Assembly (NCBI GenBank): GCA_902615045.1 | Contig: CACMNP010000004.1 | Location: forward strand, 1-57,054 | Direction: 5' to 3' | Source of the DNA: an uncultured Pelagibacteraceae bacterium | Lineage (GTDB): Bacteria > Pseudomonadota > Alphaproteobacteria > Pelagibacterales > Pelagibacteraceae | Length of the DNA stretch: 57,054 bases | In this document: positions 1 through 57,054 of the stretch, one piece after another | Position numbering within the stretch: the first letter of the stretch is position 1 | Layout of the letters: each line of letters begins with the position of its first letter | Made by a program: the position numbers and the translations under genes | Notes under the pieces: generated by a model | Told to the model about the DNA's origin: nothing | Databases searched by the model: none | What the model saw: only the letters and a program-made list of their open reading frames with translations

Positions 1-431
1 GTTTGATGGGAACTAAGTCAACAGGTAGCGGAAGAAGAGAAAGTTATAAACATGTCGTTTTACCAAGAATGAGAAATACAATGATGTTGTCAGGTAAATA
101 TTCGCAAGATGAAATGATAAGTTCAGTTGATAAAGGTATTTTCGCTGTAAGTTTTGGGGGAGGACAAGTAGACATAACTTCAGGAAAATTTGTCTTTAAC
201 TGCACGGAAGCATACGAAATCAATAATGGTAAAATTGGATCACCAATTAAAGGTGCTACATTAATTGGAGATGGACCATCAATTTTAAAAGAAGTTTCAT
301 TAGTGGGTAATGACATGAAATTAGATCCAGGTATTGGAACATGTGGGAAAGCTGGACAGGGTGTTCCAGTAGGAGTAGCTCAGCCATCAATTCTTATAAA
401 TAAGATGACTGTTGGTGGAACAAAACTTTAA
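1..431 (+). CDS. tldD: TldD metalloprotease, C-terminal part (5' end outside window)
   Basis: This is the C-terminal ~142 residues of TldD, partner of TldE/PmbA in a heterodimeric zinc protease that trims peptides in the cytoplasm. The reading frame is already open at base 1 and begins mid-protein. Visible family signatures are [43 protein letters not shown] and the C-terminal TVGGTKL. The zinc-binding HExxxH segment of TldD lies upstream and cannot be seen. The pmbA gene starts 6 bases after its stop, as is usual for the pair. Identity is near certain; the physiological substrate in this organism is unknown. Confidence 0.95.
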
Positions 432-436
432 TCTAA

Positions 437-1753
437 ATGATAAGGGATCAGGAATTTTTAAGAGATATAGCATCTTATTGTATTGAAAACTCTAAAAAAC
501 TAGGAGCCACGGATGTGGGTGTAAAAGTAATTCACTCTGTTTCAGAAAATGTTAGTTTTAGAAATAAAAAATTAGACGAGTCAAATAGAGCAGATAGTTT
601 TGCTGTCAATTTAACTACTTATATAGAGAAAAAAAAATCAAGCATTAATTCATCAGATTTATCTAAATCAAACTTAGAAAAACTAATAGAACGTTGTATT
701 GATGCTACAAAAATTACCCCATCAGATGAAAATAATTCGTTACCAGATAAAGATTTAATGTCTAAAGAGATAAGAGACCTTAATCTCTATGATGAAACAC
801 ATTATCCAAATGATAAAAAGATTGAATTTTTAAAAAAAGTTGAAGAAACAGCATCAACGGATGAAAAAATAGTTAATACTGAAGCTGGTTTTACCGAAAA
901 TAAAAATAATTTTATACTCGCAAACAGCAATGGTTTTTTAGGTGGATACAAAACCTCAAATTTTTCATCTTCATGTGTAGCTGTATCAAGAATTAATGGC
1001 GCAATGGAAAGAGATTATGAGTTTGGTAGCACAAGATTCTTGCAAGATATGATGAAACCAGAAGAAATTGGAAAAATAGCTGCCGACAAAGCAATAAAAA
1101 AGTTAGGTCCAAAAAAAATCAAGAGTGAAAAAATTGGCGTTATATTCGATAAAAGAATTTCCAAAGGAATATTAAGCACACTAGCAAGTGCAATAAGTGC
1201 GAGTGCTATTGCAAGAGGGACTTCTTTTTTAAAAGATCAAATCAATTCTGAAGTTTTTCCAAATTCAATTAATATCATCGATGATCCAAAAATTGAAAAA
1301 GGATTAGGCTCCCAAAACTTTGATAGCGAAGGTGTTGAGACCAATTCTTTGAAACTAGTTGAGAATGGTATTTTAAAAAATTATTTAATTGATACTTATT
1401 ATGGTAAAAAATTAAATTTAAAATCTAATGGAAGGTCTGGAGGAACAACAAACTTATACTTTGAAAACGGTACCTTAAGTTTTAAGAATTTGCTAAATTC
1501 AGAAAAAAAGTTTCTATACATAACAGAGACTATAGGCCATGGAGGTAATATTATTACAGGAGATTACTCAGTTGGAGCTTCAGGATTTATGGTTGAGGAT
1601 GGAGAATTAACTTACCCAGTAAGTGAAATAACTATAGCTGGAAATTTTAAGGAAATGTTTAAGAATATTACTTTGGCAAATGATTTAGAGATGAAGTACT
1701 CTACAAATGCACCTACACTTTTGATTAATCAAATGACAGTGGCTGGAAAATAA
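437..1753 (+). CDS. pmbA: PmbA/TldE, TldD-family protease subunit
   Basis: 438 residues, the full length for PmbA/TldE, the partner of TldD. Signs of the family are the N-terminal VKVIHSVSENVSFRNKKLDE segment, DPKIEKGLGSQNFDSEGVET in the middle, SNGRSGGTTNLYFENGT, and the C-terminal GDYSVGASGFMVEDGELTYPV and APTLLINQMTVAGK. The complex is known from work on microcin B17 maturation and CcdA antitoxin turnover in E. coli; what it cleaves here is not shown by the sequence. It lies 6 bases behind tldD, and the two are presumably cotranscribed. It ends directly against the stop of the convergent downstream gene. Confidence 0.93.
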   Translation: MIRDQEFLRDIASYCIENSKKLGATDVGVKVIHSVSENVSFRNKKLDESNRADSFAVNLTTYIEKKKSSINSSDLSKSNLEKLIERCIDATKITPSDENNSLPDKDLMSKEIRDLNLYDETHYPNDKKIEFLKKVEETASTDEKIVNTEAGFTENKNNFILANSNGFLGGYKTSNFSSSCVAVSRINGAMERDYEFGSTRFLQDMMKPEEIGKIAADKAIKKLGPKKIKSEKIGVIFDKRISKGILSTLASAISASAIARGTSFLKDQINSEVFPNSINIIDDPKIEKGLGSQNFDSEGVETNSLKLVENGILKNYLIDTYYGKKLNLKSNGRSGGTTNLYFENGTLSFKNLLNSEKKFLYITETIGHGGNIITGDYSVGASGFMVEDGELTYPVSEITIAGNFKEMFKNITLANDLEMKYSTNAPTLLINQMTVAGK

Positions 1754-2431
1754 TTATTGAATTTCTTTTAGCCTATATTCCCATAGACCCAATCTTTTAT
1801 AAGCTACTTTTATAATCAATGCTTTTTTCTTATCGTACCATATTTCAAAATTTAATTTTTTATTATCGGGTAGATTTGGGTTCGTAGAAAACAGTCTAAA
1901 ATGTTCAACATCATATTCTTTATTATAAAGTTTTATTTTTTTTTTCCCCAAAAATTCTATGTTTTGTTTTTTTACACTTCCAGATAAGGGACTTATTTGT
2001 GTTTCGGTTTGTAAAATTCTATGATTCCACCAATGACCAATTATATTTTCTTTATCAGCCTCTCCTTTATATGATGACCCATTAATTATAAACTTCTCTT
2101 TTTTTTCGTCAAAAATTAAATTTACATATTTTCTTTTATCATTTTGAAATGTTTCTGAGTTAAATGAAATTAATTGATCTCCAATATACTCCTCGGTTCC
2201 TCTGCTATTTACAGAGAACACTGTAACACCCAATAATTTTACATTGAAATTAGTCTTGTTTTTAACAATAAATTTATTTTCTTCTTTTTTAAAAGTAAAA
2301 ATACTTTCTCCAATTTTTTCATCATCTTTAAATATCTCCATTTCTATGTTTGAATAATTTTTATAGTGATCAGTATGTGCTTGCAAAAAAAGAGGAGATA
2401 AAACTAACAATATTACTAAGAATTTTCTCAT
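1754..2431 (-). CDS. Exported protein of unknown function, DUF6134-like
   Basis: 225 residues beginning with a clear signal peptide (MRKFLVILLVLSPLFLQA, likely cut after QAH or LQA), so the product is probably periplasmic. The rest is rich in alternating hydrophobic/charged residues typical of beta strands, with no transmembrane helix. The pattern 'IGESIFTFKKE...FNVKLLGVTVFS...GHWWN' resembles DUF6134 proteins, which have no assigned function; I recall this family from memory and could not confirm it. It is convergent with pmbA (zero gap) and divergent from the YczE-like gene, so it is probably a single-gene transcript. Confidence 0.7.
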   Translation of the reverse strand: MRKFLVILLVLSPLFLQAHTDHYKNYSNIEMEIFKDDEKIGESIFTFKKEENKFIVKNKTNFNVKLLGVTVFSVNSRGTEEYIGDQLISFNSETFQNDKRKYVNLIFDEKKEKFIINGSSYKGEADKENIIGHWWNHRILQTETQISPLSGSVKKQNIEFLGKKKIKLYNKEYDVEHFRLFSTNPNLPDNKKLNFEIWYDKKKALIIKVAYKRLGLWEYRLKEIQ

Positions 2432-2510
2432 TATTTCATATTATTTTAATTAACTTATTTGAACTTTATCTAGAATTTTTATGTTTAAAAGATAAATAGT
2501 CTAAAGAATT

Positions 2511-3158
2511 ATGTTTTTAACCATTAAAAATATCCCCTCAAAATCTTGGAGCTCAGAAAAACCTTTAAATTTAAAACCTAAATTTACAACTTTTTTACTT
2601 TTATGTGTTGGTTTATCTTTATTTGGGTTGGGAGAGGGTCTTTTATTAGTTTCTACTACTGGTAATTCTCCATGGTCTGTTCTTGCTGAGGGTTTATCAA
2701 ACATATTAAATATTTCGATCGGTTTATCTACATTCATAATAAGTATTGTTGTTTTAGGGTTTTGGTTTCCACTAAAACAAAAACCAGGAATTGGTACAAT
2801 TCTAAATATTCTAATTATAGCAGCGATAATCGATTTGACCCTTTTTCTCTTTGATCCACCTTTGACTACTTTTTCAAAATATATTCTTGCTGTATTTTCT
2901 GTTTTGCTTGTCGGTCTAGGAAGTGGCATATACTTAATTGCAAATTTAGGTCCTGGTCCTAGAGATGGATTGATGACGGGTCTAACAAAAAAAACTCAAC
3001 TTCCTATTGCTTTAATTCGAGCTACTTTAGAAATTTCAGCTGTTATATCTGGTTGGTATTTAGGAGGAACTGTTGGTTTGGGCACTATAATATTTGCATT
3101 TGGGATAGGCCCTGCTGTAGCTTTAGGAATCTATATTGTGGATAAAGTTACGAAGTAA
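2511..3158 (+). CDS. YczE/YitT-family integral membrane protein
   Basis: 215 residues with about five hydrophobic helices (approximately 23-45, 53-78, 87-105, 121-142, 155-200). The repeated Gly/Pro motifs GNSPWSVLAEGL (about residues 47-58) and NLGPGPRDGLMTGL (about 144-157) are the paired signature of the YczE/YitT family (BCR, YitT). The role of these proteins is not firmly known; B. subtilis YczE affects bacillaene synthesis and others are treated as putative transporters. The ATG at 2511 fits; 79 bases separate it from the divergent exported-protein gene. No partner gene points to a substrate. Confidence 0.75.
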   Translation: MFLTIKNIPSKSWSSEKPLNLKPKFTTFLLLCVGLSLFGLGEGLLLVSTTGNSPWSVLAEGLSNILNISIGLSTFIISIVVLGFWFPLKQKPGIGTILNILIIAAIIDLTLFLFDPPLTTFSKYILAVFSVLLVGLGSGIYLIANLGPGPRDGLMTGLTKKTQLPIALIRATLEISAVISGWYLGGTVGLGTIIFAFGIGPAVALGIYIVDKVTK

Positions 3159-3218
3159 ATGCTTTTAGTGGACAATTAGTCGATTGTTAATACTGAATAA
3201 AAATTGTAAGTATAAATC

Positions 3219-3674
3219 ATGTCTATAAAAAATTGGATGAAAGAATCTGCGAATATACTATTTGACGACAGTAAAAATGATTTAAGAGCACTTCCTAAAA
3301 CTGTGAGACTACAAATATTATTAGTTTTGAGTTTTATATGGACAACAGTATTTAGTTTATACGTATTTTCATATGCCACTTTTGCATTTGGTTGGGCAGG
3401 GACATATGTTGCTCATATAGGTTTAATATTTGCTGTTTATTATACTTTTAAACAATTTCATAGAGCTGAAGCAAAAGCTGTTAGTGTTTTTAAGACAAAA
3501 AATTTTGATCCATTTAAAATAATGACAATTGTTTTTGTCATAGTTTTTATTTTTGTTTTCTCAAAAGGAATTGAAGTATTGACAAGAACAAACTCTTACT
3601 CAATTCCATATGACGGACCTAGTAAATCAGCATTTGAAAAGTGGCTGCCTTTTACTAAAAATAAATCTGAATAA
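3219..3674 (+). CDS. Small membrane protein of unknown function
   Basis: 151 residues; I do not recognise a family. There is a charged N-terminal stretch (residues 1-28, MSIKNWMKESANILFDDSKN...) followed by three predicted membrane helices at about 30-52, 54-72 and 96-116, and a soluble tail of about 30 residues (SYSIPYDGPSKSAFEKWLPF). No Cys or His clusters suggest a metal or redox site. It follows the YczE-like gene by 60 bases on the same strand and converges on typA with only 6 bases between the stops. Composition matches the neighbours, giving no sign of transfer. Confidence 0.7.
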   Translation: MSIKNWMKESANILFDDSKNDLRALPKTVRLQILLVLSFIWTTVFSLYVFSYATFAFGWAGTYVAHIGLIFAVYYTFKQFHRAEAKAVSVFKTKNFDPFKIMTIVFVIVFIFVFSKGIEVLTRTNSYSIPYDGPSKSAFEKWLPFTKNKSE

Positions 3675-3680
3675 TAATTT

Positions 3681-5507
3681 TTAAGAAGCTTCTGATAATT
3701 TAGAGAGCTTTTTTCTCTCGTGAGGATCAAGCACAGCTTTCCTTAATCTGCATGAATTTGGCGTAATTTCTAGTGCTTCATCAGAATTTAACATGCTCAA
3801 TTGTTCAGCAATAGACATCTTTCTTACTGGAGTTAAAACAACATTTTCATCTGTTCCTTGTGTCCTCATATTTGTAAGTTTTTTACCTTTCATGACATTT
3901 ATAATCATATCACCAGGTTTAGGTGACAATCCTACAATCATACCCGAATAAACTGGGTCGTTATGAGTAACAAACATTTCTCCTCTTGCCTGTAGATTAT
4001 AAATTGCAAATGCTACTGCTTTTCCTTGTTCCATAGAGATTAATGCACCATTTCTTCTACCTTCCATATCTCCCTCAAATTTTCCATATGAATGGAATAT
4101 TCTGTTTATTACTCCTGTTCCTTTAGTTAGAGTAAGAAATCTACTAGTGTATCCCATTAAACCTCTAGTTGGTGCATGAAAGATTAATCGTTTTTTATTT
4201 TTTCCAGTATCTTTAAGATCTATTAATTTTCCTTTTCTTTTATTCATGGAGTCTATAACTTTAGAAGAGAACTCTTCATCTAGATCCATAGTAATTTCTT
4301 CAATAGGTTCTAATTTATCACCATTTTCATTTTTTTGAAATAAAACTCTAGGAGGGCTTACTGTCATTTCAAATCCTTCACGTCTCATTTGTGTTAGTAA
4401 TATTTCCAACATTAATTCACCTCTTCCACTTATTTCAAATGAGTCTTTGTTATTATTTTCTGAAAAAGAAATTCCAACATTATTTTGAGCTTCTTGAACT
4501 AATCTCTCTCTGATTTGAGTACTTGTAAGTTTTTTACCTTCTGTACCAGCTAATGGAGAACTATTTACTGTTATTTTGATAGACATCGTTGGTGGATCAA
4601 TTGGGGTTGCTTGTATTGGTGTATCTACCTCAGTATCACATATGGTATCAGCAACATTTGCTTTTTCTAATCCAGCGATAACTACAATATCTCCAGCTTC
4701 TCCAACTTCTATCGGTACTTTTTTTGTTCCCTCGTATCTAAATATTTTAGTCAACCTTCCCTCATCGACTTTTTCTCCATCCAGATTAATTGCCTTGATT
4801 TGTTGGTTTGCTTTTGCAGTACCTTGAGAAATTCTACCAACTAAACTTCTACCCAAAAAACTATCTGCATATAAAAGAGTCGAAAGCATTGCAAACGGCT
4901 TGGATTTGTCAAATTCTGCTGGATTCACATGATCTATTACTAAATCTAATAATGGGTTTAAATTCTCTCTTGGGCCATCTATTTCTTTAGATGCCCAACC
5001 AGATCTTCCACTTGCATAAATAACTGGAAAGTCTAATTGTTCTTCGTTGGCATCTAAGCTGACAAACAAGTCAAAAGTCTCATTTAAAACTTCATCTGCT
5101 CTTTGGTCAGCTTTATCTAATTTATTAATAACTACTATTGGTTTAAGGCCTTGTTTAAGTGCTTTAGCTAATACAAATTTAGTTTGAGGCATTACTCCTT
5201 CGGCTGAATCTATTAACAATAATGCACCATCAGCCATACTAAGAACTCTTTCAACTTCTGCAGCAAAATCTCTATGTCCAGGTGTATCAATAATATTAAT
5301 TCTTGAATCTTTCCAATTTATTGAAGCTGGTTTGGCAAGAATTGTAATACCTCTTTCCTTTTCAAGTTCACCGGAGTCCATAAGTCTTTCGTCAACAACT
5401 TCATTTTCTCTAAAAGAACCACTCTGTTTCATTAAGTTATCAATCAAAGTAGTTTTGCCATGGTCAACGTGAGCAATTATGGTGATGTTACGTATTGATG
5501 TTGTCAT
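3681..5507 (-). CDS. typA: Translational GTPase TypA/BipA
   Basis: 608 residues, the standard length. It is an EF-G-like GTPase that binds the ribosome and helps 50S assembly and stress adaptation. G-domain motifs are intact: G1 AHVDHGKT (12-19), G2 ERGIT (51-55), G3 DTPGH (74-78), G4 NKLD (128-131). The C-terminal half has the TypA-specific GRGELMLEILLTQMRREG and TRGLMGYTSRFLTLTKGTG. It lies downstream of groEL on the same strand but is separated from it by a strong hairpin terminator, so it should have its own promoter in the ~45 bases after that hairpin; no clear -35/-10 pair was found there. Confidence 0.96.
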   Translation of the reverse strand: MTTSIRNITIIAHVDHGKTTLIDNLMKQSGSFRENEVVDERLMDSGELEKERGITILAKPASINWKDSRINIIDTPGHRDFAAEVERVLSMADGALLLIDSAEGVMPQTKFVLAKALKQGLKPIVVINKLDKADQRADEVLNETFDLFVSLDANEEQLDFPVIYASGRSGWASKEIDGPRENLNPLLDLVIDHVNPAEFDKSKPFAMLSTLLYADSFLGRSLVGRISQGTAKANQQIKAINLDGEKVDEGRLTKIFRYEGTKKVPIEVGEAGDIVVIAGLEKANVADTICDTEVDTPIQATPIDPPTMSIKITVNSSPLAGTEGKKLTSTQIRERLVQEAQNNVGISFSENNNKDSFEISGRGELMLEILLTQMRREGFEMTVSPPRVLFQKNENGDKLEPIEEITMDLDEEFSSKVIDSMNKRKGKLIDLKDTGKNKKRLIFHAPTRGLMGYTSRFLTLTKGTGVINRIFHSYGKFEGDMEGRRNGALISMEQGKAVAFAIYNLQARGEMFVTHNDPVYSGMIVGLSPKPGDMIINVMKGKKLTNMRTQGTDENVVLTPVRKMSIAEQLSMLNSDEALEITPNSCRLRKAVLDPHERKKLSKLSEAS

Positions 5508-5550
5508 TTGCGCGTTCTTATATATTCAAAATATTTTTTTTCAATTCAAA

Positions 5551-5579
5551 AAAAAAGGGCAGTAAAAACTGCCCTTTTT
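5551..5579 (-). terminator. Intrinsic terminator of groESL
   Basis: A perfect stem with arms AAAAGGGCAGT and ACTGCCCTTTT around a 4-base loop, flanked on both sides by A/T runs. On the minus strand it comes 26 bases after the groEL stop and ends in a run of T, the classic rho-independent form. The symmetric A/T runs would let it work on the plus strand as well, but no plus-strand gene reads into it. It is the clearest terminator in the window; most other gene ends here have no hairpin. Confidence 0.88.
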
Positions 5580-5604
5580 GAATTTTTTTTGAGTAAAATT
5601 GGGA

Positions 5605-7272
<1,668 letters not shown>

Positions 7273-7279
7273 TTATTAT

Positions 7280-7573
7280 TTATTTACCTGTTGCAATACC
7301 CATAATGTCAGACTCTTTCATTATGCTGTACTCTTTACCATCAATTTTAACTTCTGTTCCTGACCACTTACCAAATAAAACTTTATCTCCTACTTTAACG
7401 TCCATAGGTATTAGTTTTCCATCTTCAGTTTTTGCACCTCCGCCGACAGCAACAACTTTACCTTCTTGAGGTTTTTCTTGAGCTGTATCTGGAATAATTA
7501 TTCCACCGGCAGTTTTTTCGCTGCTATCTAAAACTTCTATTAAAACACGGTCATGTAACGGTTTAAACTTCAT
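7280..7573 (-). CDS. groES: Co-chaperonin GroES (10 kDa)
   Basis: 97 residues, usual length. It caps the GroEL ring. The N-terminal [13 protein letters not shown], the mobile loop [18 protein letters not shown] (about 17-34) and [18 protein letters not shown] are diagnostic. The strong Shine-Dalgarno AAAGGAG at 7581-7587 sits seven bases before the ATG. First gene of the groESL operon; a candidate heat-shock promoter lies just upstream (7600-7628). A full CIRCE element is absent. Confidence 0.98.
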
Positions 7574-7599
7574 ACGAATTCTCCTTTAAATTAGCAGTC

Positions 7600-7628
7600 A
7601 TATAGAGACATATTTAATAATTTTCAAG
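7600..7628 (-). promoter_or_regulatory. Candidate RpoH (sigma-32) promoter of groESL
   Basis: On the minus strand, CTTGAAA (7622-7628) is followed after about 14 bases by CTCTATAT (7600-7607). This resembles the heat-shock -35 (CTTGAAA) and -10 (CCCCATNT, in alphaproteobacteria often C-T-A-T-A-T) elements, and the position, about 25-55 bases before the groES start, is right. The match is by eye, and the -10 box is imperfect. A 14-base palindrome overlaps the -35. Confidence 0.45.
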
Positions 7629-7636
7629 ATCTTGAA
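7623..7636. promoter_or_regulatory. 14-base perfect palindrome between groES and the HAD gene
   Basis: TTCAAGATCTTGAA reads the same on both strands. It overlaps the candidate -35 of the groES promoter and gives a CTTGAA hexamer on each strand. It may be an operator for a dimeric regulator, or simply two opposed promoter -35 elements of this divergent region. There is no poly-T tail or stem-loop spacing, so it is not a terminator. Confidence 0.4.
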
Positions 7637-7695
7637 TAAAAATTATGGTCTAAAAAACTCAAGAATTATGCATATTTTTAAGCTATACCTCAGAG

Positions 7696-8511
7696 ATGTC
7701 TCAAAACTTAGATAATCCTGGATTAAGATCAATCTTTAATCAATATAACCTATTCTACATCGATATTTGGGGTGTCATACATAATGGAGTTGAAATATTT
7801 AATGATTCTTTGGAAGTTTTACAAAATTTAAAAAATGAAAATAAAGAATTTGTCTTACTCACAAATGCACCTAGGCCAAATTTAACAGTAATTAATTTTT
7901 TGAAAAAAATTGGATTAAAAGATTTTCATGAAAATGTTTATACTTCAGGTGAGGCATCTTTAAAATTTTTATTAAATAATTTTATCGATCAAAAGTTTTT
8001 TCATATTGGTCAAGTTAAGGATTTTGATTTATTTAGAAAATTTAATCAAAATAAAGTAAATAGAATCGAGGAATCTGATTATATTATTTGTACTGGGTTG
8101 TTCGAAAACAAAATGACAAATTTAAATTATTATAAAGATACTTTAAAAGAGCAATTAGAAAAAAAATTCATTTGTACTAATCCTGATTTAATAGTTGATA
8201 AAGGAAATGTAAGAGAATATTGCGCAGGTTCCGTAGCAAAAGCTTTTGAAGAAATAGGAGGAAAAGTAATTTATTTTGGTAAACCCTACTCTCCTGTTTA
8301 CAATCTATCAGCCAACATTAGTAATAAAAATGTGTTATGCATTGGAGATAATATGAATACAGATATAAAAGGAGCGAATAATCAAAACTTTGATAGCTTA
8401 TTAATTACGAGTGGCATTCACAATAAAGAGTTTACTAATTATGGTATTAATAAATTAGAAAAAATATATGGAACTAGCGTTAATTACATTCAAACAAAAT
8501 TGAAATGGTGA
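7696..8511 (+). CDS. HAD-superfamily class IIA hydrolase (TIGR01459-like)
   Basis: 271 residues. The N-terminal FYIDIWGVIHNG (about 20-31) is the motif I of a subgroup of class IIA HAD phosphatases in which the usual second Asp is replaced by Trp (D-x-W-G). The C-terminal motif CIGDNMNTDIKGANN holds the Mg-binding Asp pair. The class includes sugar-phosphate and p-nitrophenyl phosphatases; the true substrate is not known. It overlaps ribF by 7 bases, so the two are probably translated together, and a role near flavin metabolism (for example phosphate removal from a pathway intermediate) is possible but unproven. Confidence 0.82.
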   Translation: MSQNLDNPGLRSIFNQYNLFYIDIWGVIHNGVEIFNDSLEVLQNLKNENKEFVLLTNAPRPNLTVINFLKKIGLKDFHENVYTSGEASLKFLLNNFIDQKFFHIGQVKDFDLFRKFNQNKVNRIEESDYIICTGLFENKMTNLNYYKDTLKEQLEKKFICTNPDLIVDKGNVREYCAGSVAKAFEEIGGKVIYFGKPYSPVYNLSANISNKNVLCIGDNMNTDIKGANNQNFDSLLITSGIHNKEFTNYGINKLEKIYGTSVNYIQTKLKW

Positions 8512-9431
8512 ACAAAATTAAAATCTACAAAAATTTTAAGATTTTGAGAAAACATCAAAATGCCATGATATTAATTGGTAATTTTGATGGGTTACACTTG
8601 GGTCATCAGAGATTATTTAAAGAAGCAAAAAAATATAAAAAAAAATATAATTCAAAAATTGGAGTAGTGACTTTTGATCCAATACCAAAAATGTATTTTG
8701 ATAAAAGTATTACGAATTATCGACTTTCAAATCTTAATCAAAAGAGCAGATATTTTAGTGATTATAAGGTAGATTTTTTAATAAATAAAAAATTTGATAA
8801 AAAATTCTCCAAAATATCTTGTCATAATTTTATTAAAAATATTTTATGCAAAAGATTAAGTGCAGATTATATTTTTGTTAGTAATAATTTTAGATTTGGA
8901 AATAAGAGAGAGGGGGACGTAAATTTATTAAAAAGATTTCAAAAAAAATATAATTACAAATTAATTAATCCAAAACCGTTATATAAAAAAAAAAAAATTA
9001 TTTCCTCAACATTAATTAGAAAATTAATTGAAAATGGTAATTTAAAAATTGCAAATCAACTTTTATCAAGAAATTGGTCAATAGAAGGTGTTGTAGAAAA
9101 GGGTAGAATGATGGGAAGAAAAATTGGCTTTCCTACATGCAACATAAATATAAAAAATTATGTAATACCAAAAGTAGGAGTTTATGCAGTTGATGTTTAT
9201 ATCGAAAAAAACAGAAAAAAGATCAAAGGAATAGCAAATATTGGGTATAGGCCTACTTTTAATCAAAAAAAATTATTATTAGAGGTAAATTTATTTAAAT
9301 TTTCTGGAAATCTTTATAATAAAAATCTAACTATTAATTTTACAAAATTTATTAGAGGAGAAACAAAATTTAAAAATATTGATGCTTTGAAAAAACAAAT
9401 AAATAAAGATATCAAAGTTGCCAAAAGATAA
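8505..9431 (+). CDS. ribF: Bifunctional riboflavin kinase / FAD synthetase
   Basis: 308 residues. It converts riboflavin to FMN and FMN to FAD. The N-terminal nucleotidyltransferase domain has GNFDGLHLGHQ (25-35) and the STLIRKLIENG motif; the C-terminal kinase domain has GRMMGRKIGFPTCNI and GVYAVDV, with NIGYRPTF further on. The length is typical. It starts inside the end of the HAD gene and ends 6 bases before ileS. Very rich in Lys/Asn/Ile, like other genes here. The RibF-ileS-lspA order is common in proteobacteria. Confidence 0.95.
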   Translation: MVNKIKIYKNFKILRKHQNAMILIGNFDGLHLGHQRLFKEAKKYKKKYNSKIGVVTFDPIPKMYFDKSITNYRLSNLNQKSRYFSDYKVDFLINKKFDKKFSKISCHNFIKNILCKRLSADYIFVSNNFRFGNKREGDVNLLKRFQKKYNYKLINPKPLYKKKKIISSTLIRKLIENGNLKIANQLLSRNWSIEGVVEKGRMMGRKIGFPTCNINIKNYVIPKVGVYAVDVYIEKNRKKIKGIANIGYRPTFNQKKLLLEVNLFKFSGNLYNKNLTINFTKFIRGETKFKNIDALKKQINKDIKVAKR

Positions 9432-9437
9432 AATTTT

Positions 9438-12185
9438 ATGAGCAAAGAACATATTAATTTACCTAAAACAAAGTTCTCAATGAAGGCAAATTTGCCAAAT
9501 AAAGAGCCAAATTATATTGATTTCTGGAAGAAAATTGATCTCTACAATCTATTAAGACAAAAAAGTAAAGGACAAGAAAAATTTGTTCTACATGACGGGC
9601 CTCCTTACGCAAATGGTAATATTCATATGGGAACAGCTCTAAATAAAATTCTAAAAGACATAATTACAAAATTTCATCAAATGGATGGCAAGGATTCAGT
9701 TTATGTACCTGGATGGGATTGTCATGGTTTGCCTATCGAGTGGAAAATTGAAGAACAATACAAAAAAAATAAAAAAAATAAAAATGACGTTCCAATTATT
9801 GAATTCAGAAAAGAATGTAGGGAATTTGCAAATAAATGGATAGACGTCCACAAGGCAGAATTTACAAGACTTGGTGTAATCGGTGATTGGGAAAATTACT
9901 ATTCAACAATGTCATTTGATGCTGAAGCTCAAATAGTAAGAGAACTTGGAAAATTTCTTAAAGAAGGAAGCCTTTATAGAGGTTACAAGCCAGTTCTTTG
10001 GTCAACTGTTGAAAAAACAGCTTTAGCTGATGCAGAGGTTGAATACATGGATCATGTTTCAGATACGATTTACGCAGCATTCAAAGTAAAAGCTACTACT
10101 TTTGATATAATTAATGGTGCTGATGTAATAATTTGGACGACAACCCCATGGACTATTCCTGCAAATAAAGCTTTAGCTTACAATGCTGGCCTAAAATATG
10201 TTTTACTTGAAATAAACGATAACAAAAATTTTATTGATAGAAAAATAGTAATTGCGAAGGACCTACTAGAACCTTTTAAAAAAGATACTTCTATTGAAAA
10301 TATAAAAGTTTTAAACGAATTTTTAGGAAAAGATTTAAAAGGAACAATCTGCAGTCATCCATTTTCTAAAATGGGATATGCTTATGATATCCCAATGCTT
10401 GAGGCTAATTTTGTTACTACTGAACAAGGCACAGGTATTGTACATTGCGCTCCAAGCCATGGACCAGATGATTTCAATCTTTGTTTAAATAATAATATTA
10501 AAGCAATTGAAACAGTTGATGGTGATGGAAAATATACAAACGAAATTAAACATTTTGAAGGTTTACATATTTTTAAGGCTAATAACTTAATTATCAAAAA
10601 ATTAGATGAGCAAAAAAATTTAGTAATAAATGGAAAACTTACTCACTCTTATCCCCATTCTTGGAGATCAAAAGCTCCACTAGTTCACAGAGCAACCCCG
10701 CAATGGTTTATTTCTATGGAAAGCCATGGATTAAGAAATAAAGCATTAAAAGCCATTGATAATACAGATTTTTATCCTTCCAAAGGAAAAGAGAGAATAA
10801 AATCAATGATTGAAACTAGACCTGATTGGTGTGTTTCAAGACAGAGAGTTTGGGGTGTGCCACTACCAATTTTTATTTCAAAAAAAACAGGTGATGTTTT
10901 AGTTGATGATGAAGTTTTTGAAAATATTGCACAAATTTATGAGAAAGAAGGTTCTGATTGTTGGTTTAATGAAGATTATCAGGTCTTTCTTGGAGATAAG
11001 TATAAAGCAGAAGATTATGAAAAACTATCAGATATAGTTGAAGTTTGGTTTGATAGTGGATCCACTCATTCGTTTGTCTTAGAAAAAAGAGATGATCTTA
11101 AATGGCCAGCATCCATGTATTTAGAAGGTTCAGATCAACATAGAGGATGGTTTCACTCTTCATTACTAGAGTCATGTGGAACAAGAGGTGTTGCTCCATT
11201 TGAAAGCATTCTTTCTCATGGTTTTGTCGTAGATGGAAAAGGTCTAAAAATGTCAAAATCAACTGGTAATGTAATTGCTCCACAAGACATACTTAAAAAA
11301 TACGGAGCTGATATATTAAGAATTTGGGTAGCATCCTCAAATTATGCTGAGGATCTTAGAATAGATTATTCAATTTTAGACCAACATGCAGAGTCTTATA
11401 GAAAAATTAGAAACACGTTTAGATATCTTTTAGGAAATATTCAAGATCAGTATGAAAATCTTGATTTTGAAAAAGTTAGGTTTGAAAACTTTGATTCACT
11501 TGAAAAATTTATGCTTCATAGAATTTATATAATAAATGAGAATTTTAAAAATAATTTTAAAGTTTATAATTTTCATAATTTGTACAAAGAGTTACTAAAT
11601 TTTTGTACAGTTGAGCTTTCAGCCTTTTATTTTGATATCAGGAAGGACACTTTATATTGTGAGGCTTTAAATTCCAACAAAAGAAAGAACTGTATAACTC
11701 TTTTAAATATTATTTTACAATGTCTCCTGAAATGGTTTGCTCCAATATTATCATTTACAACTGAAGAAATTTATCAATTGGTTAAAAAAGAAGAAGACAG
11801 CCAAAGTATGCATTTGCAAAATTTTGTTTCCGTTCCAAATTCTTGGAATAATGAAGAAATAAGCTCAGATTGGGAATATGTTAAAAAAATTAGAGATATA
11901 GCAAATATTTCAATTGAGAACATGAGAGCTGAAAAATCAATTGGCTCAAGTTTAGAGGCAATGATTGAGATAAAGTTAAATAAAGAATTTTATGATAAAG
12001 CAAAAAATATAAATTTTGCTGAAATTTGTATAACTTCATCTGCTTCAGTAATTAAAGAAGAAAATTTAAAAAATAACATTGATGTAGTTGCAAAAAAAGC
12101 CAGGGGAACAAAATGCCCAGTTTGTTGGAAAATTTTTGAGTCAAGTTGTGAAAGGCACGGACATCTTAATTTAAATGGGCAATGA
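9438..12185 (+). CDS. ileS: Isoleucyl-tRNA synthetase
   Basis: 915 residues, class I synthetase charging tRNA-Ile. The HIGH-type motif is HMGT at 63-66 inside [23 protein letters not shown] is at 604-608. The editing (CP1) domain is present, with [14 protein letters not shown] and a [10 protein letters not shown] segment. The C-terminal zinc-binding tail is CPVCW (C893, C896) followed by CERH (C904, H907), where most relatives have CxxC, so the fourth ligand may be His. The lspA gene starts within its last codons, giving an 11-base overlap. Confidence 0.97.
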
Positions 12186-12672
12186 AAAAATAAATAAACT
12201 TCTTGTTGGTTTTATATTTCTAGTTATTTGCTTTGCTCTAGATAGACTATCAAAAATTTATGTTCTAAATATTTTAAATAATGAAGGACAAGTTGATTTT
12301 TATATAAATCAATTTTTAAATATTTATTTAGTTTGGAATACAGGGATAGGATTTGGTTTATTTTCATCAGAAGATAAACTTTTCTATAATATCTTTACTG
12401 CAATTATAGTCATTATAAACTTAGTAATATTGTATTTCGCTTTTATTGAGTCAAAAATTAAATCATTTTTTTTAATGATAATATTAGGAGGCTCTTTAGG
12501 AAACTTATTTGACCGAGTTTATTACAGAGCTGTTCCAGACTTTATAGATTTAAATTATGCAGGATATCATTGGTTTATTTTTAATGTAGCTGACATATTT
12601 ATAACAATTGGTATTATATGCCTTATTTTATCTGAATTTATATTCTATAAAAAAAAAGATGAAAAAAATTAA
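12175..12672 (+). CDS. lspA: Lipoprotein signal peptidase (signal peptidase II)
   Basis: 165 residues with four membrane helices. It cleaves the signal peptide of prolipoproteins in the inner membrane. Conserved blocks: N-terminal [18 protein letters not shown], and the two catalytic Asp segments [13 protein letters not shown] (about 102-114) and [11 protein letters not shown] (about 138-148). Its start overlaps ileS by 11 bases; its end overlaps the start of the next gene, which itself encodes a probable lipoprotein, so enzyme and a possible substrate are translated side by side. Confidence 0.95.
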
Positions 12673-12976
12673 ACTAAATTTAATCTTATTAATCGCTTTA
12701 GTGCCATTATTAACTTTTTGTGGCGAAGTTAGAGATGCTTTAGAAGGTAATAAAAGATCTGAACAAAGCGATGAATTTCTTGTAAAAAAAAAAAATCCTC
12801 TTCAAATGCCACCTGATATGAATAAACTTCCTATGCCAGGAGATGATTTGGAAGTAAGTAGTCAACCAAATAATGAAGAAGTCAAAGATTTACTGAAAAT
12901 AAAAGACGATAATAATTCTGAGGATTCAAGTAGTGGCTCAGATTTATTAAATAATATGAAAAAGAAAATCCAGTAA
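12659..12976 (+). CDS. Probable lipoprotein, DUF3035-like
   Basis: 105 residues from the ATG at 12659. The frame is open further upstream (to 12608), but this start gives a proper lipoprotein signal: [21 protein letters not shown] with a lipobox ending LTFC, Cys21 being the lipidated residue. The segment [22 protein letters not shown] matches the DUF3035 pattern of short alphaproteobacterial lipoproteins found behind lspA. The rest is hydrophilic and probably unstructured, rich in Asp/Asn/Ser. Function is unknown. It overlaps the lspA end by 14 bases and pgi follows 3 bases after its stop. Confidence 0.8.
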
Positions 12977-12979
12977 TTA

Positions 12980-14152
12980 ATGGAGACAAAACATATTATT
13001 TACAAAAATTTCAATAATAAAAATAAACAATTAAATAAAAAAAAATTAAATAATTTTCTAAATTTTAAAATTTTAATTCAAAAATACCCTTTATTAAAAT
13101 CCCTAACAAATAGTTATAATTATTCGTTTAAAAAAAAATATTTACTAAATTTTAAAAAATTTAACGAGTTTAATTTAATAGGTATGGGTGGATCTATTTT
13201 GGGTGCACAAGCTATATACGATTTCCTTAACTATAAAATCAAAAAAAAATTTTTCTTTTTTAACAACTTACAGAAATATAATATTACAAAATCAAATAAA
13301 AAACGTTTAAATATAATTATATCAAAATCTGGAAATACTTTAGAAACAATATCAAATTTAAATCTGGTTTTAACAAAACAAAAAAAAAATAAAAATTTAA
13401 TAATTACTGAAAATAAAAATAATATCCTAAGAGCTATGGCGAATAAACTGAAATCTGATGTAATAGACCATAAGAATTATATTGGGGGTAGGTACTCAGT
13501 ATTATCTGAAGTCGGAATGGTTCCAGCAGAATTGATGGGTTTAAATGAAAAAAAATTTAAACGATTAAATTATCTAATAAAAAATAAAACATTTATTAAT
13601 TTTTTAATTGAAAATGTTACTTCAATTCACTCAAATATTATTAAAGGAAAAAAAAATTGTGTAATTTTAAATTATGATAAAAAATTAAATAACTTTTTGA
13701 AATGGTATCAGCAATTATCTGCTGAAAGTTTAGGAAAAAATGGTAAGGGCTTTTTTCCTATAATCTCTACAATGCCAAAGGACAATCATAGTCTTTTACA
13801 ACTTTATTTAGATGGTCCAAAAAATAATTTCTTTAGTTTTTTTTTCACTAGAGAGAGAAGTACACTTAAATTTAATAATGCATATTTAATTGATGGAATG
13901 GAGCACTTAAAAAAGAGCAACTTAGATCAAGTGTTGTATGCTCAAATAAAAGCTACGCAAAATGTATTTAAAAAGAAAAAATTATCATTTAGAAGTTTTG
14001 AAATTAAAAATAAAAGTGAGGAAACATTAGGTGAACTATTTACATTTTTTATTTTAGAAACACTAATGCTAAGCTCCTTGTTAAATGTAAATCCAATTAA
14101 CCAACCTTCTGTTGAATTGATTAAAATAGAAACAAAAAAAATCCTAAAATAG
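12980..14152 (+). CDS. pgi: Glucose-6-phosphate isomerase, compact form
   Basis: 390 residues, shorter than the 450-550 of most PGIs. It interconverts glucose-6-P and fructose-6-P. Key segments remain: NLIGMGGSILGAQA, SKSGNTLET (sugar phosphate binding), GGRYSVLSEVGMVPAELMG, QQLSAESLGKNGKG (with the catalytic Glu), PKDNHSLLQLYLDGP (with the catalytic His) and NQPSVELIKIETKK (with the Lys). The active site therefore looks complete and the loss is in peripheral parts. It lies in the ileS-lspA operon and converges on rsmD with a 9-base overlap of the ends. Confidence 0.9.
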   Translation: METKHIIYKNFNNKNKQLNKKKLNNFLNFKILIQKYPLLKSLTNSYNYSFKKKYLLNFKKFNEFNLIGMGGSILGAQAIYDFLNYKIKKKFFFFNNLQKYNITKSNKKRLNIIISKSGNTLETISNLNLVLTKQKKNKNLIITENKNNILRAMANKLKSDVIDHKNYIGGRYSVLSEVGMVPAELMGLNEKKFKRLNYLIKNKTFINFLIENVTSIHSNIIKGKKNCVILNYDKKLNNFLKWYQQLSAESLGKNGKGFFPIISTMPKDNHSLLQLYLDGPKNNFFSFFFTRERSTLKFNNAYLIDGMEHLKKSNLDQVLYAQIKATQNVFKKKKLSFRSFEIKNKSEETLGELFTFFILETLMLSSLLNVNPINQPSVELIKIETKKILK

Positions 14153-14710
14153 TAATTTACCAAATATTATTTTTGATAAACCATATTTTTTTTCTCTAAG
14201 AACTTTAAAATCTTCTATAAAATTTTCTTTAAATTTCTTATTTCTATGTATTACTATTAATGTACTTTTGTGAGCAATTTTTAAGTCTAAAATTTTCTTT
14301 AGTAATTTATTTATATTTTTATCTTTAAATGGTGGATCCAAATAAATTAAATTAATTTTTTCATTATCTATATTTTCTTTAGAAATTTCATATGCGTTTA
14401 TTTCCTTGATGACTGAATCTTTATCAATTTCTAACTCCTTAATGTTTTTTTCTAAAATTTTTAAAGAGGGTTTGTAATTTTCAAAAAAAAAAACTTTTTT
14501 TACTCCTCTAGACAAACATTCAATGCCAAACGAACCAGAACCAGAAAATAAATCCAAAACTACGTCATTTTTGAATTTAATTTTTTCATTTTTAGAATGC
14601 TCTAAAATATTAAATATCGACTCTCTAACCATATCTTTTAAAGGTCTTGTTGTTTTATCAGTAGGATTATGAATTAATTTCCCTCTTAGTTTTCCACCAA
14701 TTACTCTCAT
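14144..14710 (-). CDS. rsmD: 16S rRNA (guanine966-N2)-methyltransferase RsmD
   Basis: 188 residues, usual length. It methylates G966 of 16S rRNA in the 30S subunit. The N-terminal MRVIGGKLRGKLI and TRPLKDMVRESIFNIL are characteristic; the SAM-binding LDLFSGSGSFGIECLSRG (about 49-66) and catalytic YLDPPF (about 122-127) are intact. It begins 4 bases inside the end of purD (ATGA overlap), so it should be the second gene of a purD-rsmD transcript. Confidence 0.94.
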   Translation of the reverse strand: MRVIGGKLRGKLIHNPTDKTTRPLKDMVRESIFNILEHSKNEKIKFKNDVVLDLFSGSGSFGIECLSRGVKKVFFFENYKPSLKILEKNIKELEIDKDSVIKEINAYEISKENIDNEKINLIYLDPPFKDKNINKLLKKILDLKIAHKSTLIVIHRNKKFKENFIEDFKVLREKKYGLSKIIFGKLLF

Positions 14711-15972
14711 TTATCTATGACTTTATGACCTATATCTGATCTATAAAAACCATCTTCCCAATTCAATTTATTAATCTCATTAATGATTTTTTTTCTACTT
14801 GATAAATAACTATCTGAGATATTCACAAAATTTATTACCCTACCTCCAACTGCTACAATTTTGTTTCCAGAACTTTTTGTTCCAGCATGAAAAATAAAAT
14901 TATCTTTAGTTGATTTGAATTCCTTTAAATTTTTAATTTCAATATTCTTATTATATTTTTCAGGATATCCTTTTGAGCATAAAGCAATGCACATACTTTT
15001 TTTATTTTTCCATTTTATTTCGTGGGTCTTTAATTTTGAATTACAACAAGAATTTATTATTTCCAATAAATCACTGTCAACCAAAGGTAATATAGTTTGG
15101 CATTCAGGATCACCCATCCTGACATTATATTCAATTAGGTATGGTTCATTACTTTTTATCATTAAGCCGGCATATAAAAAACCGACGTACTTCTCATTCA
15201 TTTCACTTATAGCTTTTAACGTTGGCTCAATTATTTTATTTAAAATTTTACTTTCTAAATCATCATTAATTAAGCTTGAAGGTGAATATGCTCCCATTCC
15301 TCCTGTATTTTTTCCAGTATCACCCTCACCAACTCTTTTATGGTCTTGAGCTGTATTAAAAGTTTTATAACTAATTCCATCTGAAATAATAAAAAAACTC
15401 ATCTCATCACCTTCTAGGAATTCTTCGATTAATACTTGATCTGCTTTCCCAAATTTACCGTCAAATATTTCATTAACAGCAGTTTTAGCCTCATCAACAT
15501 TTTGACAAATGTAAACACCTTTACCTGCAGCAAGAACATCTGCTTTTACAACAAGAGGAAAATTAGATGACGATAAAAATATAAATGAGTCTTCTTTGGA
15601 TTTACAAATTTTAAATTTAGCAGTTGGTATGTTAAATTTTTCACAAATTTGTTTTGTAAATATTTTTGAGCCTTCTAATTGAGCTACTTTTTTTCTAGGA
15701 CCAAAAACTTTAATATTTTTTGATTCTAGGAAATCTACTAATCCTTCGACTAATGGTTTTTCTGGACCAACAATCACTAATTCGATTTGTTCTTTCTTAA
15801 TAAATTTATACAAATCTTGAAAATTTTCCAAATTTAAATCAATATTCACAGATATTTCTTCGGTACCAGCATTACCTGGTATTGAATATATTTTTGTTAT
15901 TTTTTTTGAATTACTTAAGTGATGAACTAGAGCATGTTCTCGTCCTCCACTTCCAATAATTGCAATTTTCAT
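14707..15972 (-). CDS. purD: Phosphoribosylamine-glycine ligase (GAR synthetase)
   Basis: 421 residues, the normal size. It performs the second step of purine synthesis, joining glycine to phosphoribosylamine with ATP. The N-terminal MKIAIIGSGGREHALVHHL is diagnostic; the ATP-grasp domain shows PLVVKADVLAAGKGVYIC and FLEGDEMSFF, and the metal-binding LIEYNVRMGDPECQTILP (about 280-297). Its start is 22 bases from that of the divergent DUF2093 gene, so the two promoters must overlap each other or the coding ends. Confidence 0.96.
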   Translation of the reverse strand: MKIAIIGSGGREHALVHHLSNSKKITKIYSIPGNAGTEEISVNIDLNLENFQDLYKFIKKEQIELVIVGPEKPLVEGLVDFLESKNIKVFGPRKKVAQLEGSKIFTKQICEKFNIPTAKFKICKSKEDSFIFLSSSNFPLVVKADVLAAGKGVYICQNVDEAKTAVNEIFDGKFGKADQVLIEEFLEGDEMSFFIISDGISYKTFNTAQDHKRVGEGDTGKNTGGMGAYSPSSLINDDLESKILNKIIEPTLKAISEMNEKYVGFLYAGLMIKSNEPYLIEYNVRMGDPECQTILPLVDSDLLEIINSCCNSKLKTHEIKWKNKKSMCIALCSKGYPEKYNKNIEIKNLKEFKSTKDNFIFHAGTKSSGNKIVAVGGRVINFVNISDSYLSSRKKIINEINKLNWEDGFYRSDIGHKVIDK

Positions 15973-15994
15973 TTAGTAAATATATATCTTAAAT

Positions 15995-16192
15995 ATGTTA
16001 AATAAGTTAGCTAAATTAAAATACTTAGCAAATAATTTTGAGATCATTGAAGATGGTGATCATGTGATTTGTGCTATCTCACAAAAAAAAATACCACTTG
16101 AAAACTTAGCTTATTGGAACGTTGAAGAACAGGAAGCCTACTTTTCGTATGTTGAGGCCTCAATGAAAAGAGATTTATTAGATAAAAACTGA
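15995..16192 (+). CDS. Small DUF2093-family protein
   Basis: 65 residues. The centre GDHVICAISQKKIPLENLAYWNVEEQEAY follows the pattern of DUF2093, a short alphaproteobacterial family of unknown function (the usual form being 'GD.V.CAVTG..IPL..L.YW.V..QEAY'). A single C and no signal peptide or membrane helix; likely cytosolic. It lies alone on the plus strand between divergent purD and convergent lpxL, whose stop is the next base. Confidence 0.82.
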   Translation: MLNKLAKLKYLANNFEIIEDGDHVICAISQKKIPLENLAYWNVEEQEAYFSYVEASMKRDLLDKN

Positions 16193-17053
16193 TTATGTTT
16201 TCCACCTATCATGAGTCCAGATCCACTGGTCTACATTTTTTAAAATCATTTTTTCAAGTATCTTATTTAGATGTTCAGTGATTTCTTTGATTGATTTATT
16301 GTTTCCGATTTTAATCGGTTCTGAAACAAACATTTTAAAATAATTATTTTTTCTTCTCTCTATATAAATAGGCACTAGATCACATTTATATTTTTTAATT
16401 AATTGTGCGGGTATGGTCGTAGTACTAGCTGGTTTACCGAAAAAATTAATTTTTATACCTTCTCTTACTCTTTGGTCTATCATTAGAGCTACTGAGTTAC
16501 CTTTCTTTATATTTTCAATAATTTGTCTTGTGCCTGATCTTCCTTTTTTAATTTGATTTTTGCATATAAAATTTTCTCTAATTTCTTCCATAGTTTTGTT
16601 AAGGAATACGTTATTTAGTGGTCTATAAATAGCGCACAAATTAATACCAGCTTTTTCAATTTGGAGCGCCATCAATTCAAAATTATTGAAATGACCAGAT
16701 ATAAATACAGCTCGTCTTTTTTCTCTCTTAATTTTGTTTAGGTTTTCAAGCCCGTCTATTTCAATAAATTTATTTAATTTGCTATTTCTAAATGCTTTAA
16801 GAAAAGGATATTCAGAAAGTATTCTTCCATAATTTCCATATATTTTGCTGATAATTTTATTGTAATTTTTTTTGTCTACAATGCCAGATTTTTCCAAATT
16901 GTTCTCAATTAATTTTTTTGATCTAAATATTGGTCCAAACAAGCGTCCAATAAAATCTCCCAAATTAGATCCATTTTTATAACCAATTATAATTAGTATA
17001 AAAAAAAACAATTTTATTAAAATAAATTCAATTAAATAAAAAAACTTTCTCAT
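16193..17053 (-). CDS. lpxL: Lipid A biosynthesis acyltransferase (LpxL/HtrB family)
   Basis: 286 residues. It adds a secondary acyl chain to Kdo-lipid A at the inner membrane. There is one N-terminal membrane anchor (about 5-25), the catalytic HX4E box in SGHFNNFE (about 120-127), IYRPLNN, and KKGNSVALMIDQRVREGI. The family also includes LpxM and LpxP, so the exact acyl position is not settled. It overlaps lpxK by 4 bases (ATGA) at the end of the ubiA-msbA-waaA-lpxK-lpxL run. Confidence 0.88.
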   Translation of the reverse strand: MRKFFYLIEFILIKLFFFILIIIGYKNGSNLGDFIGRLFGPIFRSKKLIENNLEKSGIVDKKNYNKIISKIYGNYGRILSEYPFLKAFRNSKLNKFIEIDGLENLNKIKREKRRAVFISGHFNNFELMALQIEKAGINLCAIYRPLNNVFLNKTMEEIRENFICKNQIKKGRSGTRQIIENIKKGNSVALMIDQRVREGIKINFFGKPASTTTIPAQLIKKYKCDLVPIYIERRKNNYFKMFVSEPIKIGNNKSIKEITEHLNKILEKMILKNVDQWIWTHDRWKT

Positions 17054-17973
17054 AATTTCTTTAATAAAAAATTTTTAAATTCTTTTTCTTTTTCAATTTT
17101 CAATCCTATTTTTAAAAATTGGATATTTTTTTTTTGTATATTTGATAATCGATTGTAGTCTTTTTCGGTTGTTATAATTTTTAAATTATTACTCTTAGCT
17201 ATATTTTTTATATTATTTATATCAGAATTTTTATATTTATAATGGTCTGGAAAAGTCATTATTTTTTTTATCTTAAAATTGTATTTTTTTAAAGTTTGTT
17301 GAAATTCTAAAGGATTACCTATGCCTGAAAAAACTAGAAAGTTATTTTTAAATTTAAAAGACTCGAGATTTCTAGGAGTGTATTTAGATCTAAATATTTT
17401 TAAATTTGGATTTAATCTCTTTAGAGTTTTTTCAAAACTTTTATTATTTTTTTCACCATTGAGAAATGCAAGATCATAATTTAAAATATTCGTAATTCTT
17501 TCCCTTAAAGGTCCAGCAGGTAAAACTAGGCCATTGCCAACTAATTCAGAACTATTAAAGCAAGCAATAGAAATATCATAATTTAAACTTTTATCTTGCA
17601 AACCATCATCTAAAATAGCTAATTGGTAATTTTTTTTCTTAGCAACTCTTAGCGCGATGTCTCTGAAACTTAGGCAAATTAGATTTCCATATTTTGATAA
17701 AATATTTTGTTCATCAATTTGATCAGAATACTTTTTTTTTATAAATACGGTTTTAAACTTATATTTTAATATTTCGTTTATTTTTAAAACTAAAGGTGTT
17801 TTTCCAGTTCCGCCTATATAAATATTTCCTACACAGATTGTTTTTATCTTGAAATATCTTTTAGGACTTAAAGATTTAAAAAGGTTAAAAATAATTGTTA
17901 TCAAACTAAATGGTAAAAGTAATAACGATATGAAATTGAAACTATCCCAAAAAATGGGTCTTTTTACTTTCAT
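17050..17973 (-). CDS. lpxK: Tetraacyldisaccharide 4'-kinase
   Basis: 307 residues. It phosphorylates the 4' position of the lipid A disaccharide. The P-loop sits in VGNIYIGGTGKTPLVLKI (about 46-63), and LAILDDGLQDKSL carries the conserved DDGxQ motif. One N-terminal membrane helix (about 10-32). Its ATG shares one base with the waaA stop (TAATG) and its stop overlaps the lpxL start, indicating coupled translation. Confidence 0.92.
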   Translation of the reverse strand: MKVKRPIFWDSFNFISLLLLPFSLITIIFNLFKSLSPKRYFKIKTICVGNIYIGGTGKTPLVLKINEILKYKFKTVFIKKKYSDQIDEQNILSKYGNLICLSFRDIALRVAKKKNYQLAILDDGLQDKSLNYDISIACFNSSELVGNGLVLPAGPLRERITNILNYDLAFLNGEKNNKSFEKTLKRLNPNLKIFRSKYTPRNLESFKFKNNFLVFSGIGNPLEFQQTLKKYNFKIKKIMTFPDHYKYKNSDINNIKNIAKSNNLKIITTEKDYNRLSNIQKKNIQFLKIGLKIEKEKEFKNFLLKKL

Positions 17974-19202
17974 TATAAATAATTTTTTATTTCTTCAACG
18001 TTATTTTCAAATATTTTATTACCTAAATAATTAATTTTATTAAGTTTATTATTTGATGCTTTATAATTATGGTTTTTTGCAAATACTTTTTCCATTTGAT
18101 CGATACTTTTAACCTCTGAAGATATTTTTAAACTCTTTAACTCTTTATATATCTCTTTAAAATTATCCACTTTTCTACCATGCATTACGTAATTACCCAT
18201 TCTTACAGCTTCTAAAGGGTTTTGTCCTCCATGGTTAACAATAGATCCTCCAATAAATGCCACATTTGAAAGCTTTAAAAATTTTGACATTTCGCCATAT
18301 GTGTTAACAATATAGATATCACATTCGTCAGAAGGTTTATGTCCACTTGATCTTTTGGTGACTATTAGTTTTAGTTTTCTAAGCTCTTGCTTTATTTCAT
18401 CTGATCTATTTACATGACGTGGAACCAATATTGTGATCAAATTTTTAAACTTTTTCTTTAATTTTAAATGTAATTTACCAATAATTTTCTCCTCATTATA
18501 ATGAGTACTAGCTGCACATAACACTTTTCTATTTTTAAAATATTTTTGAATATTTGTTTTCAAACTTTGTTTATCATTTTTAAAATATTTTAAATTTCCT
18601 ATAAATTTAATTTTTTTAACACCCAATCTTTTTAAATAATTTTTAGTTTCTTGATTTTGAGGTAAAGCGATAGTAATTTTATTGAAAACATTCTTTGCAA
18701 AAGATGGAAAGATTTGCCATCTATTAAAACTTTTAATCGTAATTCTAGCATTGATTAAAATAAGAGGTATTTTTTTTGAATTTATTTTTTTATACATATT
18801 GGGCCATATTTCAGAGTCTACAAATATTGCAATTTTTGGTTTCCAATAATTTAAAAAGTTATTACATATAAATCCTATATCAAATGGATAGTAAATATGA
18901 GTTGTTTTCCTAAATGGTTTCTTTGCAATTATTGATGCAGAGCTCAATGTTGAAGAAGTAAGTAAAATTTTTTTTATAGAATTATCTTTTTCAAACTTAT
19001 TTACCAAAGGTAGAATGGTCATGATTTCACCAACACTTGCACCATGGAACCATACTGTTGTATCAGATTTTTTTTTATTATAATAAGCGTATTTTTCTAA
19101 GACTCTTCTCAAATCTTCCTTTCCATTAATTATTCTAAAAAATAATATAAACGGTGATATTAAAAGAAAAACAATTCCTAATATATTATACAAAATATAC
19201 AT
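17973..19202 (-). CDS. waaA: 3-deoxy-D-manno-octulosonic acid (Kdo) transferase
   Basis: 409 residues. It moves Kdo from CMP-Kdo to lipid IVA at the cytoplasmic face of the inner membrane. An N-terminal anchor helix (about 3-24) is followed by the GT-30 markers WFHGASVGEIMTILPLV (about 51-67), FVDSEIWPN (about 126-134), LINARI and, near the end, GGSIVNHGGQNPLEAVRMG. It shares single bases with msbA upstream and lpxK downstream. Presence of waaA, lpxK and lpxL together implies that this cell makes Kdo-lipid A. Confidence 0.95.
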   Translation of the reverse strand: MYILYNILGIVFLLISPFILFFRIINGKEDLRRVLEKYAYYNKKKSDTTVWFHGASVGEIMTILPLVNKFEKDNSIKKILLTSSTLSSASIIAKKPFRKTTHIYYPFDIGFICNNFLNYWKPKIAIFVDSEIWPNMYKKINSKKIPLILINARITIKSFNRWQIFPSFAKNVFNKITIALPQNQETKNYLKRLGVKKIKFIGNLKYFKNDKQSLKTNIQKYFKNRKVLCAASTHYNEEKIIGKLHLKLKKKFKNLITILVPRHVNRSDEIKQELRKLKLIVTKRSSGHKPSDECDIYIVNTYGEMSKFLKLSNVAFIGGSIVNHGGQNPLEAVRMGNYVMHGRKVDNFKEIYKELKSLKISSEVKSIDQMEKVFAKNHNYKASNNKLNKINYLGNKIFENNVEEIKNYL

Positions 19203-20944
19203 TAGTTATTTTTTATTTGCCTCTCATAGAAGTTTCTATAAAGCACTGAATTTTTGATAAGATCATCATGTTTTCCTGATGATCCCACAGAACCTTTGTC
19301 AACGACATAAATTTTTTCTGAATTAAGAATAGTTGATAGTCTATGAGCAATTACAACTGTAGTTTTATTTTTTGTTAATTCCTCGATAGCTTTTTGTATT
19401 TTTTCTTCTGTTTCAGAATCAAGAGATGAAGTTGCTTCGTCTAAAAGAATTATTTTGCTATCCTTTAGTAATGCTCTTGCTATTGAAAGTCTTTGCTTTT
19501 CACCACCTGATAATTTTACTCCGTTCTCTCCTATAACAGTCTGAAATTTATCTTCTAATTTTTCTATAAAATCTGTACACATAGATATTTTTGCAGCTTT
19601 AAAAATTTCCTCTTCACTTGCTTCGGGCTTTGCATATTTGATATTATTAAAAATAGTGTCATCAAAAAGTGTTGTATTTTGATCAACAATAGATATTTCT
19701 TTTCTTAGTGATTTAAGGTTAATGTTTTGAATTTTTTGATTATCAATTAAAATTTCTCCAGAGTCTGCATCATAAATTCGTGGTATCAAATTTAATATTG
19801 TAGATTTACCCGATCCACTATGACCCACTAAAGCTGTCATTTTCTTACCAGCTATATCAATATTGATATCTTTCAGGACTATATTACTAAGATTTGATTT
19901 GTAACTAAAATTAACATTATGAAATTTTATTGAAGCATTACTTATATTTAATTCTTTCCCATTTTCATTTATAAAAATTTTATTTTGTTGATCAATAATA
20001 GGTAATATTCTTTTTCCAGCCGAAAGGCCTTGGCCAAAAGCAACATTGACTGTTGCTAAAGATTTTACTGGTTGATAAGCAAGCATCATTGCAGCCAAAA
20101 AAGAGAAAAAATTGTTTATACTAAGCTGGTCATTCATAATTAATTTTCCAGAGTAAAAAATTAATATTGCAATCATTATTCCAGTTACAACCTCCATTAT
20201 TGGAGTGGATCTTATAAATACGCTATGAATTTTAATATTTTTTTCTTTAAGTTCATTGATGAATTTTTCTGATCTTTCGTGTTCATAACTTTCTCTTTGA
20301 AAAATTTTTATGATCTTGTGATTTTTAAAAAGATCAATTAAATATTTATTTAAGTCGCCTGATTTTTCTTGTGCTTCTGTTGCAACTTTAATAATACGTT
20401 TTCCCAATTTTTTTGCAGTTATTGTTGCTATGGGTAGCATAATTAAAGCTATAAGAGAAAGTTTCCAATTTTGAAAGAACATAACAAATAACAAGCCAAT
20501 AAGAGTTAAGCCATCCTTGAAAAAATTTAAAACTGCATTACTTAACATTCCAGTTATTTGATTTACATCAAAATTTAAATTTGAAATATATCTACCCGAA
20601 TGTTTATCTTCAATTTTTTCAGTATCAGCCTTTATAAAAGAAGATAACATATCAATTTGAATATTTTTTTTCACCTCTTCTGCAGTTTTTATCATTAAAA
20701 CTTTTGCTAAATATAGAGATATACCTTTAGTAGCAAAAGCTATGATAATTAAAAGTGGAATTATGAAAATTAAACTTTGATCTTTATTTATAAAAATTTT
20801 TTCTATTGCAGGATCAAGTAACCATGCTGTTGCAGATGTGGCACCAGCAACCAAAATAGAAAAAACTATAGCAAGTATTATTTTGTTAAGATGTTTCGTT
20901 GTATAATCATTATACAATCTTTTTATAATTTCGATATTTTTCAT
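19202..20944 (-). CDS. msbA: MsbA-like ABC exporter (membrane and ATPase fused)
   Basis: 580 residues. Six membrane helices lie in residues 1-310 and the ATPase in 330-580: Walker A GHSGSGKST, Q-loop in SIVDQNTTLFDD, signature LSGGEKQRLSIARAL, Walker B KIILLDEATSSLDS and switch IAHRLSTI. The length and the location between ubiA and waaA fit a lipid A flippase; homodimer in the inner membrane. The same domain layout also occurs in drug and peptide exporters, so the substrate is inferred from neighbours. Confidence 0.9.
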   Translation of the reverse strand: MKNIEIIKRLYNDYTTKHLNKIILAIVFSILVAGATSATAWLLDPAIEKIFINKDQSLIFIIPLLIIIAFATKGISLYLAKVLMIKTAEEVKKNIQIDMLSSFIKADTEKIEDKHSGRYISNLNFDVNQITGMLSNAVLNFFKDGLTLIGLLFVMFFQNWKLSLIALIMLPIATITAKKLGKRIIKVATEAQEKSGDLNKYLIDLFKNHKIIKIFQRESYEHERSEKFINELKEKNIKIHSVFIRSTPIMEVVTGIMIAILIFYSGKLIMNDQLSINNFFSFLAAMMLAYQPVKSLATVNVAFGQGLSAGKRILPIIDQQNKIFINENGKELNISNASIKFHNVNFSYKSNLSNIVLKDINIDIAGKKMTALVGHSGSGKSTILNLIPRIYDADSGEILIDNQKIQNINLKSLRKEISIVDQNTTLFDDTIFNNIKYAKPEASEEEIFKAAKISMCTDFIEKLEDKFQTVIGENGVKLSGGEKQRLSIARALLKDSKIILLDEATSSLDSETEEKIQKAIEELTKNKTTVVIAHRLSTILNSEKIYVVDKGSVGSSGKHDDLIKNSVLYRNFYERQIKNN

Positions 20945-21813
20945 TAAGTTAATTTTCCTACTAACAAAATTATTAAAATAATAAGTCCCAAAAGATTATT
21001 GCTTTTAAATTTTGCTAAGCAGTCATTCCCATTTTCGGTTTCTAATTTTAGAGATTGAAAAATTAACAAATGAGTTAAAGGCACTATTAAAGAAATGTAA
21101 TATAAGATATTAAAATTCATTTTATAACCAACAAGAAACAATGATATTAAAAATATAATGTAACAAAACGATATAAATTTTTTTGGGTTATTTTTAAATT
21201 TAATCGATGTTGATTTAACTCCAATTATTTCATCATCATTAATATCTTGATATCCATATATTGTGTCGTAACCTAATGTCCAAAATGTGGCTCCTAAATA
21301 AAATATAATTGGTATTATAGAGACTTCATTTTGAATGGATATCCATGCTAAAACTAGACCGTAATTAAAAGTAATACCTAAAAAAAGTTGAGGCCAGTAA
21401 GTAAATCTTTTCATCAATGGATATGTAAAAGCTAATGGCATTGAGAGAAGAGCCATATAAATAGTAAATTTATTAAAATTTATCAAAACTAAAAAAGCGA
21501 TTAAACATAAAATTGCGGCATATATTGAAGCATTAAATACTGAAATTTTTTCCGAAGCGATTGGTCTATTTTTTGTTCTCTCGACTAACTTATCAATTTT
21601 TCTATCACTTATATCGTTAACAATACATCCTGCTGATCTCATTAGAACAGATCCTGAAAAAAATAAAAAAGCATAAATAAAATAAGTATTTAGAGAAAGA
21701 GAAAAATCATATGAAATTGTTAAACCCCAAACGCATGGCCAAAATAGAAGCATGAAACCAATTGGTTTATTAAGTCTTGTTAATTCAATAAAAATTTTAA
21801 CCTTTTCAGACAT
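20944..21813 (-). CDS. ubiA: 4-hydroxybenzoate polyprenyltransferase
   Basis: 289 residues with about eight membrane helices. It attaches the polyprenyl chain to 4-hydroxybenzoate in ubiquinone synthesis. Both Asp-rich motifs are intact: NDISDRKIDKLVERTKNRPI (about 66-85) and YQDINDDEIIGVKSTS (about 191-206). It is the first gene of the run that leads into msbA and the lipid A genes and shares one base with msbA. Combining quinone and lipid A genes in one transcript is unusual, though the tight packing may be genome streamlining only. Confidence 0.95.
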   Translation of the reverse strand: MSEKVKIFIELTRLNKPIGFMLLFWPCVWGLTISYDFSLSLNTYFIYAFLFFSGSVLMRSAGCIVNDISDRKIDKLVERTKNRPIASEKISVFNASIYAAILCLIAFLVLINFNKFTIYMALLSMPLAFTYPLMKRFTYWPQLFLGITFNYGLVLAWISIQNEVSIIPIIFYLGATFWTLGYDTIYGYQDINDDEIIGVKSTSIKFKNNPKKFISFCYIIFLISLFLVGYKMNFNILYYISLIVPLTHLLIFQSLKLETENGNDCLAKFKSNNLLGLIILIILLVGKLT

Positions 21814-21862
21814 AATTTACTTGTAAATAACAAAGCGTAGATTCATAATCAAACTGATTCGC

Positions 21863-22270
21863 ATGAATATTGATTACACTGTTACCGCATTAATGTTTCC
21901 AGCTATTCCTTTAATTATGGCTGTCTATAGTAATAGATTTCATACATTAAGTGGTTTGATTAGAAAAATACACGACGAATATGTATTTGAAAAGCATACT
22001 CCACCAGAGTGGAAACAGCAGCTAATTAATTTAAATGATAGAGTAAAAAATTTAAGGATTACCATACTTTTTGCAGCATTTGGTTTCTTATTTAATATGC
22101 TTACTGTTTTTGCTCTTTATTTAGAAACATATTTTTTAGCAAGAATAATTTTTGGCTCTTGTTGTTTATCGATGATGGTATCAATAATATTTTTTATAAG
22201 AGAAATACAAATCTCAACTAGAGCTTTGAGACTTCATCTTTCAGATATGGATGATCAATTTAAGGAATAA
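21863..22270 (+). CDS. DUF2721-family membrane protein
   Basis: 135 residues, with hydrophobic helices at about 8-25, 69-90 and 91-118. The pattern MFPAIPLIMAVYSNRFHTLSGLIRKIHDEY and the C-terminal SDMDD tail match DUF2721, a small family of membrane proteins with no known role. It is divergent from ubiA (49 bases between starts) and overlaps the quinone oxidoreductase end by 11 bases on the opposite strand. Confidence 0.75.
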   Translation: MNIDYTVTALMFPAIPLIMAVYSNRFHTLSGLIRKIHDEYVFEKHTPPEWKQQLINLNDRVKNLRITILFAAFGFLFNMLTVFALYLETYFLARIIFGSCCLSMMVSIIFFIREIQISTRALRLHLSDMDDQFKE

Positions 22271-23231
22271 TAACTGCTGGTCCGGTTAAAACTCTATTCT
22301 CTAAATCTATGTGAGCTTGTTTAGCTTCACTTAATTTGTATTTTTTAGATACCTCAATTTTTATTTTCCCTGATAGAACTGCATCAAAAACCAATTTAGC
22401 AGATTTTTCTAATTCATCTCTTGTAATTGTATAATGCATTATTGACGGTCTTGTAAAAAAAAGACCTTTTGTATTTATATGTTTTTTGACATCTATAGTG
22501 TGAACATAACCAGATGCATTTCCAAATGCTACCATCATTCCTCTAATTTTTAAACACTCTATTGATCCCTCAAAAGTTTTTGCTCCAACACCATCATAGA
22601 CAACATCTATTCCGTTTTTACCTACTATTTTTTCAACTTCTTCCACAAAATTATGATCTGTATAATTGATGACATGATGGCACCCATTTTTTTTTGCTAT
22701 TTCAACTTTTTCTTTAGATCCAACTGTTCCAATGACTTCACATCCTAAAGCATTAGCCCATTGGCACAATATTTGGCCAACACCACCAGCAGCAGCATGA
22801 AATAAAACTTTATCTCCTTTTTTAACAGCATATGACCTATGTAATAAATATTCTGATGTTATGCCTTTTAATAAAATGCATGAGGCTATTTCATCTGAAA
22901 TACCTTCAGGCACGGTAATTAACTTTTCTTCTGGCATTATTTGTTTTTCCGAGTATCCACTTATTGGAGCAGATGCATGACTTACTCGATCTCCAACTTT
23001 AAAAAGACTCACTTCTGAGCCAATTTCTTCTACTATTCCAGATGATTCTAATCCAAGTCCACTAGGTAATTCAATCGGATACAAACCTGTTCGATGGTAA
23101 ACGTCAATATAATTAAGTCCAACTGACAAATTTTTAACTAGAACTTCCTTTGGACCAGGTTTACCAATTTCAACATCCTTGTACTCTAAGACTTCTGGAC
23201 CTCCAAACTTTTCAAATCTTATAGCTTTCAT
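22260..23231 (-). CDS. qor: NADPH:quinone oxidoreductase (zeta-crystallin type MDR)
   Basis: 323 residues. This is a zinc-free medium-chain dehydrogenase: the N-terminal MKAIRFEKFGGPEVLEY and LNYIDVYHRTGLYP are typical of QOR, and no structural Zn Cys cluster is seen. The Rossmann fold has LFHAAAGGVGQILCQWANALG (about 142-162) and VYDGVGAKTFEGS. It probably reduces quinones or related electrophiles with NADPH; the true substrate is uncertain. Its start is 3 bases from the pirin stop, so pirin-qor probably share a message with the dehalogenase. Confidence 0.88.
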   Translation of the reverse strand: MKAIRFEKFGGPEVLEYKDVEIGKPGPKEVLVKNLSVGLNYIDVYHRTGLYPIELPSGLGLESSGIVEEIGSEVSLFKVGDRVSHASAPISGYSEKQIMPEEKLITVPEGISDEIASCILLKGITSEYLLHRSYAVKKGDKVLFHAAAGGVGQILCQWANALGCEVIGTVGSKEKVEIAKKNGCHHVINYTDHNFVEEVEKIVGKNGIDVVYDGVGAKTFEGSIECLKIRGMMVAFGNASGYVHTIDVKKHINTKGLFFTRPSIMHYTITRDELEKSAKLVFDAVLSGKIKIEVSKKYKLSEAKQAHIDLENRVLTGPAVIIP

Positions 23232-23233
23232 AT

Positions 23234-24079
23234 TTACTTTACGAAATTACCATTATGGTAATCATCAATTGCTTGAAGTATTTCTTGTTTTGTATTCATG
23301 ACGAATGGACCACCTCTTGCAATCTGTTCTCCTATCGGTTTTCCAGATATTAGTAAAAATTTAGCGTTTGTTAAAGCAGTTACTTTTAAGTTTTCACCTT
23401 TAGATAATAAAATTAAGGTAGAGTCTTTAACATTTTCATGTTTATTGTTTCCAATTTTTATCTCACCTTCAATTAAATATATGAATGAATTGTGTGTGGA
23501 TGGAACTTGATGATTAAAAGTTTTACTTTCATTTAATTCTACATCAAAATAAATTGGATCGACATTGTGTTTTTTTATTGGACCTTCTGAATTTTCAAAC
23601 TTTCCAGCAATTACTTTTATAAATTTATCTTCATCCTTATGTGTGCTCATTTTATCTGAGTCAATATAATGGTATTCTGGTTTACTCATCTTCTCGCTGG
23701 CTGGCATATTAATCCATAATTGAAAACCATGAAGTTTTCCATCGTTCATAGCTGGCATTTCAGAATGAATTATTCCACTACCAGTTTTCATCCATTGCAC
23801 ATCTCCTGCAGTCATTTTTCCTTGACCACCTGTACTATCTTTATGTTCAAAACTCCCAGCTAACATATATGTAACTGTTTCAATTCCTCTGTGTGGATGA
23901 GGAGGAAAGCCTGCAATATAATCATCTTTATTTTCTGATCCAAATTCATCTAACATTAAAAATGGATCATAATAATTTGGTTCAACACCAATACTTCTTT
24001 TTAATTTAACTCCTGCACCATCTGATGCTGGTGTTGGATCTATAATTTTTTCTACTTCGATATTTATCATGTTGTTCAT
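23234..24079 (-). CDS. Pirin-family cupin protein
   Basis: 281 residues. The double cupin has the metal-binding motif FPPHPHRGIETVTYMLAGSFEHKDS (key His residues at about 59, 61, 65 and a Glu about ten further) and QWMKTGSGIIHSEMP, both usual in pirins. Some bacterial pirins show quercetinase activity, others affect pyruvate dehydrogenase or act as redox sensors; the sequence does not decide. A second ATG lies three codons in (24070), and neither start has a clear ribosome site. Between the dehalogenase gene (11-base gap) and qor. Confidence 0.88.
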   Translation of the reverse strand: MNNMINIEVEKIIDPTPASDGAGVKLKRSIGVEPNYYDPFLMLDEFGSENKDDYIAGFPPHPHRGIETVTYMLAGSFEHKDSTGGQGKMTAGDVQWMKTGSGIIHSEMPAMNDGKLHGFQLWINMPASEKMSKPEYHYIDSDKMSTHKDEDKFIKVIAGKFENSEGPIKKHNVDPIYFDVELNESKTFNHQVPSTHNSFIYLIEGEIKIGNNKHENVKDSTLILLSKGENLKVTALTNAKFLLISGKPIGEQIARGGPFVMNTKQEILQAIDDYHNGNFVK

Positions 24080-24090
24080 ATAGGATATAT

Positions 24091-24753
24091 CTAAATTAAA
24101 TCAAGCAATTCTGATAAATTACTTATTTGTTTGTTAGGTTCAAAATCTAATTTATCAAAAATATTATTATTTCTATTCACCCAAACAGTGTTGTATCCAT
24201 AATTTCCTGCGCCAGATACATCCCATGTGTTTGCACTTAAGAATAAAACTTCGTTCTTTTCAATATTATATTTATTTATTGGAAGGTCGTAAACTTTTGA
24301 ATCTGGTTTAAAAATACCAACTTCTTCTACAGAAAAAATATCATCAAAAATATCTTTTAAATCATTACTAACAACAAGTTCATTTAAAATGTCAGGTGTA
24401 CCATTTGATAGAATTGCTAATTTATAATTTGATTGTTTTAATTTATTTAAAGCATCCCTTACTTCTGTAAATGGTGAAAGCACTTTATATAAATTCAATA
24501 GTTCTGATCTCATTGTATTATCAATATTGTAAAAATTCATAGATTTGTCCAAACTATCTTCAGTGATTTGCCAAAAGTCCTTATGTCTTCTCATTAAACT
24601 TCTAAGCCAAGTATATTCAAGCTGTGTAGTTCTCCAATAATTAGCAAATCCTTCCCATTTATCGCCCAATCTTTCTTTGCATTTTTTGGCAGCAGAATTA
24701 ACATCAAATAAAGTTCCGTATGCATCAAATATGATTGCTTTAATATTTTTCAT
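24091..24753 (-). CDS. (S)-2-haloacid dehalogenase, type II (HAD superfamily)
   Basis: 220 residues. The residues that define L-2-haloacid dehalogenases are all here: nucleophile Asp in FDAYGTLFD (about 9-17), Arg in YWRTTQLEYTWLRSLM, Ser-Asn in LSNGTP, Lys in IFKPDSKVYD and the SANTWDVSGAG block with Ser, Asn and Asp. It should hydrolyse C-halogen bonds of short 2-halo acids to hydroxy acids, though activity must be shown. First gene of a dehalogenase-pirin-qor run; 17 bases from the divergent rsmE start. Confidence 0.88.
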   Translation of the reverse strand: MKNIKAIIFDAYGTLFDVNSAAKKCKERLGDKWEGFANYWRTTQLEYTWLRSLMRRHKDFWQITEDSLDKSMNFYNIDNTMRSELLNLYKVLSPFTEVRDALNKLKQSNYKLAILSNGTPDILNELVVSNDLKDIFDDIFSVEEVGIFKPDSKVYDLPINKYNIEKNEVLFLSANTWDVSGAGNYGYNTVWVNRNNNIFDKLDFEPNKQISNLSELLDLI

Positions 24754-24770
24754 AAATTAATTTAATTATA

Positions 24771-25469
24771 ATGAGTAATATCAGAATATTTTATCCAGAA
24801 AAATTATCAATTAATTTAGAAACTAATTTAACTAAGTCCCAATCACATTATTTATTAAAAGTAATGAGGATTAAACAAGGAGAGACCTTTTCTGTTTTTA
24901 ATAAATCTGGAGAATGGAAGTCAATTGTAACTGAAATTTCTAAAAACAGTTTAAATTTCAAGGTTGTTGAACAGTTGAGACAAAAAGATAAAGAGCAAGA
25001 AATCTGGTTAGCCTTCTCACCTATTAAATCAAATTATTTTAACTTCATGATACAAAAATCAACTGAGCTTGGAGTAACAAAATTTGTACCAATTATTTCA
25101 GAAAGAACAATTGTTAGAAAAGTAAATAATGAGAGATTAAATAAAATAATTATAGAGTCGTGTGAACAAAGTAATAGAATAAATATTCCTTCAATTGAAA
25201 AACCTCAATCATTAGATAAATTCCTGTCTAACAATTTGGATATCAATTTAATTTTTGGAGATTTAAATACAAATAATAAAAAAATTAAGATTTCTAATTC
25301 AAAACCAAATTGTCTTTTAATTGGCCCTGAAGGAGATTATTCAGCTGAAGAAATAAAAAAGATTCTAAACTTTAAAGGGTCTCAATCGATAAAACTAAGT
25401 GATAACATTTTAAGGTCTGAAACTGCGGTTATATCCGCGTTATCTGTGATCAATTATTTGCAAAATTGA
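24771..25469 (+). CDS. rsmE: 16S rRNA (uracil1498-N3)-methyltransferase RsmE
   Basis: 232 residues, usual length. It methylates U1498 of 16S rRNA. N-terminal PUA-like part, then a SPOUT (trefoil knot) domain with LLIGPEGDYSAEEI and the C-terminal LSDNILRSETAVISALSVINY. Catalysis and SAM binding map to those two blocks. Follows the divergent dehalogenase and ends about 60 bases before the coxB start; a separate promoter for coxB seems likely. Confidence 0.95.
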   Translation: MSNIRIFYPEKLSINLETNLTKSQSHYLLKVMRIKQGETFSVFNKSGEWKSIVTEISKNSLNFKVVEQLRQKDKEQEIWLAFSPIKSNYFNFMIQKSTELGVTKFVPIISERTIVRKVNNERLNKIIIESCEQSNRINIPSIEKPQSLDKFLSNNLDINLIFGDLNTNNKKIKISNSKPNCLLIGPEGDYSAEEIKKILNFKGSQSIKLSDNILRSETAVISALSVINYLQN

Positions 25470-25473
25470 TAAA

Positions 25474-25504
25474 TTGTCGCGAATTCTCTAGTATTTTTTA
25501 TAAT
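25474..25504 (+). promoter_or_regulatory. Candidate promoter of the cytochrome oxidase cluster
   Basis: A perfect TATAAT at 25499-25504 is preceded after 19 bases by TTGTCG (25474-25479). Transcription would begin about 17 bases before the chosen coxB ATG at 25529. The -10 is strong by match; the spacing is a little long and the genome is AT-rich, so chance matches are common. Confidence 0.42.
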
Positions 25505-25528
25505 ATTTTCGATCTATATAGAAAACAA

Positions 25529-27978
<2,450 letters not shown>

Positions 27979-28004
27979 TAAAGTCTTAAGATATAAAAAT
28001 TAAA

Positions 28005-28913
28005 ATGGCTACGACGTATTCTAAAGTAAAAAAATCATATTACGAACTAGGTATTATTCCTGAATTATTAAAGTTAATGAAACCAAGAGTAATGTCTCTT
28101 GTTATTTTCACTTGTGCAGTTGGTCTGTTAACAGCCCCTACTTCAGTTTCATTTCAACAATCAGTGATTGGGATATTAATTGTAGCTTTTGGTGCAGGAG
28201 CAGCAGGAGCACTTAACATGTGGTATGAAGCTGATTTAGATAAATTAATGACTAGAACATGTTTACGTCCAATTCCAAGAGGAAAGTTGAACAGAAATCA
28301 AGCATTATATTTTGGAACATCTCTGTCAGTTTTTTCAGTTGTAAGCTTATACTTTGTTACAAATGCTTTATCAGCATCTCTATTATTGTTTACGATATTA
28401 TTTTATGTATTTGTTTATACAATCTGGTTAAAAAGAAAAACCCCACAAAATATTGTTATAGGTGGAGCGTCAGGAGCTTTACCACCAGTAATTGGATGGG
28501 CAATAGCAACAAATTCTATTTCGTTGGAGTCTATTGCTTTTTTCTTAATAATATTCTTTTGGACACCATCACACTTTTGGGCATTAAGCTTGTACAAAGC
28601 TGATGATTATAAAAAAGCAGGTATTCCAATGCTTCCAGTAACTAATGGAATTCAGGATACTAAAAAGAATATCCTAATTTATTCTTTACTAATGATACCT
28701 ACAATTATTTTCCCATATTATATTGGATTTGTCGGCGAAGTATTCTTAACACTTAGTTTACTTCTTACATTTTATTATAATTTAATTTGTTACCAGCTTT
28801 ACAATTATAAAGTTGGAAAATTTAATATAAAGAAAGCTAGACATATTTTCAGCTATTCAATTATTTACTTATTTTTAATATTTGTTTTTTTCTTAGTGGA
28901 TAAAATTTTATGA
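28005..28913 (+). CDS. ctaB: Protoheme IX farnesyltransferase (heme O synthase)
   Basis: 302 residues, UbiA-type membrane prenyltransferase with about eight helices. It converts heme b to heme o, the precursor of heme a for the oxidase. Motif 1 is NMWYEADLDKLMTRTCLRPIP (about residues 73-93), motif 2 YKADDYKKAGIPMLPV (about 199-214). It lies 26 bases after coxA and overlaps the small downstream gene by 4 bases (ATGA). Confidence 0.95.
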   Translation: MATTYSKVKKSYYELGIIPELLKLMKPRVMSLVIFTCAVGLLTAPTSVSFQQSVIGILIVAFGAGAAGALNMWYEADLDKLMTRTCLRPIPRGKLNRNQALYFGTSLSVFSVVSLYFVTNALSASLLLFTILFYVFVYTIWLKRKTPQNIVIGGASGALPPVIGWAIATNSISLESIAFFLIIFFWTPSHFWALSLYKADDYKKAGIPMLPVTNGIQDTKKNILIYSLLMIPTIIFPYYIGFVGEVFLTLSLLLTFYYNLICYQLYNYKVGKFNIKKARHIFSYSIIYLFLIFVFFLVDKIL

Positions 28914-29035
28914 TAGTCAAAGATCAAAAATTAAAAAAGAAAAATTTATGGACAGCAGTTGGTTTGGTTGCATTTATAGTTTTCTTATTCATTTTTACAC
29001 TATTTAATATTGGAGTATTTGAAAGACCTTTATGA
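28910..29035 (+). CDS. 41-residue single-helix membrane protein (CoxF/CtaF-like)
   Basis: A short open frame of 41 codons: charged N-terminus (MIVKDQKLKKKN), one hydrophobic helix of about 20 residues (LWTAVGLVAFIVFLFIFTLF) and a short tail NIGVFERPL. Its ATG overlaps the ctaB stop as ATGA, and its TGA overlaps the ctaG ATG as ATGA, so it is set as a gene in the cluster rather than a gap. Alphaproteobacteria have a similar short unknown gene (called CoxF or CtaF) between ctaB and ctaG; the pattern of basic N-terminus, helix and Arg-Pro tail fits that. Role unknown; likely in oxidase assembly. Confidence 0.78.
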   Translation: MIVKDQKLKKKNLWTAVGLVAFIVFLFIFTLFNIGVFERPL

Positions 29036-29580
29036 TTAAAAAAAATACTTTAACTCCACTAATTCTAGCAGGAATTTTTGTCTTTATGTTGGGATTGTCT
29101 TTTGCAGCTGTGCCTTTGTATGATTTATTTTGTAGAGTAACTGGCTTTGGTGGAACTACACAAATATCGAAAGAGGCTCCTAATATAGTTTTAGATAAAA
29201 AAATAAATGTAAGGCTAGATACCAATGTTAACAGTGCTCTTGATTGGAATTTTGATGTTGATCAAAAAACAATGGATGTTCAGCCAGGCAAGGTATACAG
29301 AATTAAATTTGAAGTGGAAAACACCGGAGATGAAATTTCATCTGCTGTAGCTACATATAATGTTTCTCCATCATCATTTGGAGCATATTTTAATAAATTA
29401 GGCTGTTTTTGCTTTGAAAAACAAACACTAGATCCAGGGGAAAAGGCAAGTTACACCCTTGTATTCTACTTAGATCCAGAATTAGTAAATGATCCAAAAA
29501 CATCTAGAGTTGAAGATGTTACTATGTCATATACATTTTTCTCATCTGAATATTATAAAAACGAAAAAAAAGAGAGTTAA
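29032..29580 (+). CDS. ctaG: Cytochrome c oxidase assembly protein CtaG/Cox11
   Basis: 182 residues: an N-terminal membrane helix (about 9-30) and a periplasmic beta domain. It delivers copper to CuB of subunit I. The family segment VPLYDLFCRVTGFGGTTQ and the copper-binding CFCFEKQ (about residues 124-130) with LDPGE are present. Overlaps the 41-residue gene by 4 bases and ends 5 bases before coxC. Confidence 0.95.
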   Translation: MIKKNTLTPLILAGIFVFMLGLSFAAVPLYDLFCRVTGFGGTTQISKEAPNIVLDKKINVRLDTNVNSALDWNFDVDQKTMDVQPGKVYRIKFEVENTGDEISSAVATYNVSPSSFGAYFNKLGCFCFEKQTLDPGEKASYTLVFYLDPELVNDPKTSRVEDVTMSYTFFSSEYYKNEKKES

Positions 29581-29585
29581 AATAA

Positions 29586-30377
29586 ATGTCTGCATCTGGT
29601 CAAAAACATGATTATCATTTAGTTGACCCTAGTCCTTGGCCTCTAGCTACATCTATAGCAACACTAGTTACAGCTGTTGGATCTGTTTATTATTTTCACA
29701 GTAAAGTTATGTGGGCAATGGTTTTAGGTTTTTTACTTATAATTTATTGTGCCTTTATGTGGTTCAGAGATGTTGTAATCGAAGCTGAGCACAAAGGTCA
29801 TCATACACCTGTTGTTCAAATTCATCATAGATATGGAATGACATTATTTATTGCTTCTGAAGTAATGTTTTTTGTTGCATGGTTTTGGGCATACTTTGAT
29901 GCAAGTTTGTTTCCAAATGAATTCATGGGAAATGTATGGCCACCAAAAGATATTGAAACTTTTGATCCATGGGACATCCCACTTATAAATACTCTTGTCC
30001 TACTTTTATCTGGTACAACAGTAACTTGGGCACACCATTCTTTATTAGAGGATGATAGAAAAGGATTTATAAATGGTCTAATCTGTACAGTAATTTTAGG
30101 AGCATTTTTTACGTTATTGCAAATATACGAATACCAACACGCTACATTTAGTTTTTCAGGTCATATTTATGGAGCTACATTCTATATGGCCACAGGGTTT
30201 CATGGTTTCCACGTTTTAGTTGGGACTATTTTTTTAGCGGTTTGCTTATGGAGAGGTAAATTAGGACATTTTACTAAAGAACATCACTTTGGTTTCGAGG
30301 CTGCTGCTTGGTACTGGCACTTTGTTGACGTTGTCTGGTTATTCTTATTTGCAGCTATTTACATTTGGGGAAGTTAA
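29586..30377 (+). CDS. coxC: Cytochrome c oxidase subunit III
   Basis: 263 residues, seven membrane helices. Supports proton uptake and stability of subunit I. Family segments: HDYHLVDPSPWPL at the start, FFVAWFWAYFD, GTTVTWAHHSLLEDDRKG, YGATFYMATGFHGFHVLVG and the C-terminal AAAWYWHFVDVVWLFLF. Length is normal for alphaproteobacteria. It lies between ctaG and surf1. Confidence 0.97.
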   Translation: MSASGQKHDYHLVDPSPWPLATSIATLVTAVGSVYYFHSKVMWAMVLGFLLIIYCAFMWFRDVVIEAEHKGHHTPVVQIHHRYGMTLFIASEVMFFVAWFWAYFDASLFPNEFMGNVWPPKDIETFDPWDIPLINTLVLLLSGTTVTWAHHSLLEDDRKGFINGLICTVILGAFFTLLQIYEYQHATFSFSGHIYGATFYMATGFHGFHVLVGTIFLAVCLWRGKLGHFTKEHHFGFEAAAWYWHFVDVVWLFLFAAIYIWGS

Positions 30378-30383
30378 TAGTTC

Positions 30384-31037
30384 TTGAAAAATAAGCTTTC
30401 TTTTTCAATCTTTGTATACTTTTTTATTTTAGTTTTTTTGGCATTAGGCACTTGGCAAATAGTTAGACTAAATTGGAAGCTTGATTTAATAAATTCAATC
30501 GACCAATCTTTAAAAAGTGATCCAGTAGAATTTAATGGAAGTAATCCAATTAACTTTAAAAAAATCAAATTTGAGGGAATATTAGATAATTCAAAAATAA
30601 TTTATTTATATTCTTTAAATGAAAAAGGAGAGCCAGGATTTGACATTGTAAATCCAGTTAGTATTAACAATAGAAGCTATTTAATAAATCGGGGTTGGGT
30701 TCCAAGAGATTTTAAATCTAAAAAGTATGTTTCAAATGAAAGTAAATTTGAGGGAGTTTTAAAATTAAAAAGCAAATTTAATTATTTCAAGCCAGATAAT
30801 GACGTAAATAAGAATTATTGGTTCACGCTTAAAGATGAAGATTTATTGACCTATACAGGTAAAGAATTTTCTCCATTCATTATCAACAATATTAGCAAGC
30901 AGGAAGGAACTTATCCTCAGTCAAAACAAATTGGAGCCAATATTTCAAACAATCACTTAAAGTACGCTCTTACATGGTTTTCATTAGCTGTTTCCATTTT
31001 TTTAATATATTTATATTTTAGAAAAAAAAATTACTGA
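30384..31037 (+). CDS. surf1: SURF1-family oxidase assembly protein
   Basis: 217 residues from a TTG start; no ATG occurs in the early part, so TTG is needed to include the first membrane helix (about 3-22, SFSIFVYFFILVFLALGTWQ). A second helix closes the protein (about 191-211). SURF1 binds heme a and helps insert it into the oxidase. GTWQIVRLNWK and YLINRGWVPRDF are family marks. Starts 6 bases after coxC; its last base is the first of thrC. Confidence 0.9.
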   Translation: MKNKLSFSIFVYFFILVFLALGTWQIVRLNWKLDLINSIDQSLKSDPVEFNGSNPINFKKIKFEGILDNSKIIYLYSLNEKGEPGFDIVNPVSINNRSYLINRGWVPRDFKSKKYVSNESKFEGVLKLKSKFNYFKPDNDVNKNYWFTLKDEDLLTYTGKEFSPFIINNISKQEGTYPQSKQIGANISNNHLKYALTWFSLAVSIFLIYLYFRKKNY

Positions 31038-32410
31038 TGGAATATATAAGCACTAGAAATAATTCAGATCATTTTTCATTTAAAAACGTATTTCTGAAAG
31101 GCTTAGCTGATGATGGAGGCCTTTTTGTGCCAAAGTCAATTAAACCATTTAGTAAAGATGAACTAAACAAACTAAGTAGTCTTAATTACAATGAATTAGC
31201 AGCCGAAATAATTTTCCCATTTATCGGCGATTTTATGACTAAGGAAGAGTTAATTTCTACAGTATCAAAATCTTACTCAAATTTTAGAGCAGAAGATGTT
31301 GTAAAAATCTCTGATTTAGGAAATTTAAAAGTCTTAGAACTCTATCATGGCCCAACTCTTGCTTTTAAAGATATTGCAATGCAATTAATAGGAAATTTCT
31401 ATCAATATCACTTAAGAAATGAGCAAAAAAAAATTAATATTATTGTAGCAACATCAGGAGACACAGGTGCAGCTGCTATTGATGCTTTAAAAGGCAAAAA
31501 GAATTTAAATGTTTTTGTATTACATCCAAATAACAGGATTTCACCAGTGCAAAGAAGACTGATGACAATCCATGAAGAAAAAAATGTATTCAATATTGCT
31601 ATTGAGGGAAATTTTGATGACTGTCAAAATCTGGTTAAAGCAATGTTTAATGATGAAAAATTTTCTAGCTCAATAAATATGTCAGGTGTTAATTCGATTA
31701 ATTGGGCAAGAATTGTTGCTCAAGCTGTTTATTATTTTTATGCTTATTTTAAAATAGGTAATGGACAGCCTTTGTCTTTTTCTGTTCCGACTGGAAATTT
31801 TGGAGATATTTATGCTGGTTATTTAGCAAAGAAACTCGGTCTTCCAATTGATAAACTTATTGTAGCTACAAACAAAAATGACATTCTTCATAGGGCAATT
31901 TCTGGTGGGGATTATTCTCAAAAGAAAGTTGAGGAAACAAATACTCCTAGTATGGATATCCAGATAGCAAGTAACTTTGAGAGACTTTTGTACGATGTCA
32001 AAGACTGCAATTCAGATGTTACAAAAGATGTGATGAGTAAAATAAAAAATAATACTTATCAAATCGATAATAGTGATTTAGATGAAATAAAAAAGAATTT
32101 TACATCTGAAATGTTAGATGAAAACGAAACTATCCAAATGATAAAAGATATAAATAAAGAATATAAAGTTGTAGTTGATCCACATACTGCAGTTGGAATT
32201 GGTGCTGCAAAAAAACTTAGATTAGAACAAAATTGTGTTGTTTTATCTACAGCACACCCATGTAAATTTCCAAAAGCAATAGAAGATGCAATCTCAAAAA
32301 CTGAAGAATTACCAGATAGTCTTAAATATGTTTATGATAGAGAAGAAAAATTTGAGGTTATTTCAAATGATATAAATAAAGTTAAAGAATATGTAATAGA
32401 CTCAATATGA
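31037..32410 (+). CDS. thrC: Threonine synthase
   Basis: 457 residues, PLP enzyme turning O-phosphohomoserine into threonine. The PLP lysine lies in GPTLAFKDIAMQ (about residues 98-109), with ATSGDTGAAA (phosphate loop, about 138-147) and NWARIVAQAVYY further on. thrC behind the cox/surf1 genes is usual in alphaproteobacteria. The matching homoserine kinase (thrB) is 2 kb away on the other strand. Overlaps the peroxiredoxin start as ATGA. Confidence 0.96.
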   Translation: MEYISTRNNSDHFSFKNVFLKGLADDGGLFVPKSIKPFSKDELNKLSSLNYNELAAEIIFPFIGDFMTKEELISTVSKSYSNFRAEDVVKISDLGNLKVLELYHGPTLAFKDIAMQLIGNFYQYHLRNEQKKINIIVATSGDTGAAAIDALKGKKNLNVFVLHPNNRISPVQRRLMTIHEEKNVFNIAIEGNFDDCQNLVKAMFNDEKFSSSINMSGVNSINWARIVAQAVYYFYAYFKIGNGQPLSFSVPTGNFGDIYAGYLAKKLGLPIDKLIVATNKNDILHRAISGGDYSQKKVEETNTPSMDIQIASNFERLLYDVKDCNSDVTKDVMSKIKNNTYQIDNSDLDEIKKNFTSEMLDENETIQMIKDINKEYKVVVDPHTAVGIGAAKKLRLEQNCVVLSTAHPCKFPKAIEDAISKTEELPDSLKYVYDREEKFEVISNDINKVKEYVIDSI

Positions 32411-32898
32411 AATTAAAAATAAAAGATCAAATCCCTGATATAGAAATTTTTCATCTAATAGATGGTGAACCACAAACTAGCAAAATTAGAGATATTTTAG
32501 GAAATGGTAAAGTTATTTTATTTGGATTACCAGGCGCCTTTACCTCAACTTGTTCAAAACTCCATCTTCCTGGATATGTTGCTAATGCAGATAAAATAAA
32601 AGCCAAAGGAATAGATAATATATTTTGTTTATCTGTGAATGATCCTTTTGTTATGAATGCTTGGGGAGAAGCAAACAATGCAGCAGGTAAAATTACAATG
32701 TTATCAGATCCGTATCTATTATTTACAAAAGCCATCGGTGCTGAAGTAGATAGAAATTCAAAAGGAATGGGTATCAGATCAAATCGTTACGCAATGGTTG
32801 TTGAAAATCTAGAAGTAATCAACATTCAGGTTGAAAAAGAGACAAAACAATGTGATTTATCTTCAGCAGATAGTATTCTAGAAATTATATTAAATTAA
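32407..32898 (+). CDS. Peroxiredoxin (Prx5 type)
   Basis: 163 residues. The peroxidatic Cys is C49 in LPGAFTSTCSKLHLPGY, the PGAFT/S-x-TC box of the Prx5 group. It reduces H2O2 and organic peroxides in the cytoplasm. Further Cys residues in IFCLSVNDPF and KQCDLSS might resolve the sulfenic acid; which one, if any, is uncertain. Its 4-base overlap with thrC puts it last in the oxidase transcript, a plausible link between respiration and peroxide defence. Confidence 0.92.
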   Translation: MKLKIKDQIPDIEIFHLIDGEPQTSKIRDILGNGKVILFGLPGAFTSTCSKLHLPGYVANADKIKAKGIDNIFCLSVNDPFVMNAWGEANNAAGKITMLSDPYLLFTKAIGAEVDRNSKGMGIRSNRYAMVVENLEVINIQVEKETKQCDLSSADSILEIILN

Positions 32899-33004
32899 AG
32901 TTTCCGATTAGTAATTGATCTGATTAGACGATATTATTATTAGAAAATACAATTTCACTTAAAACTAAATGTTTTTCTTACGATGTTTTTCTAATTTTTT
33001 GTGT

Positions 33005-33010
33005 TATATT
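33005..33010 (+). promoter_or_regulatory. Candidate -10 box for a leaderless small lipoprotein mRNA
   Basis: TATATT lies 5 bases before the ATG at 33016, so transcription would begin at or near the start codon. No good -35 at 17 bases is visible and no Shine-Dalgarno is present. The rest of the 117-base gap after the peroxiredoxin gene shows no hairpin or other clear signal. Confidence 0.3.
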
Positions 33011-33015
33011 AATTA

Positions 33016-33243
33016 ATGAAAAAAATATTAGCGCTTTTAGCTCTTAGCGTAATGTTAAAGAGTTGCGCACCTGTTCTAGATGCCGGATCTCCTGGTACCG
33101 CAATTATTAATAATTGTATGATTGATAATCAAGCTGAAGCATTAGCATTAGCTCAACAACATTGTCAGAAATTTGGAAGAAATGCCGTTAAAATACCGGA
33201 TGATAGACCAGACGGAATTTGCACCTATGAGTGCAAGGAATAA
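33016..33243 (+). CDS. Small lipoprotein of unknown function
   Basis: 75 residues. The N-terminus MKKILALLALSVMLKSC is a lipoprotein signal with the lipobox LKSC (Cys17 lipidated). The mature part is about 58 residues with four more Cys (NNCMID, QHCQKF, GICTYECKE), an even number that could form two disulfides. No known family recognised. It stands alone between the peroxiredoxin and convergent rnhA. Confidence 0.72.
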   Translation: MKKILALLALSVMLKSCAPVLDAGSPGTAIINNCMIDNQAEALALAQQHCQKFGRNAVKIPDDRPDGICTYECKE

Positions 33244-33286
33244 ACTTAATTATTGAGTTGCCCTGATTTAACTTAGGTACTATTTA

Positions 33287-33709
33287 TTATAAGACTGCAG
33301 AATTTCGTGCTAGCAAATCTACTTCATTATTAAGTTTATCTGTTGAATGTCCCTTTACCCAGCTCCATTTAATTTCAAAAGTATTTGATAGGTTATCTAA
33401 TTCAGTCCAAAGTTCTTTATTCTTAACTTCTTTTTTATTTGCTGTTTTCCAACCATTTTTTTTCCAATTATGTATCCATTCAGTTATTCCAGATTTTACA
33501 TATTTAGAGTCTGTAAATATTTGAACTTTGCTTCCTTTTGGAATTTTTTTTAAAGCTTTAATGGGGGCAAGTAATTCCATTTGATTATTTGTTGTTTCTT
33601 TTTTGCTTCCTTTAATTTGAGTTTTCTTTCCATTTTCAATAATAATTGCAGCCCAACCACCATTTCCTGGATTTCCAATGCATGAACCATCTGTATAGAT
33701 TTTAATCAT
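33287..33709 (-). CDS. rnhA: Ribonuclease HI
   Basis: 140 residues from the ATG at 33709 (a TTG one codon earlier is also possible). It degrades RNA in RNA-DNA hybrids. Active site residues are in IYTDGSCIGNPGNGGWA (first Asp), TNNQMELLAPIKAL (Glu), QIFTDSKYVKSGI (Asp) and NNEVDLLARNSA near the end (Asp). Standard length. Last gene of the minus-strand run; its ATG shares a base with the thrB stop (TGATG). Confidence 0.95.
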   Translation of the reverse strand: MIKIYTDGSCIGNPGNGGWAAIIIENGKKTQIKGSKKETTNNQMELLAPIKALKKIPKGSKVQIFTDSKYVKSGITEWIHNWKKNGWKTANKKEVKNKELWTELDNLSNTFEIKWSWVKGHSTDKLNNEVDLLARNSAVL

Positions 33710-34674
33710 CAAGAATAATCCTTAAATGAACTTAGATTTCTATGAAAGTTTAATTTATCTATATACTCTCTTGGATCTTTAATCTTAATGATAGCTTGTT
33801 TAGGAGTGTTTAAATAATCATAGGATCTAGTCAAAAGATATCTTAAAGCCGATCCTCTACATAATGTATTTAAATTTTTTTTTTCGATTTCACTTAATTT
33901 TCTAACAGATTGGTAGCCGTTTAATAAATTTGAAGATCTTTTTTTATCTAATACAAATTTTCTATTTTTCTTTTTAAAGCATAAAGCATTAATGCAAGTT
34001 GCTAATTCATAAGATAGAAAATCATTAGCTGAAAAATAAAAATCTATAAATCCATGAAATTTACCTTTATTGAAAAAAATATTATCAATAAATAGATCGC
34101 TATGAATTATTCCATTTGGCATTTTTTTAGGCCATTTTCTTTTGATATCTTTTAAATCATCTTTCATTAAATTTTTTAGGTTTTTTGATAATTTATTAAT
34201 TTTATTGTCTATTTTATTCAGAATTGATCCCCATGAATTAACCGATAGAGAATTTTTTCTATATAATTTTAATTTTTTTGAAGCCTCATGAAGTAGTGCA
34301 GCATTTTTTCCAACTATAAAACAATCTTTACTATTTAGTTGATCTTTATCTTTTCCCTCTAAGAAACTGACAATACAAGCTTTCTTATTTTTTAAACTAA
34401 ATAAATATTTACCTTTCTTGTCTTTTATAGGAACTGGACATTTTACTTTTAGTCTAGATAGACCAGACATAAGATTTACAAAAAATGGAAGATCCTTTTT
34501 CTGAACTCTTTTTTCGTAAATAGTTAAAATATATTTATTTTTCTGTGTCTTCAAAAGAAAGTTGGTATTTTCGATACCTTTTTTTATACCTGAATAATTT
34601 ATAATTTTCCCTATATTATATTTCTTCTCAATAAATTTTATCTGCTTATTATTAATTTTAGTATAAACAGCCAT
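33709..34674 (-). CDS. thrB: Homoserine kinase (ThrB, aminoglycoside phosphotransferase fold)
   Basis: 321 residues. It phosphorylates homoserine for ThrC. The fold is that of choline/aminoglycoside kinases, as in other alphaproteobacterial ThrB: GIENTNFLLKT (nucleotide loop), GIIHSDLFIDNIFF (catalytic HxDxxxxN) and FHGFIDFYFSANDF (metal Asp). A related kinase could look similar, but the ispH-thrB-rnhA order is a known alphaproteobacterial one. It shares a base with ispH (TAATG). Confidence 0.92.
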   Translation of the reverse strand: MAVYTKINNKQIKFIEKKYNIGKIINYSGIKKGIENTNFLLKTQKNKYILTIYEKRVQKKDLPFFVNLMSGLSRLKVKCPVPIKDKKGKYLFSLKNKKACIVSFLEGKDKDQLNSKDCFIVGKNAALLHEASKKLKLYRKNSLSVNSWGSILNKIDNKINKLSKNLKNLMKDDLKDIKRKWPKKMPNGIIHSDLFIDNIFFNKGKFHGFIDFYFSANDFLSYELATCINALCFKKKNRKFVLDKKRSSNLLNGYQSVRKLSEIEKKNLNTLCRGSALRYLLTRSYDYLNTPKQAIIKIKDPREYIDKLNFHRNLSSFKDYS

Positions 34675-35618
34675 TAATTTAATTTTCCAGGAATTTTAAA
34701 AGTAATATTTTCTTTTACGATTTCTACTTCTTCTATGTTGATTGTAAATTGATCTTTTAACTCTGCTATAAACTTTTCAACAAGTATTTCTGGTGCTGAA
34801 GCACCTGAGGAGATTCCAATCGTATTACATCCTTTAATTTTATCTATAGGCACTGGACTTTCTGAATGTATTAACTCAGCAGAACTACAACCAGAGTTCT
34901 TAGCAACCTCAACTAATCTTACCGAGTTAGATGAATTCCTACTTCCAATTACAAAAAACATATCACATTTATCTGCTATTTCTTTTACTGCCGATTGTCT
35001 ATTTGTTGTTGCATAACATATGTCATCTTTTTTAGGCTCTTTAATATCTGGGAACCTAGATTTTAGAGCTGCAATAATATCTATGGTATCATCAACAGAG
35101 AGTGTTGTTTGAGTTATGAAAGATAGTTGTTTATTTGAGATATTTTCATACTTATTTGCATCCTCAATATTTTCTATTAAATCTATCGAACCTTTTGGCA
35201 ACTGACCCATAGTTCCTATGACTTCTGGATGGTTTTTGTGTCCTATTAATAATATATGATGACCTTGTTTATTTAAATTTTCTGCTTCTCTATGAACTTT
35301 AGATACTAGAGGACACGTTGCATCTACAAACATCATATTTAAATTGGAAGCTTCCTCTGGAACAGATTTTGGCACTCCATGTGCTGAGAATATAACTGGT
35401 CTAGACTTATCTTTGATTTCATCTAATTCTTCAACAAATATCGCTCCTATTTTTTTTAAACTTTCTACAACATGTTTGTTATGTACAATTTCGTGTCTCA
35501 CATAAACTGGAGCACCAAATTTATCTATACTTTTTTTTACAATTTCAATTGCTCTATCAACTCCTGCACAAAATCCTCTTGGTGCAGCTAAATAAATTTT
35601 TAAATTTTTGTTACTCAT
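34674..35618 (-). CDS. ispH: 4-hydroxy-3-methylbut-2-enyl diphosphate reductase
   Basis: 314 residues from the ATG at 35618. It is the last enzyme of the MEP pathway, making IPP and DMAPP with a 4Fe-4S cluster. The three cluster Cys are in APRGFCAGVDRAIE, VDATCPLVSKV and GCNTIGISSGASAP. An ATG two codons upstream (35624) is in frame, but AAGGA at 35624-35628 is 5 bases before 35618 and would overlap the upstream ATG, so 35618 is preferred. It overlaps the 56-residue gene by 8 bases, right behind the retinal genes that need its product. Confidence 0.96.
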   Translation of the reverse strand: MSNKNLKIYLAAPRGFCAGVDRAIEIVKKSIDKFGAPVYVRHEIVHNKHVVESLKKIGAIFVEELDEIKDKSRPVIFSAHGVPKSVPEEASNLNMMFVDATCPLVSKVHREAENLNKQGHHILLIGHKNHPEVIGTMGQLPKGSIDLIENIEDANKYENISNKQLSFITQTTLSVDDTIDIIAALKSRFPDIKEPKKDDICYATTNRQSAVKEIADKCDMFFVIGSRNSSNSVRLVEVAKNSGCSSAELIHSESPVPIDKIKGCNTIGISSGASAPEILVEKFIAELKDQFTINIEEVEIVKENITFKIPGKLN

Positions 35619-35781
35619 TTTCATCCTTTTTAAAAAATGGAATTAAAAATATTATACAAGCAATAAAAAAAAACAGGCTTCCGAACATAGCCCAAAAACT
35701 TCCTACACTTGAGATGATGAAACCAATTGAAGATATAATGAACAATATCCACCCAATTAGATTTATAGTTTTATTTTTCAT
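35611..35781 (-). CDS. 56-residue two-helix membrane protein between blh and ispH
   Basis: An open frame of 56 codons. Short basic N-terminus (MKNKT), two adjacent hydrophobic helices (about residues 6-28, INLIGWILFIISSIGFIISS, and 30-49, FWAMFGSLFFFIACIIFLIP) and a charged end FFKKDENE. Its ATG overlaps the blh TGA by 4 bases; its TAA lies 8 bases into ispH. Such two-sided coupling and clean membrane topology argue for a real gene. The family is not recognised; there is a faint likeness to YrhK-type small proteins. A role tied to retinal or rhodopsin membranes is only a guess from location. Confidence 0.75.
   Translation of the reverse strand: MKNKTINLIGWILFIISSIGFIISSVGSFWAMFGSLFFFIACIIFLIPFFKKDENE
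35624..35628 (-). promoter_or_regulatory. Shine-Dalgarno that decides the ispH start
   Basis: AAGGA on the minus strand with five bases to the ATG at 35618. It lies within the last codons of the 56-residue membrane protein gene, so ribosomes ending there could restart directly on ispH. Confidence 0.6.
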
Positions 35782-36671
35782 TTTTTTTCTACCATGAATT
35801 CAAGTAAAATATGAGGAAAGGTCAATGAAGCCAATCCAACAAATATTATTTTAATAATACTTTCATCTATACCAAATTTTTCTGAAATAAAATAAAAAAC
35901 TATTAAATACATTATTGCTGTAATTACTGTAAGTGGAATAATTTTTCGTAAAAAAATAGGAAATCCTTTCATCAAATTTTTATTTATTTCACTAATTAAA
36001 CTTAGTGAGTGTCTTATAGAATGAAGAAAGCAGAAATAAATTGTGAAAGCCAATATAGGGTTAAAAAAATAGTTTAAAATAATTATTGAAAAACTATCTA
36101 AAAAAAGAATTGATCTTAAATCAGTATTATTACCTCTATATATAAGAAAATTACTTAGCACTGATAATATAACTAAAGGAATTAAAAAATTATTTGCCAT
36201 AATATTTTCGTCTATTGAAAAATTTAACATTTTAAAAATTTCGATTGTCTCAGCTTTATGAAACAGTAAGGGTGCTGAAATAACTAATGATCCTTTAATG
36301 AAATAAAAAATTTCTAAAAAATTAGCATTTTTTGTTTCGATAAAGTCACTATCCTCTTTGCCAAAATGATATGCTGCAACTATTAAAAAAAGCGAAAGCA
36401 ACAATATTGGACTTAAAATCCAAATTAAAATAACAAAAATAGCAATACCTATATAAGTTATATAGAACACTTCTGTATTTTTAATTTTATAAATTTTTAA
36501 AAGTTTTTTACCCTTTTCATGATCCAGTGCACCGTGAGAGATACCAATTGTAAGAATTAAAAAAAAACTAAAAAGTATAAACGAATTATTCCTCAATACC
36601 TCAAAGGCAGAAAAAAAAATACAGATATTAAAAAAAATAATAGAATGAAAAAAATTTATTTTGTTGATCAT
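35778..36671 (-). CDS. blh: Brp/Blh-type beta-carotene 15,15'-dioxygenase
   Basis: 297 residues, about eight membrane helices. It splits beta-carotene into two retinals, the chromophore of proteorhodopsin. His-bearing segments expected for the iron site are all present: ISHGALDHEKGK (about 44-55), AAYHFGKEDSDF (about 98-109) and CFLHSIRHSLS (about 218-228). Its start shares a base with the crtY stop (TAATG). No rhodopsin gene is in this window, so opsin must be elsewhere if present. Confidence 0.93.
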   Translation of the reverse strand: MINKINFFHSIIFFNICIFFSAFEVLRNNSFILFSFFLILTIGISHGALDHEKGKKLLKIYKIKNTEVFYITYIGIAIFVILIWILSPILLLSLFLIVAAYHFGKEDSDFIETKNANFLEIFYFIKGSLVISAPLLFHKAETIEIFKMLNFSIDENIMANNFLIPLVILSVLSNFLIYRGNNTDLRSILFLDSFSIIILNYFFNPILAFTIYFCFLHSIRHSLSLISEINKNLMKGFPIFLRKIIPLTVITAIMYLIVFYFISEKFGIDESIIKIIFVGLASLTFPHILLEFMVEKK

Positions 36672-37738
36672 TATTTAAATACAGCTTTAATAAAAATCCA
36701 TTTTGGCATCTTTAATATAATGGATAAGTCCTCGAAAATATTACTTTTATTGGAAAGGAAATTTATTACTGTTTTTGACTTGCTTTTAAACATTTTGAAG
36801 AAAATATTTGGCATGATCTCTGGCTTTTCAGCTAGGACTTTCAAAAAAACATTATCTAAAAACTTATACTTACTTTTTATATTGAAAGCTCTAGTTTGGG
36901 CTATTTTATCAATGTTTTGGGTAATATATTCTGCTTGTTCTTGAATATTTAGGAAAGTATAGCCAGTACTTAAACGCGTCATACCACCAGCAGTTCCAAT
37001 ATTAATCGTATTTTTGTCGTTTTTAAATTTTGGATAAAATAATGGTATGGCCCCAACTTCTTTATAATTAATTTTATATTTTTTTAATTTTAAAGTGTTT
37101 TCGATGTAATCAGTAATTTGTTTATCATAATCTTTTTCACTATCATCGTCCATTTTTGAAAGCCACGTAGTTTCGATTAAAGCTGATTTTTTTGAATAGG
37201 GTAGTGTATAGAAAAAATGAACACTTTTTTTTTGATCACAATCAAAGTCCATTAAATTCATTATTTGATCATCAAAAAAATCTTTTTCGGTTTCAATCTC
37301 AACACCTTGAAAGTGTTGCCATAAATTAGAATCTTTATTATCAAGATTTGGCAAACTGTTAAATAAAATTGCGTTTTCTGTATTTACTTCACTAATATCT
37401 TTAAAGAATTGAATATTAGGATTTTTATTGATTTTATTTAAAATTTTTTTGTAGAATAGTCCACTATCAATACTTTCGTAAGGAGTTTCTTTACAATCTT
37501 TATATTCAACATTTCCTTTAAAATTGATTGTATAATCTTTCCATCTTTTTTTTACACAGTCATCAAACTTGTGAGGTACAGTTTTCCAATAAGACCAAGT
37601 TTTATCTCTTTTATATTCATCTCTTTTTTCAATAATTGCTAAAGTCTTATTTTTAAGTTTATCGTGATACTCTAACTCATAAGCCAATGTTAAACCTGCA
37701 CAGCCTCCTCCAATAATTATGTAATCAAAATCTTTCAT
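36671..37738 (-). CDS. crtY: Lycopene beta-cyclase (CrtY)
   Basis: 355 residues from the ATG at 37738 (a TTG start three codons earlier, 37747, is also open). It closes both ends of lycopene to give beta-carotene. FAD-binding N-terminus DYIIIGGGCAGLTLAYEL, then FFYTLPYSKKSALIETTWLS and GTAGGMTRLSTGYTFLNIQEQ, the CrtY-type marks. It overlaps crtB by 14 bases. Confidence 0.93.
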   Translation of the reverse strand: MKDFDYIIIGGGCAGLTLAYELEYHDKLKNKTLAIIEKRDEYKRDKTWSYWKTVPHKFDDCVKKRWKDYTINFKGNVEYKDCKETPYESIDSGLFYKKILNKINKNPNIQFFKDISEVNTENAILFNSLPNLDNKDSNLWQHFQGVEIETEKDFFDDQIMNLMDFDCDQKKSVHFFYTLPYSKKSALIETTWLSKMDDDSEKDYDKQITDYIENTLKLKKYKINYKEVGAIPLFYPKFKNDKNTINIGTAGGMTRLSTGYTFLNIQEQAEYITQNIDKIAQTRAFNIKSKYKFLDNVFLKVLAEKPEIMPNIFFKMFKSKSKTVINFLSNKSNIFEDLSIILKMPKWIFIKAVFK

Positions 37739-38576
37739 TATACTCAATATCTTGCATTATTATCTCATGTTCTTTTATTGTAAGTTTTTTATCTTCTTTT
37801 ACAAAATATAATTTAATTAAATCACCAATAGATAGCACTGTATGTAAGACTTTTCCCAAATTGTTTACATAAATTTTTCCTGATTTATTATAATTTTCTA
37901 AGTTTCCTTTTTTTAAGATTTCATTTCCAATTTGTCTATATACTCGTCTTGCAACCAAAATCGAAAATCTTAAAAAAAATGGAATTTTTTTAATTGATAT
38001 AAAAGAATTATTATAAAATTTGTCAGCGATTTTTAGAATTCTTTTAATTTCATCAAAATTCTTTTTTATATAAAACCTATTATTGCTTTCATCTTCAATA
38101 ACATCTCTTGAAATATTAGTTAATTGCATTGCAATACCTAAGTCAATCGCTCCTAAAAGTGCTGATCTTTCTTTGACATTTAAAATTTTTGCCATCATTA
38201 ATCCAACTGTTCCAGCCACTCTATATGAATAAACATATAGATCTTTGTCAGTGTTGATTTCTACTTTTGATTTTATATCGGCCTCGACGCCATCGAATAA
38301 ATCATCAATTATTTTTTGTGATATTCCAAATTTATCTATTAAAGCCCACATATTTTTAATTATTTGTTTATTTTCATTTTTTAATTTGAAATCTTCTTTG
38401 AAAGTATTGAAATTTTTTAATTTCGTATCAAGATCACCTTTTTCATCTGCTATATTGTCTATGTATCTGCAAAAATCGTACAAATTAGAGCAATCAGAGT
38501 AGACTTTTTTTGGTAAAAAGAAACCTGCCCAATTGAAAGATTTAGCGTATATCGACAAATAATTTTGTTCATTCAT
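37725..38576 (-). CDS. crtB: Phytoene synthase
   Basis: 283 residues. It joins two geranylgeranyl diphosphates into phytoene. First Asp-rich motif LYDFCRYIDNIADE (about 27-40; DxxxD kept), second motif AMQLTNISRDVIEDESNNRF (about 150-169). Start and stop overlap crtI and crtY. No crtE (GGPP synthase) occurs in the window; its product must come from a gene elsewhere. Confidence 0.94.
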   Translation of the reverse strand: MNEQNYLSIYAKSFNWAGFFLPKKVYSDCSNLYDFCRYIDNIADEKGDLDTKLKNFNTFKEDFKLKNENKQIIKNMWALIDKFGISQKIIDDLFDGVEADIKSKVEINTDKDLYVYSYRVAGTVGLMMAKILNVKERSALLGAIDLGIAMQLTNISRDVIEDESNNRFYIKKNFDEIKRILKIADKFYNNSFISIKKIPFFLRFSILVARRVYRQIGNEILKKGNLENYNKSGKIYVNNLGKVLHTVLSIGDLIKLYFVKEDKKLTIKEHEIIMQDIEYNERF

Positions 38577-40033
38577 TACAAAATTTTATCTAAGACCTTT
38601 GCGGATGATAGGACCCCTGGAACACCAGCTCCAGGATGAGTGCCTGCTCCAACAAAATATAAACCATCATAAACCTCAGATTTATTATGAAATCTAAAGT
38701 ATGCTGATTGAGAAAATTTGGGCTGAATTGAAAAACCCGAGCCATATTTTGTATTTAATTCATTTTCAAAATAATCAGGGGTTAAATAAAAATCATCTAC
38801 AATATTTTCTCTTAAATTTGGTAATAAACTTTTTTCCATTTTATCTATTACAAGTTTTTTTAGATTCTCACCTTCGACTGACCAGTCTATTCCTGATTTA
38901 TTATTAGGTACAGGCACTAATACATAAAAGCAATCGTGGTCTTTTGGTGCCATACTCGAGTCAGTCGCGGTAGGCCTATGTAGATAATAGCTTATATCGC
39001 TATTTAATTTTTTGTTTACAAATATATCATCCAAGTGTTCTTTGTACTTATCGCCAAACTTTATAGTATGATGTTCAACATTTTCGTATTTTTTCTTTGT
39101 TCCAAAATAATAAACAAACAATCCCATTGAATATTCCATTCTATTTATCTTCCAATTAAATAAGGTGTTATATTTTTGATTATTTAGCATTTTTGAATAA
39201 ACACCGGGAGGATCTGCATTACAAACTACGTTATCTGCTTTAATTTCCTCATCTTCACTTGTCACAACACCGACAACTCTTTTATTTTCTGTAAGCAAGT
39301 TTTTAACTTCTTTACCTTTAATAATTGTAACATCTTCTTCTAACATCAATTTCTCAAAACCTTTTATGATTTGTCCCGTTCCACCCATAGAATAATGAAT
39401 TCCCCATTTTTTTTCTAAATACAAAATTAATCCATATATAGAGGTTGTAGTAAAAGGGTTCCCACCCACCAATAATGGGTGCATACTAAATAGCCTTCTT
39501 AGTTTTTCATTTTCAATAAAACCACTAACCAAAGAATAAACAGATTTATAACTTTTTAAACTTAGCAATGCAGGAATTTGCTTAAACATAAATGAAGGTT
39601 TATCAAATGGCACATCTGATAATTCTGAATAACCCTTATCAAATATTTTTTTTGTAAATTTAAGTAAATTTCTGTAACCCACAACATCTTTATGATTAAT
39701 TGTTGCAATCTGTTCTTCCATTTTCTTTTCATCAGCTGAATAATCAAAATGGCTTCCATCTTCAAAAACAAATCTGTACCAAGTATCCAAATCTTTTATT
39801 TTTATGTAATCATCTGGATTTTTATTAAAAAGTTTAAAAATTTCATAAATTAAATATGGAGCGGTTATTACAGTTGGTCCACCATCATAAGTGAACCCAT
39901 TACTTTTAAATACTCTCGCTCTTCCACCTAAATCTTTTTGTTTTTCAATTAAAGTGACTTTATGGCCTTTTGCCCGAAGTCTTAGAGCTGCTGCTATGCC
40001 ACCAAAACCTGATCCAATTACAATTGAATTCAT
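38576..40033 (-). CDS. crtI: Phytoene desaturase (CrtI)
   Basis: 485 residues. It takes phytoene to lycopene in four desaturations. FAD-binding IVIGSGFGGIAAALRLRAKG at residues 4-23, followed by LIEKQKDLGGRARVF, GFTYDGGPTVI, and the C-terminal YFVGAGTHPGAGVPGVLSSA. First gene of the crtI-crtB-crtY-blh set. It lies 48 bases after atpF on the same strand; this gap contains a TATAAA box but no clear -35, and AAGGA close to the ATG. Confidence 0.95.
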   Translation of the reverse strand: MNSIVIGSGFGGIAAALRLRAKGHKVTLIEKQKDLGGRARVFKSNGFTYDGGPTVITAPYLIYEIFKLFNKNPDDYIKIKDLDTWYRFVFEDGSHFDYSADEKKMEEQIATINHKDVVGYRNLLKFTKKIFDKGYSELSDVPFDKPSFMFKQIPALLSLKSYKSVYSLVSGFIENEKLRRLFSMHPLLVGGNPFTTTSIYGLILYLEKKWGIHYSMGGTGQIIKGFEKLMLEEDVTIIKGKEVKNLLTENKRVVGVVTSEDEEIKADNVVCNADPPGVYSKMLNNQKYNTLFNWKINRMEYSMGLFVYYFGTKKKYENVEHHTIKFGDKYKEHLDDIFVNKKLNSDISYYLHRPTATDSSMAPKDHDCFYVLVPVPNNKSGIDWSVEGENLKKLVIDKMEKSLLPNLRENIVDDFYLTPDYFENELNTKYGSGFSIQPKFSQSAYFRFHNKSEVYDGLYFVGAGTHPGAGVPGVLSSAKVLDKIL

Positions 40034-40081
40034 AATCCTTAATTTACATTATTTTTATAAAATTTGATAAACTATCTTAGT

Positions 40082-40579
40082 TTAAGAACTGATTTTCTTT
40101 AATTCTGTCTTCGTTTCTTCAAGATTTTTATTAAACAAATTGTCAAGTTTAGACTTATCAACAGATGTTGTAATAATTTTTTTCACAGATTCTACAGCAA
40201 TGTTAATTGATGTATCTTTAATTTCTTTAATGGCATTATCCTTCATTTGAGAGATTTTAGTTTCTGCTAGACTTTTCTTTAGTTCAGCTGATTTATGGAA
40301 TTTGTCATTCATTTCAATTACAAATCTTTCAGTTTCATCTTTTGACTGCTGCATAATCTTTTCACTCTCAATTTTTGCAGTATCTAGCTTCTTTTGCGCC
40401 TCATCCAATAGTCTTTTAGATTCAGCTCGGAGTTTTTCACTTTCATCAATTTCATTTTTGATATCAGTAATCATTTTGCTCAATAAATTATTAACATTTT
40501 GCGGAACTTTTAAATAAATTAGCGCTCCAAAAAATATTACAAAAGAAACTGCTACCCAAAATGTTGCATCAAATGCCAT
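40082..40579 (-). CDS. atpF: ATP synthase F0 subunit b
   Basis: 165 residues from the ATG at 40579, where MAFDATFWVAVSFVIFFGALIYL gives a normal subunit b membrane anchor. The open frame extends 12 codons upstream, but that would place a run of Lys before the anchor. The rest is a long charged helix (about 35-165), the peripheral stalk holding F1 still. It overlaps the b' gene by 11 bases. Presence of both b and b' is usual in alphaproteobacteria. Confidence 0.93.
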   Translation of the reverse strand: MAFDATFWVAVSFVIFFGALIYLKVPQNVNNLLSKMITDIKNEIDESEKLRAESKRLLDEAQKKLDTAKIESEKIMQQSKDETERFVIEMNDKFHKSAELKKSLAETKISQMKDNAIKEIKDTSINIAVESVKKIITTSVDKSKLDNLFNKNLEETKTELKKISS

Positions 40580-41159
40580 TATGTTTTTCCATTTCTTTTT
40601 TAGAAAGATCTTCAACTATGGCTGAAAGACTACTTTTATTTATATCTTCACCAATTAATTGTTTAATTAGATCGGAGGATGTCTCAATTGCAATTTTAGT
40701 AACTTTCTCTTGAGAAGTTTTTTTTAATTGGTCTATTTCTTCTTCAGCTTTTATTATTTCTTTTTCGATATCCTTTTCTAAAGATAATCTTTTATTGTTT
40801 ATATCGTCCAAAACTTTTTGTCTTTCACTATTAAAGAAGTTTTTTGCTTCGACTTTTGTATCATTGATAATTTTATCAAATTCTTTAACTTTTTTTTCAG
40901 TTTCTTCCCGTTGCTTGTCTGCAGTTTCGATATTCTCTAAGATTTGTGATTTTCTGGTTTCAAGATTATTACTAATTTTTGGTAGTATGAACTTAGATAA
41001 AATTATAAACAATAATCCAAAAGTAAGTACTAACCAAAAAATTTGAGATATCCAAAACTCGGGATTAAGCTGGGGCATACCTCCACTCTCAGCGCTTTGA
41101 GCGCTATAAGTAAAGATAAGACTTGAAGCTAGAAATTGAAAAATTATCTTTTTCAACAT
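40569..41159 (-). CDS. atpF': ATP synthase F0 subunit b'
   Basis: 196 residues. A leader of about 25 residues (MLKKIIFQFLASSLIFTYSAQSA) resembles a signal peptide, then MPQLNPEFWISQIFWLVLTFGLLFIILSKFILPKI is the b' anchor helix, followed by a long Glu/Lys-rich coiled coil. It pairs with b in the stalk. Three bases separate it from atpE. The signal-like N-terminus is found in some alphaproteobacterial b' subunits. Confidence 0.93.
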   Translation of the reverse strand: MLKKIIFQFLASSLIFTYSAQSAESGGMPQLNPEFWISQIFWLVLTFGLLFIILSKFILPKISNNLETRKSQILENIETADKQREETEKKVKEFDKIINDTKVEAKNFFNSERQKVLDDINNKRLSLEKDIEKEIIKAEEEIDQLKKTSQEKVTKIAIETSSDLIKQLIGEDINKSSLSAIVEDLSKKEMEKHNGI

Positions 41160-41162
41160 TAA

Positions 41163-41390
41163 TTAAAACGCGAAAAGAATAATTAATGCAACAACTAATC
41201 CAAATAAACCAGTCGCTTCCGCTAATGCAAAGCCTAATAGCAAGTTTGGAAACTGCTTTTGAGCTGCAGATGGATTTCTCATTGCACCTGAAAGATAATT
41301 TCCAAAAATTATCCCAATTCCAACTCCTGCACCTGCGAGTGCAATCGCCGCTAGTCCTGCTCCTATCATTTTTGCTGCTTCTAATTCCAT
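41163..41390 (-). CDS. atpE: ATP synthase F0 subunit c (ring)
   Basis: 75 residues, two helices joined by the polar loop RNPSAAQKQ. The ion-binding carboxylate is the Glu in LLGFALAEATGLFGLV (about residue 58). The Na+-specific pattern (Gln in helix 1 plus ES in helix 2) is not seen, so the ring should carry protons. A very strong Shine-Dalgarno precedes it, as expected for a subunit needed in many copies. Confidence 0.96.
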   Translation of the reverse strand: MELEAAKMIGAGLAAIALAGAGVGIGIIFGNYLSGAMRNPSAAQKQFPNLLLGFALAEATGLFGLVVALIILFAF

Positions 41391-41394
41391 TATA

Positions 41395-41402
41395 TCCTCC
41401 TT
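41395..41402 (-). promoter_or_regulatory. Strong Shine-Dalgarno of atpE
   Basis: AAGGAGGA on the minus strand, 4 bases before the atpE ATG: the longest anti-16S match I saw in the window, where many genes have none. It fits high translation of subunit c compared with the neighbouring subunits in the same message. Confidence 0.65.
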
Positions 41403-41409
41403 ATGTTAA

Positions 41410-42141
41410 TTAATGGTGTAAATTTAATGCATCATTCAAATAGATACATGTTAAAATTGCAAATACATATGCTTGAAGAAAAGCAACTAATATCTCCAAA
41501 CCTGTTAATGCAACTGAAAAACCTAGTGGTAGCCAGCCCCCAACAATTCCTAAGCTAACTACGAAACCTCCAAAAACTTTCATCATCGTATGGCCTGCCA
41601 TCATATTTGCAAACAATCTAACTGATAAACTAATTGGTCTACTTAAGTATGAAATTATTTCTATAACAACTATTAATGGTAATAAAACCATTGGAACTCC
41701 ACTTGGTACAAAAAGTTTTAGATATCCAAGTCCATGTTTAATAAATCCAATTATTGTTACTCCTACAAATATAAATGCTGCTAATACAAAAGTTACAATA
41801 ATGTGGCTAGTGACAGTAAAAGAGTATGGTATCATCCCAAACATGTTACAAAATAAAACAAACATGAATAAAGAAAATATGAAAGAAAAGTAAGGCTTAG
41901 CTTTTGATCCAGCTGTATCACTTATCATTTTTGAAATAAAAGAGTAACTGAGTTCCGCAAGTAATTGAATTTTATTTGGTATGATAGATCTCTTCGTGCC
42001 TAAATTAAAAATAATTAATATTGCTAGTGAACTTATGACCATAAACAAACTCGCGTTTGTGAATGAAATGTCTATGTTATTTATTTTAATTTCTGGACCA
42101 ATTCGGTAAACGTTGAATTGGTACATTGGATTTGCTGCCAT
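41410..42141 (-). CDS. atpB: ATP synthase F0 subunit a
   Basis: 243 residues, about six helices. It forms the two half-channels for protons next to the c ring. The essential Arg is in RPISLSVRLFANMMAGHTM (about 166-184); FSFTVTSH-like and HGLGYLKLFVPSGVP segments are typical. Lies between atpI (7-base gap) and atpE (19-base gap). The F1 genes are not in the window, as F0 and F1 are separate clusters in alphaproteobacteria. Confidence 0.96.
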   Translation of the reverse strand: MAANPMYQFNVYRIGPEIKINNIDISFTNASLFMVISSLAILIIFNLGTKRSIIPNKIQLLAELSYSFISKMISDTAGSKAKPYFSFIFSLFMFVLFCNMFGMIPYSFTVTSHIIVTFVLAAFIFVGVTIIGFIKHGLGYLKLFVPSGVPMVLLPLIVVIEIISYLSRPISLSVRLFANMMAGHTMMKVFGGFVVSLGIVGGWLPLGFSVALTGLEILVAFLQAYVFAILTCIYLNDALNLHH

Positions 42142-42148
42142 TTGCCTA

Positions 42149-42424
42149 CTATTTTTGCATTTTTTTTGCTGATCTAATAACGTTCATAATTCCAGCTACT
42201 ACACCAATAAAAAAAAATATTAAAATTAACCAGGGTTTAGTACCAAACCAATTGTCTAAAATAAACCCAATAATTGTCCCAACAGCCACTGCAGATACCA
42301 ATTCCGTGCTCATTTTGAAGGCTGATCCCATACTTGAGCCTTTATTTCCCTCTTCAGATTTTTTGTCTTTATCGGTTTTATTTTTTGCAATTTTTAGGCG
42401 AGTTTTAAACTGGTCTTCATCCAT
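42149..42424 (-). CDS. atpI: AtpI/AtpZ-type F0 assembly protein
   Basis: 91 residues: a charged N-terminal half (MDEDQFKTRLKIAKNKTDKD...) and two membrane helices (about 41-60 and 66-84, with a conserved-looking GFILDNWFGTKPW loop between). AtpI/AtpZ proteins precede F0 genes and help c-ring assembly or ion uptake. It starts only 2 bases after the smc stop, so it seems to be read from the smc message or from a promoter within smc. Confidence 0.88.
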   Translation of the reverse strand: MDEDQFKTRLKIAKNKTDKDKKSEEGNKGSSMGSAFKMSTELVSAVAVGTIIGFILDNWFGTKPWLILIFFFIGVVAGIMNVIRSAKKMQK

Positions 42425-42426
42425 TA

Positions 42427-45000
42427 TTAAGCAACCATACTCTCTGCTTTTTGAAGATCTACAGCAACTAGTTGGCTAATTCCTTTTTCTGGCATTGTTA
42501 CACCATATAGTCTGTCCATTTTAGACATGGTTAAAGCGTGGTGAGTTACAATAATAAATCTTGTAGATGTGATTTTAGTTAGTTCCGTCAAAAGATTGCA
42601 GAATCTTGTTACATTCGCATCATCTAGAGGTGCGTCTACTTCATCGAGAACACATATCGGAGCCGGATTAGTAAGAAACACTGCAAAGATTAAAGATAAA
42701 GCAGTCAGGGCTTGTTCACCTCCAGATAATAAAGTTATTGATTGTAATCTTTTTCCTGGTGGACTTACCAACATTTCTAATCCTGCATCTAAAGGATCAT
42801 CAGAGTCTACTAATTCTAGTTTTGCACTACCTCCATTAAATAGTTTGGTATAAACTTCATTGAACTTTCTATTCACTTTTTCAAAAGCATCTAGAAGTCT
42901 TTCCCTACCTTTCTGATTGAGTTCAGTAATACTTTCTTTTAACTTTATAATTGCAGTTACTAAATCTTGTCTATCTTTTTCCATTTTCTTAATTTCATCT
43001 TCATATTTTGAAGTCTCTTCGTCTGCTCTTAAGTTGACTGAGCCTAATTTTTCTCTTTCCCTTTTTCTTTCATCAAGCAATTCCTCTTGTGTTACTGTAT
43101 CTGGATATTCAGATACATTTTTTAGGTTTGAAAAATTCAGTATCTCTTCTTCTTTTAAATTAAGTTCTGTTGATACTCTTTCTAGCAAATCATTTCTTCT
43201 TTTATTCAAACCATCGATTGTTGCTCCAGAGCTTGCTTTTCGCTCTCTTATTTCAATAGACTCTTCCTTCGTTGTATTAAGATTGCTTCTTAATTCGTTA
43301 ATCTCTTTATCTAGTTCATCTATTAATATTTCATTATCACTTTTTTCTTTTTCAGAAATTCTTAAACTTTCCGATATTTGCCCTTTTCTTTCAGCTTGTG
43401 TTTGAGGTTGTTTTTCTAGGCTATCTAATTTTTTTTGTTGAGTATCTTTTCTACTATTTAATTCATTAATCATTTTTTCAGAATTTACCAATAAGTTTTT
43501 CCAACTTTCTATTTCTTGATCAATTATTTTAATTCTTTCACTTCTCTTAATTGATTCTTTTTTGATATTTTGATTTGTACTAAATGCTTCAGCGTATTCT
43601 TCTTGTAGACTTTTGATTTCTTCGTTTTTCTTAGTTACTGTTATCGCTAAATCATTATCATGCATTTCATTAATTTTCATTTTTAAAAATGAAAGATTTA
43701 TTTTGCATTCATCTATTAAATTAGTTGCACCATTAATATTGTTCTCTGAGAGCATTTCTTTTGCTTTATCTAACTGCTCACTTGCTAAATCAATAGTTTC
43801 TGAATTCTTTTTTAAAGTATCAAGGTTTAGATTTTCTAGTATTCTCTCTAACTTATCTTGCTCATCTTTTAATTTTCCTTTTGCATTTACTAAATCTAAA
43901 CCTGACAATTTTTCAGTTTCATAATATTTTGAATCGACTGTAATTAAATTTTCTTTTTCTTCTCTAAGTCTTTTTTCATTAGAGTTGGCATCAATGATTA
44001 TGCTTTTTTCTCTAACAATATCTTCATCTATTACATTTAAAGCCTTTCTAATTGATTGAATTTCATCATTAACCCTGTCTTTTTCTTCATCTAAGCTCTT
44101 TAACTCTAAATTTAACCTTTGTATTTTTGACAAGTTTTCTTGATTTTTTTCTCTTATAGGATTTACATTCTTATTCTTTTCAATAATCTTCATGCTTAAA
44201 TTCTCTAATTTATCATTGAAGGACTTAACTTGATCATCAGCCTCATTATTGATCTCGTTTTCTACTTTAATTTCATTATCAATTTCTAAAAGACGTAAAT
44301 AATATAAACCTGCCTCAACTTTTTTTATTTCTTCTGAAATAGATTTGTATTTTGCAGCCTCTTCAGCTTGCTTTTGCAAATTTGCTAATTGTCTTTCCTG
44401 TTGTCTTCTTAATTCATCTGCCCTTTTTAAATTATTTTCTGCCGCGCCTAATCGTAATTCTGCTTCGTGTCTTCTAACATGTAAACCTGCTATACCAGCT
44501 GCTTCTTCTAAAATAGCTCTTCGATCTGAAGGTTTTGCCGTAACCAATGCTCCAATTCTACCTTGACTAATAATCGAAGGTGAATGAGCGCCTGTTGACA
44601 AATCTGCAAAAAACATTTGAGCATCTTTAGCTCTAACTTCTTTCCCATTTATATAAAATTTTGAGCCTTTATCTTTTTCTATTTTTCTTCTTATTTCAAT
44701 TTCATCGAGCTCATTATATTGTAGAGGACCATCCTTGTTGTCATTTGATAAGCTCACTAAAACTTCTGCAATATTTTTTGATGGTTTGTTTGAAGTTCCA
44801 GAAAATATAACATCTTCCATTCCTGAACCTCTCATACTTTTTGCCGATGTCTCACCCATACACCATCGCAACGACTCCACTATATTTGATTTGCCACAAC
44901 CGTTTGGGCCAACTATCCCAGTTAAACCTTCTTCAATCAGGAAATTTGTTTTTTCAGCAAAAGACTTAAATCCATTTAGTTGGATTTTTTTAAATTCCAT
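42427..45000 (-). CDS. smc: SMC chromosome condensation ATPase, short form without visible hinge
   Basis: 857 residues against about 1150-1190 for most bacterial SMCs. The head is complete: N-terminal FKSFAEKT and Walker A GPNGCGKSN (about 32-40), QGRIGALVTAKPSDRRAILEEAAGI, and in the C-terminal part LLSGGEQALTALSLIF (signature) and ICVLDEVDAPLDDANVTRF (Walker B, D-loop). Between about 165 and 690 nearly everything is Glu/Lys/Asn/Leu-rich coiled coil. The Gly-rich hinge fold (~150 residues) normally at the middle cannot be found; near residues 345-450 there is only a poorly ordered stretch. It still should act in chromosome organisation, but its dimer contact must differ. Head-proximal parts match alphaproteobacterial SMC. 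Confidence 0.92.
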   Translation of the reverse strand: MEFKKIQLNGFKSFAEKTNFLIEEGLTGIVGPNGCGKSNIVESLRWCMGETSAKSMRGSGMEDVIFSGTSNKPSKNIAEVLVSLSNDNKDGPLQYNELDEIEIRRKIEKDKGSKFYINGKEVRAKDAQMFFADLSTGAHSPSIISQGRIGALVTAKPSDRRAILEEAAGIAGLHVRRHEAELRLGAAENNLKRADELRRQQERQLANLQKQAEEAAKYKSISEEIKKVEAGLYYLRLLEIDNEIKVENEINNEADDQVKSFNDKLENLSMKIIEKNKNVNPIREKNQENLSKIQRLNLELKSLDEEKDRVNDEIQSIRKALNVIDEDIVREKSIIIDANSNEKRLREEKENLITVDSKYYETEKLSGLDLVNAKGKLKDEQDKLERILENLNLDTLKKNSETIDLASEQLDKAKEMLSENNINGATNLIDECKINLSFLKMKINEMHDNDLAITVTKKNEEIKSLQEEYAEAFSTNQNIKKESIKRSERIKIIDQEIESWKNLLVNSEKMINELNSRKDTQQKKLDSLEKQPQTQAERKGQISESLRISEKEKSDNEILIDELDKEINELRSNLNTTKEESIEIRERKASSGATIDGLNKRRNDLLERVSTELNLKEEEILNFSNLKNVSEYPDTVTQEELLDERKREREKLGSVNLRADEETSKYEDEIKKMEKDRQDLVTAIIKLKESITELNQKGRERLLDAFEKVNRKFNEVYTKLFNGGSAKLELVDSDDPLDAGLEMLVSPPGKRLQSITLLSGGEQALTALSLIFAVFLTNPAPICVLDEVDAPLDDANVTRFCNLLTELTKITSTRFIIVTHHALTMSKMDRLYGVTMPEKGISQLVAVDLQKAESMVA

Positions 45001-45008
45001 TCACTGAC

Positions 45009-45584
45009 TTATATCAGTTTTTCAATGTATTTTTTTAATTTTTTGTAGTTTGAGTGATTTTCAAACTTTTTTCCGTTAATTATGACTGTAGGAGTAGAAT
45101 TCACTTTATACTTTTTAACACCTTCGATTCGGTCTTCTAAAATGTGATCCTCTATCTTCTTATCAGCCAAGCACTTATCAAAATCAAGATTATATTCAGT
45201 ATTATCAATAAATTTTTTCATTGCTTGATTTGCTTCCAATTCATTTTTTCCCTTGATCCACTTATCTTGATTTAAATAAAGGTGATGCAAAATTTCGTGC
45301 TCACCATCATTTCTACAATGCGCTAATTTAGTTGCATTAAATGCAATGATATCTAATGGGAAGCTTTTAAATTCTATTGAGATCAATCCTTTATCAATAA
45401 AATCCTCTTTTAGTTTAGGATAAATATTTTTATGAAAATTTGCACAAAAACTGCAAGTTAAAGATTCAAAAACCATCAACTTAACTTTAGAGTCTGCACT
45501 TCCAACTAAAATTGGTTTAACTTCAGAATTAGCATTAATGAAATTAAAAAAAATTAAAATTGAGACAAGAATTATTTTTTTCAT
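45009..45584 (-). CDS. DsbA-like thiol oxidoreductase, exported
   Basis: 191 residues. A signal peptide (about 1-20, MKKIILVSILIFFNFINANS) sends it to the periplasm. The thioredoxin fold has the active CxxC as TCSFC (about residues 39-43) and the cis-Pro loop NSTPTVIINGKKF. An inserted helical part lies between them, as in DsbA/DsbG-like proteins of the DSBA superfamily (thioredoxin_4). It should make or move disulfides. Overlaps dciA by 4 bases; the dciA-dsbA-smc order is alphaproteobacterial. Confidence 0.9.
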   Translation of the reverse strand: MKKIILVSILIFFNFINANSEVKPILVGSADSKVKLMVFESLTCSFCANFHKNIYPKLKEDFIDKGLISIEFKSFPLDIIAFNATKLAHCRNDGEHEILHHLYLNQDKWIKGKNELEANQAMKKFIDNTEYNLDFDKCLADKKIEDHILEDRIEGVKKYKVNSTPTVIINGKKFENHSNYKKLKKYIEKLI

Positions 45585-46063
45585 TTTATTTTAAAATGTT
45601 TACTTAGCTCTAAAAGTGAGTTTTTTATTTTGTCATTTTTAATATTATTTATGCTCTTTATATGTTTATTTTTTGTCGCATTGATAGCGGTATTTTTATG
45701 GCTTTCTTCAATTTTTCCATCAAATGTATTCAATTTAATGTCATCTAAAACATGATAGCCAAAAAAAACATTAATTTTTTTTATTATTTCTTTTTTAGAA
45801 TACTCAACGTCAACTTCATTTCCCCTCTTTACTAAAATATTTAAACGACTGCCCGATAACTTGTTTGAACTTTTATATGACTTAGGAAAGCTTACTTTAA
45901 ATAAATCTTTACCTACTAAATATTTCCAATTATCTAAAGTCTCATTATAAATTTTACCTTTTTTGCTAATTATTCTTTTTGCTTCTGTGGGTAAAGTATC
46001 TTTAAAAGATCTTAAACCTTGAATGGAATTATATCTCTGCTTAGTATTATATTTTTGACTCAT
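45581..46063 (-). CDS. dciA: DciA-like (DUF721) helicase-loading protein
   Basis: 160 residues. The central WKYLVGKDLFKVSFPKSYK...LNILVKRGNEVDVEYSKKEIIKKIN matches DUF721, whose member DciA helps load the DnaB helicase in bacteria without DnaC/DnaI. Highly basic at both ends. Its ATG lies back to back with that of mutY on the other strand, with no base between. Its second codon area contains a GANTC site (46057-46061). Confidence 0.82.
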   Translation of the reverse strand: MSQKYNTKQRYNSIQGLRSFKDTLPTEAKRIISKKGKIYNETLDNWKYLVGKDLFKVSFPKSYKSSNKLSGSRLNILVKRGNEVDVEYSKKEIIKKINVFFGYHVLDDIKLNTFDGKIEESHKNTAINATKNKHIKSINNIKNDKIKNSLLELSKHFKIK

Positions 46064-47056
46064 ATGAATAATAAAAACATATCAAATAAAATTCTACTTT
46101 GGTACGATAATAATAAAAGAATTTTACCTTGGAGAAAAAAAGTTTCTCAGAAGCAAAAAGAATATTTTACGTTTGTTAGTGAATTTATGTTGCAGCAAAC
46201 TCAAGTAAAAACTGTTATTCCTTATTTTAAAAAATTTGTAAAACAAATTCCAACCTTTCAATCATTGGCAAATGTCGACGAAAAGATCTTAATGAAACAT
46301 TGGGAAGGTCTTGGTTATTATTCAAGAGCAAGAAATTTAAAAAAAAGTGCAATTATAATTGTTAGAGATTTCCATGGTAAGTTGCCAAAATCTCATGAAA
46401 AGTTAATACAATTACCAGGAGTAGGTGAATATACATCTAAAGCAATAATGTCTATAGCATTTAACGTTAAAACTATTCCTTTAGATGGAAATGTAGAGAG
46501 AATTCTTAAAAGAACTTTATATTTAAAAAAGCAGAACGAAATATCTAAAGATTTTTTAATAACAAAAATTAATTTTTTTGGACTGTCCGATCGTGCCAGC
46601 GATTACTCACAAGCAATTATGGAAATAGGTGCTTTAATTTGCAAACCAAAAAATCCAAGTTGTAAAGAATGTCCATTAAATAAAAATTGTATATCTTTTA
46701 AAAAAAATGATTTTGAGTTAACTAAAATTAATAAAGAAATAAAAACTAAATATTTCGAAGCGACTATTTACAAAAAACATAATAACTACTTATTAGTCAA
46801 AAATGATAAATTTAAATTTTTAAAAAATATGCCAATTTTTCCTATGACTGAAGTTCGAGAAAGTAAGTATAATTATTCAAATAATAAAAAAATTAATATA
46901 AAATTATCTAATATGGAAATGAAAATTTTGCTAAATAATGCAAAGAGACCTCCAAAGATTAAAAATAAAATATTAATTAAAAAAGACAAATTAAGCTCAG
47001 AAATAATTCCATCATTTACCAAAAAAATATTTTATACCATCGCAAAATCTGAATGA
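46064..47056 (+). CDS. mutY: A/G-specific adenine DNA glycosylase MutY
   Basis: 330 residues from the ATG at 46064; an in-frame TTG at 46019 would extend it into dciA. It removes adenine from A:8-oxoG pairs. Present: FVSEFMLQQTQVKTVIPYF with the catalytic Glu, the helix-hairpin-helix LPGVGEYTSKAIMSIAF, the Asp in IPLDGNVERIL, and a complete 4Fe-4S loop C-x6-C-x2-C-x5-C (CKPKNPSCKECPLNKNC). The C-terminal NUDIX-like 8-oxoG reading domain is shortened. A weak promoter TTGAAT (46019-46024) with TAGTAT (46042-46047) lies in dciA. Confidence 0.93.
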   Translation: MNNKNISNKILLWYDNNKRILPWRKKVSQKQKEYFTFVSEFMLQQTQVKTVIPYFKKFVKQIPTFQSLANVDEKILMKHWEGLGYYSRARNLKKSAIIIVRDFHGKLPKSHEKLIQLPGVGEYTSKAIMSIAFNVKTIPLDGNVERILKRTLYLKKQNEISKDFLITKINFFGLSDRASDYSQAIMEIGALICKPKNPSCKECPLNKNCISFKKNDFELTKINKEIKTKYFEATIYKKHNNYLLVKNDKFKFLKNMPIFPMTEVRESKYNYSNNKKINIKLSNMEMKILLNNAKRPPKIKNKILIKKDKLSSEIIPSFTKKIFYTIAKSE

Positions 47057-48177
47057 AAAAAGTTGCAATTGTTGGAGCTGGCATATCTGGTTTGTATCTT
47101 GCAAATGAATTAAACAAAGATACTGAAATAGACTATAAAATCTTTGAAAAAAAAGATTTCCTCAATTTAAATGAAGGTTATGGCATTCAACTTTCAGTTA
47201 ATAGTATTAATTTGTTGAATAAAATAGGATTTAAAAATATTTCAGCATCAGATGTTTATTATCCAACAAAAGTTAATTTTTTCCAGGCTAATAATATTAA
47301 AAAGATTTGTGAAATTGATTTAAAGCAATTCAATAATGTAAACGACCGTTACACAACACTTAAAAGATCAACATTAATAAAGTTTTTAATTGGCAATATT
47401 CCTGAGGAAAAAATTCAATTTAAAGCCAATATTCAAAATATCGAATATAATGAAAAAATAAAGATTTCTTGGAATAATAAGAATGAAAGTTTCGATTATA
47501 TAGTAATTGCAGACGGTGTTTTTTCAAAATTAAAATCCCAAATATCCAATAATGATTTAAACCCAATTTTTAATGGGAACATTGCTTTAAGGGCGAATTT
47601 AAAACAACATGAAAAAGATAATATTTCTGTATATATGGGGTCAAATTTTCACTATGTAACTTATCCTGTAAATCAAAAACTCGAATACAATTTCGTTGCT
47701 ATAATCAAAAAGAAGTTAACTACTAAAGAAATTGAAGATAAAAATATTCTTAATTCTGAAACATTTATAAAATCTTTAAAAGACCTTATTTCAAAAAATT
47801 CTATTATAAATTTGGAAAATTTAGTAAATTTAAAGTGTTTTCCTGTATTTGTGAGCACTGAATTACCCTCATTAAAATACCAAAATACTTTTTTGAGTGG
47901 AGATGCTTTATTTACTTTTCCACCTTCTTTTGCACAAGGTGCTTCTCAAAGTATTGAAACAGCAAATGGTATTTTTGAAAATATTACAAGTTCAAATAGT
48001 ATTTATAAAGATAAGGTAAGTAAAATATTACTAGTAAATAAAAGATCAAAATTAAACCATTTTGCCTTCCATTTAACTAATCCAATAATAATATTAATTA
48101 GAAATATTGTTTTGAAATTTTTATCAAAAAATAAAAAATTTCTAGAGAGTTATCTTGGAAAAATTTATAGAAATTAA
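47053..48177 (+). CDS. FAD-dependent monooxygenase (class A flavoprotein)
   Basis: 374 residues. N-terminal FAD motif VAIVGAGISGLYLANEL (GxGxxG), middle IVIADGVFSKLK (the DG motif), and C-terminal FLSGDALFTFPPSFAQGASQSIETA, the GD motif of the PHBH/UbiH group. The last block is nearer to salicylate-hydroxylase-like enzymes than to classic UbiH. It may hydroxylate an aromatic such as a ubiquinone intermediate, but substrate cannot be named. Overlaps mutY as ATGA and the convergent ccrM end by 4 bases. Confidence 0.82.
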   Translation: MKKVAIVGAGISGLYLANELNKDTEIDYKIFEKKDFLNLNEGYGIQLSVNSINLLNKIGFKNISASDVYYPTKVNFFQANNIKKICEIDLKQFNNVNDRYTTLKRSTLIKFLIGNIPEEKIQFKANIQNIEYNEKIKISWNNKNESFDYIVIADGVFSKLKSQISNNDLNPIFNGNIALRANLKQHEKDNISVYMGSNFHYVTYPVNQKLEYNFVAIIKKKLTTKEIEDKNILNSETFIKSLKDLISKNSIINLENLVNLKCFPVFVSTELPSLKYQNTFLSGDALFTFPPSFAQGASQSIETANGIFENITSSNSIYKDKVSKILLVNKRSKLNHFAFHLTNPIIILIRNIVLKFLSKNKKFLESYLGKIYRN

Positions 48178-49247
48178 GTAGTTGGCCTTAGTCTTTGCCT
48201 CAAATCATCAATTGGTTTGAGTGAATTACCTGATTTATAATACCAAAAAGTCCAACCGTTACAGCTCTCAGCACCTAATATTTGTGCAGCAACTTTATGA
48301 ATTGATCCTTCTGATTTCCGATATTTTATACTACCATCAATCATAATTTTCGCATTGATTTGTTTTTTTTGATCAAAAATTTCAGTACCAGGTTTAATAA
48401 TTCCTAATTCAACCAAAGATCCAAATGGCACTCTTGGTTTGGATCTATTATTTTTTATAGTATCTAAATATTCATCTTCTATAATTTTTGTATTTTTAAT
48501 TCTTTTACTTGCAGCTTCAAAATAGTTTTTTTCTTTTTCTATCCCAAAATAATTTCTACCTAACTTTTTTGAAACTACAGCAGTTGTTCCCGTACCGAGA
48601 AACGGGTCCAATATTAAATCGCCTTTATTAGACGATGCTAATATAATTCTGTGCAATAAAGACTCTGGCTTTTGCGTTGAGTGAACTTTATTACCATTAT
48701 TTTTAAGTCTTTCTTTTCCACTACATATAGGTAAATTCCATGTAGATCTCATCTGTAGATCATCGTTTAAACATTTAAGTGATTGATAATTAAAAGTATA
48801 TTTTGAGCCTTCACTTTTTGATGCCCATATAAGTGTTTCGTGCGCATTCGTAAAACGTGTTCCTCTAAAATTTGGCATAGGGTTATTTTTATTCCAAATC
48901 ACATCATTTAGTATCCAAAAACCTAAATCTTGCATTTTTGAACCAACTCTAAAAATATTATGATAACTTCCTATGACCCATATAGATCCATTTTTTTTTA
49001 AAATTCTTTTACATTCTTTAAGCCATTGAACTGAAAACTCATCATAACTTTTAAAACTATCAAATTTATCCCACGCATCGTCTACAGCATCGACTTTAGA
49101 TCTATCAGGTCGAATCAATTCTTTTTTCAGTTGAAGGTTGTAAGGTGGATCTGCAAATATCAGATCAAAACTTTCAGCCGGAATTTTTTTTAATTCCTTA
49201 ATACTATCTCCATTAATAATTTTATTTTTTATGTCTGAAATGATCAT
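48174..49247 (-). CDS. ccrM: CcrM-type adenine DNA methyltransferase (GANTC)
   Basis: 357 residues. A solitary beta-class N6-adenine methylase: catalytic DPPY (33-36) in FADPPYNLQL, then RPDRSKVDAVDDAWDKFDSF, WVIGSYHNIFRVG, NPMPNFRGTRFTNAHETLIWA, and the SAM-binding LDPFLGTGTTAVV, nearly identical in pattern to CcrM of other alphaproteobacteria. The C-terminal ~85 residues (from about 270, ...GTEIFDQKKQINAKIMIDGS...) form the RAMA-type domain. No restriction enzyme is nearby. CcrM methylates GANTC after replication and marks cell-cycle stage in Caulobacter. Its own promoter holds two GANTC sites. Confidence 0.95.
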   Translation of the reverse strand: MIISDIKNKIINGDSIKELKKIPAESFDLIFADPPYNLQLKKELIRPDRSKVDAVDDAWDKFDSFKSYDEFSVQWLKECKRILKKNGSIWVIGSYHNIFRVGSKMQDLGFWILNDVIWNKNNPMPNFRGTRFTNAHETLIWASKSEGSKYTFNYQSLKCLNDDLQMRSTWNLPICSGKERLKNNGNKVHSTQKPESLLHRIILASSNKGDLILDPFLGTGTTAVVSKKLGRNYFGIEKEKNYFEAASKRIKNTKIIEDEYLDTIKNNRSKPRVPFGSLVELGIIKPGTEIFDQKKQINAKIMIDGSIKYRKSEGSIHKVAAQILGAESCNGWTFWYYKSGNSLKPIDDLRQRLRPTT

Positions 49248-49260
49248 TTTATATTTTTGA

Positions 49261-49289
49261 ATTAGACTCCAGTCAGGAGTCTACGTCAA
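49261..49289 (-). promoter_or_regulatory. Candidate ccrM promoter with GANTC sites in the spacer
   Basis: On the minus strand TTGACG (49284-49289), then exactly 17 bases, then TCTAAT (49261-49266; 5 of 6 to TATAAT). Transcription would begin about 7 bases before the ccrM ATG. The spacer contains GANTC sites at 49277-49281 and 49265-49269, the latter reaching into the -10 box. This is the best sigma-70 match I found by eye in the window. Confidence 0.65.
49263..49283. repeat. GANTC-bearing inverted repeat upstream of ccrM
   Basis: Perfect 8-base arms TAGACTCC and GGAGTCTA around a 5-base centre AGTCA. Each arm contains one GANTC (GACTC / GAGTC), the CcrM target. No T-run follows on the minus strand, so it is not an intrinsic terminator for rnhB. 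The position within a promoter suggests an operator or methylation switch. Confidence 0.75.
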
Positions 49290-49328
49290 CCTGTGATTGA
49301 ATTTATTGATTGATAATTGTTATGATTA

Positions 49329-49901
49329 TTATTTAAGACTCAATATCTTGTGTATTGGTTGGAAGGTTTTTCTATGAAATCTAGTCACTCCAAATTTTTT
49401 AATAGCTTTAATATGATCCTTAGTTCCATAACCTGCATTATTATCCCAGCCGTATTTTTTAAAAGAAAAAGACATCTTTTTCATTAGCTTATCTCTTTCA
49501 ACTTTAGCAATAATCGATGCGGCTGAAATTTCAGGAATTTTTTCATCACCTTTTACAATAGTTTTAATTACATAATTTTTTAAGTCTGGTGGTTTATTAC
49601 CATCTATTAAAACTTTTTTAGGTTTCAATTTGAGTTTCTTAATTGCTCTTTTCATTGAAAGTAGGCTAGCATTTAAAATATTAATTTTTTCAATTTCCTT
49701 TATTGATGCAGATCCTAACGCCCAAACTGAATTTTTTTTTATATATTTAGCTAAAGTTTCCCTCTGAATTTTGTTAAGTTTTTTTGAATCTTTAAGAATT
49801 TTTCTATTAATTTCTTTATTTAATATAACAGCAGCTGCATAAACTGGTCCTACAAGGCTTCCTCTTCCAACTTCATCAACCCCAGCAATAATTTTTTTCA
49901 T
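49329..49901 (-). CDS. rnhB: Ribonuclease HII
   Basis: 190 residues. It cuts at single ribonucleotides in DNA and at RNA-DNA junctions. Active site: GVDEVGRGSLVGPVYAAAVIL (Asp7, Glu8), KVLIDGNKPP (Asp), and PEISAASIIAKVERD (the SIIAKVxRD block with Asp). Standard short form. It follows the uracil-DNA glycosylase by 19 bases and precedes ccrM by 81 bases; ccrM has its own promoter in that gap. Confidence 0.96.
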   Translation of the reverse strand: MKKIIAGVDEVGRGSLVGPVYAAAVILNKEINRKILKDSKKLNKIQRETLAKYIKKNSVWALGSASIKEIEKINILNASLLSMKRAIKKLKLKPKKVLIDGNKPPDLKNYVIKTIVKGDEKIPEISAASIIAKVERDKLMKKMSFSFKKYGWDNNAGYGTKDHIKAIKKFGVTRFHRKTFQPIHKILSLK

Positions 49902-49920
49902 ATAAAATATTATTAAAAAT

Positions 49921-50625
49921 TTAAATCTCTAAACCAGTTTCATCTATTTTTTTTCTAATTTCTTTAAGATCGGCCCAAGAATATTTTTTTTGCTCTGCTT
50001 GTCTTAGTAGATATGCTGGGTGAAAAGTTATCATTGTTAAATATGTTTTATTATTAATTATTACTTCCTTCCATTTTCCTCTTTCTTTAGAAATTTTAAT
50101 TTTATTCCCGAAGAGCGCTTCCATTGCTGTGCTTCCCATTAAAATAAGTATTTCTGGATTTATAATCGCAATATGTTTTCTTAAATATTCAGAGTATCTA
50201 TTTATTTCTGATATTTCAGGCTTTCGATTATTTGGAGGTCTATAATTTACAACATTAGTTATATACACATTAGTTCTATCTAAATTAATAGCTTTTAACA
50301 TTTTATTTAAAAGCAATCCTGCATCACCAACAAAAGGTTTTCCTAATTCATCTTCTTTTTGTCCAGGTCCTTCACCTACTATCATTATTTTTGAAGTTGA
50401 ATTTCCATCACTAAAAACAAGATTTTTCGCACTATTTTTTAGTTCACAATCCTCAATTTTTTCGATTTCAACTCTAAGTTTTGCTAATTCTTCAGATTTA
50501 TCCTCATTAGAAACATTATTTTTAAATCTATTTATTGGCTCATCACTAAATTCATACTCAATACCTAATTCGTTTAATAAATCATTATCAAATATGTCAT
50601 TTTGATTTTTTTCATTTAAAGTCAT
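49921..50625 (-). CDS. Uracil-DNA glycosylase, family 4-like, lacking Fe-S cysteines
   Basis: 234 residues. The family-4 motifs are clear: VGEGPGQKEDELGKPFVGDA (about 81-100), VYITNVVNYRPPNNRKP and the C-terminal TFHPAYLLRQ. It removes uracil from DNA. Characterised family-4 enzymes hold a 4Fe-4S cluster with four Cys; this protein has a single Cys in total (in EDCELKNSA, about residue 60), so a normal cluster is impossible. The N-terminal 50 residues are acidic and low in complexity. Ten bases from the divergent TPR gene. Confidence 0.87.
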   Translation of the reverse strand: MTLNEKNQNDIFDNDLLNELGIEYEFSDEPINRFKNNVSNEDKSEELAKLRVEIEKIEDCELKNSAKNLVFSDGNSTSKIMIVGEGPGQKEDELGKPFVGDAGLLLNKMLKAINLDRTNVYITNVVNYRPPNNRKPEISEINRYSEYLRKHIAIINPEILILMGSTAMEALFGNKIKISKERGKWKEVIINNKTYLTMITFHPAYLLRQAEQKKYSWADLKEIRKKIDETGLEI

Positions 50626-50635
50626 AAAGTAAAAA

Positions 50636-52315
50636 ATGTTCTTAAAAATTTTTTGTTTTATAATATTAATTTTATATCAAACAAATCTTTATTCAAAAGC
50701 AACGAATGAAAAAGAATTCAACCAGAAGTATCTATCAAATTATCTTTCAGCATTATTATCATTTGATAACCAGAAAAATAATGATGCAATTAAGTTTTTT
50801 GAAAGTTCAAAAATATTAATTCAATCACATGATAGTTTTTTGCAAGAATATGTATTTTCTTTACTTTTGGATGGACAGGTTAAAAAAGCAATTAAACAGG
50901 TAAAATATTCTAATACCTCAATTGGAGGAGATTTTTTTGAGGGAAATTTATTATTAATTTTAGATAGCATTAATAAGAAAAAGTTTAAACAAGCAGCTTT
51001 GAAGTTAAAAAAATTAGAAAAGTTCAAAGAGGACGACTCATACAAATTTATTATTTATTCTAGTCTAAAAAGCTATCTTGATCTTTTTATTTATAAGAAA
51101 TCAGACATTGTTGAGCAATTTGGAAAATTAGATTTGATAAATATGGCTTTTCAAAATTGTTATTTAAATTCTAAAAAAACTGAGCCTTATTTTTTAAATT
51201 TAATTAACGATCCTCAAAGTGATTATTCAAGATATACTTTTTTTTATTTGAGTAACAAAGTGTCTAATAATGACTTTGTAACAGTTGATAATTTTGCAAA
51301 AACAATAGATCCTTTGAGAAGTAGTTTGCTTATTTCTCAAGTAAAAAAATGGATCGATGAAAAAAAATACAAAAAATTAACTCAACATTTTTCATGTCAA
51401 AATGAAAATGATATTTTGGCAGAATTCTTTTTCTTGATATCTAATTTTTATTCATCTCAATATAGATTTGATTACTCAAACATATATTTAAATATTTCAA
51501 ATTATTTAAATCCAAAATTTTATTTTAATTTATCTCTAATAGCTGAAAACTATCAGTCTAATAATAATTATGATCTAGCAAAAAAAACTTTTGAAAAATT
51601 TAATGATAAAGACGAAATATTTTTTTGGTACAAAACAAAGAAGATTGCAAGAATTATTGCAGAGGAAGAAAATGATGATGCAAGTTTGAACTATATATTA
51701 AAAAATCTTGAAAAGTTTAATATTAAGTCAACAAAGATGATTTATGATTTGGCAAATATTTATAAAAACTTTAAAAAATATGATGAGGCAATAAATTATT
51801 ATACTTTGGCGTTAAAAAATTTGGATAAAGATTCTATGGCTTATGCAGATGTTCTTTATCGCAGAGGTGGAGCGTATGAAAGACTAAAAAATTATGATTT
51901 AGCGGATAAGGATTTGCTAAATTCAATTAAAATTAGACCTGATGAACCGTATACACTTAACTATCTCGCTTATAGTTGGTTAGAAAGAGGATATAAAATT
52001 GAAGAAGCAATAGAAATGTTAAATCAAGCTTACAAAGGAAAAGAGGAAGACCCTTACATAACAGATTCTGTTGGTTGGGGTTATTATTTGACAGGAAATT
52101 ATATTGAAGCAGAAAAATATTTAAGAAAAGCTGTTGAATTGTTACCAAGTGATCCTGTTGCAAGTGACCATTATGGAGATGTTCTTTGGCAATTAAATAG
52201 AAAAATCCAAGCTAATTATTTTTGGAAAAGTGCTTTAAACAGCGATGAAGCAGATGAAGAATTAAAAATTAAAGTTAAGGAAAAATTATATAATGGCTTA
52301 AACAATAATTCTTAA
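50636..52315 (+). CDS. Exported TPR-repeat protein
   Basis: 559 residues. It begins with a signal peptide or anchor (about 1-22, MFLKIFCFIILILYQTNLYS). Residues ~370-540 hold TPR units, seen as YDEAINYYTLALKNL, YDLADKDLLNSIKIRPDEP, IEEAIEMLNQAYKGKEEDP and YIEAEKYLRKAVELLPSDP; the N-terminal half is also helical but too diverged to assign. Such proteins before ispE in alphaproteobacteria are thought to help envelope complexes; no specific partner is shown. Its stop touches the ispE ATG. Confidence 0.85.
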   Translation: MFLKIFCFIILILYQTNLYSKATNEKEFNQKYLSNYLSALLSFDNQKNNDAIKFFESSKILIQSHDSFLQEYVFSLLLDGQVKKAIKQVKYSNTSIGGDFFEGNLLLILDSINKKKFKQAALKLKKLEKFKEDDSYKFIIYSSLKSYLDLFIYKKSDIVEQFGKLDLINMAFQNCYLNSKKTEPYFLNLINDPQSDYSRYTFFYLSNKVSNNDFVTVDNFAKTIDPLRSSLLISQVKKWIDEKKYKKLTQHFSCQNENDILAEFFFLISNFYSSQYRFDYSNIYLNISNYLNPKFYFNLSLIAENYQSNNNYDLAKKTFEKFNDKDEIFFWYKTKKIARIIAEEENDDASLNYILKNLEKFNIKSTKMIYDLANIYKNFKKYDEAINYYTLALKNLDKDSMAYADVLYRRGGAYERLKNYDLADKDLLNSIKIRPDEPYTLNYLAYSWLERGYKIEEAIEMLNQAYKGKEEDPYITDSVGWGYYLTGNYIEAEKYLRKAVELLPSDPVASDHYGDVLWQLNRKIQANYFWKSALNSDEADEELKIKVKEKLYNGLNNNS

Positions 52316-53158
52316 ATGAAGTTTCATAAAATAAAATCTTTTGCAAAAATTAACTTAACTTTAAAAATTCTAAATAAATACTCAGATGGTTATCATAAAA
52401 TTGAAAGTTTAATATCTAAGATCAATTTGGCTGATGAGATTTTAATAAAAGAGATACAAGGTTCAAAAAATAGAATATCGTTTAGTGGTAAATTTTCCTC
52501 AAATATTTCAAATACAAATACAATTTCAAAACTACTAAAAATATTAAATAATCATAATTATCTTAAAAATAAAAAATTCAATATCAAAGTAAAAAAAAAT
52601 ATACCCCAATCCTCTGGTATGGGAGGAGGATCAATGAATGCAGCATCTATTTTGAACTATTTATTTAAAAAGAGAATAATTAAAACTACAAAAAATAATT
52701 TAATTAAAATTGCAAATAAAGTTGGTTCAGATGTAATTTTGGGTCTTTATGAGAGTCCAATGATCCTACAAGGGCAAAATATAAGTAAAATCAATAAAAA
52801 ATTAAATTTTCATTTGTTAATAATAAAGCCTAATTTTGGATGTTCTACTAAGATGATTTATGCAAAACACAAAGGATTTTCAAAGAGCCTATTCAATAAA
52901 TCAAACAAGATTGACAGACAAGATCTATTAAAAGTTTCAAATAACGATTTAGAGAGAGCAGCTTTTAATAAATATCCAACTTTAAGAAAGATCAAAAGTT
53001 ACTTGCAAAATTTAGATAATATTTACTTTGCAAATATGACAGGGTCGGGTTCTTCTATAATTGGTTATTTTTTAACCAAAAATGCGGCAATAAAAGCTCA
53101 AAAAAAATTAAAAAATAAATATAAAAACTATTGGTGTATTTACTCTAAAACTATATAA
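52316..53158 (+). CDS. ispE: 4-diphosphocytidyl-2-C-methyl-D-erythritol kinase
   Basis: 280 residues, GHMP kinase of the MEP isoprenoid pathway. [13 protein letters not shown] at the N-terminus, the ATP loop [17 protein letters not shown] (about 96-112) and the C-terminal [12 protein letters not shown] are diagnostic. Directly follows the TPR gene with no gap. The end of the gene overlaps a candidate promoter for the tRNA-Gln that follows. Confidence 0.95.
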
Positions 53159-53159
53159 A
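53131..53159 (+). promoter_or_regulatory. Candidate promoter of tRNA-Gln and cca
   Basis: TTGGTG (53131-53136), 17 bases, TATAAA (53154-53159), at the very end of ispE. Transcription would begin about 25 bases before the mature tRNA. A second -10-like TTATAC lies at 53174-53179 without a fitting -35. Weak evidence on its own. Confidence 0.4.
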
Positions 53160-53190
53160 GCTTTTTTTTTGTGTTATACGAAAATTATCT

Positions 53191-53265
53191 TGGGGTGTAG
53201 CCAAGTGGTAAGGCAGCGGTTTTTGGTACCGCCATTCCTAGGTTCGAATCCTAGCACCCCAGCCA
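53191..53265 (+). tRNA. trnQ: tRNA-Gln (anticodon TTG)
   Basis: A complete 75-base cloverleaf: acceptor TGGGGTG (53191-53197) pairs with CACCCCA (53255-53261), D arm GCCAAGTGGTAAGGC, anticodon stem GCGGT/ACCGC with loop TTTTGGT giving anticodon TTG (Gln, CAA/CAG), T arm CTAGG-TTCGAAT-CCTAG, discriminator G and an encoded CCA (53263-53265). Only three bases separate it from the ATG of the CCA-adding enzyme gene. Confidence 0.97.
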
Positions 53266-53268
53266 TTT

Positions 53269-54540
53269 ATGAAAGCTTTACTTAAAAAAATTTTTCAAAA
53301 CAAAAAAATTTCAAGCAGTAAAGATCTTAAATTTCTAGATTTAAAAAATAATAAGGGAGTAAATAAAATATTTGGTGCAATAAATAACCACAATGAAACT
53401 AGCGAGATTAGATATGTTGGTGGTTGTGTAAGAAAAATTTTAAATGATGAAAAAACAGATGATATCGACCTTGCAACTAATTTAACTCCTGATCAGGTTA
53501 AGCAATGTTTAGATAAAAACCAAATAAAGTTTTTTGAAACAGGAATTGAACATGGCACAATCACAGCAGTGATTGATGATCAAAATTTTGAAATTACAAC
53601 ATTAAGAAAAGATGTAAAAACAGATGGAAGGCATGCTGTCGTAGAATATACAACTAATTGGAAGGAAGATTCATTAAGGAGAGATTTTTCAATAAATTCA
53701 ATATATTCAGATTTAGACGGAAATTTGTATGATCCAAATTCTGGTCATAAAGATTTAAATGTTGGAATAATTAAATTTATAGGTGATCCAGAAACTAGAA
53801 TAAAAGAAGATTATTTAAGAATTATTAGATATTTAAGATTTTATACTGAATATAGCAAAATCGATCATGAAATTAATATAATAAAAATCATTAAAAAAAA
53901 TATAGAGGGTTTAGGAAAAATATCAAAAGAAAGACAATTCAATGAATTAAAAAAAATTCTCAAATTGGATAACTTTTTAAAGTTATTTAAAAATAAAACC
54001 TCTTGTGAATTATTTTCATTAATTTTCCCTCAACTAAAAAATTTTAAAAAATTGAGCAAGTTATCAAAACCACAAGAAAAGATATTAAAAAATAAAAGTT
54101 TAAATTTCGTCATTTCTTTTCTTGTAATCGATGAAACTGACAATTCTGACTATTTTGTATATAAATATAATTTACCCAATGAGTTAAAAGATAAAATTAA
54201 TTTTCTAAAAAATAATTTGCTAAATAAAGATAGTACTAAAATTTTTAACAAGAAAGATTTACAAAAAATATTTTATTATCAGGGTAAATCTAGCACAATC
54301 GATTTAATTGATTTCAATTTGTTATATTTTAAACAAAGTAAAAAACTTTCAGAATTAAAAACTTACTTTGAAAAATTAGATAAACCAGAATTTCCAATAA
54401 AAGCTCAGTTATTAATAAATGATTATGGATTAAAGGAGGGAAGGGAATTGGGTCAAAAATTAAAAAATTTAGAAATGAAATGGATTGAAAATAATTTTAA
54501 TTTATCAAAAAAAGATATGGAAAAAGTTTTATCAAATTAA
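53269..54540 (+). CDS. cca: CCA tRNA nucleotidyltransferase
   Basis: 423 residues. Class II CCA-adding enzyme: the nucleotidyltransferase centre is in [20 protein letters not shown] (about 47-66, with the catalytic DxD as DID), then [22 protein letters not shown] (about 122-143, with the ERR-like template residues later) and the C-terminal HD-less helical part. A poly(A) polymerase has the same fold, but length and motif favour CCA addition. The ATG is three bases after the tRNA-Gln CCA and has no free ribosome site. It converges on greA with a 4-base overlap. Confidence 0.92.
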
Positions 54541-55013
54541 ACGTATTTTACGTCTACAATTTCAAAATTTTTTGTCCCTGCTGGTGTATTTATCTCTACA
54601 AGATCTCCTTTATTTTTACCTATAAGACCTTTTCCTATTGGTGATTGAAAATAAAGAAGCTTTTGTTTTAGATCTGCCTCGTCTTTACCAACAATTTTGT
54701 AATTTATTTTTTCATTTGTATCTAAATTTTGAAGGTAGACTGTAGATCCAAATATCACCTTCCCATCATTACTAATCTTGGTGATATCAATTACATTTGC
54801 TCTTGCAATTAAATCCTCAACTTCTTGAATTCTTCCCTCGTTATGAGATTGCTGCTCTTTTGCAGCATGATATTCAGCATTTTCTTTCAAATCTCCATGT
54901 GATCTTGCTTCAGCAATGGCTGCAACAATTTCGGGTCTCTTTTTTTCTTTTAAAAAAATTAATTCACTTTTTAATTTTTCTAATCCTTCAGTAGTAATTG
55001 GTTCTTTATCCAT
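54537..55013 (-). CDS. greA: Transcription elongation factor GreA
   Basis: 158 residues, the standard size. It rescues backtracked RNA polymerase by stimulating transcript cleavage. N-terminal coiled coil with the acidic tip ([18 protein letters not shown], about 37-54, with the conserved DxxENxEY), then the C-terminal FKBP-like domain with [18 protein letters not shown]. Three bases after hemF on the minus strand. Confidence 0.97.
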
Positions 55014-55016
55014 AAT

Positions 55017-55841
55017 TTACCATTTAGCTGTTGGTGGCAATGACATAAGTATAGCTTCAACATTTCCACCAGTTTGTAAACCAAATTTTGTCCCCCTATC
55101 ATGTAATAAATTAAATTCAACATATCTACCTCTTTTTTTGTATTGGATTTCTTTATCTTTAATTGTCCATTTTAATTTATTTTTTTTCTCAATTATTTCA
55201 TTAGAAATGTTTTTAAAGCTTATTCCCACTTCTCGAACAAAAGAAAAATCTTTTTCCCAATTATTTTTTTTATAATCAAAAAAAATCCCGCCAATACCTC
55301 TTGACTCTTTCCTATGTGGCAAATAAAAATATTCATCACACCACTTTTTATATTTTTTGTAATAATTTTTGTTATGTTTATTACATGATTTTTTTAGTTC
55401 TGAATGAAACCAATTTTCTAATTTCTTATCTTTCATACAAGGCGTAACATCCATTCCACCTCCAAACCAACCAAATGAAGTAACTATATACCTCGTGTTA
55501 AAATGCATTGCTGGCACATGAGGATTTTTCATATGCATAACAACAGATATTCCAGATGCCCAAAATTTAGAGCTTGTTTTAGTGCCTGGAACTTTATTTT
55601 TAAATTCATTTGAAAATTTTCCATAAACTTCTGAAAAATTTACTCCAACTTTATCAAAAATTTTACCGTTTTCTAAAATTCTATATTGTCCTCCACCTTC
55701 ATCATTACTTTTACTTCTATTCCAATTAGTAATTTTAAATTTGGTTTTTTTGCCCTCTTTTTCCTCTATTTCTCTACAAAGCACTTCTTGTAAAGTTTTA
55801 AACCAATTTTTTGCTAATTTCTTTTTTATGTATTGATCCAT
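55017..55841 (-). CDS. hemF: Oxygen-dependent coproporphyrinogen III oxidase
   Basis: 274 residues, a little short of the ~300 usual. It makes protoporphyrinogen IX with O2 in heme synthesis. Marks: ISVVMHMKNPHVPAMHFNTRY, WFGGGMDVTPC, PHRKESRGIGGIFFDY and YVEFNLLHDRGTKFGLQTGG near the C-terminus. Fits a strictly aerobic cell that feeds heme to the cytochrome oxidase and bc1 genes. It starts on the base after the trmL stop. Confidence 0.95.
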   Translation of the reverse strand: MDQYIKKKLAKNWFKTLQEVLCREIEEKEGKKTKFKITNWNRSKSNDEGGGQYRILENGKIFDKVGVNFSEVYGKFSNEFKNKVPGTKTSSKFWASGISVVMHMKNPHVPAMHFNTRYIVTSFGWFGGGMDVTPCMKDKKLENWFHSELKKSCNKHNKNYYKKYKKWCDEYFYLPHRKESRGIGGIFFDYKKNNWEKDFSFVREVGISFKNISNEIIEKKNKLKWTIKDKEIQYKKRGRYVEFNLLHDRGTKFGLQTGGNVEAILMSLPPTAKW

Positions 55842-56318
55842 TTAACCTAACTGTCTTATAAATTCTGAAGCTCCTATGGCCACTGATATTGAAATGTTTA
55901 ACGATCTTTTATTTTTTAACATTGGAATCTTAATTCTTTCATTAACCTTAGAATGTACATCTTCTGGAACACCAGCACTTTCTCTGCCAAAGAGCAATAT
56001 ATCATTACGCTTAAATTCAAACTTTGTATAAACTTTGCTAGCTTTTGTCGTCATTAAAACTACTCTATTTTTACTATTTTCATCAAAGAATTCTTTAGAG
56101 CTCTTGTAAAATTTAATTTCACTATAATCTAAATAATCCATAACAACTCTCTTGAACCTTTTATCGCTAAATAAAAACCCACAAGGTTCAATGATTTCTA
56201 AACTAGCCCCTAGGCAAGAACAAGTTCGAATAATTGAAGCTGTATTTTGAGGAATATCCGGCTGATATAGAGCTACTTTTAGACCGTGTTTTAAAGGTTT
56301 CTGTGTCATTGTTACCAT
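55842..56318 (-). CDS. trmL: tRNA (cytidine/uridine-34-2'-O)-methyltransferase TrmL
   Basis: 158 residues. SPOUT-class methylase acting on the wobble base of tRNA-Leu. The start of the fold is [19 protein letters not shown], then [16 protein letters not shown] and [19 protein letters not shown], the knot residues. The first 12 residues lie before the usual family start; an internal ATG at 56309 would be as good. Divergent from petA with a 60-base gap that carries an inverted repeat. Confidence 0.92.
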
Positions 56319-56337
56319 AGAAATATCTCTTTTTTAT

Positions 56338-56353
56338 TATATGAAATCATATA
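56338..56353. promoter_or_regulatory. Inverted repeat between trmL and petA
   Basis: Arms TATATGA and TCATATA around AA, 7-base perfect arms, 26 bases before the petA ATG and 20 before trmL. It may be an operator for the divergent promoters; a TATAAA box follows at 56364-56369. All arms are AT-rich, so chance is a fair alternative. Confidence 0.35.
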
Positions 56354-56378
56354 TTACCAAAGTTATAAAATATTAAAG

Positions 56379-56900
56379 ATGTCAGATCAAAAAGACGAAA
56401 AAAAGACCAACAGAAGAGATTTCTTGTTTACTGCTACTGCCGCAGCAGGTGCAGTTGGAGTAGGTGCTGCTGTTTGGCCATTAGTCGATCAAATGAACCC
56501 AGATGCCTCTGTAAAAGCATTAGCAAGCACAGAAGTAGATGTGAGTTCAATGCAACCCGGACAATCTTTGACAGTTCTTTGGAGAGGTAAACCTGTTTTT
56601 ATAAAGAGAAGAACGGATGATGAAATTAAAAAAGCGAGAGCAGTTGACATTAATGATCTTAAGCATCCAGAAAAAGATGAGGATAGAGCAAAAAATCCTG
56701 AATGGTTAGTGATGCTTGGAATTTGTACACATCTAGGATGTGTTCCATTAACAGATAAAGGTGATTATGATGGTTGGTTTTGTCCTTGTCATGGTTCTCA
56801 TTATGATACATCTGGCAGAATTAGAAAAGGTCCAGCTCCAACTAATATGGAGATACCTAAATACGAATTTGTAAATACTAACACGATTAAGATTGGATAA
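56379..56900 (+). CDS. petA: Ubiquinol-cytochrome c reductase Rieske iron-sulfur subunit
   Basis: 173 residues. A Tat-type N-terminus ([19 protein letters not shown], twin Arg) with a retained membrane helix anchors the Rieske domain at the outer face of the inner membrane. The 2Fe-2S ligands are in CTHLGCVPL and CPCHGSHYD. It passes electrons from ubiquinol to cytochrome c1 in the bc1 complex. First gene of a petABC operon; petB follows 2 bases later. Confidence 0.97.
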
Positions 56901-56902
56901 AT

Positions 56903-57054
56903 ATGAGTGATCACGAATACACACCTAGTTCTAAATTTGGTAAATGGTTTAATGATAGACTGCCTTTGCTTACATTGGCAAATCACTTAACAGATTACCC
57001 TACACCAAAAAATTTAAATTACTGGTGGACTTTTGGTGGGATATTAACTTTTTG
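56903..57054 (+). CDS. petB: Cytochrome b of the bc1 complex, N-terminal part (runs off window)
   Basis: 50 codons are visible from the ATG at 56903, two bases after petA. The start MSDHEYTPSSKFGKWFNDRL and the following YPTPKNLNYWWTFGGILTF match the beginning of cytochrome b, where NxxYWWxFG leads into the first membrane helix. The heme-binding His residues lie beyond the window. Confidence 0.93.
   Translation, partial: MSDHEYTPSSKFGKWFNDRLPLLTLANHLTDYPTPKNLNYWWTFGGILTF

Follow-up and report, generated by a model that had tools for sequence, protein, structure and literature searches.

Pelagibacterales encode a predicted Smc orthologue without a recognisable hinge domain

The Smc protein of the order Pelagibacterales (SAR11) has, as comparison of its sequences shows, lost the hinge together with the outer arms of its coiled coil, and has retained its ATPase heads, its place in the genome and its partners ScpA and ScpB. 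We analysed a stretch of 57,054 nucleotides (the window) from an uncultured Pelagibacteraceae bacterium (assembly GCA_902615045.1, contig CACMNP010000004.1), in which smc occupies positions 42427..45000 of the reverse strand (-) as an open reading frame with an ATG start that encodes 857 aa, identified by Pfam, NCBIfam and solved-structure matches. The open reading frame, structure matches and alignment place the N-terminal ATPase half at residues 1-160 (44521..45000, -), with Walker A (GPNGCGKSN, residues 31-39) inside it, and the C-terminal half at residues 685-857 (42427..42948, -, stop codon included), with the signature LSGGEQ (758-763) and Walker B (VLDEVDAPLDD, 784-794). Both halves are therefore intact, as the initial annotation had read them from the sequence, and the ATPase motifs, Walker A included, are invariant across 49 aligned sequences.

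Pfam recognised SMC_N in the protein (1.2e-48), and the NCBIfam equivalog for bacterial Smc, TIGR02168 (SMC_prok_B), scored 678.6 bits against a cut-off of 567.35, as compared to 43.6 bits for the best Rad50 model. Both halves also match solved Smc heads, and Smc constructs are the best structural relatives of the protein. On the same strand (-) lie genes for a DsbA-like thioredoxin (45009..45584; Thioredoxin_4 9.3e-35; DSBA 0.00087, below its cut-off), dciA (45581..46063; DciA 2.6e-8) and an atpI-like gene (42149..42424; ATPase_gene1 6.7e-17); an HhH-GPD glycosylase gene, presumably mutY, and atpB are further neighbours. Because the equivalog score, the gene neighbours (dciA among them) and a tree of the heads agree, sequence evidence identifies the protein as the true smc orthologue, which bears out the original assignment; since the hinge is absent, it is to be regarded as a variant Smc orthologue and not as a canonical Smc. 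Elsewhere in the window, genes for a lycopene cyclase, a phytoene synthase, an amine-oxidase (which we take to be crtI-like) and a beta-carotene dioxygenase are clustered at 35778-40033, adjoining the ATP synthase genes, a set as for making retinal. Near smc, at 48174-49247, is a DNA methylase with a C-terminal RAMA domain, presumably CcrM-like.

At 857 aa as against about 1150, the protein is indeed shorter than usual by the ~300 residues first noted. In alignments, nearly all of the length difference falls in one segment, residues 327-494: it is 168 aa long here and 461-470 aa in nine hinged SMCs, and it measures 109-195 aa, ends included, in the aligned Pelagibacterales rows. Alignment also defines two conserved sub-apical stretches, one on the N strand (residues 327-365; 43906..44022, -), the start of which is common to full-length alphaproteobacterial SMCs, and one on the C strand (residues 462-500; 43501..43617, -).

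No SMC_hinge match was found in the window protein with Pfam at E<=1, including at residues ~345-500, where a hinge had been looked for specifically, and a search of 297 genomes of the order with PF06470 matched none. This family is too weak to be used alone: it matched in 74 of 240 genomes of the class Alphaproteobacteria as compared to 151 of 240 with a class-derived profile, missed the hinge of a HIMB59-like SMC (locus L162), and gave no match in a Caulobacter control genome, which we take to have an SMC. We therefore dropped it as the sole test of a hinge and built a tuned profile from hinge sequences taken from 26 full-length SMCs of the class, which was run on all SMC proteins cut from their loci. 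Held-out full-length SMCs (L191-L210) scored at least 82.2 bits in 20 of 20 cases, and two held-out short SMCs with hinges scored 75.3 bits (L162) and 99.8 bits (L159). The window protein scored -2.5 bits. Across 127 Pelagibacterales SMCs (110 distinct) the tuned profile reached at most 4.1 bits, with five proteins giving no domain at all, and it reached at most -1.3 bits in seven proteins (five distinct) from a second small alphaproteobacterial order, f25, to which we return below.

A wider profile, A2, which includes L159 and L162 and for which the class search served as positive control, matched in the 151 of 240 class genomes mentioned above and, in six-frame searches of 197 genomes of the order (149 of good quality), in none. 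An SMC N-head was matched in 168 of the 240 class genomes, 11 of them weakly (E above 1e-10), which leaves 157; comparing the two lists by eye, we found a hinge in 150 of these as well. The seven exceptions are three Pelagibacterales (G000, G001, G003), two f25 genomes (G319, G450), and G312 and G340, whose SMC coordinates run off the contig start; one further genome (G321), with a hinge match and no N-head match, brings the class total to 151. That A2 finds hinges in so much of the class and in none of the 197 Pelagibacterales genomes argues that hinge loss is lineage-wide in this order, as had been proposed from the window alone, and excludes assembly error as its source. As a separate observation, 72 of the 240 alphaproteobacterial genomes (47 of the 194 of good quality) gave no N-head match and 11 more gave a weak one, and therefore whole lineages of the class may have lost SMC altogether.

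The short protein is widespread in its own order. A match to it was found in 267 of 297 genomes (140 of 150 of good quality), 30 giving none, and among the matches listed those frames that span its full length are ~798 to 891 aa long. At least 502 stretches are related to it, and the best 80 all encode 857 aa, such that no deletion or assembly error absent from relatives was found. The hinge-less proteins that we examined, 134 in all and 115 distinct, were picked by their Walker A and signature motifs and include those of the window and of its own locus; they fall into length classes of 798, 803-817, 857-864 and 880-881 aa. For the whole smc gene dN/dS was 0.03-0.08 in seven pairs, three of them including the window gene and two approaching saturation of synonymous changes, indicating by sequence comparison that the gene is under purifying selection. 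Values for the apex were noisy, from 0 to 0.53 with one undefined.

Of 58 genomes examined in the order, 51 gave a match to ScpA and 51 to ScpB, with neither in the other seven, and ScpA was present in three genomes (G022, G046, G124) whose SMC is 99-100% identical to that of the window. It was also found in three of five f25 genomes and in the two genomes with short hinged SMCs (G326 and G456). The search for scpA and scpB suggested at the outset therefore succeeded in the order and failed in the window's own genome, which is 74% complete and gave no match to either; we take that as a consequence of its incompleteness. Since both partners occur across the order, these results suggest that the SMC-kleisin complex is retained there although the hinge is gone.

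The site usually held by the hinge is occupied by an apex at residues 390-447 (43660..43833, -), delimited by AlphaFold2 and alignment. It lies between an N-terminal coiled-coil strand (residues 161-389; 43834..44520, -; predicted as a helix at 157-390) and a C-terminal strand (residues 448-684; 42949..43659, -), also drawn from AlphaFold2, the head boundaries of both strands being estimated. An AlphaFold2 monomer of residues 320-520 (43 sequences) had a mean pLDDT of 93.9 and consisted of helices only, at 321-389, 393-418, 422-445 and 448-519, with no strand predicted in this region. A hinge, by comparison, has a mixed alpha/beta fold. The full-length monomer (49 sequences) reached a mean pLDDT of 65.8 with poor heads, probably because the alignment is shallow, and served for helix extent only, in which it agrees with the apex model. 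Foldseek matched the apex model to no solved structure at E<=0.001. The 50 rows listed from VIA-align had Z scores of 11.5-13.4, a range that by the tool's own account may mean a common arrangement alone, and were mostly generic helical hairpins and coiled coils (dynein stalk, chemoreceptor, PI3K iSH2); we claim no structural relative from them.

The breaks between helices near residues 390-392 and 446-447 are about equidistant from the turn near 420. In the model, the breaks may put a kink in an extended tip, or may let the short helices pack together in a four-helix bundle. The 798-aa forms lack ~30 residues on each side of the hairpin of helices 2 and 3 in the alignment, as though the outer arm had been trimmed equally on both sides to leave a bare hairpin. 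Mean column identity among eight representatives falls to 0.59 at the apex, lower than in any other stretch and set against 0.87 at residues 321-365 and 0.81 at 466-510, and the apex's share of Val, Ile, Leu, Met, Phe, Trp and Cys (0.33) is the highest outside the C-head, with 0.23-0.28 in the arms, as would be seen in a helical bundle or contact surface. Cys432 is kept in 111 of 111 857-aa forms, but no equivalent residue is present in the apices of L169 (798 aa), L163, L171, L172, L173, L175 and L176; the idea that it forms a new hook was dropped, given its absence from these other rows of the order. Searched over their whole sequence, 0 of the 134 hinge-less proteins (115 distinct) contain CxxC.

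If the heads are taken as about 160 and 172 residues, we estimate each strand, from head to turn, at ~260 residues for the 857-aa protein and ~233 for the 798-aa one. The commonest length of natural prokaryotic Smc arms is 238, and artificially shortened B. subtilis Smc arms are reported to function again at 253-267 (PMC5344682). By analogy, the SAR11 arms show a resemblance in length to natural and working Smc arms.

Without a hinge, a reasonable inference is that dimerisation or loop extrusion proceeds by a different route. The explanation that we judge best, to which we would give an even chance, is an ordinary Smc-ScpAB condensin that has lost the hinge and outer arms and whose SMCs are paired through apex hairpins or arms; replacement of the hinge contact by apex hairpins or arms would be the most likely arrangement. 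Each SMC would fold back on itself to give an ATPase head and an arm of ~230-260 residues with a closed helical hairpin at its end, and two such SMCs would pair near the apex through helical contacts, between hairpins or between arms, that replace the hinge. ATP and ScpAB would then join the heads, and loading and loop formation would run from the head end. Abolishing hinge dimerisation is said to inactivate Smc in B. subtilis, and a Rad50 zinc hook set in place of the hinge leaves the protein working (PMC5344682); likewise, the MukB hinge can substitute for the hook of fission yeast Rad50 (PMC6969161). By analogy, being joined seems to matter, and not the fold that does the joining. The SAR11 protein would in that case be the natural counterpart of the B. 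subtilis swap: like the Smc carrying the hook, Smc(Zh), its arm is closed without a hinge, whereas Smc(Zh) was engineered with a zinc hook (PMC5344682) and the SAR11 protein has none. As it has no CxxC hook, joining, if any, is therefore by helices. What counts against this explanation is the poor conservation of the apex (0.59) and its reduction to a bare hairpin in the 798-aa forms, which is therefore weak as a dedicated dimer domain. The lack of Cys432 in other rows of the order and the missing ScpA and ScpB matches in the window's own genome also weigh against it.

The same two features favour a bolder reading than that of SMCs joined at the apex, in which there is no apical dimerisation at all and the SMCs meet at their heads through ATP, bridged by ScpA-ScpB, to make an open clamp and no closed ring. 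Retention of both partners fits it too. We hold it only tentatively, as the less probable of the two, since B. subtilis Smc is described as losing its function without hinge dimerisation (PMC5344682) and the long arms are well conserved immediately beneath the apex, which would be odd if the apex were idle. Its larger corollary, that the Smc-ScpAB of an abundant bacterial group has no apical dimer interface of any kind and that SMC action needs neither hinge nor closed ring, we consider on the unlikely side. It is very improbable that a hinge is present and has diverged beyond recognition: Pfam does overlook real hinges, as it did in the HIMB59-like SMC, but the tuned profile that gave 75 bits on that protein gave at most 4.1 on the 127 Pelagibacterales SMCs, the segment available is 109-195 aa in the aligned rows of the order, and no strand is predicted in the window form.

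We give equally little credence to a hinge supplied in trans by a separate protein. A very divergent one is conceivable, but the six-frame profile found none in 197 genomes (149 of good quality) nor the Pfam family any in 297, and the arm strands are linked by predicted helices within one chain, leaving no open ends to which a hinge could be grafted. The initial annotation had also raised a likeness to SbcC/Rad50 or MukB. A head and an antiparallel coiled coil without a hinge are indeed the plan of Rad50, and a Rad50/SbcC-like repair ATPase in place of a condensin would look similar in outline; it would have a zinc hook CxxC, found in none of the 134 proteins, and the heads lie nearer to Smc in both solved structures and NCBIfam score (678.6 against 43.6 bits), the Smc partners are encoded (51 of 58 genomes each) and the position of the smc gene is retained. 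The likeness to SbcC/Rad50 is therefore not supported, and we regard a repair ATPase as a shade less probable even than the two preceding alternatives. As to MukB, no MukB family occurred among the eight Pfam families listed for the window SMC or the best 25 of its 33 NCBIfam families. A decaying gene or assembly artefact, which short length alone would suggest, is refuted by the constant 857 aa in the best 80 of at least 502 relatives and by the dN/dS of 0.03-0.08, and we attach next to no probability to it.

Short SMCs are found in other alphaproteobacterial lineages. The HIMB59-like SMC (L162 in G326, 1696-4293; 865 aa) resembles that of the window in length and gene neighbours and differs in keeping a hinge, matched by the profile at residues 369-485, on very short arms; a second short-armed SMC (L159 in G456; 881 aa) likewise keeps its hinge. 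The state of the hinge thus divides the HIMB59-like genome from SAR11. In f25 (L160, L161, L180-L183), a second small order whose genome records span about 0.6-1.1 Mb, the SMC is 803-817 aa and also hinge-less, and a frame of 806-820 aa like that of G319 occurs in five of the six genomes of the order of G319. A similar gene set, from DciA-like and DsbA-like to AtpI-like or AtpB-like as identified by reading translations, flanks smc in one f25 genome and one HIMB59-like genome.

In a tree built from the head sequences alone (69 rows, none of them actinobacterial), Pelagibacterales grouped together (100/95), as did f25 (100/100) and L162 with L159 (100/99); these three lineages were not joined to each other, and the bootstrap had not converged. 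In a second tree (66 rows, three long-branch rows left out), holding Pelagibacterales and f25 as one clade raised the likelihood by 67 (p-AU 0.992), the unconstrained search having failed to reach this topology, and two independent losses of the hinge in these orders are accordingly unsupported. The four short-SMC lineages stood opposite all 44 full-length rows in this tree, with SH-aLRT of 91, which is not firm. The simplest reading of these sequences is that the arms shortened first and that a single loss of the hinge came later. This history is unsure because the f25 and HIMB59-like rows have long branches and the composition of f25 is odd. Our best explanation for the whole Smc-ScpAB places the loss of hinge and outer arms in an ancestor of Pelagibacterales.

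Compared with the bacterial Smc of Smc-ScpAB (TIGR02168), the SAR11 protein is alike in its ATPase heads, gene neighbours, ScpA and ScpB and long coiled coil, and unlike in being without hinge and outer arms and in having an apex predicted as a helical hairpin. 'Hinge-less' SMCs have been reported from uncultured marine Actinomycetes (Sussfeld et al. 2025, PMC12153180), where they form a clade near the base of the actinobacterial sequences and are discussed by the authors as a paralogue or as belonging to an unknown lineage. Those proteins, marine and abundant, share SMC heads and a coiled coil without hinge or CxxC, whereas in SAR11, a known order with isolates among its members, the protein is the smc orthologue; the words 'Pelagibact', 'SAR11' and 'Alphaproteobacteria' are absent from the main text of that report. 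An earlier survey of SMC arm length is described as having collected its sequences with hinge alignments as queries (PMC5344682), and hinge-less SMCs could therefore hardly be seen in it. Among the titles and starts of abstracts listed from the open-licence PMC literature, we found no report of a hinge-less SMC in SAR11. What is described here is an Smc orthologue of a known complex that has no hinge, one of its defining domains; such a protein has been reported once before, elsewhere, and is set here in a named order along with partner proteins, an evolutionary history and a predicted apex.

In models of loop extrusion and DNA loading, the hinge is the permanent joint of the SMC ring and a possible gate. 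Pelagibacterales would provide a natural experiment on these models: a free-living order in which Smc, ScpA and ScpB are strongly selected and no hinge is found in the sampled genomes can show which steps of the cycle need one, and the order includes isolates. Whether a hinge is present, as in the HIMB59-like genome, or absent, as in SAR11, is also an unambiguous trait to bring to the debated position of HIMB59. Taken with the hinge-less SMCs of marine Actinomycetes reported in 2025 (PMC12153180), our findings suggest repeated loss of the hinge in ocean bacteria, and the cells of SAR11, which are very abundant, seem to run their condensin some other way.
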